64,000 nt of DNA from Thermococcus paralvinellae (lineage in GTDB: Archaea; Methanobacteriota_B; Thermococci; Thermococcales; Thermococcaceae), in the NCBI RefSeq assembly GCF_000517445.1, contig NZ_CP006965.1, positions 372,001 through 436,000 of the forward strand, written 5' to 3'. The translations under genes and the position numbers were made by a program. The notes beneath the pieces were generated by a model. That model did no database searches. It was not told the DNA's origin and was given only the letters and a program-made list of their open reading frames with translations. The first letter of the stretch is position 1; every line of letters begins with the position of its first letter. Positions 1 through 64,000 of the stretch are shown here, in pieces.

Positions 1-786
1 TTTCGCTGCCTTTCTAAGCGTTAACTCAGCGACAGCTGAAGTTGGTACGACAATATAGCCTCTTTTCTTCCCTTCTTCGATAAGTCTCTTTATCTGCTCA
101 TCGCTTGCCATATCTGCTTTGTTTGCCGCTATTATGATTGGCTTGTTTATTCTTCTGAGCTCACTGACAAAGTTGTATAAATCTTCATCGCTCCATTTGG
201 TTGGATCGTTGCTTAAGTTTGTTTTGTGCAAAGCTTCAAGAACATCTTCTTCACTGACTCCAATTCCAGTTAGTTGCTCTGCAATGGCTCTTGCGAGATT
301 TAGATGTTGAAGTTTAACCCTTTTAGCAAATTTATCCCAATTCTTCTTCAAAATTCCATAAATCCAGTAGTTTATCTCTTTCTCCAGAAATTCAATATCT
401 TCAACGGGATCATGGTAATCTGTGGGCTGTCCTTCGGCGTCAGTTTTTCCACTTGCATCAATGACATGGATTAACGCTGAGGCCATTCTTAGGTCATCTA
501 AAAATTTGTTCCCCAGACCCTTTCCCTCATGTGCACCGGGCACAAGTCCAGCTACATCAATCATTTTTATAGGGATCAAGGCTAACCCGTCTCTATATTC
601 ATAGTTTTGCGGATTCGGAACACAGCCAAGCTCTTTGCATGGATGTTCTGCTACAACATAACTCACTCCAACATTTGCTTCAATAGTAGTGAAGGGGTAA
701 TTGGCTATTTGAACGTCAACTAAAGTTGCTGCAGAGAAAAAGGTTGATTTTCCAACGTTTGGCTTTCCGACTACACCGATCTCCAT
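1..786 (-). CDS. ychF: YchF/OLA1-like redox-regulated GTPase (3' end beyond window)
   Basis: This is the N-terminal 262 residues of an Obg-family GTPase of the YchF/OLA1 type, a cytosolic P-loop NTPase associated with ribosomes. Reading the minus strand from ATG 786, the protein opens MEIGVVGKPNVGKSTFF, which contains the G1 P-loop. Further on are the G3 motif DVAGL, preceded by a KMI segment, and the G4-like ANKAD. The C-terminal part, including any TGS domain, lies outside the window, so ligand preference cannot be judged. The start is supported by AGGTGAT four bases upstream. The next gene upstream is a small unknown ORF on the same strand. Confidence 0.93.
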   Translation of the reverse strand, partial: MEIGVVGKPNVGKSTFFSAATLVDVQIANYPFTTIEANVGVSYVVAEHPCKELGCVPNPQNYEYRDGLALIPIKMIDVAGLVPGAHEGKGLGNKFLDDLRMASALIHVIDASGKTDAEGQPTDYHDPVEDIEFLEKEINYWIYGILKKNWDKFAKRVKLQHLNLARAIAEQLTGIGVSEEDVLEALHKTNLSNDPTKWSDEDLYNFVSELRRINKPIIIAANKADMASDEQIKRLIEEGKKRGYIVVPTSAVAELTLRKAAK

Positions 787-808
787 TTTATCACCTGATT
801 AATCTAGG

Positions 809-896
809 CTAATTCTGATTTTAAGTTTTAGGTTTTGATTTAAGTTTCTGATTTAAGCAAACTAATTTAAACTAAAGAATTAGACTAAAGAATTAG
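809..896. repeat. AT-rich intergenic spacer with short tandem repeats
   Basis: The spacer upstream of ychF contains a perfect 13-bp tandem duplication, ACTAAAGAATTAG at 871-883 and again at 884-896. Before it come two or three loose copies of TGATTTAAGTTT between about 813 and 857. No gene is visible here. The repeats look like slippage-generated low-complexity sequence; a regulatory role for ychF is possible but unsupported. Confidence 0.5.
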
Positions 897-899
897 AGC

Positions 900-1064
900 T
901 TAGAGATAAACATTACCCTCTTTAACAACAACTCTCCATTCTTCCTTTCCATCTTCATAGGTAATTTTATAGACACCATCTTCTAGAAGGAATTTTTCTA
1001 GATATTTTGCATCAACGTTGGCGACTTTAATTCCCTTCCCAACATTCCATATCTCAGCTCTCAT
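900..1064 (-). CDS. small hypothetical protein, 54 aa
   Basis: A 54-residue ORF starts at ATG 1064 with GGGTGAT five bases upstream and stops at 900. It reads MRAEIWNVGKGIKVANVDAK and ends EEWRVVVKEGNVYL. The alternating hydrophobic/charged pattern and the aromatic residues predict a small all-beta or alpha/beta fold. It has no cysteines and no membrane segment. I do not recognise a family. Its coding character rests on the good ribosome binding site, codon use like the neighbours, and a TATA-like TTTATAAAT upstream (about 1109-1117 read on the minus strand). It lies between ychF and the M29-like peptidase on the same strand. Confidence 0.7.
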   Translation of the reverse strand: MRAEIWNVGKGIKVANVDAKYLEKFLLEDGVYKITYEDGKEEWRVVVKEGNVYL

Positions 1065-1207
1065 TTATATCACCCTTACCCCCATGGTTTTTCGGATATT
1101 AACGTTTTTATTTATAAATTTTTCTGTTTATACTAAAAAGTTTCGAAATTATTACAAAATTCTTGCTACCTATGTGTAAGGATTTCATAGAATGAAAAAT
1201 TAAGAAT

Positions 1208-2260
1208 TCAAAATATGAGGAATTTCCCTTTCTCCATTATCTTTTCCCCGTCAACTTCAACCGTTGGATTAAGAATGAGACAATCAAAGTGGTTCAAAGC
1301 TGGGGCGTCATTATCATAGTTTGCTCCAATTGCTGTATGAACCGTATTTCTGAGCTTCTCGTCCTCGAGGAGCTTTCCACTCATTTTTGCTCTCGGATTT
1401 AGTCCTATGCCAAGTTCCCCCAAGTGCCATGCATTCTTAGCCAGCTCTTCTTTTCCCATTTTAAGCGCTCTTTCCTCTGCTCTCTTTATAGCCTCTTCAA
1501 GCTTTTTAGCTTCTTCTTTACCTTCAATCTTTTGCACAAAACCTTCTTTAACGTATACTTTTACAGGATTTTTGGGGAGTATACTTTCTCCCCCTAGTCC
1601 CAGAGTTCCGTCAAAAACTATCACTCCCTCACTCTTTCCAACTGCGGGAGAAATGAACACTTCTCCAGCAGGTAAGTTGCCACCTTTACCAGGTTTTCTA
1701 AAATCACCATCGTCTCTGAATGCTTTTCTCTTATGTATATCTATCCACAAATCTGTTCCTTTTTCAGTTGCTATATGCACTTCTTTCCCTTTATCTAGGA
1801 TTTTAGCTAAGACTTGCGCCTCATATCTAAGCCTCTCATAATCAATTGGAACAGCCCTCAGATACATGTCTATAGTGATTCCAGGGCTCCAGAAGGAGCG
1901 TATTCTTCTATCTCCCCAGAGGAGCTTTTCAAAAATGTGGATGTATTTTTGGTTGTCTCTTCCTACATATCCGATATTCAATCCGAATGCATCTTTACCT
2001 AACTTTTTCTCAGTTATTGAGATTACTATATCTGGTTCACTTTTTATAGCCCCGATTACACTTCGCTCTGCAAATTCAAGTGAAGTCTTTGGCTCTTGAA
2101 TAACGATTGTAGGCTTAGCGTGAAATTCCTTAGCAGCATTGAAAAGGCTCAATGAAATGCCAAGAACCTCTCCGGGGTTTGTTATTATCAGTATCTCTTC
2201 ATCTTTCTGAACATCAAGAACTTCACGCATGACTATCCTTGAGACTTTCTTGAGCTCCAT
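1208..2260 (-). CDS. M29-like leucyl aminopeptidase (aminopeptidase T-related)
   Basis: A 350-residue cytosolic protein resembling the thermococcal branch of metalloaminopeptidase family M29 (aminopeptidase T-like), which would remove N-terminal residues from peptides. The family assignment rests on overall layout. The C-terminal half carries candidate metal ligands in the family's order: a glutamate in GELGIGLNP, a histidine in VHTAIGANYDND, a histidine in ALNHFDC, and an upstream glutamate in the FISPAVGKSEG stretch. The start chosen is ATG 2260 (MELKKVSRIV), which has AGGTGATTTT just upstream; an ATG eleven codons earlier lacks a ribosome binding site. Substrate is not predictable. Confidence 0.72.
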   Translation of the reverse strand: MELKKVSRIVMREVLDVQKDEEILIITNPGEVLGISLSLFNAAKEFHAKPTIVIQEPKTSLEFAERSVIGAIKSEPDIVISITEKKLGKDAFGLNIGYVGRDNQKYIHIFEKLLWGDRRIRSFWSPGITIDMYLRAVPIDYERLRYEAQVLAKILDKGKEVHIATEKGTDLWIDIHKRKAFRDDGDFRKPGKGGNLPAGEVFISPAVGKSEGVIVFDGTLGLGGESILPKNPVKVYVKEGFVQKIEGKEEAKKLEEAIKRAEERALKMGKEELAKNAWHLGELGIGLNPRAKMSGKLLEDEKLRNTVHTAIGANYDNDAPALNHFDCLILNPTVEVDGEKIMEKGKFLIF

Positions 2261-2359
2261 AAAATCACCTAAAATTGAGATTTGTTTTTTCATTTAATAA
2301 CAATTATGGAAGAGAAAAGCATAATTACTTTGGATTCCTAATTCCTTGGGTGGTTACTG

Positions 2360-3187
2360 ATGACAAGAATCTACACCCTTGTTGAGGATTATTCTGGTTA
2401 TGAAAGTCCTTTCTTGGGTCACCATGGTATAAGTTTTCTAATTGAACACAGGGGAAAGCGCATTCTTTTTGACGTCGGACAAAGCGAAAAGCCAATTTTA
2501 TACAATATGGACATATTGGGGTTAGAGCTAGAGAGCATTGACTACATATTTTTATCACATTGTCACTATGATCATACTGGTGGTTTATTGGGGATGCTTA
2601 AAGTTATCAAAAAGAGGATTTCAGTGATTGCACATCCTTTGATATTTAGAAGACATTTTATAACAGAACCATATCTGAGACATGTTGGAATTCCGTTTTC
2701 AAAAGAGGAGATTGAAAAATTTGCAGAGTTATACCTAGTGGACGAGCCGTTTCAAATTATTGAAGATATCTATTCTACTGGGGAAATAAGGAAGAGAGAA
2801 GACTTTGAGAAGGTAGCTCTAGAGCTTTATACACTGGAAAATGGCAAACTTGTGAGAGATGAACTTTTAGATGACATGAGCTTGGTTATAAAAACCTCGC
2901 AGGGGCTGGTAGTCGTTAGCGGTTGCTCTCATGCTGGAATTGTTAGCATAATTAAACGTGCCATTGAAATTACAGGCATCAAGAAGGTGAGGGCAGTTAT
3001 TGGAGGATTCCATCTCATTGATGTCAGTAGTGAAAGGATAAAGCAAACTGTCAAAGCTTTCCAGGAGCTTGGTGTCGAAGAAGTTTATACCGGACATTGT
3101 ACTGGACTAAAAGCAGAAGCTGAATTTTTGAAAGCTTACGGAGATAGGTTCCATAAACTTCATAGTGGCCTGGTAATTGAATTTTAG
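2360..3187 (+). CDS. MBL-fold metallohydrolase (COG1237, dihydropterin-ribofuranosyl-aminobenzene phosphate synthase-like)
   Basis: A 275-residue metallo-beta-lactamase-fold protein. The diagnostic metal-binding motif HCHYDHTGG is near residue 67, a conserved GCSHAGI segment near residue 190, and further family histidines GGFHL and GHCTG follow towards the C-terminus. This organisation matches COG1237, which includes the enzyme proposed to act in methanopterin-type pterin biosynthesis. Thermococcales do not make full tetrahydromethanopterin in the methanogen sense, so the true substrate is uncertain. It lies nine bases ahead of the preferred corA start and is probably co-transcribed with it. 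Confidence 0.75.
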   Translation: MTRIYTLVEDYSGYESPFLGHHGISFLIEHRGKRILFDVGQSEKPILYNMDILGLELESIDYIFLSHCHYDHTGGLLGMLKVIKKRISVIAHPLIFRRHFITEPYLRHVGIPFSKEEIEKFAELYLVDEPFQIIEDIYSTGEIRKREDFEKVALELYTLENGKLVRDELLDDMSLVIKTSQGLVVVSGCSHAGIVSIIKRAIEITGIKKVRAVIGGFHLIDVSSERIKQTVKAFQELGVEEVYTGHCTGLKAEAEFLKAYGDRFHKLHSGLVIEF

Positions 3188-3196
3188 GTGTTGAAA

Positions 3197-4165
3197 ATGG
3201 AGAATCCAAGGATTACTCTCTTTGCATATTCAAAGGATAAATTTACGGAAAAGAGGCTTGAAAGTCTTGAAGAAGCCCTTAATTACAAGGATCACTCTGT
3301 TGTGTGGATAAACATTGATGGTATTGCATATCTAAATGAATTAAAGAATATTTTTGGTTTTTATGACACTTCAATAAGGTTAATCCTTCGTTCAAAAAGC
3401 AGGTCAAAAATTGAAATTTTCGGGGATTATTTGTTTATTCTCATCTATCAAGTTTATGAGTCCTCTGGAGGATTAAAGAGGGAGAGAACTGCAATATTTC
3501 TGAAGGATAACTACGTGATAACTCTGCAGGAAGTAGAGGGTGATGTTTTTAACTCCATTAGAGAAAGTATTAGAAAAGGAGAGGGCCTTGTTAGAGAGAA
3601 AAATGCTGATTATTTGGTTTTTCTCCTCCTTGATGCGGTAATTAACAACTATATCCCAATTTTAGATAGGATAAATGCAAAAATGGAGGCAATAGAGGAT
3701 AAGATACTCCGTAACAGTGACAGAGAAATGCTAAGGAAAATTCACACAATACGCAGAAGAATCCTTTTTATGAGACGTGCTATTTTTCCTCTGCTTGAAG
3801 TTTTTAGGGAGTTACAACTTGAGGGTACAAAGTTCTTTGAAGAGGACACAAGGCCGTATCTTAGGGAACTTAATGCTCATGTTTTGGAGGTTCTCGATTT
3901 AATAGAAAGCCAGCGCGAGATGGCAAATGGTCTCATAGATATTTACTATTCTACAATCTCAATGAGAATAAATGAGATCATGAGGGTACTAACAGTAATT
4001 TCCACAATCTTCATACCCCTGACCTTTATAACGGGAGTGTATGGTATGAACTTTCGTTATATGCCAGAGCTGAGTTGGCGTTATGGGTATCCTGCAGTTC
4101 TGCTTGTTATGTTGATGATATCACTTAGCATGCTCTATTATTTCAAAAGAAAAGGTTGGCTTTAG
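3197..4165 (+). CDS. corA: CorA-family magnesium/cobalt transporter
   Basis: A 322-residue protein with a long cytoplasmic N-terminal domain, a helical stalk and two C-terminal membrane helices (about residues 260-282 and 295-315). The signature YGMNF sits in the loop after the first helix. CorA pentamers conduct Mg2+ (or Co2+/Ni2+) down the membrane potential. The start chosen is ATG 3197 because GGTG lies six bases upstream; a GTG at 3188 touches the preceding stop codon but has no ribosome binding site. The 3' end overlaps the convergent aspartate racemase gene by four bases. Confidence 0.9.
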
Positions 4166-4854
4166 AGACTCAAAGCAAGCTTTACAGCTTTTTCGGCTAT
4201 AACGTCCATCGGATCAATTAGTGGAACTTCCAAATCCTCGGGTTTCAGTGCAACACTCACCTCAGTGCAACCCGCAATGATGCCTTTGCTTTTCTTTTCA
4301 AGCTTTTTGGCCACTTCTAGAATTAGCTTTCTTCCAAGCTCGAACTTGTTAGCTTTGATTCCTTCGTAGATGCCTCTCATAACTTTCTCTTGCTCTTCTT
4401 CAGTTGGTATTATCACTTTTATCTCTCTCCTTTCCAGAGCTTTCTGGTAGATTCCGCTAACCACTGTTCCTGTTGTTGCTAGCAGTCCAACTCGTTTAAT
4501 CCCCAGTTGCTTAACATATTCGGCAGTTTCCTCAATCATGTTGATTAGTGGAATGTTTATTGCCTTCTGGATCTCATCGGCGAAAAAGTGAGCTGTGTTG
4601 CAAGGCATTATTATGAAATCTGCCCCCCAGCTTTCAAGCTTTTTTGCACTATCAATGAGTTCTGGCAGGGGATTTTCACCTCTACTGAGAATGTAAGCTG
4701 TCCTATCGGGAATTTTTGGATTGTTGTAGATTATAATCCTTGGATGGTCCTGGTCTCTTTTTGCTGGGGTTTTCAGAACTATTCTTTTAAATAGCTCAAC
4801 AGTTGCCATAGGACCCATACCGCCGAGAATTCCTATTGTCTTTTCCTTCTCCAT
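4162..4854 (-). CDS. aspartate racemase, PLP-independent
   Basis: A 230-residue Asp/Glu racemase-superfamily protein. It opens [20 protein letters not shown], the typical family start, and carries the two catalytic cysteines in their expected contexts, MPCNTAHFF and [10 protein letters not shown]. It interconverts L- and D-aspartate by two-base catalysis without a cofactor. A well-studied homologue from Pyrococcus horikoshii has the same length and motifs. ATG 4854 is preferred over the upstream GTG at 4863, which overlaps the stop of the cobalamin adenosyltransferase gene; the two genes are almost certainly co-transcribed. Confidence 0.9.
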
Positions 4855-4863
4855 TCTAACCAC

Positions 4864-5385
4864 TCAGCTTTTTGCATATTTGAGTTTGCCAGCTTTCCAC
4901 TCAATATAACGCGCCATAATAAACAATAAGTCGCTTAAGCGGTTAAGGTATTTTAGAGCATCTTCGCCAAAGCCATACTCCAAAACAAGCTTTGCAACTT
5001 TTCTTTCTGCCCTTCTCACAACAGCTCTGCAGACATCAAGTTTTGCACTCGCTATTGTTGAGCCAGGGATTACAAAAGCTTTTAGTTGAACTTCATCTTC
5101 GAATTTTTTAATCAAGCTTTCCATCCATTCTACCTCATCTTTTCCAATCTTCTTGTATTTGCCTTTGCTTGCTATTTCTGCCATGAGGGAATATAAATCA
5201 ACCTGAATTTTCTCTACGATGGTTCTAAGCTCCTCATCCTCAAGGTAGTGCTTTGCTTCTCCAAGAAAAGAGCTTACTTCGTCAATTGTCCCATTAGCTT
5301 CAATAATCGGTGAGAACTTTGCTACTCTCTCTCCGGTAAAAATTCCAGTTGTCCCTTTATCGCCAGTTTTTGTTGTGATTGGCAT
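4864..5385 (-). CDS. cob(I)alamin adenosyltransferase, PduO type
   Basis: A 173-residue ATP:cob(I)alamin adenosyltransferase of the PduO/MMAB family. It transfers the 5'-deoxyadenosyl group of ATP to cob(I)alamin to make coenzyme B12. The N-terminal ATP-binding segment TKTGDKGTTGIFTGERV is intact. The C-terminal helix carries CRAVVRRAERKV and the family signature YLNRLSDLLFIMARY. The start ATG 5385 has GGTGATTAT upstream. It is the first gene of a two-gene transcript with aspartate racemase. Confidence 0.95.
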   Translation of the reverse strand: MPITTKTGDKGTTGIFTGERVAKFSPIIEANGTIDEVSSFLGEAKHYLEDEELRTIVEKIQVDLYSLMAEIASKGKYKKIGKDEVEWMESLIKKFEDEVQLKAFVIPGSTIASAKLDVCRAVVRRAERKVAKLVLEYGFGEDALKYLNRLSDLLFIMARYIEWKAGKLKYAKS

Positions 5386-5500
5386 ATAATCACCAAGTTC
5401 AGTTAAAAGTGCTGGCCTTTTTATCTCTTTTGTTGCTTTTCTGTCGTTTAGTGCTATTATTTACACACTATGGGTGATACAAAGATACTGGGAAAAGTTA

Positions 5501-5508
5501 TTTATACC
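5501..5508 (+). promoter_or_regulatory. TATA box for the secreted OB-fold protein gene
   Basis: TTTATACC lies 31 bases before ATG 5539 and is preceded by purine-rich GGGAAAAG resembling a BRE. This predicts a transcript starting only a few bases before the GGTGATG ribosome binding site. Confidence 0.6.
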
Positions 5509-5538
5509 TAAGAGCGTTTTTAGAATTTTGGTGATGTT

Positions 5539-7587
5539 ATGAAAAGATGGGGTATGTTCTTAATTATTGTGATGATTTTAAGTATCGTTCCAGCAGGTAC
5601 TATAAGCTTTGTAAATGCAGCAACTTATGTTCCAATTCCTGAGATACAGGGCTACAGTGACAGCTCACCTTATGAAGGTCAGACTGTCATCACAACAGGT
5701 GTTGTGACAGCAGTTGCTCCAAAGGGATTTTTCATACAAAACGGGACAGGACCATGGACCGGAATTTATGTTTATACTGGCTCGGCACCTTCAGTTCAAG
5801 TTGGTGATCTTGTGGAGGTTAGGGGATATGTCAAGGAATATTACGGATTAACTGAGATTTCAGTCAACCCCACATATGGAGATTACGTTAAGGTGCTTGG
5901 CACAGCACCCGTTCCAGAACCAGTTATCCTTCCTACAGGAAACGTTTCACAAGAACAGTGGGAAAGTGTTTTGGTAAAGGTTGTTGGTGTTACTGTAGTT
6001 GATCCAGATTTGGGATATGGTGAGTGGCTTGTTGATGATGGAAGTGGCCCAGTCAGAATAGATGACTTAATTTACAGGTACACTCCAGAATACGGACAGA
6101 AATTTGACTATATTATTGGACCAGTTTACTATTCGTATGGTAACTTTAAGATTGAGCCAAGAGGCCCAGAGGACATAAAGGAATACATACCTGAGATAAA
6201 AATTGCCGAACTTAATGTGGATAAATCTCTTATTAAAGGAGTTGCAGCACCAATTAGTGTTCTTATTAAAAACGACGGTACATTCAGTGAAAATATAACT
6301 TTGATTATCTATGCAAATGATGAAGTTCTATTAAATACGACGTTAGTCTTAGATCCCGGAATGAACTATTCTACAACTGTTACATGGGCCCCATCATTCT
6401 CTGGAGAAGCACTCATCAAGGCAGAGATCGTTGGATATGATGAAAAGTATGTTCCTGTTACTGTATATGAGAATCCCAACACAGTTGCATATACTCTTGT
6501 CCTTTATTACAACCGCCAATACGTGAAATACAGGGAAGAATTTGATCAGCTCTATGAGCAGTTTACGAGCATGATTGAGGCACTTCAGGAGTATGGAGTT
6601 AATTTAACACCAATCCAAAGGGATATCAGCAGAATTCAGTCAAACTTTGAGGAAATAAACAGCCTATATCAGAGATATGAGAGTCTTTTAGGTTATGAAG
6701 CAAGGGGATATTACATCCCTATCATGATTCCGCTTAGAAAGGCGACCTTCCTTACAGAGAACACAATTAAACTGCTTAAAGAAATTAATCCAATACTTAA
6801 CTCAACGCTCAGCCAAGTTAAAACGATGTACGAGCAGCAGAATGTCACACAGGTTACTGAAAATATCACAGTTTCAGTTCCAAAGATAGTTAGGGTTCTT
6901 ATAGACTCCGGTCACAACCAATATTACAATGCTGATAAAATGAGTGGTCTCATCAATAGGATAGAGAACGAGCTGAACTGGACAGTTGATGTTAACTATG
7001 GAATGCTAACCTATGAGAAGCTCAAAGATTATGACATTCTCATCATTACCAATCCAAGGACTGACATCACAGATGAAGAAGCACAAGCAATCAAGCAGTG
7101 GGTTAAAGGGGGTGGAGGTCTCTTCATTCTCGGAGACTGGTATAAGTATGTCTACCACAGAAGCTTGAACAAGATAACCGAGGAGTTTGGCATCAAGTTT
7201 AACGATGATGAGCTAATGGACGATGAAATTAATGATGGAAAGCCATACTACCCGTTCGTTGGTGAATACAATCTCGAGCATCCAGCAATGAAATTCCTCG
7301 ACGAAACATGGAAGATGTACTACAACGGTGATACCCTTGATGTTTCCGGAGATGCAGTCTGGCTCATCAGAGGTTATGACAGCTCCTATGCTGTGGATCA
7401 GACAGGAAAGGTTACAAAGGAGAAAGGCTCAAAACCAATAGTAGCAGCAGCAGTTGAAGTTGGAGAAGGAAGGATAGTGGCATATGGATCAAGTAAGGCG
7501 ATAAGTGATTCTTATCAGGGCAACTACATAAGCACAAACTGGCTATTCATTAAGGGAGTTCTCCTCTGGCTTGCTGGGGAAATCTGA
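5539..7587 (+). CDS. large secreted OB-fold / beta-sandwich / coiled-coil / amidotransferase-like protein
   Basis: A 682-residue exported protein. Residues 1-27 form a signal peptide (MKRWGMFLIIVMILSIVPAG, probable cleavage near VNA-ATY). Residues about 35-120 look like a nucleic-acid-binding-type OB fold of the YhcR class (GVVTAVAPKGFFIQNGTG, VQVGDLVEVRGYV). A second, related segment follows to about 215. A CARDB-like beta-sandwich (about 220-315) precedes a helical coiled-coil region (about 325-440). The C-terminal 230 residues resemble the DUF4350/GATase-like fold (VRVLIDSGHNQYYN, YDILIITNPRTD, GGGGLFILGDW) without an evident catalytic cysteine. Function is unknown; an extracellular binding or scaffolding role is likely. 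It is monocistronic with its own promoter and terminator. Confidence 0.78.
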   Translation: MKRWGMFLIIVMILSIVPAGTISFVNAATYVPIPEIQGYSDSSPYEGQTVITTGVVTAVAPKGFFIQNGTGPWTGIYVYTGSAPSVQVGDLVEVRGYVKEYYGLTEISVNPTYGDYVKVLGTAPVPEPVILPTGNVSQEQWESVLVKVVGVTVVDPDLGYGEWLVDDGSGPVRIDDLIYRYTPEYGQKFDYIIGPVYYSYGNFKIEPRGPEDIKEYIPEIKIAELNVDKSLIKGVAAPISVLIKNDGTFSENITLIIYANDEVLLNTTLVLDPGMNYSTTVTWAPSFSGEALIKAEIVGYDEKYVPVTVYENPNTVAYTLVLYYNRQYVKYREEFDQLYEQFTSMIEALQEYGVNLTPIQRDISRIQSNFEEINSLYQRYESLLGYEARGYYIPIMIPLRKATFLTENTIKLLKEINPILNSTLSQVKTMYEQQNVTQVTENITVSVPKIVRVLIDSGHNQYYNADKMSGLINRIENELNWTVDVNYGMLTYEKLKDYDILIITNPRTDITDEEAQAIKQWVKGGGGLFILGDWYKYVYHRSLNKITEEFGIKFNDDELMDDEINDGKPYYPFVGEYNLEHPAMKFLDETWKMYYNGDTLDVSGDAVWLIRGYDSSYAVDQTGKVTKEKGSKPIVAAAVEVGEGRIVAYGSSKAISDSYQGNYISTNWLFIKGVLLWLAGEI

Positions 7588-7589
7588 AC

Positions 7590-7610
7590 TTTTCCTTTAA
7601 TTTTATTTTT
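7590..7610 (+). terminator. T-rich terminator
   Basis: Three T-runs follow the stop codon at 7587 (CTTTTCC, TTTAATTTTATTTTT). This is the usual hairpin-less archaeal termination signal. Confidence 0.5.
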
Positions 7611-7695
7611 GCTCCTTATTTCAATATCCATCGAAGCGAAACGATTTTATATTTAAGGATTGCACTCTTCTATGCATAGATGAGAGGTGAGGCTC

Positions 7696-9114
7696 ATGCA
7701 TGAACTTGTTGAGTTTGCCGTTGAAAAGGCTTTGGAGCTTGGGGCAAAATATGCCGAGGCAAGATTTGAGGAGCATAGTGGAGTAAGTATTTTCATGAAA
7801 AACGGTAATCCGGAGGGGCTTGGTATAAGGGCTGACAGAGGAATAGGAGTTAGAGTTCTTGTAAATGGTGGAATGGGATTTGCATCAACAAATGTTCTGA
7901 CAAAAGAAAGCGTCAGTGAAGCTGTCAAAAAAGCGGTTAAGCTTGCAAAAGCTACTTCAAAAGTTAGGAACAGACCAATAGAGTTTAGCGAGGAAAGGTT
8001 TCATGAAGTTTACTACGAAGTAAGAATGAAGAAAGACTTCAGAGACTATTCTGGAGAAGAAAAGATGGAGTATCTAAAACTCATCGAGGAGGAAGTTCTG
8101 AATAGTGGAGTTAATGTTCCAATGAGATTTTTGAGCTATCAAGACTGGATTGCCCACAAGTATTTCGTTAACAATGAGGGGGCAAAAGTCGAGAGTGTCA
8201 TTCCAAGAGTTTCGATAACATACAACTTGGTGGTTTTTGAGGAAGGTCAAGTTGAGCAAGCCCCGTTTGTTAAAACTGCCTTTACAGGTGGTCTAGAGCT
8301 CATAGAGAAAGCAGAACCTTGGAAGAAAGCACTGAATGATGTTAAAGCTTTGCATAGATTAATAAAGGAAGGAAAGAAGCCACCAGAAGGAAAGGTGGAT
8401 GTTGTCATAAGTCCAGAAGTTGCAGGAATAGCTGTTCACGAGAGCGTTGGACATCCTTATGAGGCTGATAGGATTTTTGGAAGGGAGGCAGCTCAAGCTG
8501 GAGAGAGCTTCGTCAAACCAGAGATGCTTGGACAAAAGATTGGGAGTGAAGTTGTTACTGTTATTGAAGACCCAACAATACCAAACAGCTGGGGTTTCTA
8601 TTTGTATGATGATGAAGGCGTTAAAGCTCGTCCGAGGTATTTAATCAAAGATGGAATCATTACCGAGTTCCTGATGAATAGAGAATACGCCTATTACTTA
8701 GGCACTCACTCAAACGCCTCTGCTAGGGCGATAAACTACGACAGAGAGCCCATAGTGAGAATGGCCAACACTTACTTGGCTCCGGGCGATTATTCCTTTG
8801 AGGAGCTGATTGAAGATGTGAAGCTTGGTGTTTACATGGTCAGCTTTAACGAATGGAACATTGATGATAGGAGATATCAGCAGAGATATATTGGTAGAGA
8901 AGCTTACTTGATTGAAAATGGTGAAATAAAGCATCCAGTAAGGAGGCCTATTCTTGAGATTACAACAAAAGGTCTGTGGAGCAGTGTTGACGCAGTAGGA
9001 AAAGAGGTTGAATTTTACCCAGGAACATGTGGGAAAGGTGAACCCGGGCAGGGAGTTCCAGTATGGATGGGAGGGGCGAGTGCAAGACTTAGGGACGTTG
9101 TATTGAGGAGGTGA
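7696..9114 (+). CDS. tldD: TldD-type metalloprotease subunit
   Basis: A 472-residue TldD, the catalytic half of the TldD/TldE heterodimeric zinc protease that degrades unfolded peptides. The active-site HExxxH motif is present as AVHESVGHPYEADR near residue 250, and the downstream glycine-rich segments typical of the family (PGTCGKGEPGQGVPVWMGG) are intact. The start ATG 7696 (MHELVEFAVEKALELG) is chosen because GAGGTGA lies five bases upstream; a GTG at 7687 is part of that ribosome binding site. Its partner gene begins four bases after the stop, so the two are translated from one message. Confidence 0.93.
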   Translation: MHELVEFAVEKALELGAKYAEARFEEHSGVSIFMKNGNPEGLGIRADRGIGVRVLVNGGMGFASTNVLTKESVSEAVKKAVKLAKATSKVRNRPIEFSEERFHEVYYEVRMKKDFRDYSGEEKMEYLKLIEEEVLNSGVNVPMRFLSYQDWIAHKYFVNNEGAKVESVIPRVSITYNLVVFEEGQVEQAPFVKTAFTGGLELIEKAEPWKKALNDVKALHRLIKEGKKPPEGKVDVVISPEVAGIAVHESVGHPYEADRIFGREAAQAGESFVKPEMLGQKIGSEVVTVIEDPTIPNSWGFYLYDDEGVKARPRYLIKDGIITEFLMNREYAYYLGTHSNASARAINYDREPIVRMANTYLAPGDYSFEELIEDVKLGVYMVSFNEWNIDDRRYQQRYIGREAYLIENGEIKHPVRRPILEITTKGLWSSVDAVGKEVEFYPGTCGKGEPGQGVPVWMGGASARLRDVVLRR

Positions 9115-9118
9115 GAAA

Positions 9119-10444
9119 ATGTTTGATGTTAATGAACTCATTTTAAAGAAGGCCAAAGAGATTGGCTTTGGAGATGTCGTAGTTTTGTCATATGAGACAC
9201 AGAGGAGACAAGTCAGATTTGCAAACAACGAGATTACTGTCGCTAAAAACTGGCACTATCAAAAATCTGTAATTTTTGCTGAATATGAAAAGAGGCTTGT
9301 CTCGACAGAGCTTACAGCACTTGATGAAAAAATAATCGAAGAGACATTAAAAATGCTTTTCAAGACGGCAAAGGCGATGGAGCCGAAGAAGGACTATTAT
9401 GGCATAGCAGAGGGTCCATTTGAGTATAAAGACATTCCAGAGACATTTGACAAAGCAATAGTTGAGCTTGATGAGCCGAATGAATACGTTGAGATTGCCA
9501 TAAACTCAGCATTGGAAGAAGGTGCCAAGAGGGTTGCTGGAGTTCTCTATACGGACTACAACAAGCTCTACTTAACAACAAGCAACAATGTTGAGGCTTT
9601 TGACGAGGGAACTGGTATAGAAATCAGTGTTAGGGCTTTCGTTGATGACGTGGCAAGTGGTCATGGGACGAATTCAGTTAGAGTTTTGAAAAAGTTCGAC
9701 CCAGAAAGCGCTGGAAGAAAGGCTGGAGAAATAGCAAAGCTTGCCGTTAATCCGGAAGAAGGAGAGGCTGGCAAATACGACGTCATCTTTGACCCGTTAG
9801 CCTTCGCAAATCTGCTTTCATATATGAGCTTCATGGCATCAGCCTTTGCTGTTGAAGCGGGATTCAGCTTTTTAGTTGGCAAGCTTGGGCAGAAGATTGC
9901 AAGTGAAGGCATCGTTTTGAAGGATGTAGGAAACATGCCAAACGCTTATGGAACGAGGAAATTTGATGACGAAGGTGTTCCAACTCAAGAAACAACGATA
10001 ATCGAAAACGGAGTTTTGAAGACCTATCTTCTCAACACAAGCCTAGCTAGAAAATACAACACAAAAACAACGGCTAACGCAGGTTTAACAATGCCAAGAG
10101 CTTGGAACATCTACCTTGAGGCTGGAGACTACTCAAAAGAAGAGCTCTTCAGCGAGGTTAAAAGGGGAATTTACATAACAAACGTTTGGTACACAAGGTT
10201 CCAGAACTATGTTGCTGGTGATTTCTCGACGATTCCAAGGGATGGGACATTCTTAATTGAAAACGGTGAAATTGTTAAGCCAATAAGGAACATCCGCGTA
10301 AGCGATAACTTCCAGCGCATCTTGGAGAGCATAGTTGCTCTGGGAAAGGAACTCTATCACATCCACTGGTGGGAAGTCAGAACGCCAGTATTTACTCCTT
10401 ATGTTCTGGTTAAAGATGTTGGCATAACGAAGGCTACAAAGTAA
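9119..10444 (+). CDS. pmbA: TldE/PmbA-type partner subunit
   Basis: A 441-residue paralogue of TldD. It has the family fold, including segments such as GNMPNAYGTRKFDDEGVPTQ, but no HExxxH motif, as expected for TldE (PmbA), the non-catalytic partner of the heterodimer. GAGGTGAGAAA precedes ATG 9119, and the four-base gap after tldD indicates translational coupling. In bacteria the pair processes microcin and antitoxin peptides. In Thermococcales general peptide turnover is the more likely role, although the natural substrates are unknown. Confidence 0.9.
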   Translation: MFDVNELILKKAKEIGFGDVVVLSYETQRRQVRFANNEITVAKNWHYQKSVIFAEYEKRLVSTELTALDEKIIEETLKMLFKTAKAMEPKKDYYGIAEGPFEYKDIPETFDKAIVELDEPNEYVEIAINSALEEGAKRVAGVLYTDYNKLYLTTSNNVEAFDEGTGIEISVRAFVDDVASGHGTNSVRVLKKFDPESAGRKAGEIAKLAVNPEEGEAGKYDVIFDPLAFANLLSYMSFMASAFAVEAGFSFLVGKLGQKIASEGIVLKDVGNMPNAYGTRKFDDEGVPTQETTIIENGVLKTYLLNTSLARKYNTKTTANAGLTMPRAWNIYLEAGDYSKEELFSEVKRGIYITNVWYTRFQNYVAGDFSTIPRDGTFLIENGEIVKPIRNIRVSDNFQRILESIVALGKELYHIHWWEVRTPVFTPYVLVKDVGITKATK

Positions 10445-10445
10445 C

Positions 10446-10460
10446 TTCTTTTTCCTTTTC
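10446..10460 (+). terminator. T-rich terminator after the tldD-pmbA operon
   Basis: TTCTTTTTCCTTTTC directly follows the stop codon at 10444. It sits between convergent genes. Confidence 0.45.
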
Positions 10461-10461
10461 C

Positions 10462-11034
10462 CTAAATTATTCCTTTAGCATAAAGTTCATGATAAGCCTT
10501 TAATAATGCATCTCTAACCCTCTTTGGTCCATATCTTTTCACTGCAGCTTTTAGTCCCTCTTCATGGATTTTTTTCACAATCAAATCAATATCTGGAGAA
10601 ATTTTTAGGTTGTTTTCGACATAGAGCTTAGCTATCTCATAAGGGTCTCTGTAATTCAAGCCCTTGAGCCATTTTAGGGGTATTCCTTCTTTGAACTGTT
10701 TTATAACTTCAAACTCAATGATTGTGATTTCATCATCCCCATAAAGCTCTCCGTAAATTTTGTTCAAGGCTCTCAAAAGCTCTTTAATGTCTTTAAACCC
10801 ATCCCTCTTTGCATCCTCATTGGTGAGCTCTTTGACCTTCTTTTTTGTAACGCTCTTTATCCTAGCTTTAGCTATTGCTGTATCGCTTGGAGTTATGACT
10901 ATGTAAACCTCGCTTCCCGGTTTTGCTTCGTATTTTCCATATCTAATCGTTGTAACCTTCTTTCCCTTCAGAATACGCTCTTTGTATGCGTTATCTATCA
11001 GCATGAACTTCCTTATTTGAACCGTCTTTGCCAC
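10462..11034 (-). CDS. ASCH-domain protein
   Basis: A 190-residue cytosolic protein. Residues about 10-110 form an ASCH domain, a PUA-like beta barrel that often binds RNA or acts on modified nucleosides; the family hallmark is [13 protein letters not shown] followed by GSEVYIVI. A helical C-terminal extension (about 115-190) lacks recognisable motifs. The GTG at 11034 is the preferred start because GAGGTG lies eight bases upstream. An internal ATG ten codons later ([10 protein letters not shown]) is an alternative. The start lies inside the HAD gene by 44 bases, so the two genes are translationally coupled. Confidence 0.78.
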
Positions 11035-11719
11035 TGTTCAGCACCTCTATTATCTTCGGAACGTCGAGCAGATCAGTGATTTCATAGTCCGCATACTCCT
11101 TATATTCATTTTCCCTATTTGCATACTTCCCATAGCGGAACCAAACTGTGTGCATGCCCACTTTTTTTGCTCCATAAATGTCCGAATAAAGCCTGTCTCC
11201 AACCATTACAGCTTCTTCAGCTTTGACTTCAAATATTCTAAGTGCTTTCTGGAAAATCTTTGGATGCGGCTTCTTAACTCCTTCGAAGTCGGATATGACA
11301 ACATGCTCGAAGAAATCATCTAAATCTAAGCGTAGAATTTTTTCCCATTGTTTTATTGGGTCTCCATCTGTGATTATACCAAGCCTTAGACCCATTTCGC
11401 GAAGCTTGAGGAGAGTTCTCCTCACATGTCTCACTTCTCTCAGATAAGCAAATTTTGTATTATGATAAGCAATTACTCCAGCAGCGACCCATTTTGGGTT
11501 GTACTTTAAATCCAAACGCCTAAGGAGGTAGTCAAAGTGCCTTGGAAAATTGCTTCCATATTCATTGATAAGCTCTAAAAGCTCATTATATGCTGTATCA
11601 AAATCAACAGGCATTCCATGACGGATCATGTTTTCTATTGCGTTTTTCCGTGCCATCTCAGCTAACCTTGTTGTATCAGCTATTGTATCATCCAAATCAA
11701 AAAACACGACCTTTATCAT
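10991..11719 (-). CDS. HAD-superfamily hydrolase
   Basis: A 242-residue haloacid-dehalogenase-family phosphatase. Motif [13 protein letters not shown] (nucleophile and general acid aspartates), motif [11 protein letters not shown], motif III lysine in [12 protein letters not shown] and motif [16 protein letters not shown] are all present in order, so it should be active. The thermococcal branch of this subfamily (TIGR02253-like) has no agreed substrate. The start ATG 11719 (MIKVVFFDL) places motif I at the canonical position and follows GGGGAAGG; an ATG ten codons upstream has no better signal. Confidence 0.88.
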
Positions 11720-11753
11720 ATCCTTCCCCACTTTATTTTTGATAACCACCTAT

Positions 11754-12149
11754 TTAATCTTTCTCAATATCCAAATACAGCTTGCTTTGTTTTGTCCTCA
11801 TTCTCTTCAATTCTTGGAAGTATTCGTCTTCATGAATCAGCTCTTCCAGCAAATCTTTAAGCTTCCATGTGAGTGAAGCTGGCGTAGTGGTTGCAAAGAT
11901 TATCCTTCCTAGGTTTAGGGACTTTATTTTAGCTAAAACTTCCTTAATTTGAGGATTTTTAAGGTTGTGCATTAAAATAAACTTTTTGAGATGCCAGTCA
12001 CATGAACCTTTTAGTTCTTCTGCTTTCTCAACTATGCTTTGCACAGCCCAATCCCTGCAGTATTGGGGAACCTCATAAACTTTGAACTCACTAAGTGTTT
12101 CCCTGATTTTTTTAACTTCATTCTCGTTAAATCCAATTAGAAATATCAT
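11754..12149 (-). CDS. DUF3783 family protein
   Basis: A 131-residue protein with an N-terminal alpha/beta segment ([19 protein letters not shown]) and a conserved C-terminal block typical of DUF3783 proteins: [20 protein letters not shown] then IHEDEYF. The family has no known biochemical role. The ATG at 12149 overlaps the sirtuin stop codon (ATGA), showing translational coupling. A functional link to NAD-dependent deacylation is only an inference from this context. Confidence 0.8.
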
Positions 12150-12901
12150 TCTCTCAGCTCCATAATTTTCTTCAAAAGCTCATCCATAGCTTCTCCAGCT
12201 TTTCCTCTTATGAAGATGTCAGCTATCGGTGTAATGCCGCTTTCATTTGGATTAATCTCAATCACATACCCACTGTTATCTTTGACGATGTAGGGTATGT
12301 ACGCTGCTGGAAACACTTGTCCGCTCGTACCTATAACTAAACATACATCAGATTTTCTCGCTAAGTTGAATGCTCTGCTTAAAGCCTCCTCAGGCAAGGC
12401 TTCTCCAAACCAAACAACATCTGGTCTTAAAAGAGAGCCGCACTTTGGACATTTGGGCAAATCTTCATCTTCAAGGAACTTTTCAAGTCTTCCGCTTTCT
12501 TTAAGATTTTCTCTGTAATCACAATGTGTGCACTTCACTCTGAAGATGTTTCCATGAAGCTCTATAATGTTTTTATTCCCTGCTTCTCTGTGCAAGTCGT
12601 CAACATTTTGGGTAATTACAGCTTTAAGAATTCCCATTCTCTCAAGTTCAGCTAAAGCTAAGTGGGCTTTGTTTGGCTTAGCTTTTGATATAAGCCTCAT
12701 TCTCCATTTGTAGAATTCCCACACAAGCTTTGGATTTTTGGCAAAAGCTTCAGGCGTGGCAAGTTCTTCTGGGCGATATTGCTTCCATAATCCGTTTTTT
12801 CCTCTAAAAGTTGGTACTCCACTCTCGGCACTTATTCCAGCTCCAGTAAAGGCTATTAGAAACTTTGAGCGGGCGATTAATTTTGCTGCCTCTTCTATCA
12901 T
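12146..12901 (-). CDS. cobB: Sir2-family NAD-dependent protein deacylase
   Basis: A 251-residue sirtuin. The NAD-binding motif [18 protein letters not shown], the catalytic histidine region [13 protein letters not shown] and ELHGN, the four zinc cysteines (CTHCDYR and CPKCGS) and the second NAD motif [12 protein letters not shown] are all intact. It removes acyl groups from lysines, consuming NAD+; in archaea the known target is the chromatin protein Alba. The start ATG 12901 ([10 protein letters not shown]) follows the strong GGGGAGTGAG; an ATG eight codons upstream at 12925 has no ribosome binding site. Confidence 0.93.
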
Positions 12902-12982
12902 CTCACTCCCCAATATTTTTCGCATTTTTGATTTTAAAATCTTAACATATGTCGTCTTTTCTGCCTGACTATCTAAGCAACC

Positions 12983-12990
12983 TTTAAATT
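12983..12990 (+). promoter_or_regulatory. TATA box for glyA
   Basis: TTTAAATT, preceded by GCAACC, lies 46 bases before ATG 13036. With the usual 25-base spacing it gives a short leader that includes the GGGGTGAT ribosome binding site. Confidence 0.5.
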
Positions 12991-13035
12991 ACATACTGGT
13001 GAAATATTTCATGCATAAACCTTTGGGGTGATAAT

Positions 13036-14313
13036 ATGAGCTATGCGGAGTATAAGGATAAGGTTCTGGAGTTTATTGAGATGCACGAAAAGTGGAGGAG
13101 CTCAACAATTAATTTGATTGCAAGCGAAAACGTGACCTCCCCAAGTGTTACAAGGGCCGTAGCAAGTGGTTTTATGCATAAATATGCTGAGGGTTGGCCA
13201 AAACAGAGGTACTATCAGGGATGTAAATATGTTGATGAGGTTGAACTTATCGGTGTTGACCTCTTCTGCAAGCTCTTCAAGAGCGATTTTGCAGATTTAA
13301 GACCAATTTCAGGTACAAACGCAAATCAAGCCGCATTTTTTGGACTCACACAGCCTGGAGACAATGTTATAGTCCTCCACACCTCACACGGTGGACACAT
13401 AAGCCACATGCCTTTTGGTGCAGCTGGTATGAGAGGTCTCAACGTTTTCACATGGCCATTTGACAATGAAAGCTTTAATATCGATGTTGATAAGGCAGCT
13501 CAGCTCATTAGGGAGAAGGAGCCAAAGCTCGTTGTCTTTGGTGGTTCATTGTTCCCGTTCCCACACCCGGTCAAAGAACTCGCTCCAGTAGCTAAAGAGG
13601 TTGGAGCTTATGTCATGTACGATGCAGCTCACGTTCTTGGATTGATTGCTGGGGGAGAGTTCCAAGACCCACTTAGAGAAGGAGCTGACATAATCACATC
13701 TTCAACTCACAAGACATTCCCAGGTCCACAGGGTGGTGTAATTCTCTACAAGAACTTTGGTGATGATGTTGCAAAGCTCCAGTGGGCAATCTTCCCAGGT
13801 GTCCTCAGCAACCACCACCTCCACCACATGGCTGGAAAGGTAATCACAGCAGCAGAGATGCTTGAGTATGGTGAAGCTTATGCAAAGCAGATAGTCAAGA
13901 ACGCAAAAGCTTTAGCGGAGGCTTTAGCTGAGGAAGGATTCAAGGTCATCGGCGAAGACCAAGGCTACACCAAGAGCCACCAAGTTATAGTTGATGTCAG
14001 CGACCTTCACGAAGCAGCTGGCGGATGGGCAGCACCGCTCCTCGAAGAGGCGGGTATAATCCTCAACAAGAATCTCTTACCTTGGGATCCACTTGAGAAG
14101 GTCAACACACCAAGCGGTCTCAGAATCGGTGTCCAAGAGATGACAAGAGTTGGAATGATGGAGGACGATATGAAAGAAATTGCAAGGTTCATGAGACGTG
14201 TATTGATTGACAAAGAGGATCCAAAGAAGGTTGAGAAGGAAGTTTTCGAGTTCAGAAAGCAGTTCCAGAAGGTTTACTACTCCTTTGATTACGGCTTGCC
14301 AATGAAGGAGTGA
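13036..14313 (+). CDS. glyA: serine hydroxymethyltransferase
   Basis: A 425-residue PLP enzyme interconverting serine and glycine with transfer of a one-carbon unit to the cell's folate-like carrier (a modified pterin in Thermococcales). The PLP lysine lies in SSTHKTFPGPQGG, the pterin/substrate-binding segment LIASENVTSPSV is near the N-terminus, and the overall length matches archaeal GlyA. GGGGTGATAAT precedes the ATG. The glycine made here is also a product expected from threonine via the threonine dehydrogenase encoded at the far end of this window. Confidence 0.95.
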   Translation: MSYAEYKDKVLEFIEMHEKWRSSTINLIASENVTSPSVTRAVASGFMHKYAEGWPKQRYYQGCKYVDEVELIGVDLFCKLFKSDFADLRPISGTNANQAAFFGLTQPGDNVIVLHTSHGGHISHMPFGAAGMRGLNVFTWPFDNESFNIDVDKAAQLIREKEPKLVVFGGSLFPFPHPVKELAPVAKEVGAYVMYDAAHVLGLIAGGEFQDPLREGADIITSSTHKTFPGPQGGVILYKNFGDDVAKLQWAIFPGVLSNHHLHHMAGKVITAAEMLEYGEAYAKQIVKNAKALAEALAEEGFKVIGEDQGYTKSHQVIVDVSDLHEAAGGWAAPLLEEAGIILNKNLLPWDPLEKVNTPSGLRIGVQEMTRVGMMEDDMKEIARFMRRVLIDKEDPKKVEKEVFEFRKQFQKVYYSFDYGLPMKE

Positions 14314-14330
14314 TTTTCTCTTTTTCTGTT
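14314..14330 (+). terminator. T-rich terminator after glyA
   Basis: TTTTCTCTTTTTCTGTT directly follows the glyA stop codon. Confidence 0.5.
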
Positions 14331-14371
14331 ATTTATTATTTGCTGGATTTTATGGAAAGAAAAAGTAAAAG

Positions 14372-16561
14372 TCATGGAACTGTAATGCTAATTTTGACTC
14401 CATCAACTTCAATGTTGAAATTTTTGTCTAGCATTGGTGCTCCGTAGATGACCAACTCTTTAGGTTGTCCTGGGAATACAAGCTCTATTTCAATGGGCTT
14501 GCCTGTATAGAATGCCTTAACAGTTTCTGTCCTTCTTCCTTGCCATGTTATCCCCTCAACCTTAAATGGAAATGCAAAGCCATTTTTATCGACTATCGTG
14601 AGTTTCAGAGTGTAGTTATTTCCGTTTTTGATGAGTTGGGCATTTTCTACTGTGATGTTTGGCAATGCTTTCTTTATTGTCCATGTATGCCACATAAGGG
14701 GTATGTTTGGATTGTTTGACTTTTCAGCCAAAATTCTTGCAAACTCATCGAAGTCAGCCTCTTTGTATAGATATTTCTTTGAGAATTCCATGAACGCTTC
14801 TCTGTATGCTTTTTCACCAGCTTGTGAGCTTATGAAAAGGGTTGTGAGGTGTGCTTTGTACAAGAGCGTTCTTTGGTCGGGTGGAGAGGGACCATACTTA
14901 TAGAAGTCCACCAATGGATGATCGGTATTGGGGAGTTCCTTTAATATAGTCTTATACATCTCTTTTGCATACTCAAGAGAGAACTTTCCACTGTGAGCTC
15001 CACAGACCGGGACCCATATCGAATAAAGTGCCCAGGAGTCTTTTGGCTTTAGCTCTATTTTCTCGAAGAATATGTATCTTAGGAACCAAAGAAAGTTATT
15101 GGCATTAAGTGTTGATTCGGAACTCAACACTATTGTACTACCTGCAAATATCCATGCAGTGCCTATCTCTTTTCCATATATTATGTTGATCTCTTTGGGA
15201 TAGATAAAGTATCCTTTCGAAAACTTCACAGCTTCGAGGGCATCTCTAAAAGCTTTTGAAGGACTCTCAATTGCTGGTGTGTAGTAGAAGTTAACTTTGG
15301 TTCCATTTACATATCCTGTGAACTTCTTGAAGTTACCTGTTGCTATTAGAATATCAGCCGATGGAAAGTCAGAAATTACAGCCTGATTTTTGCTTTCAAC
15401 TTTAATTGTTCCTTTCATTATTAGCTTGTTTGTTGGGAATATAGGCATTAAATACGATGAGTATAGGACTGTAAAGTTGCGTGTTATTGGTCTAGCTCTG
15501 ACACTTAATCCAAAATCTTCATCAGTAGTTATTGGCTGAATTGTGAAGTTCCCGATGTAATTGAAGAAATAGAGCTCTCTTTTCTCAAAGGGTATAACTA
15601 CAAAGAAGTTTTGAAGGTAATTTGTGTTCATTTTTTGCACGTTAATGAGGGAAGATTTAAAAAATACCGGGTAGTAGTCAAGTAAGTAGTGCAGTCTAAT
15701 GCTCGAATTAGCTAGATAGAACCTTTCATATTCATTGAGTTTCAGACTTAGGTTAATTTCTTCAATTTTTCCAATTCCAGTGAAGATTCCTCCATTCCAG
15801 AACCAATCTATAAATTTTTGGTATTCACTCTCTACATTTGGGAGCTTGAGAATCTCTTGAGAGGGCTCATCAATTTGTAAGAGCTTAAGGACTTCCTGGG
15901 TTCCATATTTGGAGATTAAAAATATTATCAGATCACCCATATTATCCCAATATCTGTAAATCTCCATGGAATCTTTGCTATCCGCTAGTTTAAGGAGGTC
16001 ACTGAAAGAAACGCTCTCCCGAGGAATACTCCTGAAGTATGCGTCTGCTATTGATGGGAATGCCAATGTTAGACCATTAACCTTCCCTGTTAAATACGCT
16101 ATTAAAGCACTCTCAACAGTGAAGGGGTAAAGGTTGTTGAGGTCCTTATCCAAAAACGTGAATATCTTGTTTCCTTCAATGTACCATGGCAAATCAGTCG
16201 AGTAATCAAGCTTTAAATCATCTTCACTTGGATATATATAGAGTTCAAGCTTTTGAGGTTCTTTTCCAAAGACTTTGGCATAACTCTCATAGGTGTAGTC
16301 AATTCCAGTTAGCAGAAATCTAATTTTTGCCATAAATTTTTCATAATTGGCAACACTAGGGGGATAATATATAGTGAAATATCTAGTCTCATTTTTCACC
16401 CAATTGGAATAAGGGCTTTTTACTTCTGGAACTGTTTGTGTGGGAATTGAGCTCTGTGTCTTCTTGCTGTTGGTAGGGGTTTGAGTTTGGTTCTTTCCAA
16501 TACAAAACGTTGAGAAAACAATGAGAATGACTATAAAAATGACTTTCATATATTTCTCCAT
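14372..16561 (-). CDS. membrane-anchored lipoprotein with degenerate peptidase-like domains
   Basis: A 729-residue exported protein. Residues 1-20 are a signal peptide ending in a lipobox-like STFC, followed by a Ser/Thr/Gln-rich linker, so Cys20 is a probable lipid anchor. Residues about 55-255 resemble the peptidase-MA layout, and residues about 270-729 resemble family M1 aminopeptidases with a C-terminal beta domain. Where M1 enzymes have HExxH, this protein reads FLRYIFFEK (about 493-501), followed by DSWALYSI at the place of the EGFA segment. The zinc-binding residues are therefore missing and I infer a non-enzymatic or altered function. The start ATG 16561 follows GGAGGAT. It is divergent from the TFS-PCNA operon. 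Confidence 0.7.
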   Translation of the reverse strand: MEKYMKVIFIVILIVFSTFCIGKNQTQTPTNSKKTQSSIPTQTVPEVKSPYSNWVKNETRYFTIYYPPSVANYEKFMAKIRFLLTGIDYTYESYAKVFGKEPQKLELYIYPSEDDLKLDYSTDLPWYIEGNKIFTFLDKDLNNLYPFTVESALIAYLTGKVNGLTLAFPSIADAYFRSIPRESVSFSDLLKLADSKDSMEIYRYWDNMGDLIIFLISKYGTQEVLKLLQIDEPSQEILKLPNVESEYQKFIDWFWNGGIFTGIGKIEEINLSLKLNEYERFYLANSSIRLHYLLDYYPVFFKSSLINVQKMNTNYLQNFFVVIPFEKRELYFFNYIGNFTIQPITTDEDFGLSVRARPITRNFTVLYSSYLMPIFPTNKLIMKGTIKVESKNQAVISDFPSADILIATGNFKKFTGYVNGTKVNFYYTPAIESPSKAFRDALEAVKFSKGYFIYPKEINIIYGKEIGTAWIFAGSTIVLSSESTLNANNFLWFLRYIFFEKIELKPKDSWALYSIWVPVCGAHSGKFSLEYAKEMYKTILKELPNTDHPLVDFYKYGPSPPDQRTLLYKAHLTTLFISSQAGEKAYREAFMEFSKKYLYKEADFDEFARILAEKSNNPNIPLMWHTWTIKKALPNITVENAQLIKNGNNYTLKLTIVDKNGFAFPFKVEGITWQGRRTETVKAFYTGKPIEIELVFPGQPKELVIYGAPMLDKNFNIEVDGVKISITVP

Positions 16562-16626
16562 CGTAACATCCTCCAATGGTAATTCATAAAAATGAAAATA
16601 AAAGCATTTCCCTAGGGTGGCAAAAC

Positions 16627-16634
16627 TTTTTATC
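16627..16634 (+). promoter_or_regulatory. TATA box for the TFS-PCNA-GINS15 operon
   Basis: TTTTTATC, preceded by GGCAAAAC (BRE-like), lies 43 bases ahead of the TFS start. Confidence 0.5.
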
Positions 16635-16676
16635 CTCTTCCAACATACCTAACCCTCGGCTGAAGGGGTGAGAAAA

Positions 16677-17006
16677 ATGGTGAAGTTCTGTCCAAAGTGT
16701 GGAAGCATAATGCTCCCCGATAGAAAGAGAGGAGTCTTCGTTTGTAGGAAGTGTGGCTATGAGGAGTCTTTAAACCCAGAGGCTGCTAAGGCTTATCGTT
16801 TAACCCAGAAGGTTGAGCACAAAGTTGAGGACATACCAGTAATCGAACAAGAGTTAGCAACATTGCCTAAGGTAAAGATAACATGTCCAAAGTGTGGAAA
16901 TGATGAAGCCTACTGGTGGGAACTGCAAACAAGAGCTGGAGATGAACCTTCAACGATATTCTACAGATGTACAAAGTGTGGCTATACATGGAGAAGCTAT
17001 GAGTGA
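16677..17006 (+). CDS. tfs: transcription factor S (TFIIS/RPB9-like)
   Basis: A 109-residue archaeal transcript-cleavage factor with two zinc ribbons. The N-terminal ribbon reads CPKCGS...CRKCGY. The C-terminal TFIIS-type ribbon reads CPKCGNDEAYWW...CTKCGYTWR and includes the acidic pair GDE in the hairpin loop (RAGDEPST) that reaches into the RNA polymerase active site. It rescues backtracked polymerase. The ATG at 16677 follows GGGGTGA; the in-frame GTG at 16668 is part of that ribosome binding site. It is the first gene of the operon containing PCNA and GINS15. Confidence 0.94.
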   Translation: MVKFCPKCGSIMLPDRKRGVFVCRKCGYEESLNPEAAKAYRLTQKVEHKVEDIPVIEQELATLPKVKITCPKCGNDEAYWWELQTRAGDEPSTIFYRCTKCGYTWRSYE

Positions 17007-17011
17007 TAGAT

Positions 17012-17179
17012 ATGAAAGAGGAGATTGAAGTTTTAAAGCGCCTTGCAGAAAAGGCTTTAAAGGAGTTAGATGAAGCTTATAAAAGAATACCTGATGTAAA
17101 TAATGGAAAGGCTTATTTATGGAGAGGTAAAGAAAGAGTTAGGTTGATGCTCAAAATTCTCAATGATATGGAGGTGTGA
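17012..17179 (+). CDS. small helical protein in the PCNA operon, 55 aa
   Basis: A 55-residue ORF starting MKEEIEVLKRLAEKALKELD and ending KILNDMEV, predicted entirely alpha-helical and strongly amphipathic. It fills the gap between TFS and PCNA exactly: its start is five bases after the TFS stop, and its 3' end contains the GGAGGTG that serves as the PCNA ribosome binding site. No standard PCNA-interaction motif is visible. I do not recognise a family. The coding call rests on position, codon use and the absence of other features. Confidence 0.75.
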   Translation: MKEEIEVLKRLAEKALKELDEAYKRIPDVNNGKAYLWRGKERVRLMLKILNDMEV

Positions 17180-17181
17180 AG

Positions 17182-17934
17182 ATGCCGTTCGAAATTGTTT
17201 TTGATGGGGCAAAGGATTTTGCAACTTTGATAGCAACAGCAAGCAATTTGATTGATGAAGCAGCCTTTAAGGTTACTGAAGATGGTATAAGCATGAGAGC
17301 AATGGATCCAAGCAGAGTCGTTCTCATTGACCTCAACCTGCCAGCTGGGATTTTCTCAAAATATGAAGTTGATGGAGAAGAGACAATTGGCGTTAATATG
17401 GATCACTTTAAGAAAATCCTCAAGAGAGGAAAGAGCAAAGATATCCTCATCCTGAAAAAAGGTGAAGAGAACTTCCTCGAAGTCACTCTTCAGGGAACAG
17501 CAACTAGAACATTCAGACTACCTCTCATTGAGGTCGAAGAACTTGAGCTTGAACTTCCAGAGTTGCCCTTCACAGCAAAAGCAGTTGTTTTAGGTGAAGT
17601 TCTCAAAGAAGCTGTTAAAGATGCTTCACTCGTCAGCGACAGCTTGAAGTTCATCGCAAGAGAGAACGAGTTTATAATGAAGGCTGAGGGAGAGACAAAT
17701 GAGGTTGAGATAAAGCTCACACTTGAAGACGAAGGCTTGCTCGACCTTGAGGTTCAGGAAGAGACTAAGAGTGCCTATGGAATCAGCTATCTCGCTGATA
17801 TGGTCAAGGGAATTGGCAAGGCAGATGAAGTAATTATTCAGTTCGGAAATGACATGCCCCTCCAGATGGACTACCCAGTAAGAGACGAAGGAAGATTAAC
17901 GTTCCTCCTTGCGCCAAGAGTAGAGGAGGAGTGA
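17182..17934 (+). CDS. pcn: DNA polymerase sliding clamp PCNA
   Basis: A 250-residue PCNA, the trimeric ring that tethers DNA polymerases, FEN1, ligase and other repair proteins to DNA. The N-terminal MPFEIVFDGAKDFATLI, the DHFKKILKRGK segment, the interdomain connector region around EVEELELELPELP and the C-terminal RLTFLLAPRVEEE match thermococcal PCNA1. ATG 17182 follows GGAGGTG. The neighbours TFS and GINS15 are the same as in Pyrococcus. EndoQ encoded at 39608-40873 carries a motif expected to dock on this clamp. Confidence 0.97.
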   Translation: MPFEIVFDGAKDFATLIATASNLIDEAAFKVTEDGISMRAMDPSRVVLIDLNLPAGIFSKYEVDGEETIGVNMDHFKKILKRGKSKDILILKKGEENFLEVTLQGTATRTFRLPLIEVEELELELPELPFTAKAVVLGEVLKEAVKDASLVSDSLKFIARENEFIMKAEGETNEVEIKLTLEDEGLLDLEVQEETKSAYGISYLADMVKGIGKADEVIIQFGNDMPLQMDYPVRDEGRLTFLLAPRVEEE

Positions 17935-17970
17935 TTTCCCCTTATTCTTTACTTTACTTAGGTGATCTCT

Positions 17971-18543
17971 TTGGACATTGTAAAACTAAGAGAGCTCCTT
18001 GAAAGAGAACTTTCATCAAATGAGCTTGCCCCTCTTGATGATGAGTTTTATAAAGAATTTGATAGCCTAGTTCGGGCATTAAAGCTCAGAGCAGAAAGTT
18101 CAAAGGAAAGGGGAGAAACCGTTGAAGGGAGGCTTTATTTGGCTGAACTCAATATTGCAGAGCATTTAATGAAGGAAATAATTAAAATCAGGCTCCATAA
18201 GATAGTTGATTTGGCTTTTGAGGGGAGGCCTCAAAGTTTAGTAAATGAGGAAAAGAAAATATTTGCAATTCTCATGGCGTTTATAAACCGCGAACCACTG
18301 CCTCTTTCTGATGAAGTCGAATTTAAAGAAGCTGCTGAAGAGGAGAGCGGGATTGAAATACCTGTTGGCAAACGTGCTATTTGGGAAGCTTATCTCATCA
18401 AAGTTGATATTCCCAAAGTTCTTGATGAAAAGCTTAGAGAATACGGACCATTTAAAGCTGGTGACCTTGTAACACTTCCAAAGAGCATTGGAAAAATCCT
18501 TGTGGAGAGAGATGCTGCGAAGCTCATAGACATAAATCCGTGA
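17971..18543 (+). CDS. gins15: GINS complex subunit Gins15 (Gins51)
   Basis: A 190-residue GINS15 protein, part of the archaeal CMG-like replicative helicase complex with MCM, GAN/Cdc45 and Gins23. The N-terminal helical A domain (DIVKLRELLERELSSNELAP) is followed by a linker and the C-terminal beta B domain (YGPFKAGDLVTLPKSIGKIL), the A-B order typical of Sld5/Psf1-type subunits. The start is probably TTG 17971, because AGGTGAT lies four bases before it; GTG 17962 would have no ribosome binding site. The placement right after PCNA is conserved in Pyrococcus. Confidence 0.9.
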   Translation: MDIVKLRELLERELSSNELAPLDDEFYKEFDSLVRALKLRAESSKERGETVEGRLYLAELNIAEHLMKEIIKIRLHKIVDLAFEGRPQSLVNEEKKIFAILMAFINREPLPLSDEVEFKEAAEEESGIEIPVGKRAIWEAYLIKVDIPKVLDEKLREYGPFKAGDLVTLPKSIGKILVERDAAKLIDINP

Positions 18544-18548
18544 TGAAA

Positions 18549-20456
18549 ATGTTCTCTGTGTGCATGAGAGATTGCTATGACACTTGTTCACTTGTAAGTG
18601 AGATTAAAAACGGCAGACTATTTGTTAGAGGAAATCCCAAACACCCAATAACTCGAGGCTTTTTGTGTCCTAAAGGAGCTTTGCTGTCGAAGTGGTTCCA
18701 CAGCGAAGAGCGACTAAAGGTTCCTCTCATAAGAGAAGGCGAAAGGGGGGCAGGAAAATTCAGGGAAGCAAGCTGGGATGAGGCTATAAGTCTAGTTGCA
18801 GATAAGATTAAAGAAACAATCGAGAAGTATGGAAGCGAAAGCATATTAGTTTACAACTATGCTGGTGATAGGGGTGTTGTTAACTTCTACTTTCCAATGA
18901 GGCTCTTCCACTATTTGAATGCAAGCTTTTTGGACTATGGAATATGTGATAGAGCTGGACAAGAAGCTTTGAAAGATGTCTATGGAACAGCTGTGGGCTT
19001 AGACCCAGAAGAGCTGAAAAATCAAAACCTGATTGTTTATTGGGGAATAAATGCTTTTTGGACTAATCTTCACGGTTTCATGCTTGCCAAAAAGTATGGC
19101 TTAGAGATTTGGGCAGTTGATGTTGTAAGAACTGAGACTGCAAAAAGAAGCGACAAATTCTTCCAAATAAAACCCAATACTGATGTCCTCTTCGCGTTGG
19201 GAATTGGGAAGATTATAATCGAGAATGAGCTTTATGATGCAGATTTTGTTAGAGAAAATGTTTATGGATTTGATGAATTCAAGAATTATGTAAAAAAGAT
19301 TGACTTGGACTTTGTTAGCAAGGAAACTGGAGTTGAGAAAGAGCAAATTGAAGAGTTTGCTTTTGAATATGCAGAAAAAAGAGGGGTTATTCACATAGGT
19401 TACGGCTTCCAGCGTTCTTTGGCTGGAGGAGAAGCAGTCAGAGCTATCTCCCTTCTGCCAGCTTTAGTTGGTCATGAGTTTGGATTTATCTATGATATGA
19501 AAACTATTGACAAGAGCTATGCTGAAGGAACTTTTCTGAGAACTAAGCCTGCAAGAAGAATACCACAGATGAAGTTGGCGGAATATATTGAAAATGGGAA
19601 AATTAAGTTTCTCTATATTTATAATTCAAACCCCCTGGCTTCCCTCCCAAATCAGAATCACCTAAGGAAGGCATTAAAAGAGAGTGACATCTTTGTTGTT
19701 GTTCATGATATTTTCTTGACTGATACAGCTATCTTTGCTGATGTTGTTTTACCGGCAAATACTTTCTTTGAGCGCTTGGATATAGCAGATTCCTATTATC
19801 ACCGTTATGTTGCACTAAATGAGCCAGTTGCAAGGCTTTATGGAAAGAGCAATAGGGAAGTAACTGTAATGTTGGCGAAAGCTCTTGGAATTGATAATCC
19901 CTATCTTTATGAAACTGAGGAAGAGATTATTAGAAAAATTCTTAAGCAAAATGGTCTAAGCTGGGAAGAGCTTAAGAAGAAAGGGTTTCTTAAAGTGTCT
20001 GAAAAGCCGAGAAAATATCTCACTCCAAGCGGAAAGATTGAGTTCTACTCCCAGAGAGCAGTTAAGAGAGGGCTTTCACCCTTCCCAGAATACAAGCCAC
20101 TTAAAGGAGATTATCCTTTGCAGCTTCTTAGCCCAACATATAGAATGACAATAACGAGCCAATACCACAACACTTACGAGATTATAGACCCTCACTTGTA
20201 CATGAATCCTAAAGATGCTGAGGAAAGAGGAATTAAAAATGGTGATCTGGTAGAGGTTTACAACGAATATGGAAGAATAAAAACGACGGTCAAATTAACT
20301 GAAGACGTTCCAAAAGGCGTTGTTTTGCTATATAAAGCTTTTTGGATTTCAAAACTTGGATGGAACGTTAATATATTAACAACTGATAGAACTCTCGAAA
20401 AATACGCCAATGCTTCAGTATATCATTCCACTTGGGTGGAAGTGAGAAAAATCTAG
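18549..20456 (+). CDS. molybdopterin (Mo/W) oxidoreductase, formate dehydrogenase/DMSO-reductase family
   Basis: A 635-residue catalytic subunit of the Mo/W-bis-MGD family. Cysteines at about 5, 9, 13 and 40 bind a [4Fe-4S] cluster (VCMRDCYDTC, then FLCPKG). Cys133 in DYGICDRAGQEA is the likely metal ligand. The C-terminal molydopterin-binding barrel starts near LSPTYRMTITSQYHNTYE. No signal peptide is present, so it should be cytosolic. No electron-transfer partner is next to it. Substrate is unknown. The start is ambiguous between ATG 18543 and ATG 18549; the latter has GTGAT at the usual spacing. It overlaps or abuts GINS15 and may be transcribed from the same promoter. Confidence 0.88.
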   Translation: MFSVCMRDCYDTCSLVSEIKNGRLFVRGNPKHPITRGFLCPKGALLSKWFHSEERLKVPLIREGERGAGKFREASWDEAISLVADKIKETIEKYGSESILVYNYAGDRGVVNFYFPMRLFHYLNASFLDYGICDRAGQEALKDVYGTAVGLDPEELKNQNLIVYWGINAFWTNLHGFMLAKKYGLEIWAVDVVRTETAKRSDKFFQIKPNTDVLFALGIGKIIIENELYDADFVRENVYGFDEFKNYVKKIDLDFVSKETGVEKEQIEEFAFEYAEKRGVIHIGYGFQRSLAGGEAVRAISLLPALVGHEFGFIYDMKTIDKSYAEGTFLRTKPARRIPQMKLAEYIENGKIKFLYIYNSNPLASLPNQNHLRKALKESDIFVVVHDIFLTDTAIFADVVLPANTFFERLDIADSYYHRYVALNEPVARLYGKSNREVTVMLAKALGIDNPYLYETEEEIIRKILKQNGLSWEELKKKGFLKVSEKPRKYLTPSGKIEFYSQRAVKRGLSPFPEYKPLKGDYPLQLLSPTYRMTITSQYHNTYEIIDPHLYMNPKDAEERGIKNGDLVEVYNEYGRIKTTVKLTEDVPKGVVLLYKAFWISKLGWNVNILTTDRTLEKYANASVYHSTWVEVRKI

Positions 20457-20616
20457 GCAATATGAATGTTTTATTTTTTAAATTTCTGACAGTATTTTTC
20501 AGTTAGTCCTTTCAGACTGTCAACAATTTTAAATACTTTTTTAAACTAAAATCCAGAATCTTAAAAATTTTCTTTGGATATTCGACAATAATAAGAATAT
20601 TAGACAAACCAAAAAA

Positions 20617-20624
20617 TTTATATA
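20617..20624 (+). promoter_or_regulatory. TATA box for the peroxiredoxin gene
   Basis: TTTATATA preceded by CCAAAAAA (BRE-like) lies 48 bases before ATG 20672. The 215-base spacer upstream holds no gene. Confidence 0.6.
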
Positions 20625-20671
20625 TTCGAACCAAGTAGGTTATAATGAAAAAATAAACAAAGGTGATGGAA

Positions 20672-21322
20672 ATGGTAGTGATAGGTGAAAAGTTCCCAGA
20701 AGTTGAAGTTAAGACAACTCATGGAAAGATAAAGCTCCCAGACTACTTCACAGAGAAGGGCAAGTGGTTCATCCTCTTCAGCCACCCAGCAGACTTCACA
20801 CCAGTCTGTACAACAGAATTTTATGGAATGCAGATTAGATTGGATAAGTTCAGGGAACTTGGTGTTGAACCAATTGGCCTGAGTGTTGACCAGGTATTCA
20901 GTCACATCAAGTGGATGGAATGGATTAAGGACAAGTTGGGTGTTGAGATCGAGTTCCCAATAATAGCCGATGACAGAGGGGAGCTTGCAGAAAAGTTAGG
21001 CATGATTCCAGCTGGTTCAACAATTACAGCAAGAGCAGTCTTCATCGTTGACGACAAGGGAATCATAAGGGCAATTGTCTACTATCCAGCCGAAGTTGGA
21101 AGAGACTGGGATGAGATACTCAGATTAGTTAAGGCACTCAAGATAAGCACTGAGAAAGGTGTTGCATTGCCACACAAGTGGCCAAACAACGAGCTCATAG
21201 GTGACAAGGTCATTATTCCACCAGCTAGTACCATTGAGGAGAAGAAGCAGAGAGAAGAGGCCAAAGCTAAAGGCGAAATCGAGTGCTACGACTGGTGGTT
21301 CTGCTACAAGAAGCTTGAGTGA
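20672..21322 (+). CDS. peroxiredoxin (1-Cys/Prx6 type, 216 aa)
   Basis: A 216-residue peroxiredoxin that reduces H2O2 and alkyl hydroperoxides. The peroxidatic Cys46 is in [13 protein letters not shown]. Two further cysteines, 205 and 211, lie in the C-terminal [11 protein letters not shown]. Length and motifs match the structurally characterised P. horikoshii enzyme, which forms a decameric ring. ATG 20672 follows AGGTGATGGAA. The gene is monocistronic with its own TATA box and a T-rich terminator. Confidence 0.95.
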
Positions 21323-21345
21323 TTTCTTCCTTTGTTCCTTTATTA
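21323..21345 (+). terminator. T-rich terminator after peroxiredoxin
   Basis: Pyrimidine-rich TTTCTTCCTTTGTTCCTTTA follows the stop codon at 21322. Confidence 0.45.
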
Positions 21346-21388
21346 TTCCCTATCTTAGAAGTTTCTGATAGGTATCTAATTCAAAGAG

Positions 21389-21742
21389 CTAAAGAATAAA
21401 AGTATAAGTTCCTATGAGAATTTGGAGTATTATAAGGAGAATGGCAATTATTGCCAAGTATTGATGTTGTTTTCTTGATATTTTCCTCATTAGGAATGCC
21501 TTCCCGCTTAGAGCAGTAAAGAGAACATAAAAATAGATTAGGATGCCAACTTTCCCATGTGTGGAGGAAACCCCTCCAGTAATATGGATCATATATATTA
21601 TTGCTACTGTCGTTAATCCAACCGCGATAAAGATAAAGTAATGGTGCATTCTGATAGTGTGCTTCTTGGCATAGTATACTCCATTGAGAAAGCTTAGAAA
21701 AGCTAAAATTTGGAGTATTGCGTGTATTTGATATGGTTCCAT
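21389..21742 (-). CDS. small multi-histidine four-helix membrane protein (b-type cytochrome-like)
   Basis: A 117-residue protein with four predicted membrane helices (about 5-23, 34-53, 63-83, 94-115). Histidines near the membrane faces (IHAIL, RMHHYF, MIHITGG, STHGKVG, RKQHQYL) give several His pairs at a spacing suited to heme coordination, as in cytochrome b561/DUF420-type proteins. No close family can be named with certainty. It lies nine bases after the DOMON lipoprotein gene on the same strand, so the two form an operon resembling the DOMON/b561 pairs of other organisms. Confidence 0.62.
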   Translation of the reverse strand: MEPYQIHAILQILAFLSFLNGVYYAKKHTIRMHHYFIFIAVGLTTVAIIYMIHITGGVSSTHGKVGILIYFYVLFTALSGKAFLMRKISRKQHQYLAIIAILLIILQILIGTYTFIL

Positions 21743-21751
21743 ATTTTCACC

Positions 21752-22375
21752 TCATGCTTTATCAAGAGTGAGTTCCCCACTCCCCCGTATTATGTTGTGT
21801 TTTTGTGTAAATTCATCACTATCAGCTAAAGCAAAGATAAATTTAACTTTTTGACTGGGAATGAGAGATTTATCGTAGTGATCTCCAGTATCAAGCCTCC
21901 TTTTGAACTCTATAACAGTATACTCGTCCTCTTCTTTTCCAGCATATTCCAAGATGTCATTTGTTCCACCGAGCTCCTCATCTGGTGGATGTGGCCCATA
22001 AGTTCCAGTTGAATATGCATCAATTACGATAACTTGTCCGTTTTTAACCCATCCAAAGATTATATCTGCGTCTTTCATTGCATTGCTGGGCTCAAAGCCT
22101 ATTGCCACCCATCCAGTCGTCTGACCTTTGAGAGCCATATAGAGGTATTCACCATCGTTTCTCCAGTACACGATGAACTTCCCTCCAGCGAGGGACTGTT
22201 TGTGGGGGTATTCATTTGGACTTATTACCCCATCTGCTTTCCATTCTCTCAAATGAGATAAAGTAGCTGGGTTTGTTTCTGCTGTTGTAGTTGAACCTTG
22301 TTTTCCTTCAATGCAACCGCTTAGTAAAAGTATAGAAACAACAAGCCACAAAATCAGTAATGTTTGGCTTTTCAT
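21752..22375 (-). CDS. DOMON-domain lipoprotein (probable b-type heme or sugar-binding)
   Basis: A 207-residue exported protein. Residues 1-21 are a lipoprotein-type signal ending in LLLSGC, followed by a short linker. Residues about 45-205 form a DOMON beta-sandwich with the family pattern WKADGVISPNEYPHK, TTGWVAIGFEPSNAMKDADI and a C-terminal KHNIIRGSGELTL. Met100 and His193 correspond in position to the axial heme ligands of DOMON cytochromes such as the cellobiose dehydrogenase heme domain. It is co-transcribed with the multi-His membrane protein downstream, suggesting electron transfer across or at the membrane surface. Confidence 0.82.
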   Translation of the reverse strand: MKSQTLLILWLVVSILLLSGCIEGKQGSTTTAETNPATLSHLREWKADGVISPNEYPHKQSLAGGKFIVYWRNDGEYLYMALKGQTTGWVAIGFEPSNAMKDADIIFGWVKNGQVIVIDAYSTGTYGPHPPDEELGGTNDILEYAGKEEDEYTVIEFKRRLDTGDHYDKSLIPSQKVKFIFALADSDEFTQKHNIIRGSGELTLDKA

Positions 22376-22424
22376 ATCAAATCCCTCTATGTAAACACAT
22401 GTAAGTGAGAATGTAAAAGAAAGA

Positions 22425-22949
22425 TCAGAAATTGAAGTTTATATCCTTCATAAGCTGGTCGTAGAATTCTTCTTTATAAATTTCTGGATAGCGCATTATG
22501 TATTCATACTGTTTTTTAAGGATATTGTAGTGATTTCTTTCCATATTTGCAAGTATTTCGAGTAGGAGTTTGGTTTTCTCGGTGGCGGCATATCTGGCAA
22601 GCTCTCTATAGAGTTTCTCACTAACAAGTTCGGCCTGCATAGCAATTTCATAAACTTTGTCAATATCTAACTCTGGCTTTTTAATAACTTCACCCATTTT
22701 TTCTGCTATAACTCTAAATTCGCTCATAGTTTCAATCTCAACCTTTTTTGGTTCTGTTTCCTCACTTTTTAGCTTTTCACTAATTTTTTCAATTATTTCA
22801 CGGTGTTTATCCTCCTCTTTCGCTAAAAAGAGAAGTTCATCTCTTATAATATCGCTTTTCACAATGGAGGCGAGCTTCTCATAAGCCTCCTTAGCCTTAA
22901 TCTCGGAGTTTATAGCTATTTCAAAAACTTCTTTGTCTGTAATTTCCAT
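22425..22949 (-). CDS. ferritin-like (rubrerythrin-related) four-helix protein
   Basis: A 174-residue protein of the ferritin-like superfamily. Two E(6-7)Y...ExxH half-sites are visible: EIKAKEAYEKLA with EEDKHREII, and ELVSEKLYREL with ERNHYNIL. Together these give the carboxylate/histidine set of a di-iron centre. There is no rubredoxin-type C-terminal domain. Related proteins act in iron handling or peroxide reduction, but the substrate here is unknown. ATG 22949 follows GGTGACATCT; a GTG at 22961 is less likely. It is divergent from the 2-oxoacid oxidoreductase operon. Confidence 0.75.
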   Translation of the reverse strand: MEITDKEVFEIAINSEIKAKEAYEKLASIVKSDIIRDELLFLAKEEDKHREIIEKISEKLKSEETEPKKVEIETMSEFRVIAEKMGEVIKKPELDIDKVYEIAMQAELVSEKLYRELARYAATEKTKLLLEILANMERNHYNILKKQYEYIMRYPEIYKEEFYDQLMKDINFNF

Positions 22950-23245
22950 AGATGTCACCATATTTAGTTTTTACATTAGTATTATTAACATTTTCTGAAC
23001 AGATTTGAACAGAACTTTTATTTATTGGATTATAGAAATTTTAACCTGGAATATTCTAAAAGAAAAATCAACTATGTAACTAGCGACTATGGTGTCTAAC
23101 TTTGAAGCTTTTGTAATTTGATAGTTCTATTTTTAAGTAACATATTTGACTAACATCCCTCAGGTTGATAAAATAGGAATATAATTGTGTATTATAGAAA
23201 AAACTTATTATAACGAAAATCAAACCCATTTGAGAGGGATTTGAT
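22950..23245 (+). promoter_or_regulatory. divergent promoter region with palindrome over the predicted start site
   Basis: The 296-base spacer holds no gene. A TATA box TTATTATA is at 23206-23213, 33-40 bases before ATG 23246. An imperfect inverted repeat, ATCAAACCC (23219-23227) and GGGATTTGAT (23236-23245), covers the predicted transcription start and the ribosome binding site of the oxidoreductase gene. It could be a repressor operator or a hairpin hiding the ribosome binding site. Confidence 0.45.
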
Positions 23246-24957
23246 ATGGCAAAGTTTACAGAAGATGTTTCTATTGTTTTGGGTGGTGCAGCTGGACAAG
23301 GAATACAGACTGTTGAAGAAATTCTTACAAGGGTCTTAAAGATCTCTGGTTACGACGTCTATGCGAACAAAGAATACATGTCTAGGGTAAGGGGAGGAAT
23401 AAACACAACAGAGATCAGGGTTTCATCAAAAAGGGTCAGAGCATTTGTCAGAAAAATAGACATCTTAATACCCTTTAAGCGTGGAGTTTTGCCTTGGGTT
23501 AAAAAAAAATCTCAGAAAATACAGTTGTTCTTGGTGAGAGGGAAAACGTTGAAGATGAATTTTTAGAAAAAGTGAACTTTATTGAGATTCCATTGAGCAG
23601 AATGGCTAAAGAAGTTGGAAGTCCCCTCTATCTAAATACAGTTGCTGCGGGAGTAATAGCAGGCCTTTTCTACGCTGATATTGAAGTTTTGGAGGAATAT
23701 TTAAGGAAAAGATTTGCGAGTAAGGGCGAAAAAGTTGTTGATAGAAATATTGAAGCGGCTATAAAGGGATATAAGTTGGGTAGGACGCTATGTGAAGAAG
23801 GTATAGTAGGAGTTGAAGTGTCTAGAGATAGGAGTGTTAAGGATGAGATCCTCCTCAGCGGAACTGAGGCAGTCGCTTTAGGAGCTTTAGCTGGAGGAAT
23901 GAATTTCCTCAGCTTTTACCCTATGTCTCCTTCAACGGGAGTTGCCGTCTTCTTAGCCCAACATGCAGAAGACTTTGAAATAATCGTTGAACAGGTGGAA
24001 GATGAAATTTCTGCTATAAACATGGCTTTAGGAGCATGGTTTGCTGGAGCAAGGGCTATGGTGACAACATCTGGCGGTGGCTTTGCTTTAATGACAGAGG
24101 CAATCAGCTTGGCGGGAATGGCTGAGAATCCAGTAGTTATTCACCTCGCTCAAAGACCTAGCCCTGCAACTGGTTTGCCAACGAGAACAATGCAGGGTGA
24201 CCTAAATCTGGCTTTGCATGCAGGTCATGGTGAATTCCCAAGGATTATTTTAGCGCCAGGCAGTATTGAAGAGGCATTCTACCTTACAGCGGAGGCATTC
24301 AACTTAGCTGACAAGTATCAAGTTCCCGTTATAGTAATGACTGATGAGTATCTCGTGGACACTTACTACAATATCCCAGACATTGAGCTGGACAGGATTA
24401 AGGTGGAAAAATACATAGTTGAAGCAGAAGAAGATTACAAAAGGTACAAACTCACAGAAGATGGTATTTCTCCAAGAGCTATTCCGGGATATGGAAAAGG
24501 CATAATAGTTGCTAATGGAAATGAGCATGATGAATATGGAGATATAACTGAAGATGGAGAGCTTTCAAGGTTAATGCAGGAGAAGAGAGCTATAAAGAAG
24601 CTTGAGACCATAAAGAAGAATGCAAAGCTGCCAAAACTTGTTGGTGATAAAAATGCCAAATATCTTGTAATCGGCTGGGGGTCAACGTATTATGTAATAA
24701 AGGACGCACTTGAACAGCTTAATAGAGATGACGTAGCGTTTCTGCACTTCTCATGGGTGTATCCTCTTAGAGATGACATCAAGGAATTATTTGATGGAAA
24801 AGTCCTCATTGACATTGAAGGCAATGTAACAGCACAGTTCGCGCAGCTCTTAAAGAAAGAGATTGGTGTTAATGTGAGTTATAAAATCCTCAAGTATGAT
24901 GGAAGGCCGTTTTCTGTTGAGGAAATTCTTGATGCCCTTAAGGAGGTGTTAGAATGA
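23246..24957 (+). pseudogene. 2-oxoacid:ferredoxin oxidoreductase, fused gamma-alpha subunit, frameshifted at an A9 run
   Basis: The gene should encode about 570 residues: a gamma domain (VLGGAAGQGIQTVEEIL) followed by an alpha domain with FYPMSPSTG and the VEDEISAINMALGA segment. It catalyses ferredoxin-dependent oxidative decarboxylation of 2-oxoacids with the beta subunit downstream. The reading frame breaks at a run of nine A (23501-23509). Upstream the frame reads GVLPWVKKK and continues to a stop at 23566. The frame one base back reads ISENTVVLGERENVEDEF and runs on without a stop into the alpha domain. One extra A (or loss of two) would restore a single ORF. Sequencing error, true mutation, or expression by polymerase or ribosome slippage are all possible. 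Confidence 0.85.
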
Positions 24958-25829
24958 ATTTAAATCCTAAGATTTTTGAGTCCAAAAGACCTGGAAGTCA
25001 AGACGTTGCATGGTGTCCTGGCTGTGGAAACTTTGGGATTAGGAATATTTTGATGAATGCTCTCGCTGAACTTGGTTTAACTCCTCAAGAAGTCGTCATT
25101 ATTAGTGGGATTGGTCAAGCTGCCAAAATGCCTCACTATATCAATGTTCATGGTTATCACACACTCCACGGAAGAGCAATTCCAATAGCAACTGCTGTCA
25201 AAGCTTCTAATCCTGAGCTTACTGTCATAGCTGAGGGTGGAGACGGAGATATGTATGCCGAGGGTGGGAATCATCTGCTTCATGCAATAAGGAGGAACCC
25301 GGACATAACAGTTCTCATTCATGATAACCAGATTTACGGTTTGACGAAGGGACAAGCATCTCCAACAACGATGCTTGGAATGAAGACGCCCACACAGCCA
25401 TGGGGTGTCTTTGAAGAACCTTTCAATCCTATTGCTCTTGCCATAGCTCTTAATGCCTCATTTGTTGCGAGAACATTCATGGGCTATTTTAAGGAAAGCG
25501 TGGAAATCATAAAGAAGGCCATTCGGCACAAGGGTCTTGCCATAGTTGATATACTCCACCCCTGTGTGAGCTTCAATAAAGTAAACACTTATCAGTGGTA
25601 TCGCGAGCATACATACTGGATGGAAGACCATGACCCATACAATAGAGAGGATGCTTTTAAGAGGGCTATTGAAAGTGACCCCTTACCATTAGGAATCTTC
25701 TACATAAATGAAAGACCTACATTTGAAGAAATGTCTCCTGCATATAAGAGAAATAAAATGCCGCTGTGGAAGAGAGAGCCTAAGATCGAGGAGATAAAAA
25801 AGATTTTAGATTCAAAGAGGAGGTTTTGA
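24954..25829 (+). CDS. 2-oxoacid:ferredoxin oxidoreductase beta subunit
   Basis: A 291-residue thiamine-diphosphate-binding beta subunit. WCPGCGNFGI contributes two cluster cysteines, the TPP motif runs EGGDGDMYAEGGNHLLH, and a third cysteine lies in LHPCVSFN. It pairs with the fused gamma-alpha chain whose stop codon it overlaps (ATGA). This two-subunit form differs from the four-subunit POR/VOR/IOR-type enzymes common in Thermococcales and has no separate 8Fe ferredoxin-like delta subunit nearby. The 2-oxoacid used cannot be read from the sequence. Confidence 0.92.
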   Translation: MNLNPKIFESKRPGSQDVAWCPGCGNFGIRNILMNALAELGLTPQEVVIISGIGQAAKMPHYINVHGYHTLHGRAIPIATAVKASNPELTVIAEGGDGDMYAEGGNHLLHAIRRNPDITVLIHDNQIYGLTKGQASPTTMLGMKTPTQPWGVFEEPFNPIALAIALNASFVARTFMGYFKESVEIIKKAIRHKGLAIVDILHPCVSFNKVNTYQWYREHTYWMEDHDPYNREDAFKRAIESDPLPLGIFYINERPTFEEMSPAYKRNKMPLWKREPKIEEIKKILDSKRRF

Positions 25830-25830
25830 A

Positions 25831-26283
25831 ATGGTGAAACTTGGAGATACTGCACCAGACTTCAGTTTAAAAGACCAAAATGGGGAGGAATTTAGGCTAT
25901 CAGATTATAGAGGAAAAAAGGTTCTGCTCTCTTTCCATCCCCTTGCATGGACGGGTATTTGTGCCCAGCAAATGAAAGATTTGGAAGCAAATTATGGGCG
26001 TTTTGAGGAGTTAAATACAATTCCAGTAGGAATAAGCGTGGATTCAGTTCCATGCAAGAAGGCGTGGGCAGAATACTTGGGACTAAAGAAGTTGAAAATT
26101 TTAGCAGACTTCTGGCCTCATGGAGAAGTTGCAAGGCTCTATGGTGTCTTCAGAGAAAACAATGGTTTCTCTGAGAGAGCAAATATCATAGTAAATGAAG
26201 AGGGGAAGATAATATTCATTAAAGTGTACCCCATTAGAGAATTGCCAGATGTTGAAGAACTATTGGAGTTCCTTGAGGAATGA
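25831..26283 (+). CDS. peroxiredoxin (AhpC/TSA-type, thioredoxin fold)
   Basis: A 150-residue thioredoxin-fold peroxiredoxin. The peroxidatic cysteine is in FHPLAWTGICAQQM, with the conserved upstream Thr and a second cysteine in SVDSVPCKKAWA; the family start LGDTAPDFSLKDQNG is intact. It begins two bases after the oxidoreductase beta subunit with GAGGAGG as ribosome binding site, so it is in the same transcript. It probably protects the oxygen-sensitive oxidoreductase or removes peroxide formed by it. It is distinct from the longer peroxiredoxin at 20672. Confidence 0.9.
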   Translation: MVKLGDTAPDFSLKDQNGEEFRLSDYRGKKVLLSFHPLAWTGICAQQMKDLEANYGRFEELNTIPVGISVDSVPCKKAWAEYLGLKKLKILADFWPHGEVARLYGVFRENNGFSERANIIVNEEGKIIFIKVYPIRELPDVEELLEFLEE

Positions 26284-26332
26284 TATCTTTTATTAATCCC
26301 TGGGAATATAATGTTAAATTGAGGTGAATCAA

Positions 26333-27565
26333 ATGCCAAGGGTTTGGATTGAAAAAATTCTTGATGAGCCGGAACTTTATCTGCTGAGGATTGACGACGA
26401 CCAAATAAAATACTTTGAAGCAACTTGGGGAATTCCAGAAGGAATAACTTATAATGCTTACCTTCTAAAGCTAGATGGCGCTGTTGTGCTTTTTGATGCT
26501 TGGAAAAAGAACTATGCTAAAGAGTTTATAGAGGCACTCTCAAAGCTTGTTGATCCTGAAGAGATAACACACATAATAGTTCATCACACTGAGCCTGACC
26601 ACAGTGGCTCTCTTCCTAAAGTCCTCGAACTCAATGGCTATAAAGCTCAGCTTATAGGGACAAGCTTTGCAAAGAGGCTTCTTGAGGCTTTTTACGGATC
26701 AAAAGCTGTTGAAAACTTCTATACAATTAAAGACGGCGAAGAAATGAAAATAGGTGGAAAAACCTTCCGCTTTATCACAGTTCCATGGCTCCATTGGCCC
26801 GATACAATGATTACATATATAGTTGAGCATGGCTTGATGTTTAGCTGTGATGCTGGTGGTGGCTATTCCATCCCAAAGGGTATAGATGACAGCAATGAGG
26901 AAATTGTTCAAAATTATCTTCCTTACGTTACAAAGTACATAGTCACTGTCATTGGCCATTATCACAAGTACATTATCCAAAACATAGAGAAGCTTAAGAA
27001 GCTTGGAATAATCGAAGAAACGAAAATGATCTTACCTGGGCATGGTCTTATATGGAGGAAGAACCCAAAAAGAATTTTTGAATACTATGAAGCTGTTGGG
27101 GCTGGAATTCCAAAGAAAGGCAAAATTCTTGTAATTTATGACTCAATGTATGGCTTTGTTGAGAAAACTATCGAAATAGCCCTCGATGAGTTGAAAAAGC
27201 ATGGCTATAATCCAGTTGTATATAAGTTTACTGATAAAGAAGCTCCGGCAGTCAGTGATATTCTTGGTGAGGTTCCAGATAGTGAAGCACTTATAATTGG
27301 AGCATCAACATATGAAGCAAACATCCATCCAAGAGTCCGCTATGTCCTCTATGAGATAGTTGATAAGGCAAACTACGAGAAGCCTGTCCTAGTCCTTGGT
27401 GCATATGGCTGGGGAGGTGTCGCTGGGAGAGAAATTGAGACAATGATAATGAGGAGCAAGTTTGACCATGTTGATACAATTGAAGCTAAAGGAAGGGCAA
27501 CTAAGGAAGATGAAGAGAAGATTAGAGAGGGAGTTAGAAAGCTCTTAGAGAGGCTGAATAAATGA
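26333..27565 (+). CDS. fprA: flavodiiron protein (FprA-type oxygen/NO reductase)
   Basis: A 410-residue flavodiiron protein. The N-terminal metallo-beta-lactamase-like domain (1-250) carries the di-iron ligands [23 protein letters not shown] and GHG. The C-terminal flavodoxin domain starts [15 protein letters not shown] and binds FMN. It reduces O2 (or NO) to water using electrons from rubredoxin. ATG 26333 follows GAGGTGA. The NROR gene overlaps its stop codon, an arrangement that directly couples NAD(P)H, rubredoxin and this terminal oxidase. Confidence 0.94.
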
Positions 27566-28656
27566 GGCTCATTATAGTCGGAAACGGTGTTGCAGGAGTT
27601 ACGCTTGCGAAAGAGCTTTCAGGAGAGTTTGACATAACCATAGTTGATAAAGAAAACCTTCCATACTACAGCAAGCCAATGCTGAGTCATTACATAGCTG
27701 GCTTTATTAATGAAAAGGCTCTCTTTCCATATTCTTTTGAATGGTATGAAAAGAAGGATATAGAACTTAAGCTTGGAGTTGAGGCTAAAGTAATAGACAG
27801 GGCAAGGAAAAGGCTGATAACCTCTGAAGGGGAGCTTGACTATGATATTTTAGTTCTTGCAACGGGAGCAAAGGCAAGAGAGCCTATGGTGGAAGGCAAA
27901 GAGCACTTGAAGGTACTGAGAACGTTTGAAGACGCGAAGGCTATAAGAGATGCTCTTGAGCACGAAGGGGAAATAATAATTTTGGACGGTGGATTTATAT
28001 CCGTTGAGCTCGCTGGAAATCTTGCAAAGGCTGGCTATGATGTAAGGCTCATTCATAGAAGAAATACACTTCTTGGTCTTGACGAGGAACTGAGCGAAAT
28101 ATTGAAGGAGAGGCTTGAAAACGTTGGAGTTAAGTTTCATCTCAACACAAATCTAGTAAAAGCTGATGAGGGCGGTGTTTTTACAGATAAGGGCTACATT
28201 GAGGGCACACTTAAAGTGTGTGCTTTTGGTATAATACCAAATAGGGAGATTGCAATGAGGAGCGGAATACATACTGGGAGAGGTATTCTAATTGATGAGC
28301 AATTCAGAACCTCAGCGAGAGATGTGTATGCAATTGGAGACTGTGCCGAGTACAATAGTATAATCTGTGGAACTGCCAGAGCTTCTATGGAACATGCGAG
28401 AGTTCTGGCAAATCTGCTTAGGGGAAAAAAGGATAGATATAATTTTGAGCTTCGCTCCTCTGTTTTCAAGCTCGCTGATTTTTCAATCGCAATAATTGGA
28501 AAAATTAAAGGAGCAGGGCAGTGGATAAATGAAGATGTCAAAATATTTAGTGCTCAAGGGAAGATTTTGGGTGCAGTGGTTTTTGATGACTTAAAAACTG
28601 CTATGAAACTTGAAAAACTTATCAAGACTGGAGCAGGCTATAATGGGCTCTTATAA
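27562..28656 (+). CDS. NAD(P)H:rubredoxin oxidoreductase (NROR)
   Basis: A 364-residue FAD enzyme of the pyridine-nucleotide-disulfide family. The FAD motif [16 protein letters not shown], the second NAD(P)-binding strand [18 protein letters not shown] and the FAD pyrophosphate segment [12 protein letters not shown] are intact. No redox-active disulfide is present, as expected for NROR. It reduces rubredoxin, which feeds superoxide reductase, rubrerythrin and the flavodiiron protein, all within 3 kb. The start overlaps the preceding stop (ATGA). Confidence 0.9.
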
Positions 28657-28688
28657 AAATTATAACAACTTATGGCTTGAGAAAGTCT

Positions 28689-28696
28689 TTTATATT
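28689..28696 (+). promoter_or_regulatory. TATA box for rubrerythrin
   Basis: TTTATATT, preceded by GAAAGTC, lies 46 bases before ATG 28742 and fits the usual archaeal spacing with a leader that carries GGGGGTGA. Confidence 0.5.
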
Positions 28697-28741
28697 TCTT
28701 TTTCGAAAATATATTGAAACGATTCGATGGGGGTGAATAGC

Positions 28742-29257
28742 ATGGCTGTGAAAAGGGAAATGACAAAGAAGTTTTTAAGCGAAGCTTATGCAGGTGAAAG
28801 CCAAGCCCACATGAAGTACCTTATTTTTGCAGAGGTTGCTGAAAAAGAAGGATTTCCAAACATCGCAAAGCTCTTTAGGGCAATCGCCTTTGCTGAGTTT
28901 GTTCACGCTAAGAACCATCTCAAAGCTCTTGGAAATGTAAAGGATACAGTTGAAAATCTCCAAATGGCCATAGATGGTGAAACCTTTGAGGTTGAGGAGA
29001 TGTATCCAGCTTATAAGGCTGTTGCAGAATTGCAAGGGGAAAATGAAGCTGTTAGGAGCACACACTATGCGTTAGAGGCAGAAAAGATTCACGCTGGACT
29101 ATACAAGAAAGCAAAAGAACTTGCAGAGCAAAAGAAGGACATCGAAATTAAGAAGATTTACATATGTCCTGTCTGTGGTTATACAGCAGTAGACGAAGCC
29201 CCAGAAAAGTGTCCAGTCTGTAATATACCGAAAGAAAAGTTTGTTGTCTTTGAGTGA
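28742..29257 (+). CDS. rbr: rubrerythrin
   Basis: A 171-residue rubrerythrin, same length as the P. furiosus protein. The four-helix di-iron domain (1-135) shows EAYAGESQAHMKYL, EFVHAKNH and EAEKIHAGLY. The C-terminal rubredoxin domain has the two iron-binding pairs ICPVCGYT and KCPVCNIPK. It is an NAD(P)H-peroxidase acceptor that reduces H2O2 with electrons from rubredoxin. ATG 28742 follows GGGGGTGA; ATG 28727 is too far upstream of that site. Own promoter and T-rich terminator. Confidence 0.96.
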   Translation: MAVKREMTKKFLSEAYAGESQAHMKYLIFAEVAEKEGFPNIAKLFRAIAFAEFVHAKNHLKALGNVKDTVENLQMAIDGETFEVEEMYPAYKAVAELQGENEAVRSTHYALEAEKIHAGLYKKAKELAEQKKDIEIKKIYICPVCGYTAVDEAPEKCPVCNIPKEKFVVFE

Positions 29258-29259
29258 GC

Positions 29260-29280
29260 TTTTCTTTTTCTTAACTTTTC
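29260..29280 (+). terminator. T-rich terminator after rubrerythrin
   Basis: TTTTCTTTTTCTTAACTTTTC follows the stop codon and runs up to the rubredoxin promoter palindrome. Confidence 0.45.
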
Positions 29281-29305
29281 AAGTTTGAGACACAAACTTT
29301 ATAAG
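29281..29305 (+). promoter_or_regulatory. rubredoxin-SOR promoter with adjacent perfect inverted repeat
   Basis: AAGTTTG (29281-29287) and CAAACTT (29293-29299) form a perfect 7-bp inverted repeat with a 5-base spacer. The right arm runs straight into the TATA box TTTATAAG (29298-29305). It occupies the BRE position, so a bound dimer would control TFB/TBP access. No match to a known regulator motif is claimed. Confidence 0.5.
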
Positions 29306-29339
29306 GTCGACCTAATAATATTAGAGTGAGGTTTGTAAG

Positions 29340-29501
29340 ATGGCAAAGTGGAAATGTATAGTTTGTGGATATATCTACGATGAGGAGGAAGGCGACCCAG
29401 ACAATGGAATAGCTCCGGGAACAAAGTTTGAAGACTTGCCGGATGATTGGGTTTGCCCGCTCTGTGGAGCTGGAAAAGACATGTTTGAGAAAATAGAGTG
29501 A
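29340..29501 (+). CDS. rub: rubredoxin
   Basis: A 53-residue rubredoxin with the two iron-binding pairs [10 protein letters not shown] and [11 protein letters not shown] and the conserved aromatic core. It is the one-electron carrier between NROR and superoxide reductase, rubrerythrin and the flavodiiron protein. Translation starts at ATG 29340, six bases after the weak GTTTG; the leader is short (about 10-15 bases) given the TATA box at 29298. The SOR gene follows ten bases later. Confidence 0.97.
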
Positions 29502-29511
29502 GGTGATGAAG

Positions 29512-29859
29512 ATGTTGAGCAAAACTATAGCTTCTGGAGATTGGAAAGGAGAGAAGCACGTTCCAGTTATAGAGTACAAGAAGGATGGAGATTTGCTTGA
29601 GATTGAAGTTAGCGTTGGAAAAGAAATTCCACACCCAAACACACCAGAGCACCACATAGCTTGGATTGAACTCTACTTCCACCCAGAGGGAGAGAAGTTC
29701 CCAATTATGGTTGGCAGAGTGGCATTTACCAACCATAGCGATCCACTCACTGAGCCAAAGGCAAAATTCTACATCAGAACAAACAAGAAAGGCAAACTCT
29801 ATGCTTTAAGCTACTGTAACATTCACGGGCTCTGGGAGAACAGTGTTGATGTTGAGTGA
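29512..29859 (+). CDS. sorA: superoxide reductase (neelaredoxin type)
   Basis: A 115-residue superoxide reductase reducing superoxide to H2O2 without making O2. The His4-Cys iron site is formed by KHVPVIE, HPNTPEHH and the C-terminal SYCNIHGLWEN. The usual active-site glutamate is in GEKHVP (Glu of GEKH). It is about nine residues shorter than the 124-residue P. furiosus SOR; the deletion falls in the loop after RVAFTNH. ATG 29512 follows GAGGTGATGAAG. It is co-transcribed with rubredoxin. Confidence 0.95.
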   Translation: MLSKTIASGDWKGEKHVPVIEYKKDGDLLEIEVSVGKEIPHPNTPEHHIAWIELYFHPEGEKFPIMVGRVAFTNHSDPLTEPKAKFYIRTNKKGKLYALSYCNIHGLWENSVDVE

Positions 29860-29882
29860 TTTTCTTTTCTTTATTCGTTTTT
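29860..29882 (+). terminator. T-rich terminator after SOR
   Basis: TTTTCTTTTCTTTATTCG followed by TTTTT lies directly after the stop codon. Confidence 0.5.
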
Positions 29883-29933
29883 GTCCAGCAATGTTTTTTA
29901 ATAAGCATGCTGATTTTAGTTTGGTGAAGAGTA

Positions 29934-30287
29934 ATGAAGATTTATAGCCCAGATAGAGAGTATCCACCTGAATATCTCGAAGTTCTTGAAGAGCTTAGGA
30001 GAATAATTGATCCCGTTACTGGTGGAGATATACTTGACTCAGGTGTTGTTGCGGGCTTAGAGGTTACCAAAGATACCTTGAAGATATGGCTCAGGTTTGA
30101 AAGCCATGCAGAATACAATATAATTGGCGAATCTCCGATAGCTTACTCCAAGATAATCGGCGACATAATGGAACGCTTTGCATTGGTTAAATTTGATAAT
30201 GTTTACGTTTATGATTTGGCTAACAATATAGTCGGAAAGTTTGAAAATAAGGGCAGGCATAGGCCAGAAGACTTAGGAGATGTCTAA
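29934..30287 (+). CDS. DUF59/MIP18-like protein, cysteine-less
   Basis: A 117-residue alpha/beta protein with the DUF59 (MIP18/SufT-like) layout: a helix with EVLEELRRIIDPVTGGDILDSG followed by VVAGLEVTKDTLKIWLRF. Unlike iron-sulfur maturation members it has no cysteine at all. It is next to and three bases from a second DUF59 gene, so the two may form a heteromer. A role in Fe-S or iron-site maturation for the neighbouring redox enzymes is inference from family and context. Confidence 0.72.
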   Translation: MKIYSPDREYPPEYLEVLEELRRIIDPVTGGDILDSGVVAGLEVTKDTLKIWLRFESHAEYNIIGESPIAYSKIIGDIMERFALVKFDNVYVYDLANNIVGKFENKGRHRPEDLGDV

Positions 30288-30290
30288 GCA

Positions 30291-30638
30291 ATGGGACTTT
30301 TTGACTTTTTAAAGCAGAAGGAACCAAAAGACGTGAAAAAGAAAGAGTTGCCCGAAGAGGTTAGACGTGTTGTTGAAATTCTGAAAAAAGTCAGAGATCC
30401 TGAAACTGAGCTGAGCATAGTGGATGAAGGTTTGGTTTATGGACTAACTGTAAAAGGAAAACTTGTCCAAGTTTTTCTCCTCATGGCTCGTTCAACTCCA
30501 GAGTGCCATTTCTGCCGGATGATAGCTATAAACGTGCAAAGGAAAATTTTGGATGAAATTATTCGTATACTTAAAGAGGAAGGATTTGACAAAGTTGAAG
30601 TTTACAATGAATTAGGGCTACTTTTAGCAGAAGAATAA
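30291..30638 (+). CDS. DUF59/MIP18-like iron-sulfur assembly protein
   Basis: A 115-residue DUF59 protein: ILKKVRDPETELSIVDEGLVYGL is the classic family block, and the C-terminal ECHFCRM holds two cysteines at the usual position. Members such as SufT and MIP18 help insert Fe-S clusters into apoproteins. It has a charged N-terminal extension (residues 1-27). Likely co-expressed with the cysteine-less paralogue upstream; AGGAG precedes ATG 30291. Confidence 0.78.
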   Translation: MGLFDFLKQKEPKDVKKKELPEEVRRVVEILKKVRDPETELSIVDEGLVYGLTVKGKLVQVFLLMARSTPECHFCRMIAINVQRKILDEIIRILKEEGFDKVEVYNELGLLLAEE

Positions 30639-30661
30639 CTCAAAAAATATCTAGAAAGGCG

Positions 30662-30961
30662 TTAGAATTCGACTTTTATGCCTGTCTCTTCTTCGACCTC
30701 TTCGAATCCTTTTTTCATGTACTTGCCAAGTTCAGGGTCGAGCTTTAGGAGCAGAGCTAAGAACTCACCTACATGTTCTTTTTCCTCATTTGCAACATCA
30801 AGGAAGGTGTGTTTTACAGCTTCATCATCAATCAGCTCGGCAAACTGCTCGTAGAAGTTTATAGCATCGAGTTCAGCTATAACAGCCCAGCGAAGGGCTT
30901 GAACAATTTCGTTTTTGGACAGTTTTTTCTTGTTTATGGAAATTGGATTCAATCCAAGCAT
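30662..30961 (-). CDS. encapsulated-ferritin-like protein without encapsulin
   Basis: A 99-residue two-helix ferritin-like protein closely resembling the EncFtn family and the ferritin-like domain fused to the P. furiosus encapsulin. Glu30 (VIAELDAINFYEQ) and the E60-x-x-H63 pair (NEEKEHVGEF) have the same 30- and 3-residue spacing as the ferroxidase ligands of EncFtn. The C-terminal LDPELGKYMKKGFEEV is also typical. Such proteins assemble as annular multimers and oxidise Fe2+ inside an encapsulin shell. No shell protein gene exists anywhere in this window. GCGGTGAT precedes the ATG. It is second gene after another ferritin-like gene. Confidence 0.82.
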   Translation of the reverse strand: MLGLNPISINKKKLSKNEIVQALRWAVIAELDAINFYEQFAELIDDEAVKHTFLDVANEEKEHVGEFLALLLKLDPELGKYMKKGFEEVEEETGIKVEF

Positions 30962-31007
30962 GCTATCACCGCTTATATTTCGACCTTAGAGGCAATAAAC
31001 ATTTCCA

Positions 31008-31484
31008 TTAATCAACCTCAAGACTAAAGTCCTGGTAATCCATCCAGATGCCGGTCTTCATAACTGAATCATATTGAGCCTTTAAAAGTTCATAGTGGGC
31101 TTTCTCCACTTTAGCCAGTTCGAGAAAAATCTTTTTCACGTTCTCATCTTTTGCTTCCTCAGCAGCCTTTTCATAGAACTCCCACGTCAGCTTTTCCTGT
31201 TCCATGCCTATCTCTACCGCCTTGACTTCACTCAGGGACCCTTCATATTTTGGGCTCAGCTTTTCTAAGACTCTCTTATCAATCGTCGGAAGTTCACATT
31301 TCTCCACAATCTTCTCAACGAACTTCCTCTCAAAGACGTTCCAATGCTCAGCTTCTTCCCCCGCTAGAAATAGAAACATCTTCTTTGCCCTTTCGTCTTT
31401 GGCTTTCTTTGCCATTTCTATATAGAACCTAAGCTCAGCCTTCTCAACTTCAAGTGCCAAAGCAAGTGCTTCAAGCTCGTTCAT
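31008..31484 (-). CDS. ferritin-like (rubrerythrin-domain) protein
   Basis: A 158-residue four-helix protein with two repeated metal-binding halves: EKAELRFYIEMA with GEEAEHWNVF, and QEKLTWEFYEKAA with KVEKAHYELL. This is the standard rubrerythrin/ferritin-like di-iron ligand set. No C-terminal rubredoxin domain. It is the first gene of a two-gene operon with the EncFtn-like protein; GGTGATAAT precedes the ATG. Likely iron storage, delivery or peroxide reduction. Confidence 0.78.
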   Translation of the reverse strand: MNELEALALALEVEKAELRFYIEMAKKAKDERAKKMFLFLAGEEAEHWNVFERKFVEKIVEKCELPTIDKRVLEKLSPKYEGSLSEVKAVEIGMEQEKLTWEFYEKAAEEAKDENVKKIFLELAKVEKAHYELLKAQYDSVMKTGIWMDYQDFSLEVD

Positions 31485-31538
31485 ATTATCACCAAAATTT
31501 ATTTAGGGCTTAGAGCTATAACTCTTTTGGGAACAAAA

Positions 31539-32066
31539 ATGAAGATCGTCAAAGTGGAAAATCCATTATCACTTAAAAATGAGCTGCTTAGCTTTGTTTT
31601 CAGAGTGTACCAAGGCACTAATGGAGCGTATCCAGCTCTTGAGTGGGTTGAGAACAAGCCAAACCCAGAGGACTTTGAAGGCTTCAAAAGGGTATATGAA
31701 CCTTTTCTAGAATTCAGACTTGGAAAGGAGTTCGATGAGCTGTACATTTTAAAGGGAAATGGGGAGATAATAGGTGTTATTGCCCTCGTTTATACTTTTG
31801 AAGACAAAAACATCTGGTGGGTACCGGAGGAACTGAAAAATGAAAAAACTGGTCTAATAGAGTTTTTTATGGTTGATCCAGCATTTAGGGGAAGAGGTTA
31901 TGGGTCAAAGCTTTTAGAGTTTGCCGTTAAGAGGCTGAAAGAGCTTGGGAAAGAGCCATATTTGATAACGTTCAAACATCTTGGGGCTTATCAGTATTAT
32001 CTCAAAAGAGGGTTCAAGGAATTGGGGGAATATAAAGATTTTGTCGTATTGAAATATGAGGATTGA
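31539..32066 (+). CDS. GNAT-family N-acetyltransferase
   Basis: A 175-residue GCN5-related acetyltransferase. The acetyl-CoA pyrophosphate-binding motif A is visible as IEFFMVDPAFRGRGYGSKLL, followed by the C-terminal AYQYYLKRGFKELGEYKDFV typical of the fold. The N-terminal half (NPLSLKNELLSFVFRVYQG) is less conserved and probably sets the substrate, which is unknown. The ATG at 31539 has only a weak ribosome binding site; a TATA-like ATTTATTT at about 31498 predicts a very short leader. Confidence 0.85.
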   Translation: MKIVKVENPLSLKNELLSFVFRVYQGTNGAYPALEWVENKPNPEDFEGFKRVYEPFLEFRLGKEFDELYILKGNGEIIGVIALVYTFEDKNIWWVPEELKNEKTGLIEFFMVDPAFRGRGYGSKLLEFAVKRLKELGKEPYLITFKHLGAYQYYLKRGFKELGEYKDFVVLKYED

Positions 32067-32102
32067 TATTGAAATAAAGATATAGTTAAGTGTAAAACTT
32101 TC

Positions 32103-32126
32103 GAAAAAGTAGCAAGATACTTTTTC
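32103..32126 (+). promoter_or_regulatory. perfect inverted repeat upstream of the KaiC-like operon
   Basis: GAAAAAGTA (32103-32111) and TACTTTTTC (32118-32126) are perfect 9-bp arms around GCAAGA. They sit 19 bases before the TATA box at 32145, a place suited to an activator or repressor. The repeat is upstream of the predicted start, so it should act as DNA rather than as an mRNA hairpin of this operon. Confidence 0.5.
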
Positions 32127-32144
32127 ATTTAATAGTGCAAAAGT

Positions 32145-32152
32145 TTTATATA
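32145..32152 (+). promoter_or_regulatory. TATA box for the KaiC-like operon
   Basis: TTTATATA, preceded by GCAAAAG (BRE-like), lies 39 bases before the ATG at 32191. Confidence 0.6.
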
Positions 32153-32190
32153 AATCAAGTTAATGAGATAATATTCTAGAGGGAGATAAT

Positions 32191-32886
32191 ATGACTCGCA
32201 TTTCTACTGGTGTAAGAGGGTTGGACAAAATGCTTAATGGAGGGTTAATACCGGGTAGAGCATATCTCATTAAAGGTGGTCCTGGTACTGGGAAAACAAT
32301 ATTATCCATCCATTTCCTTATGGAGGGAGTTAAGAATGGGGAAAAAGTTCTTTATATAACTCTTGAAGAGCCAATTGAAATTCTCAAGGAGGATATGAGA
32401 AAATTGGGTTTTGACATAGATAACCCTCTGTTTGTAGGAATAGATGCAACCCCTGTAAAAGAGAAAAGGAGTATCTTTGAAGGATTCCACTATGAAGAAT
32501 TCGCAAAGGGTTTTACTGAGCTTGTAAGAGCCGTCAGAGAGAGATTAAAAGAGGATAAGTTTACACGTGTAGTCATTGATCCCATTACAATGATAAAGCT
32601 GACGATGGAGGATGAGCTTGAGTACAGGAGGACTTTCCTTGCATTTTTAAAGGAGATTGCAAACTATAATGTAACTTTGTTTTTGACGTCTGAAGTTTAC
32701 GAAATGAGTATTGAGGACTACTTGGTAAGCGGGGTCATAGAACTGAAAACATTTGAAACAGGCGGGAAGACGGTTAGGGGGATTAAAGTTGTTAAATTCA
32801 GAGGCAGCGACTTTGATGAAACTATGAGACCATATAAAATAACCAGCAGTGGAATTGAGGTGTACAGTGAAGAGACAATTCTGTGA
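32191..32886 (+). CDS. KaiC-like RecA-superfamily ATPase, single domain
   Basis: A 231-residue KaiC/RadB-like ATPase. The Walker A motif GGPGTGKT (29-36), the tandem catalytic glutamates in YITLEEP (about 76-79) and the Walker B strand RVVIDPIT are intact, so ATP binding and hydrolysis are expected. Single-domain KaiC-like proteins are abundant in Thermococcales and are thought to act in signal transduction rather than in a circadian clock. It starts a four-gene, partly overlapping operon with a degenerate homologue and two membrane proteins. Confidence 0.9.
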   Translation: MTRISTGVRGLDKMLNGGLIPGRAYLIKGGPGTGKTILSIHFLMEGVKNGEKVLYITLEEPIEILKEDMRKLGFDIDNPLFVGIDATPVKEKRSIFEGFHYEEFAKGFTELVRAVRERLKEDKFTRVVIDPITMIKLTMEDELEYRRTFLAFLKEIANYNVTLFLTSEVYEMSIEDYLVSGVIELKTFETGGKTVRGIKVVKFRGSDFDETMRPYKITSSGIEVYSEETIL

Positions 32887-32897
32887 GAGTGATTAGG

Positions 32898-33500
32898 ATG
32901 AAGTTTGGCATCCCCAAGCTTGATAGATTACTTGGGGAAATTAATGAAGGGAGTGTTGTGCTGATTGAGACGCTTGGGAATCTCGGTGAGGAGATAGTGA
33001 TAGAGGCACTTAAGAAAAACAGTGACAAAAGTGTTGCGTTTGTTACAAAAAGACTGAAGGAGGAGCTTGGAAAAATACCGGAGCTTAAGGATTTAAAATA
33101 TATAGTGTTTGGAGAGGACTTTGCCCCTCAGGAACTCTTTAAGATCACGTATCAGCTCAGACAAATTCTTAATGGATACCTCGTTGCATTGTTTTTCTTG
33201 CAACCCTTGTTAGTGTACCATCCACCAGAGACAGTGTATAAGTTTTTTTCTGAGGTTTCCTCAATAGCTCATGATAATAAACTTGTACTGATAGCTATAC
33301 TTGACAAGAGATTAATTGATGAAAGAACTCTTGCCATGTTTGAGAATGTCTCAACTCATGTTATTGAGATTGGTGAAGAACTTGAAAAATTCAGAGTGAT
33401 ACGTGGGATACGGATTAAAAAGTCTCCAAGAGGCTCTTCAAGTTTTTACGAGCTGGTAATTAAGGATGGAAAAGTCACCATAGGTGAGCCACTTGGATGA
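32898..33500 (+). CDS. degenerate KaiC-like protein lacking Walker A
   Basis: A 200-residue protein that aligns with the preceding ATPase from its first residues: GIPKLDRLLGEINEGSVVLIE corresponds to GVRGLDKMLNGGLIPGRAYLI of the neighbour in pattern. The nucleotide-binding loop is replaced by ETLGNLGEE (24-32), and the double-glutamate segment by SVAFVTKRL. It therefore should not hydrolyse ATP. Its C-terminal part (RGIRIKKSPRGSSSFYELVI) keeps the late beta strands. I infer a regulatory partner of the active ATPase. ATG 32898 is chosen for its position after GTGATTAGG. Confidence 0.68.
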   Translation: MKFGIPKLDRLLGEINEGSVVLIETLGNLGEEIVIEALKKNSDKSVAFVTKRLKEELGKIPELKDLKYIVFGEDFAPQELFKITYQLRQILNGYLVALFFLQPLLVYHPPETVYKFFSEVSSIAHDNKLVLIAILDKRLIDERTLAMFENVSTHVIEIGEELEKFRVIRGIRIKKSPRGSSSFYELVIKDGKVTIGEPLG

Positions 33501-34110
33501 GGAATCCTTAATAAGAGTTTTGATAAACCTAATGGTGGTGTTAAGTGTTGCATATACTGGCATTATCTTTAACCTACTTGGACAATACTTGCAGAGAGGA
33601 GAGAGAATAGTAGCCATGCAAATAGGAGGATCTGTCTTAATTGGATTTTCACTAGTTATGATGCCTATTAAAGATACGACATTAGAACTTATTTTAGGGA
33701 TTTCATGCGGTATTATAGGAACCTTTCTCCTCATATACCCACTACTTAGGTATAGGCTGGTAAAGTTTTCAAGAGTAACCGTACTTCAATGTGTTCTTAT
33801 AATATTTTCAAGTCTATTTGGGCATTTATTGGGACTACATGGGGGCGCTGTTTTAAGATCTCTTAGTTTGTTGTCTATTCTTCTATTAGTTCAAGCATTG
33901 AAATCGATACATCTGTCTGATGTGGCCTTAAAGACTATTCTAAATGCTTCACTGTGGGTTTTAATACTTTATGCTTGGCTTTGGTATCCGGCCATTAGAT
34001 ATTTTGGAAAATGTGGATATTATTTGGTATATCTTATCTACTTTGGTGCAATTTTGATGTGGTTCTTTTCAGCCATGGCGGTTCATAGCCATCTCAAGAG
34101 GTGGTTATAA
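33493..34110 (+). CDS. polytopic membrane protein of the KaiC-like operon
   Basis: A 205-residue protein with about six or seven predicted membrane helices (from INLMVVLSVAYTGIIFNLL to LIYFGAILMWFFSAMAVH) and a short charged C-terminus. No conserved enzyme motif. The preferred start is TTG 33493 with AGGTGAG four bases upstream; GTG 33484 is the alternative. Either start overlaps the end of the pseudo-KaiC gene, so the genes are translationally coupled. I do not recognise a family; the sequence resembles the membrane-sensor part of other archaeal signalling proteins in general layout only. Confidence 0.6.
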   Translation: MDEESLIRVLINLMVVLSVAYTGIIFNLLGQYLQRGERIVAMQIGGSVLIGFSLVMMPIKDTTLELILGISCGIIGTFLLIYPLLRYRLVKFSRVTVLQCVLIIFSSLFGHLLGLHGGAVLRSLSLLSILLLVQALKSIHLSDVALKTILNASLWVLILYAWLWYPAIRYFGKCGYYLVYLIYFGAILMWFFSAMAVHSHLKRWL

Positions 34111-34658
34111 TGGAATGCGTTATCATCCGGGAACTCGTTGAAATAGTAATTGGAATCTCAGTTATATCACTGTTTTTTTCAAAAAAATTTCCTATAATGT
34201 ACCGATCACTACTTGCTCTTACAATTGGGGTTTTCTTCTTAGCTGAGCCCCTCACAGATCTTATTGTTGGAAATTACTCAATTCTCTTTGAGTATATTGG
34301 AGCTCTCGTGTTACTCTGGATAATAGAGAGATTTATTGCTGTGAATACTGGAACTTCATTAAGCCCGTATTACCTCGGAATGTCTGTGTTTGCTGGCATA
34401 ACCCTCATTACAGTAACAAAAAATCCAACCTTTTTACATGCTGGGACTCTCTTAACGTTTGCCCTTATAACTATAAGGACTGCAGTTGCTGTGGATGTTG
34501 TTCAGTGGAAGCACAAGAATGCATTCCTTGCATCTTCACTTTTTCTGCTTGTGGCTACAGTGGCGTTTTTTATGAATTTCTTAATCTTGAGTGATTTTCT
34601 TTACTTTGGGGGCATATTCATTTTTATGCTTGCTGTGATAGAGATAACGGGGGTATAG
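34110..34658 (+). CDS. second polytopic membrane protein of the KaiC-like operon
   Basis: A 182-residue protein with about six predicted membrane helices (VEIVIGISVISLFF to GGIFIFMLAVIEITG). Its ATG at 34110 shares a base with the stop codon of the previous gene (TAATG) and follows GAGGTGGTT. Size and topology resemble the neighbour, suggesting the two form a membrane unit. No motif or cofactor site is visible. Function unknown. Confidence 0.6.
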   Translation: MECVIIRELVEIVIGISVISLFFSKKFPIMYRSLLALTIGVFFLAEPLTDLIVGNYSILFEYIGALVLLWIIERFIAVNTGTSLSPYYLGMSVFAGITLITVTKNPTFLHAGTLLTFALITIRTAVAVDVVQWKHKNAFLASSLFLLVATVAFFMNFLILSDFLYFGGIFIFMLAVIEITGV

Positions 34659-34707
34659 TAATCGTTGAAACGTTAAATTTATTATCTCAAAGACTTAATG
34701 AAGGTTC

Positions 34708-34953
34708 ATGAACATATTCATCCCCCTACTAGCAGGAGTTGTATGTGGATATTTGTTCAGGAGAAGGATTAACATAAACCTTGATAAGCCTATGAGTGCA
34801 ACTTTATTGCTGTTAATTTTCTTTATGGGAGTTGAAGCAGGTAAAGTTGAAATAAACGCCTTAAACTTGTTCATCGCATCATTGACATTTGCGGTTCTGA
34901 CTATTTTGGGTAGTTTGTTTTTTGCAGTGCTGTTAGGAGGCAGGTTAAGATGA
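34708..34953 (+). CDS. LysO-family exporter, N-terminal component
   Basis: An 81-residue, three-helix membrane protein (IFIPLLAGVVCGYLFRRR, ATLLLLIFFMGVEAG, LTFAVLTILGSLFFAVLL). It corresponds to the N-terminal part of the single-chain LysO (YbjE, DUF340) lysine exporter, whose remaining part is encoded by the next gene. The two ORFs overlap by four bases and must be co-translated. GAAGG lies three bases before the ATG. Confidence 0.72.
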   Translation: MNIFIPLLAGVVCGYLFRRRININLDKPMSATLLLLIFFMGVEAGKVEINALNLFIASLTFAVLTILGSLFFAVLLGGRLR

Positions 34954-35531
34954 GCTTTTTGTACTTGGTTTTAGCCTCTCTTTTTGCTGGGCTTTTAATT
35001 GGGAAATACACAACCCTCGAATTTGGTAGCTTATATGAAGTAATGCTATATCTGTTAATCTTCATTATTGGACTCGACTTGGGAAAAAGTAAAGGAGTGG
35101 GGGAAATTAAAAAGCTTGGAAAGATTGCATTGATTCTGCCACTTGCCACTGTAATCGGTTCTCTGCTGGGAGGACTTTTAGCGTCATTTTTGCTTAATAT
35201 TCCAATAAAATGGGCATTAGGGATTTCAGCAGGATTCGGATGGTATTCATTGACAGGGCCTCTCCTAGCACAGTACTCGACTGTTTATGGTGTAATCGGA
35301 TTTTTGGCAAATTTAACAAGGGAGATACTAACGATTTTGTTTTATCCGCTGGCTATTAAGAAAATACCCAAGGAACTTGCAGTTTCAATGGGAGGAGCTA
35401 CGACAATGGATTCTACATTGCCAGTCATTGTAAAATTTGGAGGAAGAGAAATTACGATAATTGCTTTTGTTCATGGCTTTATCCTGACAGCAATATCTCC
35501 ATTTTTAATTCCTCTTATACTTCAGCTTTGA
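34950..35531 (+). CDS. lysO: LysO-family exporter, C-terminal component
   Basis: A 193-residue membrane protein with about six helices and the family segments LLIFIIGLDLGKSKG, GISAGFGWYSLTGPLLAQYS and MGGATTMDSTLPVIVKFGG. The last two match the conserved core of LysO exporters, which pump out lysine and toxic lysine analogues. Together with the preceding 81-residue protein the total length (274) approaches that of the single-chain bacterial protein. The order and overlap imply a two-subunit version. Confidence 0.82.
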   Translation: MSFLYLVLASLFAGLLIGKYTTLEFGSLYEVMLYLLIFIIGLDLGKSKGVGEIKKLGKIALILPLATVIGSLLGGLLASFLLNIPIKWALGISAGFGWYSLTGPLLAQYSTVYGVIGFLANLTREILTILFYPLAIKKIPKELAVSMGGATTMDSTLPVIVKFGGREITIIAFVHGFILTAISPFLIPLILQL

Positions 35532-35540
35532 ACCATTAAG

Positions 35541-35555
35541 TTTATAAGTTCGAAC
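35541..35555 (+). promoter_or_regulatory. promoter of the winged-helix gene with GTTCGAAC palindrome
   Basis: TATA box TTTATAAG (35541-35548) is followed at once by the 8-bp palindrome GTTCGAAC (35548-35555), a position where a bound repressor would block polymerase. Autoregulation by the small winged-helix protein encoded next is a reasonable guess. Confidence 0.4.
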
Positions 35556-35591
35556 ATATTAGTTCTATTTGCAAACTATGGGGTGATCAAA

Positions 35592-35771
35592 ATGAGCAAC
35601 GAAGAAGTTATTTTGGAAGTTATGAAAAAAGCTGGAAAGCCGCTCAAAAGCGCTGAAATTGCTGAGATGACTGGCATACCAAAGAAAGAAGTTGACAAAA
35701 TCATTAAAAAGCTGAAGAAGGAAGGAAAGATAATCTCACCAAAACGCTGTTATTATGCTCCTGCCGAGTGA
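35592..35771 (+). CDS. small winged-helix DNA-binding protein
   Basis: A 59-residue winged helix-turn-helix protein: EVILEVMKKAGKPLKSAEIA is helix 1-2, MTGIPKKEVDKIIKKLKKEG the recognition helix region, and KIISPKRCYYAPAE the wing. Nothing beyond the DNA-binding domain is present, so it probably acts as a dimeric local regulator or nucleoid-associated factor. ATG 35592 follows GGGGTGAT. Its last 19 bases overlap the convergent ferritin-like gene. Confidence 0.8.
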   Translation: MSNEEVILEVMKKAGKPLKSAEIAEMTGIPKKEVDKIIKKLKKEGKIISPKRCYYAPAE

Positions 35772-36340
35772 TTATTCTTTTTCTCTTTATCTTTCATGAG
35801 TTCTTTAATAAGCTTCTGGAGTTCTTCTTCGGCTTTTGCTTTTTCATATATTTCATACTCTTTTGAAACAAAATCATAGTGGTAACGTTCATCGTTTGCA
35901 AGTTCCAGAAATATCCTCTTATGCTCTCGGTTTTCGACATTTTTTTCAAGGTATAAATATATCTCTTCTGCAAGTTTTTCGGCTTCCATTGCGATTTCAA
36001 GAATATTCTTCAGTTTATATTCTCTCTCTTCAAATGTCTTTTTCCAGCTCTCAATTTTGATGTCTCTTGGTTCTTCATTTGGGAAAAGAGTTTTAAAAAT
36101 CTCCATAACTTTCATATCATGGGATTTCTCCATCTCAATGAATTCTTTAAATTTTTCTTTATGATATGGGCTGGGGATGTTCTCATAAAGGAAGGTGTAA
36201 AGTTCCGTCGCGTCTCTCTCCCCTTTGATGATATAGCTCAGAATATCCTTAAGGGGCATTTTAGTAATTTGTGCTAGAAGTTCCTTTACTTTTTCTTCAA
36301 TTTCAGCTTTTTTCATAAAAACATCCAATGGAGTTTCCAT
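35753..36340 (-). CDS. ferritin-like protein with lysine-rich tail
   Basis: A 195-residue helical protein. Two di-iron half-sites are visible: KGERDATELYTFLYE with MEKSHDMKVM, and AMEAEKLAEEIYLYL with NDERYHYDFV. The C-terminal 30 residues are Lys/Glu-rich (KELMKDKEKKNNHSAG). ATG 36340 (METPLDVFMKK) is chosen because GAGGGGG lies just upstream; an ATG eleven codons earlier lacks such a site. It belongs to the same superfamily as the products at 22425, 30662, 31008 and 36458. Confidence 0.72.
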   Translation of the reverse strand: METPLDVFMKKAEIEEKVKELLAQITKMPLKDILSYIIKGERDATELYTFLYENIPSPYHKEKFKEFIEMEKSHDMKVMEIFKTLFPNEEPRDIKIESWKKTFEEREYKLKNILEIAMEAEKLAEEIYLYLEKNVENREHKRIFLELANDERYHYDFVSKEYEIYEKAKAEEELQKLIKELMKDKEKKNNHSAGA

Positions 36341-36457
36341 AATTGCCCCCTCGTCATTATAATATTTTTCCACTTTAAAATCTTTTTTTGCTAAATTTCA
36401 TCCAACTTTCAAAAATTCTAAGAAAAAATTTGTTAAATAAAATACCGGAGCACTAAG

Positions 36458-37021
36458 CTATTGTTTATATTTCTCAAAAAGCTTTTTGAGCAATATGCTA
36501 TGTTGTTCTTCATTGTTAGCTATACTTTCCATAAGTTGCTTGATAATTGGGTGGGAAACTTTTTTAGTCAATTTCTTATATACATTAGCCATTTCTTTTT
36601 GAAGTTCTAGATATTTTTCTAAAATTTCTCTAATTTCTTCCAGCTTTTCCTCTGGTATTACTGCTGTTTCTGGAAACTCTTTAAAGTACTCTTCTAGAAC
36701 CTCTATGGGTGGAATTCTCTCATTCATTACACCAAACTCTAAAGGCATTGCAATCATTGGAACTCCTGGGATTAAAACAGTATTATCTGCTATTGCTTCA
36801 CCTTCAAATTCTTCAATGAGATCTAAAGCTTCGCTGTAGGATTTCTCAAGGGCTTCCATTATATTTTTGTGGAGCACGGTATCAATTGTAATTCTCAGGA
36901 ATAGATTTTTGATATCCACATACTCTGGCTCTTTAAGTTTCTTCATACCCCTTATGTATTCTTTTTCTGCTTTCTTTTCTACCTCCTTAGCCTTTTCTAC
37001 AAGCTCAATAAGTCTTTCCAT
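36458..37021 (-). CDS. divergent ferritin-like helical protein
   Basis: A 187-residue largely helical protein. KKAEKEYIRGM and TVLHKNIMEAL near the N-terminus and ANNEEQHSILLKKL at the C-terminus are spaced like the metal-binding helices of ferritin-like proteins. The central region (FEGEAIADNTVLIPGVPMI to PEEKLEEI) is an insertion not seen in its neighbours. The family call is tentative. ATG 37021 follows the strong GGAGGTGAAAGGTG. It is divergent from the L44e operon. Confidence 0.6.
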   Translation of the reverse strand: MERLIELVEKAKEVEKKAEKEYIRGMKKLKEPEYVDIKNLFLRITIDTVLHKNIMEALEKSYSEALDLIEEFEGEAIADNTVLIPGVPMIAMPLEFGVMNERIPPIEVLEEYFKEFPETAVIPEEKLEEIREILEKYLELQKEMANVYKKLTKKVSHPIIKQLMESIANNEEQHSILLKKLFEKYKQ

Positions 37022-37095
37022 CACCTTTCACCTCCATAATAGTTTAATAACATTTTGTATTTAAAACTTATGGTAACTCCCTCTAAGCAAAAACA

Positions 37096-37200
37096 TTTTT
37101 AAAGGGTTTAGACTTAGGGAGGCATGCAAGATAATACCTCATGGCTCGGGGGTATCCGAAAAAGTAGGAACCTACCGGGCCTCTGTGAGGAGGTGGAAAA
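37096..37200 (+). promoter_or_regulatory. L44e promoter and GC-rich structured leader
   Basis: TATA box TTTTTAAA is at 37096-37103, so transcription should start at about 37121-37126. The following 75 bases are clearly richer in G and C than the surroundings and can fold: CCTCA (137-141) pairs with TGAGG (186-190), GGCTC (143-147) with GGGCC (177-181, one G-U), and GGTA (151-154) with TACC (173-176), all numbers plus 37000. The ribosome binding site GAGGAGGTG partly lies in the outer stem. This could be a regulatory mRNA leader, alternatively the coding sequence of a leader peptide. Confidence 0.45.
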
Positions 37201-37204
37201 ATGA
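37124..37204 (+). CDS. possible 26-aa leader peptide coupled to L44e
   Basis: An ORF from ATG 37124 ([20 protein letters not shown], then CEEVEK) ends with a TGA that overlaps the L44e start codon in the ATGA fashion typical of coupled genes. Its ATG lies at the predicted transcription start, so it would be leaderless. No homologue is recognised, and the same bases can fold into an RNA structure, so coding status is uncertain. Confidence 0.3.
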
Positions 37205-37485
37205 AGTATCCGAAGCAGATAAGGACTTACTGCCCGTTCTGTAAGAAGCACACCATTCACAAGGTCGAAAAAGTGAAGAAGAGACCAAGAAGTGAGCTTA
37301 GTGCAGGTCAGAGAAGATTCAGGAGAATTCTCAAGGGTTACAAGGGTTTTCCAAGACCAAAGCCAGAGGGCAGAGAAAAGCCAGTTAAAAAGCTTGACTT
37401 GAGGTTCAGATGTACCGAGTGTGGAAAGGCTCACACGAGAGGAGAAGGCTTTAGGGTAAAGAAGTTTGAGCTTGTGGAGGTGTGA
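37201..37485 (+). CDS. rpl44e: 50S ribosomal protein L44e
   Basis: A 94-residue zinc-binding large-subunit protein: [13 protein letters not shown] and [18 protein letters not shown] supply the four zinc cysteines, and the basic middle ([12 protein letters not shown]) contacts 23S rRNA near the E site. GAGGAGGTGG precedes the ATG. The S27e gene follows two bases after the stop codon, as in other euryarchaea. Confidence 0.97.
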
Positions 37486-37487
37486 CT

Positions 37488-37685
37488 ATGGCACTTCCAA
37501 GGGGATTAATCCCAATGCCAAGGTCAAGGTTCCTTAGGGTTAAGTGCATTGACTGCGGCAATGAGCAGATTGTTTTCAGCAATCCAGCAACAAAAGTGAG
37601 ATGCCTAGTTTGCGGTGCTACTCTTGTTGAGCCAACTGGTGGTAAGGGAATCATAAAGGCCAAGATATTAGAGGTTCTTGAGTGA
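37488..37685 (+). CDS. rps27e: 30S ribosomal protein S27e
   Basis: A 65-residue zinc-ribbon small-subunit protein, [20 protein letters not shown], with cysteine pairs CIDCGNEQ and [11 protein letters not shown] 37488 follows GGAGGTGTGA, which lies at the 3' end of rpl44e. It ends the two-gene ribosomal operon; a T-rich terminator follows. Confidence 0.97.
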
Positions 37686-37688
37686 ACC

Positions 37689-37705
37689 TTTCTTTTCCTC
37701 TTTTC
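37689..37705 (+). terminator. T-rich terminator after rps27e
   Basis: TTTCTTTTCCTCTTTTC follows the stop codon at 37685 and precedes the promoter of aIF2-alpha (AACTTTAAAAACC). Confidence 0.45.
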
Positions 37706-37771
37706 TCCGAAACTTTAAAAACCTCTTTTGCCAACAATCAAAGGGTAAAAATAATTTAGGAGATGGTGAAA

Positions 37772-38599
37772 ATGCCAAGGAGAGCAAGAGAATTTCCTGA
37801 AGAGGGAGAATTTGTAATTGCAACTGTTAAGAGCATCCATCCTTATGGGGCATTCCTTACACTTGATGAGTATCCTGGAAAAGAGGGATTCATGCATATA
37901 AGCGAAGTAGCATCAACTTGGGTAAAGAACATAAGGGATTACCTTAAAGAGGGTCAAAAGGTAGTTGCAAAAGTGATCAGAGTTGACCCTGGGAAAGGGC
38001 ATATTGATCTTAGCTTGAAACGTGTGACTCAGCAGCAGAGGAAGGCGAAGATTCAGGAGTTCAAGAGGGCTCAAAAGGCCGAGAATCTTCTAAAGATGGC
38101 AGCTGAAAAGCTCAGTAAGGACTTTGAGACAGCATGGAGGGAAGTTTGGGTGCCGCTTGAAGAGGAGTACGGGGAAGTGTATGCAGCCTTTGAAGATGCA
38201 GCTCAAAATGGAATTGAAGTCCTCAAGGGTTTAGTGCCAGATGAATGGCTCCCAATTCTGGAGGAGATAATTAAGAGCTATGTCGAAATTCCAACAGTTA
38301 CAATTGATGCCGAATTTGAAATCACAGTTCCAAAGCCAAACGGTATTGAAATCATCAAGGAAGCGTTAATAAGGGCAAGGGACAGGGCAAATAAGGAGAA
38401 GGACATTGAGGTTAAGTTCACCTACCAAGGAGCACCGAGGTACAGGATTGACATCACTGCTCCAGACTATTACAAAGCCGAGGAAGTCCTTGAGGATATA
38501 GCAGAAGAAATACTCAGAGTGATTAAAAAGGCTGGTGGGGAGGCAACGCTAATTAGAAAAGAAAAGAGGATTAAGAAGATTAAGAGGAGAGGTAAATGA
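37772..38599 (+). CDS. eif2a: translation initiation factor aIF2 subunit alpha
   Basis: A 275-residue alpha subunit of the aIF2 heterotrimer, which delivers initiator Met-tRNA to the ribosome. An S1/OB domain (GEFVIATVKSIHPYGAFLTL, EGFMHISEV) is followed by a helical domain and a C-terminal alpha/beta domain that binds the gamma subunit. The start ATG 37772 (MPRRAREFPEEG) follows GGTGA; ATG 37763 is part of that signal. Four-base overlap with nop10. Confidence 0.96.
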   Translation: MPRRAREFPEEGEFVIATVKSIHPYGAFLTLDEYPGKEGFMHISEVASTWVKNIRDYLKEGQKVVAKVIRVDPGKGHIDLSLKRVTQQQRKAKIQEFKRAQKAENLLKMAAEKLSKDFETAWREVWVPLEEEYGEVYAAFEDAAQNGIEVLKGLVPDEWLPILEEIIKSYVEIPTVTIDAEFEITVPKPNGIEIIKEALIRARDRANKEKDIEVKFTYQGAPRYRIDITAPDYYKAEEVLEDIAEEILRVIKKAGGEATLIRKEKRIKKIKRRGK

Positions 38600-38778
38600 G
38601 GTTCCGCATAAGAAAATGCCCTAAATGCGGAAGGTATACCCTAAAGGAGACATGCCCAATATGTGGTGAAAAAACTAAAGTAGCTCATCCTCCGAGGTTT
38701 TCGCCCGAAGATCCGTATGGGGAGTATCGTAGGAAGTTAAAGAGAGAACTTTTGGGTATTGGGAGGCGTTCAGAATGA
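38596..38778 (+). CDS. nop10: H/ACA RNP protein Nop10
   Basis: A 60-residue Nop10 with an N-terminal zinc ribbon (RKCPKCGRYTL, TCPICGEKT) and a C-terminal linear segment (HPPRFSPEDPYGEYRRKLKR) that wraps on Cbf5. It is a structural part of the H/ACA pseudouridylation guide RNP. The overlap with aIF2-alpha upstream and PAC2 downstream is the conserved euryarchaeal arrangement. Confidence 0.96.
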   Translation: MRFRIRKCPKCGRYTLKETCPICGEKTKVAHPPRFSPEDPYGEYRRKLKRELLGIGRRSE

Positions 38779-39569
38779 AAGAAACAATAGTTGTTGCGTA
38801 TGAGAGGCCAGATATTTACGACCCTATCTTTATTGAGGGTTTACCTGGAATTGGGTTAGTTGGAAAATTAGCAGCTGAGCATCTAATTCAAGAGCTTAAC
38901 GCTAAGAAGTTTGCTGAGCTCTATTCCCCCCACTTTATGCACCAAGTTTTGATTAAAAAAGACTCAACCGTTGATTTGATGAAAAATGAATTCTACTACT
39001 GGAAGAGTCCAGATGACGAGCACAGGGACTTGATCATAATCACTGGAGATACCCAAGTACCCCCAACAGACAGCTACGGTCACTTTGAAGTGGTTGGAAA
39101 GATGCTTGACTTCGTTGAGCAGTTTGGAACAAGAGAGATAATAACAATGGGCGGTTATCAAGTTCCAGAGCTTCAAGGTGAGCCGAGAGTTTTGGCTTCA
39201 TTCACGGATTTGGAAACAAAGGAGAAGTATAAGCAAATCCTTGGGGATTCTGTAATTTTCAGGGAAGATGAAGGAGGAGCGATCGTTGGAGCAGCAGGAC
39301 TTTTGCTTGGTATAGGAAAGCTTAGAGGAATGAGAGGAGCATGTTTCCTTGGAGAGAGCTTGGGGTATATAGTGGATGCAAAAGCAGCTAAGTCAGTGTT
39401 AACAGTTGTAGCAAAGGTCCTCAACCTTGAGATTGATATGACTGCGCTTGATGAGAGAGCTAAGGAGACTGAAGAAATTCTCAGAAAGGTACAAGAAATG
39501 CAGAGAGCCATGTTTGAGCAACAATTGCCTCAGCCAGGTCATGAGGAAGAAGACAGAGGGTATTTGTGA
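38775..39569 (+). CDS. PAC2-family proteasome assembly chaperone
   Basis: A 264-residue PAC2 (COG2047) protein. The signature FIEGLPGIGLVGKLAAEHLI is near the N-terminus and GAAGLLLGIGKLRGMRG further on; the C-terminal tail is glutamine/glutamate-rich and probably coiled or flexible. Eukaryotic relatives chaperone proteasome alpha-ring assembly; archaeal relatives bind proteasome subunits. Four-base overlap with nop10 places it in the aIF2-alpha operon. Confidence 0.9.
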   Translation: MKETIVVAYERPDIYDPIFIEGLPGIGLVGKLAAEHLIQELNAKKFAELYSPHFMHQVLIKKDSTVDLMKNEFYYWKSPDDEHRDLIIITGDTQVPPTDSYGHFEVVGKMLDFVEQFGTREIITMGGYQVPELQGEPRVLASFTDLETKEKYKQILGDSVIFREDEGGAIVGAAGLLLGIGKLRGMRGACFLGESLGYIVDAKAAKSVLTVVAKVLNLEIDMTALDERAKETEEILRKVQEMQRAMFEQQLPQPGHEEEDRGYL

Positions 39570-39607
39570 GCTGTTCACTTTTTATTTCCATATTTTCTGG
39601 TGATCCT

Positions 39608-40873
39608 ATGCACGTAGATGCTGATTTGCACATACACTCACGATATTCAAAAGCAGTTTCAAAACTGATGATTTTCCCCATCCTTGCTGAGTATGCCAAA
39701 CTTAAAGGACTTAATGTGGTTGGTACTGGGGATATTTTGAATCGTAAATGGGAAGAGGAGCTTTTAAAACATGCAGAAAAAGTTGATGAGGGAACATATG
39801 AGATTAAAAGCGTTAGATTCCTCCTCACAGCTGAAGTTGAAGACAGCAAAAGGGTTCACCATGTCCTGATTTTTCCGAGTATTGATGCAGTTAGAGAAAT
39901 GCGCGAGCATTTGAGGAAGTATTCCAGAGACATAGATACCGAAGGCAGACCCCATCTGAACTTGAGTGGGGCAGAAATAGCGGATTTAGCTAATGAGCTT
40001 GATGTTTTGATTGGTCCGGCGCATAGTTTTACCCCGTGGACAGCTCTGTACAAGGAGTATGACAGCTTAGAAGAATGTTATGGAAACGCCAAAATACACT
40101 TCCTTGAGCTTGGGCTCTCAGCTGATTCACAAATGGCGGACATGATAAAAGCTCACCATAAGCTAACTTATTTATCAAATTCAGATGCCCACTCTCCCCA
40201 GCCCCACCGCTTGGGAAGAGAGTTCAACCGTTTTGAGGTTAAAGATGCAACTTTTGAAGAAATCAGAAAGGCAATTCTAAAGAGAGGCGGAAGGAAAGTA
40301 ATCCTCAATGCGGGCTTAGATCCAAGATTGGGGAAGTATCACTTAACTGCCTGCTCCAAATGTTATACAAAATACAAGCTTGAAGATGCTAAGCGCTTGA
40401 ACTGGAGATGCGAGCGCTGTGGAGGAGTCATAAAGAAAGGTGTGAGAGATAGAATTTTGGAACTTGCTGATGCCGAAGAAAAACCCAAAGACAGACCTCC
40501 CTATCTCCATTTAGCTCCTTTAGCAGAGATAATTTCAATGGTAACTGGCAAAGGTGTTGAAACCAAAAGTGTAAAGGCAGTTTGGGAGAGGCTTTTAAAG
40601 GAATTTGGCAGTGAAATTAAGGTTTTAGTTGATGCTCCAATTGAAAGCATAGCACAGCTCATTGGTGAAGACATAGCTAAAGCTATCTGGGCTTTCCGCA
40701 ATGAGAAGCTCATAGTTATTCCGGGTGGAGGAGGTAAATACGGTGAAATTAAGCTTCCTGAAGAAATACGGAGAGCAAAAATTCAAGATTTAAACAGTGT
40801 TGAGGTTAAACAAGAAGATGTTTATTACAAACCAAAACAGGCTTCAATTCTGAGCTTTTTGAAAAAGAAATAA
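39608..40873 (+). CDS. endoQ: endonuclease Q (EndoQ), PHP-domain DNA repair nuclease
   Basis: A 421-residue enzyme of the TIGR00375 family, known in Thermococcales as EndoQ, which nicks DNA 5' to deaminated bases and abasic sites. The PHP domain shows DLHIHSRYSKAV, GTGDIL, GPAHSFTPW and NSDAHSPQPHR metal ligands. A four-cysteine zinc site (ACSKCY, RCERCGG) follows. The C-terminus QASILSFL fits a PCNA-interacting box. ATG 39608 follows GGTGAT. Metal-dependent, acts in base-deamination repair. Confidence 0.92.
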   Translation: MHVDADLHIHSRYSKAVSKLMIFPILAEYAKLKGLNVVGTGDILNRKWEEELLKHAEKVDEGTYEIKSVRFLLTAEVEDSKRVHHVLIFPSIDAVREMREHLRKYSRDIDTEGRPHLNLSGAEIADLANELDVLIGPAHSFTPWTALYKEYDSLEECYGNAKIHFLELGLSADSQMADMIKAHHKLTYLSNSDAHSPQPHRLGREFNRFEVKDATFEEIRKAILKRGGRKVILNAGLDPRLGKYHLTACSKCYTKYKLEDAKRLNWRCERCGGVIKKGVRDRILELADAEEKPKDRPPYLHLAPLAEIISMVTGKGVETKSVKAVWERLLKEFGSEIKVLVDAPIESIAQLIGEDIAKAIWAFRNEKLIVIPGGGGKYGEIKLPEEIRRAKIQDLNSVEVKQEDVYYKPKQASILSFLKKK

Positions 40874-40884
40874 AAGTCCAAAAG

Positions 40885-41493
40885 TCACGCCAAAAAGAGT
40901 GGTTTTATGAGAACAGCAACTACTGGTACAGCAACATTGTCGTCTATCACTTTTTGGTATTCTGCAAGCATTAAGATAACTGACCATGCAATTTTCATCA
41001 AGATGTTCAGTTGTGGCAAGATTAAAAAGGCAATTATGACTGCACTTACAATGTAACCAACGCTTCCTATCCAGTGTTTCCTGAGCTTAACGTTAAATCC
41101 ATTCTTTCTGAAGTAGTAGAACCTTAGCACACCTGTAATTCCATCACTTATTGCCATCACAAGCATTATTGCTGATGCATAATTGACGTCCATAAATAGA
41201 GCCATGGCAGAGAACATAATGCAATAGAACACTTCCCCGTAGTTGTTTCTTATCTGATACCAAGAAAGCTCTTTGTTCATGAGATGGGTAAGTAACTGTC
41301 CAATTGCAAAGAGCATAACTACTGCGGCAAGTTCCTTTCCAGTGACTAAACCTTCTCTAAAGAATAGAATTGCAGGAACACTGCTGAAGTGTATTATTTT
41401 TCTGTTTATCCAGGCATACTCTTCTCCGAGGTACTTTGTGAACAGGATTGCCAGTACTGGGAACATGACACCAATTATCAAGTATTTTAGCAT
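40885..41493 (-). CDS. dolichol kinase/polyprenol kinase-like CTP-dependent membrane enzyme
   Basis: A 202-residue membrane protein with about six helices. The conserved blocks RKIIHFSSVPAILFF and AISDGITGVLRF match the RKxxH and DGxxG signatures of the dolichol kinase/phosphatidate cytidylyltransferase-like superfamily, so CTP-dependent phosphorylation of a polyprenol or lipid at the membrane is likely. The start ATG 41493 follows GGAGGGAAT; the frame remains open 110 codons further upstream but that stretch is not typical coding sequence and covers the thiL start. Confidence 0.78.
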   Translation of the reverse strand: MLKYLIIGVMFPVLAILFTKYLGEEYAWINRKIIHFSSVPAILFFREGLVTGKELAAVVMLFAIGQLLTHLMNKELSWYQIRNNYGEVFYCIMFSAMALFMDVNYASAIMLVMAISDGITGVLRFYYFRKNGFNVKLRKHWIGSVGYIVSAVIIAFLILPQLNILMKIAWSVILMLAEYQKVIDDNVAVPVVAVLIKPLFLA

Positions 41494-41655
41494 CTTATTC
41501 CCTCCAGTATTTCTAGATTGTTGGATATTTTTTAAGTGAGCTTTATAAATTTTTCTGCAGTTGTTAAATATATTTTCGATAATTGTCGGCAATATGCAGA
41601 GTATTATCATGGCAATTCTAATAAACCTGTCTGAGCTAATACCCAGCTGATAGCT

Positions 41656-42591
41656 ATGGAGCAAAAAATCATTGAGATGTTCATGAAGCATCTCAAATTT
41701 CAAGGGGATTTGCCATTGGGAGATGATGCTGGAGCGATAAAAATTGGCGAGGAGTGGCTGGTTGCTACAAACGACATGCTTGTAAGAGCAACTGATGTGC
41801 CGGAGATAATGACCCCGGAACAAATTGGATTTAAAGCCGTAACAATGAATGTAAGCGATTTAGCTGCTATGGGAGCTAAGCCATTGGGATTTCTCTTTTC
41901 ACTTGGTGTTCCTCAGAATTTTGATATGGAATACTCAGAAGGAATTGCGAAAGGAATTGCACGGGCATCAACATTCTACAATATTCCTATTCTAAGTGCT
42001 GACACGAATGAAGCCTGTGATTTGATAATTGATGGGATTGCTTTGGGGAAAACGGAAAGGCTCTTATTAAGGAGTAATGCAAAGCCAGGTGATTTAGTTT
42101 GCGTTACTGGAGATATTGGAAGAGCTTTAGCTGGACTTAAAGTGTATTTTGAGAATCTTGAGATTGAGGTGAGAATCCAAAAAGTCCTTTACGAAAAGCT
42201 CCTCGAGCCAAAGGCCAGAATTAGGGAAGGACAGGTTTTGAGCAAATATGCTAATGCCGGAATAGACATAAGCGACGGCATGAGCAAGGAGCTACACCTA
42301 ATTGCAGAGATGAGCGATGTTAGGATCGTGATTGAGTCTGAAAAATTACCAATTAGAAGAGAAGTCTTTGAAGTGGCTGAGATTTTAGGGTTAGATCCTA
42401 TTGAAATTGCTTTAGCATCTGGAGAGGAGTTCGAGTTAATATTTACTATCCCAGAGGAGCATTTAAGCAAAATTGACTTTGATTTCACTGTGATTGGAAA
42501 GGTTGAAAAGGGAGAAGGAGTTTATCTGAAGCGTGAAGATAAGCTGGAAAAAATGCCGATTTTGGGATGGGAACATCTGACGAAATCCTAA
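41656..42591 (+). CDS. thiL: thiamine-monophosphate kinase ThiL
   Basis: A 311-residue AIR-synthase-fold kinase that phosphorylates thiamine monophosphate to thiamine diphosphate, the cofactor of the 2-oxoacid oxidoreductase above. GDDAGAI near the N-terminus, VTMNVSDLAAMGAKPLG, LSADTNEACDLI, CVTGDIGRA and DISDGMSKEL are the family nucleotide- and metal-binding segments. The start has only a weak GCTGATAG ribosome binding site. A hairpin plus T-run follows the gene. Confidence 0.93.
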   Translation: MEQKIIEMFMKHLKFQGDLPLGDDAGAIKIGEEWLVATNDMLVRATDVPEIMTPEQIGFKAVTMNVSDLAAMGAKPLGFLFSLGVPQNFDMEYSEGIAKGIARASTFYNIPILSADTNEACDLIIDGIALGKTERLLLRSNAKPGDLVCVTGDIGRALAGLKVYFENLEIEVRIQKVLYEKLLEPKARIREGQVLSKYANAGIDISDGMSKELHLIAEMSDVRIVIESEKLPIRREVFEVAEILGLDPIEIALASGEEFELIFTIPEEHLSKIDFDFTVIGKVEKGEGVYLKREDKLEKMPILGWEHLTKS

Positions 42592-42664
42592 TAACTTTCC
42601 ATATCAATTCTTTTTTGGATGCATATGAAGCGAATCTTACCCACTTACTGGCTTTTTGTTGTTT

Positions 42665-42694
42665 AAGAGGAGGATTCTCTGACCTCCTCTTTTT
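42665..42694 (+). terminator. hairpin with T-run after thiL
   Basis: AAGAGGAGG (42665-42673) and CCTCCTCTT (42683-42691) are perfect 9-bp arms around a 9-base loop, followed by TTT. It looks like an intrinsic hairpin terminator, unusual next to the plain T-tracts seen elsewhere in this window. It lies 52 bases before amrS and just upstream of that gene's TATA-like CTTAAACT. Confidence 0.55.
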
Positions 42695-42742
42695 GACCAA
42701 AAGCTTAAACTACTATGAGTCTTATTTTTTCATGGTGAGACT

Positions 42743-43789
42743 ATGAGGGAAGCCATGTATTGGGAATCTTTAGAGAATAACCGGGTGAGATGCCACTTAT
42801 GTCCCCTGAACTGCATCATAGATGAAGGCAAGAGGGGCTCATGCAAAGTAAGGAAGAATATAGATGGGATACTTTACACACTCAATTATGGAAAAGTGTC
42901 CTCTATGGCTTTAGATCCTATTGAGAAAAAACCTCTTTTCCACTTTTACCCTGGTTCATGTGCATTCTCTATTGGAACTGTAGGCTGTAATATGCACTGC
43001 AAGCACTGCCAGAACTGGGAAATCAGTCAAGCTGATGAGAGATTTCCTTATCTCCAAGATGCTACACCAGAAGCAATAGTGAGTTTAGCAAAACACTACG
43101 AGTGTGAGAGCATAGCATATACATATAATGAGCCAACAATATGGTATGAATTTGTTCTTGACACGGCAAAGCTTGCCAAAAAGGCTGGGCTTAACAATAT
43201 TCTCGTCACTAATGGTTACATAAACGAGGAGCCCTTTCGTGAATTGGCGCCGTATATAGATGCAATGAATATTGACATTAAAGCCTTTGACGACAAGTTT
43301 TACATGAAAATAGCCAGCGTACCAGGTGGAGAGCCGAGCAGGAGAATAGCTAAAATAGCAAAGAAAGAGTTTGGGATTCATGTTGAGCTAACTTATCTCA
43401 TAATACCTACGCTTAATGATAAAGAGGATGAAATCCGAACATTTGCAAGATGGGTTGTAGAAGAGATTGGGGATGATACACCTGTCCACTTTTCGAGGTT
43501 CTTTCCGCAGTATAGGCTAACCAATCTACCACCAACGCCAGTAGAGACTGTGGAGATGGCATATAGGGTTGCAAAAGAAGAGGGATTGAAATTTGTTTAT
43601 ATAGGCAATATACCAGGGCATCCGGGAGAACATACATATTGTCCAAAATGTGGAAAACCTTTAATAGTGAGGTGGGGCTTTACAATTGAGGAGTATCACA
43701 TTAAAGATGGAAAATGTAAGTACTGCGGTGAACAAATTCCAATAGTTGGAGATTATAGGAAGAGGCATTATAAGGGAATGTGGTGGTAA
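42743..43789 (+). CDS. amrS: AmmeMemoRadiSam-type radical SAM enzyme
   Basis: A 348-residue radical SAM protein of the AmrS (COG1180-related) family. The cluster motif is GCNMHCKHCQNWEISQ (Cx3Cx2C). An N-terminal CHLCPLNCIIDEGKRGSC cysteine cluster and a C-terminal zinc-ribbon-like CPKCGKP...CKYCGEQ suggest additional metal sites. The Memo and AMMECR1 partner genes are not in this window, so the role in that proposed tripartite system cannot be tested here. ATG 42743 follows GGTGAG. The next gene begins three bases after its stop. Confidence 0.9.
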   Translation: MREAMYWESLENNRVRCHLCPLNCIIDEGKRGSCKVRKNIDGILYTLNYGKVSSMALDPIEKKPLFHFYPGSCAFSIGTVGCNMHCKHCQNWEISQADERFPYLQDATPEAIVSLAKHYECESIAYTYNEPTIWYEFVLDTAKLAKKAGLNNILVTNGYINEEPFRELAPYIDAMNIDIKAFDDKFYMKIASVPGGEPSRRIAKIAKKEFGIHVELTYLIIPTLNDKEDEIRTFARWVVEEIGDDTPVHFSRFFPQYRLTNLPPTPVETVEMAYRVAKEEGLKFVYIGNIPGHPGEHTYCPKCGKPLIVRWGFTIEEYHIKDGKCKYCGEQIPIVGDYRKRHYKGMWW

Positions 43790-43791
43790 AA

Positions 43792-44619
43792 TTGACAGAA
43801 ATTGGTGTGATTTTTTATATTGAAGGTCTTGGAAATGACAGGAAAGCTTTAGAAAGAGCTATAGAGCAAGTTGTTAAAGAACTAAAGGAAGAGAATACTA
43901 TAAAGGTTAAACGTGTTAAAGCTGAAGATATCATAGAGAGCAATTCAGAAGATGAACTGCTCAAGTACTCAGCTATGATTGAGGCTGAACTAGAGGGGTC
44001 TTTTAATGAAATTATAAAAGCCACCCTAAAATATTCCCCTGTTATAGTCGAGGTATTAAAACCCGGTAAATTGGAGATTAATGCAAAGGAATTAATGAGA
44101 ACTTTAGGAGATGTGGCTTTATTTATGGGCAAGTTAATGGATCAATTTGGAGGATTAGCTGCATATCCTCCTCTTGACAAACTTCCCAAACCTAGAATCG
44201 GTTACAGTGATGAGGAAATTGAAGAATTCATTGTTGACGAGAGGAACGTAAGGTATCAATTTGTAATTGAGACATATGGGAAAGACAAAGAGACAATAGA
44301 AGAGACCATAATGAAAGCATTCTACCTTGAAGGATGTAAAATTAACAAGTTTGTCGTACAAGTGCAGGAAGAGAAAGAAGACAAGGTTTATGCATTAGTT
44401 GCAGCTGAGCTATTATCCTCTTTTGAAACTCTCATGCAGCTTACAGCAAAATATGCCCCGGTTGCAATTTCGATCCTTGAGCCAGAGATTATCGACGTTA
44501 CTGCATCAGAACTTCAGAATGTGCTGACAGATTTAGCAGGATTTGTGAATGAACTTGTCCATAGACCTTTGAAGAAAAAGCTTGTTGAGCAAGATACTAT
44601 TAAATTTAGCCTTTCTTAG
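43792..44619 (+). CDS. unknown protein with internal domain duplication
   Basis: A 275-residue cytosolic protein made of two homologous halves joined by a proline-rich linker (YPPLDKLPKPRIGYSD). In the first half YSAMIEAELEGSFNEIIKAT is followed by LKYSPVIVEVLKPGKLEINA; in the second, VYALVAAELLSSFETLMQLT is followed by AKYAPVAISILEPEIIDVTA. Both halves then have a leucine-rich helix (LMRTLGDVALFMGKLM; LQNVLTDLAGFVNELV). I recognise no family. The TTG at 43792 is preferred since GGTGGT lies four bases before it; GTG 43780 or 43783 are alternatives inside the amrS 3' end. Confidence 0.72.
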   Translation: MTEIGVIFYIEGLGNDRKALERAIEQVVKELKEENTIKVKRVKAEDIIESNSEDELLKYSAMIEAELEGSFNEIIKATLKYSPVIVEVLKPGKLEINAKELMRTLGDVALFMGKLMDQFGGLAAYPPLDKLPKPRIGYSDEEIEEFIVDERNVRYQFVIETYGKDKETIEETIMKAFYLEGCKINKFVVQVQEEKEDKVYALVAAELLSSFETLMQLTAKYAPVAISILEPEIIDVTASELQNVLTDLAGFVNELVHRPLKKKLVEQDTIKFSLS

Positions 44620-44941
44620 TGGTTTTATTTTCACTCTAGTTTTTTAGGATTTTTAAACGGAAACCTTTTTAAGTTAAACTTGCTTCTTTTCTTGGTACTT
44701 ACTTAGAATCTCCCCCAAGATTTCGACATTTGAGGAGGAAATATTATCGGCAAAAGGCGAAGAAATTGTAGGCATTTAGTAAAGCTCCTTTCAATTTTTA
44801 CGGCAATTAGCGAGCTTATTAAATCGTTTGAAAGCGTCTGAAACCGAAAAGTATATATACCCCAAGTTTATAGTTAGGTATTGACAACACATTAGAAAAC
44901 ACTCTAGGGCTTTATGCCCAAAACCATGGAGGTGTTGAGAA
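44620..44941 (+). other. long S-layer upstream region
   Basis: This 322-base stretch holds no convincing gene. A first TATA-like element, CTTTTTAAG preceded by GGAAAC, lies at about 44663-44671. About 185 bases downstream is the strong S-layer promoter. Between them is a modestly GC-richer tract (44710-44790) with a GAGGAGG sequence at 44734 that heads no ORF longer than 13 codons. The S-layer leader contains a small hairpin GGGC/GCCC at 44907-44919. Confidence 0.4.
44844..44859 (+). promoter_or_regulatory. strong BRE/TATA promoter of the S-layer gene
   Basis: CCGAAAA (44844-44850, BRE-like) followed by TATATATA (44852-44859) is the best archaeal promoter in the window. It predicts a start near 44882 and a leader of about 60 bases ending in GGAGGTG, consistent with the very high expression expected for an S-layer gene. 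Confidence 0.75.
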
Positions 44942-46657
44942 ATGAAAGTTAGAAAGATTGCGGCCCTTGCAGTTGGTGCCGCAATGGTTGGAGCAACGAT
45001 GGGCTTTGCAAGTGCTCAAGCAAACCTTCCAGGAAAGGACTTCTTCGTTAAGGATGGTGCCCCAAACGTTAAAATCGTCGTTGGTAGCCAAGCTGCCGCA
45101 ATGGACGTTGCAAGCGCAGCTGACATTGCTGTTGCATTAGGAAGCTTACTCTACACTGAAAAAGAAGTCGAGGCAAGCGGTGTTAGCGTTGTTGTTAAGA
45201 AGGACTTAACCCCAGATTACACATACTACATTCCAGTCTTTAGCAACTACTATGAAGACACTGGTGTTGACCCAAGTGCAACTGATTGGGAACAACTTAC
45301 AGATAACTGGTGGAATGGAAGTGCCTACAACGGTTCATACACTGATTGGAAATCATGGACACCAAAGTTTGTTGACGAAGTAGAAAACATGGATGCAATA
45401 AATGGTGACTACCAGATTGACTGGGACTTCACAATTAATAACATTGAGCTTAGTGATGCAGAGCAGGATACAGTTACCTATGTACCAAAGAGTGCCAGCC
45501 TTGTAATTCCAGCAGGTGACTTTACAGTCTTACTCAACTACACAATTGCAAACTGGACATATAGTGAAACCATCCCAGATGACATTTGGGGTAATCTAAG
45601 TCCATCTACAACTACAGATGAAGTTCATGACGATGACAACCCAGGAGGATACACATTCTCCGGATACATTTACGATGGTGTTGGCGCTGGTGACACATTC
45701 ACAGTGTTTGGCAATGAATATTACATCTTAGAAGTCTTAGCTGACGGTATTAAGTATGGTCACGACCATGGACAGCAATGGTTCCATGTTGGCGACGTCA
45801 AGGAGTTTGACGGCTACAAGATCAAGGCTATTGACATCAGTGTCAGCCCAAGCAACAAGGCACTCTTTGAGATCACAGCTCCAGATGGAAGAAGTGATCT
45901 CATAATCGTGAGCACAGACGATGGAGAGGTCGACATCAGCACCAAGTCAGACAAATTCAATCCAGGAGAAGTTATTCTCAAGCTTGATGACACCTTCGTC
46001 GGTATTGATGGCAACTTGATTGCCCAACTTGAGGTCAGAACAAACGTTGTTGACGTTCACACTGGTGACGAGCTTGTTTCAGGATGGACAGTTGACTTCC
46101 ACATTGATGGTGGCAAGGTCAAGTGGATTACACTTACAAATGTCAATGACCTATCTGGAAGCACACTCGACATCCTCGGCAAATACAAGATGTACTATGA
46201 GGTTGAGAGCCATACCTTGGAGACTGATGATGCAACATACTATGCTGCAAAGGCTTACATTGTAGTTGAGCCATCAGAGCCAATCATTGATACTAAGGAG
46301 CTCAAAGTCGGAGACTATGTACCTGACACTACATGGGAAATCGCAGAGATCAAAGGTGGCACCTACACCGAAGTTACAGTCATGCACCCAACAGAGCCAA
46401 TCACATACCTCGACACTGAAATTGACCCAGAGAACATTGACAGCAACCTCATCCTTGTTGGTGGACCAGTCGCAAACGCAATCACCAAGTACCTCGTTGA
46501 CAACGGTTACAGCACAGTTGACTGGTACAACAGCGCTGGCGACATTGAGTACATTGAGGACTTCAACGGATTCGGTGTCCTCATCGTTGCAGGTAAGGAC
46601 AGATACGCTACAAGAGAAGCTGCCAAGCAGCTTATGGAGTACTTGGCTAAGCTCTGA
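44942..46657 (+). CDS. slp: S-layer protein
   Basis: A 571-residue surface-layer protein. Residues 1-26 are the signal peptide MKVRKIAALAVGAAMVGATM with cleavage after SAQA or near it. The N-terminal domain begins PGKDFFVKDGAPNVKIVVGSQAAA, where VGSQAAAMDVASAADIA is typical of archaeal S-layer N domains, and the C-terminal domain includes NLILVGGPVANAITKYLVDN and LIVAGKDRYATREAAKQLME. The mature protein is acidic and Thr/Asp-rich with several Asn-X-Ser/Thr glycosylation sites. No C-terminal anchor helix is present. GGAGGTG precedes the ATG and a T-rich terminator follows. Confidence 0.94.
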   Translation: MKVRKIAALAVGAAMVGATMGFASAQANLPGKDFFVKDGAPNVKIVVGSQAAAMDVASAADIAVALGSLLYTEKEVEASGVSVVVKKDLTPDYTYYIPVFSNYYEDTGVDPSATDWEQLTDNWWNGSAYNGSYTDWKSWTPKFVDEVENMDAINGDYQIDWDFTINNIELSDAEQDTVTYVPKSASLVIPAGDFTVLLNYTIANWTYSETIPDDIWGNLSPSTTTDEVHDDDNPGGYTFSGYIYDGVGAGDTFTVFGNEYYILEVLADGIKYGHDHGQQWFHVGDVKEFDGYKIKAIDISVSPSNKALFEITAPDGRSDLIIVSTDDGEVDISTKSDKFNPGEVILKLDDTFVGIDGNLIAQLEVRTNVVDVHTGDELVSGWTVDFHIDGGKVKWITLTNVNDLSGSTLDILGKYKMYYEVESHTLETDDATYYAAKAYIVVEPSEPIIDTKELKVGDYVPDTTWEIAEIKGGTYTEVTVMHPTEPITYLDTEIDPENIDSNLILVGGPVANAITKYLVDNGYSTVDWYNSAGDIEYIEDFNGFGVLIVAGKDRYATREAAKQLMEYLAKL

Positions 46658-46659
46658 AG

Positions 46660-46680
46660 TTTCTTTCCTTCTTTTTAATT
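46660..46680 (+). terminator. T-rich terminator after the S-layer gene
   Basis: TTTCTTTCCTTCTTTTTAATT follows the stop codon at 46657. Confidence 0.5.
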
Positions 46681-46702
46681 AACTTTTCTGGAGGTTTTTG
46701 GA

Positions 46703-47368
46703 TTGAATAAGCGCCTTCTTGCTCTTGTGTTAATAATAGTTTTAATTGTAACCCCTTTGGTTGTTGCTTTTTATGGATATAGCAACTATACAAAGGCAAT
46801 TGAACCACAAAAGAAGCCATTAGCCGTGAAGCCTGTTGCTGTACCTTTCGAGGGAAGAACATATCCAATTATGCTTGAAAGTTATCTCACTGGAGATCCA
46901 CTAGTTGATATAAATATGACACTAAGGAGTCCCTATGAAAGAGCAACAATAATTTTGGGGGACCCAAGTTTTAAAGATTGCAAAGGTAGTGAGGCATGTG
47001 TCTGGAGGGTTAGGACAGTCTCAGAACTTGGAGCCACTATTGGAGCAGTGTTTGGAGTTAAGTACTATGTAGAAGATGTTGTAAAAAGCGGTAGCAATGA
47101 AACTGCTGCATATAAGGCCGCTAAAGAAACTACTGAAAGAATTGACAACCGATATTTAGCATTCATACCAAAAGTTGAGATAGGGCTTGGTCTCATAGGA
47201 AATAAAAAGCATCTTCTGGTTATATTAAAAGGTCCAAGAGAAGGTGCTGAAAAGAACAGAATTTACTGTCCAAAGCCAGGAGTTATAGTCCTCGAAGGAA
47301 CAACTGAAGATACACTCTTTGTTGAAGTGTTACTCGTCAAAACGATAATCTCATCTCAAGTTAAATGA
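46703..47368 (+). CDS. membrane-anchored extracellular protein next to the S-layer gene
   Basis: A 221-residue protein with an N-terminal hydrophobic segment (LLALVLIIVLIVTPLVVAFY) that is either a signal anchor or an uncleaved signal peptide; the rest should be outside the cell. It has a cysteine pair in SFKDCKGSEACVW and a hydrophobic C-terminal beta region (HLLVILKGPREGAEK). I recognise no family. The start is TTG 46703, with GGAGG about nine bases upstream; the first ATG in frame would remove the hydrophobic segment. It may help anchor or glycosylate the S-layer, but only proximity supports this. Confidence 0.65.
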   Translation: MNKRLLALVLIIVLIVTPLVVAFYGYSNYTKAIEPQKKPLAVKPVAVPFEGRTYPIMLESYLTGDPLVDINMTLRSPYERATIILGDPSFKDCKGSEACVWRVRTVSELGATIGAVFGVKYYVEDVVKSGSNETAAYKAAKETTERIDNRYLAFIPKVEIGLGLIGNKKHLLVILKGPREGAEKNRIYCPKPGVIVLEGTTEDTLFVEVLLVKTIISSQVK

Positions 47369-49112
47369 TCACTATCTTCTCATACATTTTTCTCGTATCA
47401 TTGTCAAGTAGTTTTAAAAATTCCTCTTTGCTTTTGAATGGTCTTTTTGCGAGGATTTTTGCAACTCGTTTCTTACCTATCCCTGGTAAATAGCTGAGAA
47501 CTTTTGAGCTCTCTCTATTGACATTGATAGGAATTGGAACTCCAGTTATGCTCCTAAATCCATGATCAACAATTAAAACATTGTAGAATTTATTAAGTTC
47601 AATCTGTTTGGGTATACCAACTATCAGCGGATAGCTTCCAATTTGTCTCCCATAGGTTAGTCCATTGTCATGCACCTCAGCTCTGACCTCTCTTAGTATT
47701 GTCCCAACTGGAACAACTCGCTTAAGCATAGGCAAATCAATCTCGTGCCTAATTTTATACTTGTAGTGCTTTATCAAATGTTTGTGCTTTTCTGTCTTAA
47801 CTTTGTCTCTCATGAACCACAGGGGCGTTCCAGGAAACACTACCACTTGGCGAATGTTAATTCTTCTGACCATTAATCCATCATCAACAAGCTTCTTAAG
47901 AAATTGGAATGTAATCTCATAGCTTTTCTTGGTCTCACCGGGTAATCCGAAGATAATATTTATTCCAGGCAAAAGCCAAGGCATGCCATTGTATCCCCTC
48001 TTAGCTCCAATTTCATTGAGAATTTTCACTGCTTCATAAGTTTCTTCAGCCGTTGTATTAAGGTTGTTCTTCTTAGCAACTTTTGGATCAGCGGTTTCCA
48101 GTCCAAATGCAACTACATTTCCGGGAGTTCCATATTTTATCAGGGTTTTTGCAATTCTAATGCTCTCCTCTGGATAGTTTGCTATTACAGCGGGATTTGC
48201 ATTATCAACATGGAGTGTCTTTAGATTTGGAGCAACTTCTCTAATTCCCTTGAAGAGCTTTTCAATTGCATCTGGATTTGGAATTGGAACTCTTCCATTG
48301 GGCCTTGCCATATATGAAAAAATACAGCTCTGCCTTCCAACACGAAAATGTCTGACACCAATCTTGTAAAGGAGTTCAATCTCTTCAATAATATCCTTTA
48401 TAGGTCTGTCTTCAACTTTTCTATATCTCACGGGTTCTGTACAAAAGCTGCATCCTCCGATCCCCATAGCTTTTGGGCAACCCCTCTGAGTTTCTATCTC
48501 AACTATTACGAATTCGGGATGATCTGGAAACTGCTTAACAACTTCAGCACCGAGCAAGGCATAGTCTCTAAGCTCATCATAATTTCTGAATCTAAAAGGG
48601 TCAGCATCTTTAGGGTTAGCTAAAAAATCGTATAGAAAAGCCTCTAGATCTCCATAGACTATATAATCAAAAAGCTGGTTTGCAAGCATTAGCTCTCGAG
48701 AATCTATTCTTATCCCCCCTTGATGAGCAGAACCCATGAAAGCAGGGCCACCTAGAATTTTTACGCCATTAAACTGTTTCAAAAATTTAGCCACCTCTTC
48801 CACTTGTGATGGAACTGCAGAGAGATATTTCCCCGGAGTGTGTAAACCACCAATGTAAATTATCAAATCTGCCTTTGAGAGTATTTTCCTAACCTTGAAG
48901 ACATTGGGGGTTTTATTTTTTGTTTTTATTCCCTGTTCTCCCTCAAAAGTGAAGCGCAAATCATCAATGGTAAGATAAAAGATTTGAGCATTTTTTCTAG
49001 CTTTCTTAATTGCCCCATAAGCATAACGAGGATAAATTCCCAAATATGGAGGAACTCCCAAACCAGCCGGTTCATCAGTGTATCCATCAACTATTGCGAC
49101 TATCATGTTCAT
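47361..49112 (-). CDS. radical SAM protein with B12-binding-like N-domain and C-terminal HhH
   Basis: A 583-residue COG1031-type protein. Residues about 1-190 resemble a cobalamin-binding-like Rossmann region (IVAIVDGYTDEPAGLGVPPY, GGLHTPGKY). The radical SAM core has an atypical cluster motif, RGCPKAMGIGGCSFCTEP, that is Cx8Cx2C instead of Cx3Cx2C. A helix-hairpin-helix is at the C-terminus (YLPGIGKKRVAKILAKRP), suggesting a nucleic acid substrate. No ribosome binding site precedes ATG 49112, but TTTTTAAACC lies about 25 bases upstream, so the message is probably leaderless. Overlaps the convergent gene by eight bases. Confidence 0.83.
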   Translation of the reverse strand: MNMIVAIVDGYTDEPAGLGVPPYLGIYPRYAYGAIKKARKNAQIFYLTIDDLRFTFEGEQGIKTKNKTPNVFKVRKILSKADLIIYIGGLHTPGKYLSAVPSQVEEVAKFLKQFNGVKILGGPAFMGSAHQGGIRIDSRELMLANQLFDYIVYGDLEAFLYDFLANPKDADPFRFRNYDELRDYALLGAEVVKQFPDHPEFVIVEIETQRGCPKAMGIGGCSFCTEPVRYRKVEDRPIKDIIEEIELLYKIGVRHFRVGRQSCIFSYMARPNGRVPIPNPDAIEKLFKGIREVAPNLKTLHVDNANPAVIANYPEESIRIAKTLIKYGTPGNVVAFGLETADPKVAKKNNLNTTAEETYEAVKILNEIGAKRGYNGMPWLLPGINIIFGLPGETKKSYEITFQFLKKLVDDGLMVRRINIRQVVVFPGTPLWFMRDKVKTEKHKHLIKHYKYKIRHEIDLPMLKRVVPVGTILREVRAEVHDNGLTYGRQIGSYPLIVGIPKQIELNKFYNVLIVDHGFRSITGVPIPINVNRESSKVLSYLPGIGKKRVAKILAKRPFKSKEEFLKLLDNDTRKMYEKIVII

Positions 49113-49177
49113 GAGTTTAAGTGAAAGGTTTAAAAATTCACCGAATGTTAAATGCTACCTAATGTATTGATTGTAGG

Positions 49178-50628
<1,451 letters not shown>

Positions 50629-50722
50629 TTTCTCTCCCCCAGAAGATATACATCTAAGAGGTTTTTATATTTTTGTCTGCTTTCTTATAGAAAAGTATGA
50701 AGCAGAAAAAGAATAGAAGAAA

Positions 50723-51085
50723 TCACTCTCTGTATTCATCGAGTATTCTGATTATCTCTTCGGCTTCTTCATTGGTTGGCATGTAATCTTCTTTGGCAAA
50801 TATTACTCTGATATCTAAGTAGTCTTCTGGCATAATGTCAATAATTTTTGTTGCTAATCTTTCATCCATCCACTCAAATGCAGAAATTAGCTTATCTTTA
50901 AGCTCCTTTGCTTGTTGTGGTGTAACCTTTGCAAATCTTTCTGCATGCTCAAGGCTTATTCTTGCTTCATAAAACATTGGCTCTTCTGGATTTTCATCTA
51001 ACCCTTCCTCTCTTCTTTTCAGCAGTATTTCTTTTGTTTCTGCAATTGTTAAATAGTGCTCTTCAAGCTTTTTCCTTCCTATCAT
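50723..51085 (-). CDS. rpoF: RNA polymerase subunit F (Rpb4)
   Basis: A 120-residue archaeal Rpb4: MIGRKKLEEHYLTIAETKEI is the N-terminal helix that packs on RpoE, and the C-terminal helical bundle ends DYLDIRVIFAKEDYMPTNEE. With RpoE it forms the polymerase stalk that binds nascent RNA and helps melting. It starts six bases after rpl21e. Confidence 0.95.
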   Translation of the reverse strand: MIGRKKLEEHYLTIAETKEILLKRREEGLDENPEEPMFYEARISLEHAERFAKVTPQQAKELKDKLISAFEWMDERLATKIIDIMPEDYLDIRVIFAKEDYMPTNEEAEEIIRILDEYRE

Positions 51086-51091
51086 TTTAGG

Positions 51092-51385
51092 TCACTTCTG
51101 AGGTCTTAAGTGAACTGGGTGGATAAAGAACGTCTTAACCTTTCCACCATCAGTTATCTGGACGATGTAGGCATCGCCTCTCTTGCCTACAACGGTTCCA
51201 GTTCTACCGTGGAATCTTGGGTCTGGCATGCCTTTGTGATAGCTTGGCTCAATTACAATGTGAACTCTCTGTCCAACCTCAAACTCTTGGAGGAATCTCG
51301 TGAGTGGTGGAAGTCCTCTCCTCCTTGGGTGCTTGCTAAGCTTACCCCTTGTTTTCCTCCTAAAGCTGTGCGCTTTTTGAACCAT
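51092..51385 (-). CDS. rpl21e: 50S ribosomal protein L21e
   Basis: A 97-residue L21e, starting [18 protein letters not shown], with an SH3-like barrel ([18 protein letters not shown]) that contacts 5S and 23S rRNA. ATG 51385 follows GAGGTGATTGAT; the in-frame start three codons earlier is a less likely choice. A TATA-like CTTTATAAA overlaps the 3' end of pus10 (about 51490-51505 on this strand) and predicts a leader of roughly 80 bases. Confidence 0.96.
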
Positions 51386-51503
51386 ATCAATCACCTCTTA
51401 GGGTTTTAATTAAATTTCAAGGCTTTAGGAATTTACAATTTTAAGTTTGCTTTTCAGCGAAAGGGTCTTTCCCCAAGTGTCATAAGCTCATTTACATAAG
51501 CGT

Positions 51504-52694
51504 TTATAAAGTTTTCACCTTATCATCTAGGATATTCAACACATCTAACTTTTCACACCATGCTTTCTTTCCTAGGATTTCTGAGACTGATGGAGTTGTT
51601 CTTCCATTATCTCCAGATATAAGTTCCTTAATGTATAATCCCCCATCTGTGATTAGTCTAAGCTTGAAATGCTTATTATCAATAATTTCCGCCTTAACAT
51701 CATAAACTTTTCTAACCCTCACAATGTCCGCTCTTCTTCTCAGAACTCTCTTTGGAGTCCTTTGGTAAATTGTGCAATTTTGGAGCTTTTCTACAACTTT
51801 CTTTACATCCTCAGCTGTTATACCCTCTTCAATATAAACAAGAGCTTCGTACTCTTTTTTGTGATTACTTGTGAGTATTTTTTTCATTTCCTCTCTGTTA
51901 ATGAATTTTAAATCTAGAACCCCCACCTTTTTGCTCTGATTAATCTCTTGGGCAATCTTTTCCAAGTTAATTTTCCTCTTTATGGGTTTCTTTATTTCTA
52001 CAACAAAGGGTCTCCCATTGCCAAGCATTCTAACGTCAACATCCTCTCTTCCGGCTCCATGGAAGATGCACTTACCCTTTGTTGCTTTTGAAAATGGCTT
52101 GCAAATTATTGAAGCAACACTCTCTTTGAAACCCTTTAGTGGTGTCTGGGGAATACCTCTTACAAGCTTTCTATACTTGCCATAAATGTATAATGGCTTT
52201 ATCTGGAGTTCAATCCTCTCATTATAGGGATCAATAATGAAAATAATATCTGGATTTTCTTTATCAACGGGCTTTTGGAAGAGAACTTCAAGAAACTTTC
52301 CCACTTCTCTGTTAAATTCCCTGTTAATTGGTTCAGAAAATTCTAACTCAAACTCTTCCCATAGCTGCTTTTCTTTATCCATGATCTCTTTTGGAAATCT
52401 TGAGCCGACAAGAAAGCTCTCAAACTCAATTCCCAGCCTTTGGGCTTTATCATAACACAATCTCGCGAAGTATTCAGTTTTTTTGAAGATATTTCCACAG
52501 AGCTCACACTTCTCAGGCTCTTCAAAAGTTGACATTCCTCTTGCTTCTCGCTCCATATTGAGGACTAATCTAATTGATTTTCCCCTAATATAGTTGGTAC
52601 TTTTGCCTAACATGCCAAAGGCTCTTCCAAGACAGTTGTTGCATAGGCTGCACTTTTCCAAGATTTTTTCTGACTTTTCAAGTATCACTCTCAT
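51504..52694 (-). CDS. pus10: tRNA pseudouridine synthase Pus10
   Basis: A 396-residue Pus10 making pseudouridine at tRNA positions 54 and 55. The N-terminal zinc module has CSLCNNCLGR and CELCGNIF with a THUMP-like domain. The catalytic core contains FHGAGREDVDVRMLGNGRPF, in which the aspartate after the ARE/GREDVD block is the nucleophile, and the C-terminal NGRTTPSVSEIL is typical. The start may be ATG 52694 or GTG 52688; AGGTGAT is at the usual distance from the latter. No other operon members. Confidence 0.95.
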   Translation of the reverse strand: MRVILEKSEKILEKCSLCNNCLGRAFGMLGKSTNYIRGKSIRLVLNMEREARGMSTFEEPEKCELCGNIFKKTEYFARLCYDKAQRLGIEFESFLVGSRFPKEIMDKEKQLWEEFELEFSEPINREFNREVGKFLEVLFQKPVDKENPDIIFIIDPYNERIELQIKPLYIYGKYRKLVRGIPQTPLKGFKESVASIICKPFSKATKGKCIFHGAGREDVDVRMLGNGRPFVVEIKKPIKRKINLEKIAQEINQSKKVGVLDLKFINREEMKKILTSNHKKEYEALVYIEEGITAEDVKKVVEKLQNCTIYQRTPKRVLRRRADIVRVRKVYDVKAEIIDNKHFKLRLITDGGLYIKELISGDNGRTTPSVSEILGKKAWCEKLDVLNILDDKVKTL

Positions 52695-52791
52695 CACCTG
52701 TCAAATATTCAATGTGAAAGGGATTTTCAGCTTTTAATATGTCATCTGTCCAACCTTAAGCTTTATATCCTAATGTTGTCAATTAGCTTTG

Positions 52792-53091
52792 ATGCCAATG
52801 ATGACTCGAAGGCAGAGGATAATAAAGCTTTTGGAGGAAAGAGATTACAGTGTTAGTGAATTAGCCATGATGCTTGATATGAGAGGAAAGGGTAGTAAAA
52901 AAGCAGTTCTTGAGGATTTAAAAGCAATCTCTAAGATATTAAAGCGCGAAGGGAAGATTCTACTCATTCAGCCTGCTGTTTGCAGGAAATGTGGATTCAT
53001 ATTTAGGGCTGAAATAAACATTCCTTCAAAATGTCCTCGTTGTAAGTCCCAGTGGATTGAGGAGCCGAGATTCAAGATAGGGGTGAAATGA
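52792..53091 (+). CDS. HTH and zinc-ribbon transcription regulator (COG3357)
   Basis: A 99-residue protein. Residues about 5-60 form a winged helix (IIKLLEERDYSVSELAMMLD, KKAVLEDLKAISKILKRE), and residues about 65-95 a four-cysteine zinc ribbon (CRKCGFIF, KCPRCKSQWIEEP). COG3357 proteins are predicted DNA-binding regulators. TATA-like CTTTATATCC about 30 bases upstream predicts a leaderless message starting near ATG 52792. The gatD gene starts one base after its stop codon. Confidence 0.85.
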   Translation: MPMMTRRQRIIKLLEERDYSVSELAMMLDMRGKGSKKAVLEDLKAISKILKREGKILLIQPAVCRKCGFIFRAEINIPSKCPRCKSQWIEEPRFKIGVK

Positions 53092-53092
53092 G

Positions 53093-54412
53093 ATGAGAAA
53101 AGTTGAGGTTTTTATGAAAGAGAAGGGAGTAAATCCAGGAGATTACGTCGAAGTTGTTGAAAAAGAAAATGGAGGTCACAGTATCTACAGAGGTTTAGTA
53201 ATGCCCCCTTATGAGCTTTCAGAGGGAGAAACACTTACATTAAAGCTCGACAATGGTTACAACATTGGAATTCTTGTTGATCAGATAGTTGAAATTAAAG
53301 TTCTTGAAAAAGCTAAGCCAAGAGAAGTGAGAAAATTCAAGGCTCTTTTGCCTAAGAAGCCGAACTTGCCCAACGTTACAATCTTTGGAACCGGTGGAAC
53401 AATTGCATCAAAGATTGATTATAAAACTGGTGCTGTTCATCCGGCATTTACAGCTGAGGAATTAGCTTTAGCTGTTCCGGAGATATTTGAAATAGCTAAT
53501 ATAACTCCAAATCTCATTATGAACATTCTCAGTGAAGATATGAAGCCAGAATACTGGGTTAAGATTGCTCATGAGGTTGCCAAGGCTTTAAATGAAGGAG
53601 AGGATGGAGTTATCATTGGACACGGAACAGATACAATGGGATACACCGCAGCGGCATTAAGCTTCATGCTAAGAGATTTAGGAAAGCCTGTTATTTTAGT
53701 TGGTGCGCAGAGAAGCTCCGATAGACCCTCAAGTGATGCTGCAATGAATCTTATCTGTTCAGTTAGGATGGCCACTGCTGATTTTGGTGAAGTTGCCGTT
53801 GTTATGCATGGTGAAACTGGTGATACTTATTGTTTAGCTCACAGAGGTACAAAAGTCAGGAAGATGCACACTTCAAGAAGAGATGCTTTTAGAAGCATAA
53901 ATGATATCCCAATAGCCAAGATTTGGAGTGATGGGAGGATAGAGTTCCTTAGAGATGATTATAGGAGGAGAACAAATTCCGAGGTCTGGGTAGATGATAA
54001 AGTTGAGGAGAAAGTTGCTCTTGTAAAGTCATTTCCAGGTATGCAAAGCGAGATCATTGATTTCTTCGTTGATAAGGGTTACAAGGGCATTGTTATAGAA
54101 GGAACAGGTTTAGGACATACACCGACTCATCTTATACCCTCAATCGAAAGGGCAGTCCAAGAAGGGGTAGCAGTTTGTATGACAAGTCAGTGTATCTATG
54201 GGAGGATAAACATGAACGTTTATTCAACGGGTAGAAAGCTTCTCAAAGCCGGAGTTATTCCATGTGAAGACATGCTTCCAGAAACAGCTTATGTAAAGCT
54301 AATCTGGGTTCTTGGACACACTCAGAATCTTGAAGAAGTTAGAAAGATGATGCTAACGAACTATGCGGGTGAGATAACACCTTACACAAGATTTGATACA
54401 TATCTGAGGTGA
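53093..54412 (+). CDS. gatD: Glu-tRNA(Gln) amidotransferase subunit D
   Basis: A 439-residue GatD, the asparaginase-like subunit of archaeal GatDE, which releases ammonia from glutamine or asparagine. The N-terminal Tudor-like domain ([20 protein letters not shown]) precedes the asparaginase core with [11 protein letters not shown] and [18 protein letters not shown], the two catalytic threonine motifs, and [27 protein letters not shown] precedes ATG 53093. Six bases separate it from gatE. Thermococcales lack GlnRS and need this route for Gln-tRNA. Confidence 0.97.
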
Positions 54413-54417
54413 TGATG

Positions 54418-56301
54418 ATGGAACTTAATTACAAAGAGCTTGGGCTTAAAGTAGGATTGGAGATTCATAGACAGCTTGATACTAAAAAGCTGTTCTCACC
54501 TGTGCCAAGTGAGCTTCATGAAGAAGTTGATTTTACATTTCAGAGAAAGTTAAGACCAACAATGAGTGAGCTCGGAGAGATTGATCAAGCGGCTTTAGAG
54601 GAATTCAAAAAGGGGAGGATTTACATTTATGAAGGAAACTACGAGTTCAGTGATTTAGTTTACATGGACGAAGAGCCACCTCACATGCCGGATGAAGAAG
54701 CTTTAAGAGTAGCTCTTCAAATTGCATACCTTCTCAACGCTACTCCCGTTGATGAGGTTCACTTCATGCGTAAAATCGTTATTGATGGATCCAACGTTTC
54801 GGGCTTCCAGAGAACTGCAATAATAGCGATGAACGGAAAGGTTGATACTCCATGGGGTAGCGTTGGAATTCCAACAATTTGTCTGGAGGAAGATGCTGCG
54901 AGAATAATTGAGAGGGAAGATGGCAAAGTGATTTACAGGATTGACCGTTTGGGAATTCCATTAGTTGAAATTGCAACAACTCCAGATATTCACCACCCAG
55001 AACAAGCAAAGGTTGTTGCCAAATACATAGGGGATGCCTTGAGGGCAACAAGAAAAGTCAAGCGTGGTCTGGGAACAATCAGACAAGACTTGAACGTTTC
55101 AATTAAAGGTGGTGCAAGGATTGAAATTAAAGGTGTCCAGGAGCTGGACATGATACCCATCATTATTGAGCGTGAAGTTTTAAGGCAACTAAACCTCCTT
55201 AAGATTCGTGATGAACTCAAGAAGAGAAGGGCAAGTGAGGAAGAATTGAAAGAAGAGTTCTATGATGTCACCGACATCTTCGAGAACACCCAATCAAAGA
55301 TTATCTCAAAAACCATTAAGAAAGGTGGAAAGGTTCTTGCATTAAAGCTTCCAAAGTTCAGAGGGCTCATTGGTTATGAAATTCAACCAGGAAGAAGATT
55401 GGGTACAGAAATGGCAGACAGGGCGAAGAAATATGTTAAAGGAATATTCCACATTGATGAATTACCTAATTATGGAATCACGCAAGAGGAAGTTAATGCA
55501 GTCATTGAGAGACTTGGCTTAGGAGAGCAAGACGCTTTTGTTCTAGTTGCGGCCGAGGAAGAGACAGCCAAGAAAGCTTTGAGAGAAGTCCTTCAAAGGG
55601 CTAAAGAAGCACTTCATGGAGTTCCAGAAGAAACAAGGAGAGCCCTGCCAGATGGAAACACACAATATATGCGTCCACTGCCAGGTAAAGCGAGAATGTA
55701 CCCAGAGACAGATATTCCGCCTATACTCATAACGAAAGAAATGAAGGAGGAAATCCTTGCTAACCTTCCGGAGCTTCCACAAGCTAAGGTTGAGCGCTAT
55801 GTCAAGGAGTTCAAGATTGACAAGAGCTTAGCCAAAACACTGGTCGATGATGAAAGGGATGAGCTGTTTGAGGAGCTTATTGAGATGGGTGTTAAGCCTT
55901 CATTAGCTGCGTCAATCCTTGTGGTTGTTCTTAAAGGTCTGAAGAAAGAAGTCCCAATTGAGAACATAACCGATGAGCACATCAAGGAGGCATTTAAGCT
56001 TTACCTTGACAACAAGATTGCCAAAGAGGCGTTTGAAGAGATATTCAAAGAGTTGGCATTACATCCAAAAAAGACAGCTCTTCAGGTTGCAGAGGAGAAA
56101 GGACTTACCCTTCTCAGTGAAGAGGAAGTAGAGAGAATCATTGACGAGATAGTTCAGCAGAACATTGATGTTATCAAAGCTAAGGGAATGGGAGCAATGG
56201 GTATGATAATGGGAAGGGCTATGGCAAAGCTCAGGGGCAAAGCTGATGGTAAGCTCGTCAGTCAATTAGTCAGGAAGAAGATTCAGGAGCTTAGCTCTTA
56301 A
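54418..56301 (+). CDS. gatE: Glu-tRNA(Gln) amidotransferase subunit E
   Basis: A 627-residue GatE. It binds Glu-tRNA(Gln), phosphorylates the glutamate with ATP and transfers ammonia tunnelled from GatD. The GatB-like cradle shows [19 protein letters not shown] and the metal/ATP segments; an AspRS-like GAD domain insertion spans about 280-400; the C-terminal YqeY-like helices bind tRNA. ATG 54418 follows GAGGTGATGATG; the ATG codons just upstream lie inside that signal. Ends the operon, followed by a T-rich tract. Confidence 0.97.
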
Positions 56302-56313
56302 TTTTCTTTTCTT
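56302..56313 (+). terminator. T-rich terminator after gatE
   Basis: TTTTCTTTTCTT follows the stop codon at 56301. Confidence 0.4.
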
Positions 56314-56359
56314 CAATAAATTTTTAAGTACCAACCCATAAAGTAATTTTGGTGAGCAA

Positions 56360-56986
56360 ATGCCAATAGCAACTTCTCCAACAATTCCTATATCAAGAAA
56401 GCGATGGGAAAAGGGTCTTAGGGAATCCTCAAAGAATAAAAAGCTGAAAAAAGAGGAGTTTAGATTAGTTTATGTTAGGATCAAAACAAAAGATGATAAA
56501 ACTGTAGGTGAAGCTGCTAAAGAGCTCGAGATGAGGTTTAAGGAGTTTTCTCCGGCAAGACTTATTGAGCCAGATGACATAAATTTGCTCCTAGCGGTTG
56601 AGAAGTGCCTAAAAAATAATCTGCCAAGGATTTATGTTGTTGAGCTAACAGATGGTATCAGCAGATGGTTTTATGTGTTTCCAAGTGCAGAAAGGATAAA
56701 ATTCGAAAAGAAGGATTTATATCGTGTGTTTATAGTCAAGAGAAGAGAAGCTCTTGAAGAAGTTTTAGAACGAATTGCAAGCGGTGAATTCTCTAAAAAG
56801 TTCAGATTGAGTTTTTTAACTGTTCTTCAAATCTTAATTGGGTTTGCGCCATTTGTCATAACATATATTGCAGGGGATACAAAATCCTTGAAAGACCTGT
56901 TTAATTATCTGATCTGGGCTGGTGCACTCATTTCTGCGATTCAGGGAATTAAAAGGGGATACAAAGAGAAAAGCTGGGAAGAGTAG
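56360..56986 (+). CDS. unknown protein with C-terminal membrane hairpin
   Basis: A 208-residue protein. The basic N-terminal 35 residues are followed by an alpha/beta domain (EEFRLVYVRIKTKDDKTVGE, PRIYVVELTDGISRWFYVFP) and two C-terminal membrane helices (FLTVLQILIGFAPFVITYIAG; LFNYLIWAGALISAIQGI) with a short basic tail. The layout repeats in the gene at 57136. No family recognised. The 3' end directly adjoins a C/D box sRNA gene on the other strand. The start ATG 56360 follows GGTGAGCAA. Confidence 0.65.
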   Translation: MPIATSPTIPISRKRWEKGLRESSKNKKLKKEEFRLVYVRIKTKDDKTVGEAAKELEMRFKEFSPARLIEPDDINLLLAVEKCLKNNLPRIYVVELTDGISRWFYVFPSAERIKFEKKDLYRVFIVKRREALEEVLERIASGEFSKKFRLSFLTVLQILIGFAPFVITYIAGDTKSLKDLFNYLIWAGALISAIQGIKRGYKEKSWEE

Positions 56987-57042
56987 TCAGTGCATCGGCT
57001 CCTCATCACAGCTCAGAGTGAGGGAAAAAGTCATCATCCTCA
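56983..57042 (-). ncRNA. C/D box small RNA, two-guide 2'-O-methylation guide
   Basis: On the minus strand all four boxes are canonical: C box ATGATGA (57037-57031), D' box CTGA (57016-57013), C' box GTGATGA (57009-57003) and D box CTGA (56990-56987). The D'-C' spacer is three bases and C-to-D length 51 bases, both typical of thermococcal sRNAs. Guide 1 is CTTTTTCCCTCACT (57030-57017), predicting methylation of A in target 5'-AGUGAGGGAAAA. Guide 2 is GGAGCCGATGCA (57002-56991), predicting methylation of the second U in 5'-UGCAUCGGCUCC. Targets are not identified. The RNA would bind L7Ae, Nop5 and fibrillarin. Confidence 0.9.
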
Positions 57043-57135
57043 AATAGAGTTGGGTGGCAAACTTTTAAGACTTTAGTCATAATTGTAAGAGATAAATTTT
57101 TGTACACATATAAAGTAGTAAATACGGTGATGAAG

Positions 57136-57789
57136 ATGACCAGAAGAATTAGGAAAGCATTGAAATCGAAACTTTCTGGCGTTACGGTAATATATTACCG
57201 CCTTGAAGGTATTGCTCCAGAACAAGTCAGGGAAATGCTGCCTTCCGCACTCGAGTTCAAGAATCCAACACCCGAAAGCTTCAAAATTCTTCTTGGAAAA
57301 CTTGAAGGAAAGAACATAATTCCACTTGAGGTCTTTGACGTTCGCTCTGAGGAGAGGATTATATACGTTTATGAAGCTCCTGAGAATGAGTATCTTGCGA
57401 TAAAGGGTGTTAAACCCAGAGTTTTTGGAATGATAAAGAGTGCCTTTGAAGACTTTCTCCAACTTCTTGCAGAAGACAAACTCGATGAGATACCTTATTA
57501 TGGGCTCGATATCAGGAAAAAAGGTCGGAAGAGATTAGGAAAAGAACTCGCTGTCTATGTCCTATCGGGATTTATGATGATGGTAGTTGGTGGGGTAACC
57601 GAAAGCTATCTCCATAATCGCTGGATCGGATACCTTTTTGGGGCTGTTATCCTTGTTGCTCTTGGCTACTTTCTTATGCCGAGAAAAGTTAGAAAACCGA
57701 TAAACGAAGTTTCTTATAAATACTGGGAAAAAGCAGTTGAAAAAGCTGTGAAGAAAGGGAAAATGAGAATAAAATGGGTAGAGCTTTAA
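57136..57789 (+). CDS. unknown protein with C-terminal membrane hairpin
   Basis: A 217-residue protein with a basic N-terminus (MTRRIRKALKSKLSGVTVIY), a soluble alpha/beta domain (IIPLEVFDVRSEERIIYVYE), two membrane helices (VYVLSGFMMMVVGGVTESYL; WIGYLFGAVILVALGYFLM) and a lysine-rich cytosolic tail. Size and domain order match the gene at 56360, from which it is separated by the C/D sRNA, and weak pattern similarity suggests distant paralogy. ATG 57136 is preferred for its CGGTGATGAAG signal; earlier ATGs lack one. The 3' end overlaps hmgA by four bases. Confidence 0.65.
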   Translation: MTRRIRKALKSKLSGVTVIYYRLEGIAPEQVREMLPSALEFKNPTPESFKILLGKLEGKNIIPLEVFDVRSEERIIYVYEAPENEYLAIKGVKPRVFGMIKSAFEDFLQLLAEDKLDEIPYYGLDIRKKGRKRLGKELAVYVLSGFMMMVVGGVTESYLHNRWIGYLFGAVILVALGYFLMPRKVRKPINEVSYKYWEKAVEKAVKKGKMRIKWVEL

Positions 57790-59012
57790 CGGCCAAGCTC
57801 CTTATGAGCCTTAGCCAAGTGCTTTGCAGCTATTGCTGCCAAGAGTGAAAGTTCTCCGGCTAAGACTGCTCCAGCCACTATCTCGGCAAACTTCTTTGCA
57901 TTTGTTCCAGCCGGTTCTCCCCCTCCAGCGACGCCCATAATGCTCAACGCTTCTCTCTGAGGTGGGACCCTTGTCCCTCCGCCGACTGTTCCAATCTCTA
58001 AGCTTGGCATCGTTATGCTTATGTACAAATCTCCCTCTGGGGTTACCTCTGCTAACGTTATTCCATGAGCACCTTCTGTAATCTGCGCCTCATCCTGACC
58101 TGTTGCCAAGAAAATGGCACCAACGATGTTTGCAAAATGAGCGTTAAATCCATAACTTCCAGCCTGTGCAGAGCCAACTAAGTTCTTGCGGTAATTGACC
58201 TCTGCTATTAGCTCAGGTGTCGTTTTAAGCTTTTTCTCAACGATTTCTCTTGGAATAACAGCTTCAGCTATAACAGTTTTCCCCCTACCTAAAATGAAAT
58301 TAATTGCGTTGGGCTTCTTATCGACACATAAGTTTCCAGACAGAGCAAGATATCTAACATCTGGGAACTTTTCTTCAATGACTTTCATTATTTCCTCGCT
58401 CGCTATCGTTACCATATTCATGCCCATAGCATCGCCAGTTTCAAATTCAAATCTTAAATAGAGGTTGTTGCCCACTATAAATGGCTTAACATCTTTAAGC
58501 TTTCCATGTCTTGTAACCTTTGAAACAGCAACTTCTTGCAGATAGTCTATATTCTCTTTCACCCATTCTGCAACTTCTCTTGCCCTTCTTGCATCTGGGC
58601 ACTTTAGTAGGGGCGCTCTCGTCATCTTGTCGTTAATAATTGTTGTTTTTACTCCTCCAGCAGCTGTTAAAGCTGAACACCCTCTATTCACTGATGCAAC
58701 CAGTGCTCCCTCTGTTGTAGCTAATGGAATGTAAAATTCTCCTTTGGCATATTCGCCATTTATCTTAAGCGGTCCAGCAACACCCATTGGGATTTGAACG
58801 ACACCAATCATGTTTTCAATATTTTTTCCAATAACTTCGTTTGGATCAATTGAGTAGTGACCTACGTGCTTTAAACTTATTCCAAATTTCTTTTCAAGGG
58901 CCTTTCTTCTGATTTCTGTTGCGAGTTTTTTGTCACCGTTGGTGTATTTTTCGACTTGATGGAGTTTTATTTGTCCATTTGCAACTTTTTCAATAATCTC
59001 CTCAATGTTCAT
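57786..59012 (-). CDS. hmgA: hydroxymethylglutaryl-CoA reductase (NADPH)
   Basis: A 408-residue class I HMG-CoA reductase making mevalonate for archaeal isoprenoid lipids. Present are ENMIGVVQIPMGVAGPL, EGALVASVNRGCSA (catalytic Glu), TGDAMGMNMVTIASE (NADPH/CoA aspartate motif), DKKPNAINFILGRGK (catalytic lysine) and GTVGGGTRVPPQ. ATG 59012 follows GGAGGTG; the frame continues upstream without a better start. The MinD-like gene is 25 bases upstream on the same strand. Confidence 0.96.
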   Translation of the reverse strand: MNIEEIIEKVANGQIKLHQVEKYTNGDKKLATEIRRKALEKKFGISLKHVGHYSIDPNEVIGKNIENMIGVVQIPMGVAGPLKINGEYAKGEFYIPLATTEGALVASVNRGCSALTAAGGVKTTIINDKMTRAPLLKCPDARRAREVAEWVKENIDYLQEVAVSKVTRHGKLKDVKPFIVGNNLYLRFEFETGDAMGMNMVTIASEEIMKVIEEKFPDVRYLALSGNLCVDKKPNAINFILGRGKTVIAEAVIPREIVEKKLKTTPELIAEVNYRKNLVGSAQAGSYGFNAHFANIVGAIFLATGQDEAQITEGAHGITLAEVTPEGDLYISITMPSLEIGTVGGGTRVPPQREALSIMGVAGGGEPAGTNAKKFAEIVAGAVLAGELSLLAAIAAKHLAKAHKELGR

Positions 59013-59037
59013 TAAAACACCTCCAAAAATAGTTGTC

Positions 59038-59790
59038 TCACTTTTCGAATTCAAATATCCATTCTTCCATTACCTGACCAGCTTCGTAAAAAGCAAGTGC
59101 AGCATCACTTTTTGGTTTATAAACAAGAACGGGAATTCCAACGTTAACAGATTCAGGAACAACATCATCATATGGAATTACACCAAGAACTGGTACATTA
59201 AGCTCGCTTTCAACTGCTTCTACAATTTTAGCAATTACATCTTGAGATTCCCTAACTTTATTAAAGATCACACCAACTTTTAAGTCATATTCATCGCCTA
59301 ATGCCTTGAGCTTTTCTATTTCGTTCTCCACCATTTTTTCAAATGAGTATATTGGAGAACGCTCAATTTCAACTACTATGAGTTGATAGTCTGCAACTTC
59401 AAATGTTGGAAGGGTATCAAAGGGTATTCCAGTTGGAGAATCAACAAAAATTATACCAAACTTATTTTTTAATTGTTCTACAATACTTTTTAGTTTCTTG
59501 GTAGAAATCCCTAGAACCTCCTGTAAGTTTGAGCTCCCGGGCATTACGTAAACTCCTGTTAAGGGATGTTTATAGATTGCCCATTCAGGATCAAGATCTG
59601 GATTTTTCAAGACTGAGTGAAGGGTATAGTTGACATTTTCAAGTGCAAAATGAAACCCAAGGTTCGGTAAATATAAATCTCCATCAATTGCAAGAACTCT
59701 ATATTCTCTCTGAGCAAAATATGTACTCAGGTTGGCAGTTGTTGTAGTTTTACCTGCTCCTCCTCTCCCCGTGACTACTACAACAACCAT
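59038..59790 (-). CDS. minD: MinD/ParA-family P-loop ATPase
   Basis: A 250-residue deviant-Walker ATPase: VTGRGGAGKTTTTANL contains the P-loop without the usual KGG lysine (it reads GRGG), VLAIDGDLYLPN gives the switch I aspartate region, and IIFVDSPTGIP the Walker B. The C-terminus ends ALAFYEAGQVMEEWIFEFEK. Such proteins position other proteins on membranes or nucleoids; the partner is unknown. GAGGAGTG precedes ATG 59790 at ten bases. It is divergent from nothing and probably co-transcribed with hmgA. Confidence 0.88.
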   Translation of the reverse strand: MVVVVVTGRGGAGKTTTTANLSTYFAQREYRVLAIDGDLYLPNLGFHFALENVNYTLHSVLKNPDLDPEWAIYKHPLTGVYVMPGSSNLQEVLGISTKKLKSIVEQLKNKFGIIFVDSPTGIPFDTLPTFEVADYQLIVVEIERSPIYSFEKMVENEIEKLKALGDEYDLKVGVIFNKVRESQDVIAKIVEAVESELNVPVLGVIPYDDVVPESVNVGIPVLVYKPKSDAALAFYEAGQVMEEWIFEFEK

Positions 59791-59943
59791 ATGAGATGCA
59801 CACTCCTCAATTTTAATATTAATAAGGGTTTAAATAAATTAAGCTGCATTCTAAGTTTTTCTATCTTTCATAGAATATAAGGTTTTCTAATTCACCATTA
59901 GCTAACGTGCAAAAAGTCGTAAAAAGAAGTTAGAAATGGAAAT

Positions 59944-60186
59944 TTACCCAATAACTTCTCCAAAGGCAAATTTCTGCTTTACAGAGTTTATGACAATTTC
60001 CACCTCATCCCCAATTTTAGTCTTGGGAACAAACACGACAAATCCTTTAATTCTTGCTATGCCATCTCCACCCTTGCCAAGGGCTTCAATCTTGACTTTA
60101 TATCTTTCTCCAACCTTAACTGGAGGTTGTCTACCTCTTGACTTGCCTCTATCAAATCTCTTTCCACCAAACTTTCTATTCTCCAA
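59944..60186 (-). CDS. TRAM-domain RNA-binding protein
   Basis: An 80-residue single TRAM domain ([40 protein letters not shown]) with an Arg/Gly/Lys-rich N-terminal tail ([15 protein letters not shown]). Stand-alone TRAM proteins in archaea act as RNA chaperones, some with cold-shock-like roles. The preferred start is TTG 60186 because GGTGGTG lies six bases upstream; three consecutive GTG codons at 60201-60193 overlap that signal and could also initiate. Confidence 0.85.
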
Positions 60187-60201
60187 CTCAGACACCACCA
60201 C

Positions 60202-60484
60202 AGAGATGTGTGCATTTAAAGGCTACCTTTGGTGCTATTTAAACCTTTTGGTAGTATCTTTGTGTTTTTTCAAAACTTTTATTGTTTAAATTACAAGGTT
60301 CTTATTATAATGCTTGAATTTTATTCATAATTAGTAGCAAAATCTTCAAAGTTGTCTGCTCTCCGATACAAGAGATTTGGAATATTATCGTTTATTACCG
60401 AAAACAATTTTGTTCTTTGCACAAAAAGTTTATATCAAATTTCCATTTAGATATTCATGTAAGCGTTTTATGGAGATGATAGAA
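60202..60484. other. divergent intergenic region between the TRAM and tdh genes
   Basis: About 280 bases without a gene. It contains two TATA-like TTTAAAT elements for the TRAM gene (about 60212-60218 and 60238-60244 on the minus strand) and the tdh TATA box. A duplicated GGTAGTAT / GGTGCTAT pattern is seen near 60230-60256. I see no RNA gene or repeat of note. Confidence 0.4.
60429..60436 (+). promoter_or_regulatory. TATA box for threonine dehydrogenase
   Basis: TTTATATC preceded by CACAAAAAG lies 49 bases upstream of ATG 60485. It predicts a leader of about 25 bases containing GGAGATGAT. Confidence 0.6.
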
Positions 60485-61537
60485 ATGGCTGATAAAATGG
60501 TTGCTATTATGAAAACTAAACCAGCTTACGGTGCAGAGCTTGTTGAAATTGATGTTCCTAAGCCAAAAGAAGGGGAAGTTCTCATTAAGGTTTTAGCAAC
60601 TAGCATTTGTGGTACTGATTTGCATATCTATGAATGGAACGAGTGGGCTCAGACCAGAATCAAGCCGCCTCAAATTATGGGACATGAAGTTGCAGGGGAA
60701 GTTATAGAGGTTGGTCCAGGAGTCGAGGACATACAGGTTGGAGACTACATCTCCGCAGAAACTCACATAGTGTGTGGCAAGTGCTACCAATGTAAAACTG
60801 GAAACTATCACGTATGTCAAAATACAAAGATTTTTGGTGTTGATAGTGATGGTGTTTTTGCTGAGTATGCTATAGTCCCAGCTCAGAATGCATGGAAAAA
60901 TCCCAAGAATATTCCACCAGAATACGCAACCCTCCAAGAACCACTAGGAAATGCTGTTGATACTGTTTTAGCAGAGCCTGTCACTGGAAAAACTGTTCTT
61001 ATAACGGGAGCTGGACCTCTTGGGTTACTTGGCATAACAGTTGCAAAAGCCGCAGGAGCTTCTCTCGTAATAGTGAGCGAGCCAAGCGACTTCAGAAGAG
61101 AATTAGCAAAGAAAGTTGGCGCTGATGTTGTTATTAATCCCTTTGAAGAAGATGTCGTCAAGGAAGTTAGAGACTTAACAGATGGCAATGGTGTTGATGT
61201 ATTCCTCGAATTCAGCGGTGCCCCAAAAGCCCTTGAACAGGGATTGCAGGCAGTAACTCCGGCAGGGAGAGTTTCTCTGCTTGGACTCTTCCCAAGGAAT
61301 GTCTCACTCGACTTTAACAATTTGATAATCTTCAAGTCACTCACAGTTTATGGAATAACCGGAAGACATCTCTGGCAAACCTGGTACACAGTGTCAAAAC
61401 TGCTCCAGAGCGGAAAACTCAACCTAGACCCAATAATTACCCATAAGTACAAAGGTTTTGACAAGTTTGAAGAGGCTTTTGAGCTTATGCGTGCAGGAAA
61501 AACTGGTAAAGTTGTATTCTTCCCACACAAAAAGTGA
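60485..61537 (+). CDS. tdh: L-threonine 3-dehydrogenase
   Basis: A 350-residue zinc-dependent medium-chain dehydrogenase oxidising threonine to 2-amino-3-oxobutyrate with NAD+. The catalytic zinc region [17 protein letters not shown] and MGHEVAGEV, the structural zinc segment [15 protein letters not shown], and the NAD-binding GAGPLGLLG motif are intact. Sequence and length agree with the characterised P. horikoshii and T. kodakarensis enzymes. ATG 60485 ([10 protein letters not shown]) follows GGAGATGAT. Confidence 0.97.
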
Positions 61538-61539
61538 AC

Positions 61540-61560
61540 TTTCTTTTCTCTGTTTATTTT
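61540..61560 (+). terminator. T-rich terminator after tdh
   Basis: TTTCTTTTCTCTGTTTATTTT follows the stop codon at 61537. Confidence 0.5.
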
Positions 61561-61613
61561 CTAACCGCAATTTTTAAGTAAATGCACACCAACTTTTTGC
61601 GGGAGGGGATATT

Positions 61614-63125
61614 ATGGAACTAAGTTATCAGGAAAAATTAACTCTCATTAAGCTTAAGGACTTAAGAAGGGTAAAATTTGAGGACTTGGTTAAGGAAACC
61701 GGGCTTGATCAAGTTGCAGTCATGAGGGCTGTCTTGTGGCTTCAAAGCAAGGGGCTTGCAAAACTTCACGAAAAGCAGAAGAAGATTGTAAAGCTAACGG
61801 AAACTGGTAAAAGGTACGCTGAAATTGGACTTCCTGAAAGAAGGGCTCTAAAGCTTCTTGTTGAGAGAGGCAAAGTTGTGCTTGATGAATTAAGGGAAGT
61901 TCTCAGCGATGATGAGCTTAAGCCGATAGTTGGAATTCTAAGAAGAGAAGGCTGGGCTACAGTTAGAAAAGAAAACGAAAAGCTTGTTCTCGAGATTACA
62001 GAGAAAGGCAAAGCAGCCTTAAATGAAGACAGACCTATAGATAAAGTTCTCAAAATTCTTGCTGAAAAAGGTGAACTTGAGGCCAAAGAAATTGAAGGAT
62101 TAATATCATTAAACGAGCTCAAGAGAAGAAAAATTGCAGAGGACGAGCTTAAAACGGAGAGAGAAGTTGAGATAACAGAAGAGGGGCTTAGGCTAGCAGA
62201 AAAAGGCTTGGAACTTAAAGAAGAAGTCTCAATCCTTACACCCGAGCTCATAAAGAGCGGCAATTGGAGGAGCGTTGAGTTCAAGCGCTTCAACATCAAG
62301 GCACCAGTTAAGAGAATTTATCCGGGTAAAAAGCAGCCTTATAGGGCTTTTCTTGATAAGATTAGAAGAAAGCTCATTGAGATGGGCTTTATTGAAATGA
62401 CTGCTGAGAGCTTAATTGAAACCCAATTCTGGAACTTTGATGCTCTGTTCCAGCCTCAAAATCATCCGGCAAGAGACTGGACAGACACTTATCAGCTTAA
62501 GTATCCAAAGTATGGATTCTTGCCAGAGGAAGGGCTTGTTGAAAGGGTTAAAGCTGCTCATGAGCACGGCTGGATAACTGGCTCAAGAGGCTGGGGCTAT
62601 AGATGGGATCCAAGGATGGCCATGATGCTAATGCCAAGGGCACATGGAACAGCATTAAGTGCTCGCCAGTTAGCTAAAGATATTCAAATTCCAGGAAAGT
62701 ACTTTGCCATTCAGAGAGTCTTCAGACCAGATGTTTTAGATAGAACTCACTTGATAGAGTTCAACCAAGTTGAAGGATTCGTTATTGGGGAGGATTTGAC
62801 CTTTAAACACCTCCTTGGAATACTCAAGCGCTTTGCTACTGAGGTTGCAGGAGCGAAGAAAGTGAAGTTCTTGCCTGATTATTATCCATTCACAGAGCCC
62901 AGTGTTCAGATGAGCGCTAAACATCCAGAACTTGGTTGGGTTGAGTTTGGAGGAGCTGGGATTTTTAGAGAGGAAATGACAAAACCCCTTGGAATTGACG
63001 TTCCAGTGATTGCTTGGGGAATTGGAATTGACAGACTAGCGATGTTTAAGCTCGGAATTGACGACATAAGGTACCTCTTCAGCTATGACTTGAGGTGGCT
63101 AAGAGAGGCTAAAATAATTTGGTGA
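61614..63125 (+). CDS. pheS: phenylalanyl-tRNA synthetase alpha subunit
   Basis: A 503-residue archaeal-type PheS. The N-terminal 220 residues form three winged-helix modules ([47 protein letters not shown]), as in archaeal and eukaryal enzymes. The class II catalytic domain has the motif 2 region [37 protein letters not shown] and motif 3 [14 protein letters not shown]. It forms the (alpha-beta)2 enzyme with PheT, whose gene begins ten bases after its stop. GGGAGGGGA precedes the ATG. Confidence 0.96.
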
Positions 63126-63135
63126 GGTGGGCAAA

Positions 63136-64000
63136 ATGCCAAAGTTCGATGTTGCTAAAGCTGATTTGGAACGCTTGGTTGGAAAGGGCTTTACAGTTGA
63201 GGAGTGGGAAGACTTATTCCTTTACGCTAAATGCGAGCTTGATGATGTCTGGGAAGAAAATGGCAAAATTTATTTCAAAGCCGATGCAAAAGATACGAAC
63301 AGACCCGACTTGTGGAGTGCTGAGGGAATTGCAAGGCAGATAAAGTGGGCACTCGGAATGAAAAAGGGTCTGCCAAAATACGAAATTGAGAAGAGCGACA
63401 TTGTTGTTTACGTTGATGAGAAGCTTAAGGATATTAGGCCTTATGGAGTCTATGCATTAGTTGAGGACGTTAAGCTTGATGAGGAGGCACTTAAGCAGTT
63501 GATTCAACTTCAAGAAAAAATTGCTCTGACTTTTGGAAGAAAGAGAAGGGAAGTTGCAATTGGAACTTTTGACTTTGACAAGCTTAGGCCTCCATTCTAC
63601 TACAAAGCGGTTGAGCCAGAGAAGATAAAATTCATTCCTCTGAACTGCGAGGAAGAGATGACAGCAAATGAGATACTTGAGAAACACGAGAAGGGAATTG
63701 AATATGGCCACCTTATTAAAGGAAAGCCATATTATCCCCTTTTGGTTGACAGCGAGGGCAACGTTCTTTCTATGCCTCCAGTTATAAACTCAGAGACCCA
63801 TGGAAAAGTTACTGAGGAAACAAGAAACATATTCATAGACATCACTGGATGGGACTTGAACAAGATAATGCTTGCTTTGAATGTTATTGTTACGGCTTTA
63901 GCAGAGCGCGGCGGAAAGATAAAGAGCGTAAAAGTTGTTTACAGAGACTTTGAAATAGAAACGCCTGATTTGACTCCAAAAGAGTTTGAAGTTGAACTTG
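63136..64000 (+). CDS. pheT: phenylalanyl-tRNA synthetase beta subunit (3' end beyond window)
   Basis: The first 288 residues of PheT: MPKFDVAKADLERLVGKGFT, then the B1-like region (KDTNRPDLWSAEGIARQIKW) and the B3/B4 editing-domain beginning (REVAIGTFDFDKLRPPFYY, PPVINSETHGKVTEETRN) found in archaeal PheT. No frame problem is seen. ATG 63136 follows GAGGTGGGC. The catalytic-like and RNA-binding C-terminal parts lie outside the window. Confidence 0.95.
   Translation, partial: MPKFDVAKADLERLVGKGFTVEEWEDLFLYAKCELDDVWEENGKIYFKADAKDTNRPDLWSAEGIARQIKWALGMKKGLPKYEIEKSDIVVYVDEKLKDIRPYGVYALVEDVKLDEEALKQLIQLQEKIALTFGRKRREVAIGTFDFDKLRPPFYYKAVEPEKIKFIPLNCEEEMTANEILEKHEKGIEYGHLIKGKPYYPLLVDSEGNVLSMPPVINSETHGKVTEETRNIFIDITGWDLNKIMLALNVIVTALAERGGKIKSVKVVYRDFEIETPDLTPKEFEVEL

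Follow-up and report, generated by a model that had tools for sequence, protein, structure and literature searches.

The four packed genes at 32191-34658 on the + strand of the window (the whole stretch of DNA that was analysed, 64,000 nt of Thermococcus paralvinellae) encode a KaiC-type ATPase (P1), a KaiC homologue without a Walker A motif (P2) and two polytopic membrane proteins (P3 and P4), and they are embedded in an oxygen-defence island of superoxide and peroxide defence genes (Table 1). Our best reading, held with about as much belief as doubt, is that they form a membrane-tethered KaiC/inactive-KaiC signalling module for oxygen or redox stress; it is supported by the predicted fold of P2, its pairing with KaiC, the confinement of P4 to these operons, linkage to superoxide reductase (SOR) and a branch of the family that adjoins a CoA-disulfide-reductase-type gene. 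Against it, gene proximity does not establish function, and common ancestry accounts for much of the synteny. An earlier note on this DNA had described four ORFs of this content, all of which are present; its boundaries cover the operon and leave out the redox-defence island around it.

Table 1. Features of the operon and its surroundings (positions in the window).
Feature	Position	Strand	Basis
Peroxiredoxin (AhpC-TSA)	25831..26283	+	PF00578, E 2.7e-34
Flavodiiron protein (ODP beta-lactamase and flavodoxin)	26324..27565	+	PF19583, PF00258
NAD(P)H:rubredoxin oxidoreductase (NROR)	27562..28656	+	PF22353 (PF1197-like_C)
Rubrerythrin (Rbr) with rubredoxin-like domain	28727..29257	+	PF02915, PF21349
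Superoxide reductase (SOR)	29503..29859	+	PF01880, E 3e-35
ORF, weaker relative of the FeS-assembly-type protein at 30291..30638	29934-30287		Similarity of both ORFs
FeS-assembly-type protein	30291..30638	+	PF01883
Second rubrerythrin-family protein	30662-30961		
Rubrerythrin-family protein	31008..31484	-	PF02915
GNAT gene	between the rubrerythrin-like gene at 31008 and the operon		
Probable archaeal TATA element, within AAAGTTTTATATAAATC	32143..32160	+	Read from sequence
P1, single-domain KaiC-type ATPase	32191..32886	+	PF06745, E 3e-49; motifs; PDB KaiC matches
P2, predicted inactivated KaiC (iKaiC), DUF835-related, without Walker A	32898..33500	+	AlphaFold2, Foldseek, homologues
P3, predicted 7-helix membrane protein, paralogue of SOR-linked membrane protein	33484..34110	+	Model, family, tree
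P4, membrane protein of about 6 TM helices, only in these operons	34101..34658	+	Family matches
Lysine exporter LysO, split into separate ORFs for its N and C parts (81 and 193 aa)	34708-35531	same as P4	
Rubrerythrin/ferritin-like protein	35753..36373	-	PF02915
Further rubrerythrin/ferritin-like protein	36458-37024		

The tight junctions described in the earlier note, a spacing followed by two overlaps, were recovered. P1 and P2 are 11 nt apart. By comparison with relatives, P3 most likely begins at GTG 33484 (MSHLDE...), the start used in its family, which gives a P2-P3 overlap of 17 nt. Between P3 and P4 the overlap is 1 nt (TAATG), rising to 10 nt with GTG 34101, the more likely P4 start judging from relatives. 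The TATA-like element before P1 is probably the operon's own promoter; a Shine-Dalgarno-like GAGGGAG lies between it and the P1 start codon, and a TATA-like box is similarly placed at loci L039 and L041.

By its sequence, P1 (231 aa) is assigned to the KaiC ATPase family PF06745, scoring well above the cut-off (167.8 versus 26.6 bits) and carrying Walker A (GGPGTGKT), Walker B (VVID) and the catalytic glutamates (LEE). These motifs and KFRGS are invariant or nearly so among 20 homologues. KaiC structures in the PDB match P1, and its KFRGS aligns with the KFRG/KLRG/KMRG of KaiC.

P2 (200 aa) has ETLGNLGEE at the position of P1's GGPGTGKT, and the Walker A motif G-x4-GK[ST] occurs in none of 46 P2-type proteins, so that its loss from the family is old and stable. 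The P2 sequence alone shows weak kinship: DUF835 (PF05763) matched at E 3e-4 with 21.0 bits against a gathering cut-off of 33.1, and DUF835 matches at E<0.01 were obtained for nine of 22 family members (best 3.6e-7). With a score under the Pfam cut-off and no TM helix, P2 is not counted as a DUF835 member. Profile-profile comparison of P1 with P2 was collinear over their length with E 4e-4 at a probability of just 34%, and a profile search of the PDB with P2 returned nothing useful; matches came from fold comparison alone. The AlphaFold2 model of P2, built from a 12-sequence alignment (pLDDT 91.5, pTM 0.89), had FlaH/ArlH (E 5.1e-11) and KaiC (E 8.3e-11; TM 0.72-0.84) as its top Foldseek matches in the PDB. 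This is a confident prediction of a RecA/KaiC fold, on which the earlier note had made its view of P2 depend. Residues D136, R138, R172, K174 and P177 are invariant in a 22-row alignment, and K174 aligns to K202 of P1's KFRGS in the P1-P2 profile alignment. In KaiC the KFRGS-type region contacts the ATP of the adjacent subunit, and the lysine that P2 has kept would be in keeping with trans action by an inactive member of a mixed ring. Given its predicted KaiC fold and the family-wide loss of Walker A, P2 is a predicted inactivated KaiC, or iKaiC in the term of Galperin 2018 (PMC5847659).

P2 homologues are present in 33 of the 94 Thermococcales genomes (34 loci), counted without a fragment in G088 and weak DUF835-type matches, and in 11 of the 57 genomes of the order containing an Archaeoglobaceae MAG, counted without a marginal match in G165; the scan of the genome collection used a 10-row alignment, the 22-row one being too diverse. 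KaiC lies directly upstream of P2 at 42 of the 46 loci read, Archaeoglobales included, and the others are at contig ends (L126, L130) or are real exceptions (L046, L127). In a tree the P2-paired KaiCs group together, and most of the remaining KaiCs of the genome fall elsewhere; two sequences, L008 and the longer protein of L124, are misplaced on very long branches. P2 is tied to one KaiC subfamily and the pairing is near-obligate. P3 and P4 follow P2 at 24 of the 34 Thermococcales loci and, with the pairing counts, this conserved order excludes a chance arrangement. The earlier note had treated the four genes as one set, to be doubted if they occurred independently in related genomes: the KaiC/P2 pair bears this out and the membrane genes do so only partly, because the other 10 loci lack them.

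Several loci depart from the common arrangement. L046 (G047:C47) carries iKaiC-P3-P4 without KaiC, after a small thioredoxin-like gene and a gene for a 657-aa membrane protein, and G047 has a second locus, with KaiC, elsewhere in its genome. Among the Archaeoglobales loci (L124-L135), several include, next to the pair or between its members, a second inactive KaiC-like protein of about 201-238 aa, and some then carry other membrane proteins. The KaiC genes of L064 (G028), L071 (G060) and L061 (G070) are frameshifted or interrupted, through decay or sequencing error. A P2-P3 fusion in G028 (L064, a 407-aa ORF) was considered as Rosetta-stone evidence and set aside, because the KaiC of that operon is broken by frameshifts; the C-terminus of P2 is also lost.

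Neither P3 nor P4 matched any family in Pfam or NCBIfam. All 26 matches to the P4 family lie inside KaiC/iKaiC operons. P3 was modelled as a 7-helix bundle (pLDDT 86.8) that had no significant structural match in the PDB; a rhodopsin-like fold was rejected, the best match (E 0.05, TM 0.34) not being significant. No conserved haem, cysteine or metal motif was found in P3, and no obvious ligand site. Homology between P3 and P4 was not supported (hhalign probability 3%).

Members of the P3 family also occur outside the operon, with some 80 matches in 61 genomes. The family is represented in 32 of the 33 genomes with P2 (Fisher p 3e-7, a value inflated by the relatedness of the genomes). For 49 matches there is no P2 within 10 kb; of these, 37, from 36 genomes, are encoded on the strand of SOR and follow it by less than 800 nt, as in the KaiC-free string NROR-Rbr-SOR-(P3 paralogue)-FeS-FeS-Rbr at L136, L137 and L140. 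In a maximum-likelihood tree, P3 proper (encoded directly after iKaiC) and the SOR-linked paralogue form separate groups, and a few tandem copies fall between them. The paralogue looks like a core member of the SOR cluster. This unannotated 7-helix protein adjoins SOR at, for example, L136:5896-6970, L137, L138 and L140; at L051 and L054 (G075, G083) the P3-P4 pair is tandemly duplicated after one KaiC/iKaiC pair and is followed by an SOR-type paralogue. The T. paralvinellae genome has the KaiC-linked P3 copy only (SOR at 29503-29859).

The operon itself is also linked to SOR. KaiC is the first gene after SOR in eight other genomes (L045, L051, L053, L054, L060, L061, L062 and L064), and of the 22 P2 loci on an SOR-bearing contig, 14 are at most 10 kb from SOR, 17 at most 18 kb and five far away, where one place in 2 Mb would be expected to fall within 10 kb in an estimated ~1% of cases. 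Linkage to the SOR/rubrerythrin/NROR cluster, with SOR at most 10 kb away, is seen for the T. paralvinellae operon and for 13 other loci and is not universal; the link to SOR occurs in five genera and several arrangements, with counts inflated by shared descent. The branch without P3 and P4 (L065, L067-L071) adjoins a CoA-disulfide-reductase-type flavoprotein, and its genomes retain the SOR-linked P3 paralogue elsewhere. In one genome without the module (G005, L141), SOR stands beside a CoA-disulfide-reductase-type gene, and a KaiC protein of 461 aa is encoded less than 3 kb from SOR, a further instance of KaiC near redox genes.

On our reading, P1 would be the active ATPase of the module, and P2, its obligate dead paralogue, would probably assemble with it into a mixed ring or stack, where it could line a P1 ATP site without hydrolysis and link P1 with the membrane. 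P3 and P4 would form a polytopic membrane complex for sensing or scaffolding. A change in the membrane, in redox state or in O2 might then shift P1 to another nucleotide or phosphorylation state, and P1 would in turn tune the surrounding reductive detoxification system (SOR, rubrerythrin, NROR and flavodiiron protein). Complex formation, ring geometry, signalling direction, ligand and output target are features that we infer. The earlier note had suggested an ATPase regulated by a dead paralogue and coupled to a two-component membrane sensor; the dead KaiC-fold paralogue, its tie to one KaiC subfamily and the conserved adjacency of the membrane genes bear this out in part, and regulation of P1 by P2 and a sensor role of the membrane proteins stay hypothetical. 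A more specific version, put forward tentatively and with somewhat more doubt than belief, is a dedicated archaeal system that signals oxygen or superoxide stress through a 7TM/6TM membrane receptor of two subunits, on which active and dead KaiC are joined in one complex, with the paralogous 7TM protein an unrecognised core component of the Thermococcales SOR cluster.

The most serious alternative, which we nevertheless think unlikely, is generic archaeal signalling of the KaiC/DUF835 type with an unrelated input, the proximity to SOR being inherited gene order without function. None of the Archaeoglobales P2 loci inspected has an SOR neighbour, several Thermococcus genomes carry the pair at a distance from SOR, and DUF835 proteins with about three TM helices are plentiful in the T. 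paralvinellae genome, all of which would fit; an unrelated input is harder to reconcile with P3 paralogues that adjoin SOR in 36 genomes even where KaiC is absent, and with a second branch of the pair that adjoins another redox flavoenzyme. The same KaiC-free paralogues, in many genomes, could also be taken as part of a membrane scaffold on which P3/P4 and the SOR-linked protein dock SOR, rubrerythrin and NROR, with KaiC/iKaiC as an assembly or remodelling ATPase like ArlH of the archaellum, and ArlH/FlaH is indeed the best structural match of P2. The docking is hypothetical, however, and the loops that P3 and P4 could offer for docking are only short; we regard such a scaffold as improbable.

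Downstream, LysO begins 50 nt after P4. Its split into N and C parts is natural, because relatives carry the same split. In T. paralvinellae and at L039-L044 and L079-L081 both parts are encoded after P4 in the same direction, as would be expected if the operon controlled this exporter, but LysO is absent after the operon in other lineages and such control is very improbable. A timing device of the cyanobacterial type is scarcely credible, since it has KaiC homology alone in its favour, whereas P1 is a single-domain KaiC without a CII domain and no KaiA- or KaiB-like gene was recognised among the neighbours; the cyanobacterial KaiABC clock combines a double-domain KaiC with KaiA and KaiB.

The signalling module that we favour has known relatives in its parts. 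KaiC and inactivated KaiC homologues (DUF835, MEDS) have been proposed as archaeal signalling hubs (Makarova, Galperin and Koonin, 2017, mBio, as cited in PMC5847659). The operon resembles these in combining an active KaiC with a Walker-less homologue of proposed signalling role, and departs from them in that its iKaiC stands alone as a 200-aa protein, keeps to one KaiC subfamily and is accompanied by two separate polytopic membrane proteins in an oxygen-defence locus. Given that proposal, the claim of the earlier note that no established system has exactly this content was too strong. DUF835 proteins share with P2 a distant sequence match, an inactivated KaiC-like domain and membrane association, but those of T. 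paralvinellae have their TM helices fused to the domain. Known or proposed archaeal KaiC regulators include ArlH of the archaellum (PMC4858521) and CirA in Haloferax (PMC13286277); ArlH/FlaH is a single-domain KaiC homologue at a membrane platform and the closest solved fold to P2, although the operon has no ArlI/ArlJ partners and the Walker A motif is missing from P2. With the SOR/rubrerythrin/NROR detoxification cluster of Thermococcales the operon shares a neighbourhood and a membrane-protein family, yet KaiC genes are no described part of that cluster. In the literature searched, DUF835 was scarcely mentioned and no description of a tie between KaiC and superoxide reductase was found; an earlier account of the operon may exist. 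The parts fall within the already proposed class of archaeal KaiC signalling proteins, and the tie to SOR appears to be undescribed in that literature.

Oxygen sensing in anaerobic archaea is poorly known, and, chemotaxis aside, two-component systems are nearly absent from most Thermococcales (PMC5847659). The analysis also brings to light a 7TM family that lacks annotation and is often the immediate neighbour of superoxide reductase. If our reading is true, a KaiC/iKaiC/membrane module in an oxygen-defence locus would provide a concrete input or output for the proposed KaiC hubs, in a system small enough for genetic testing.
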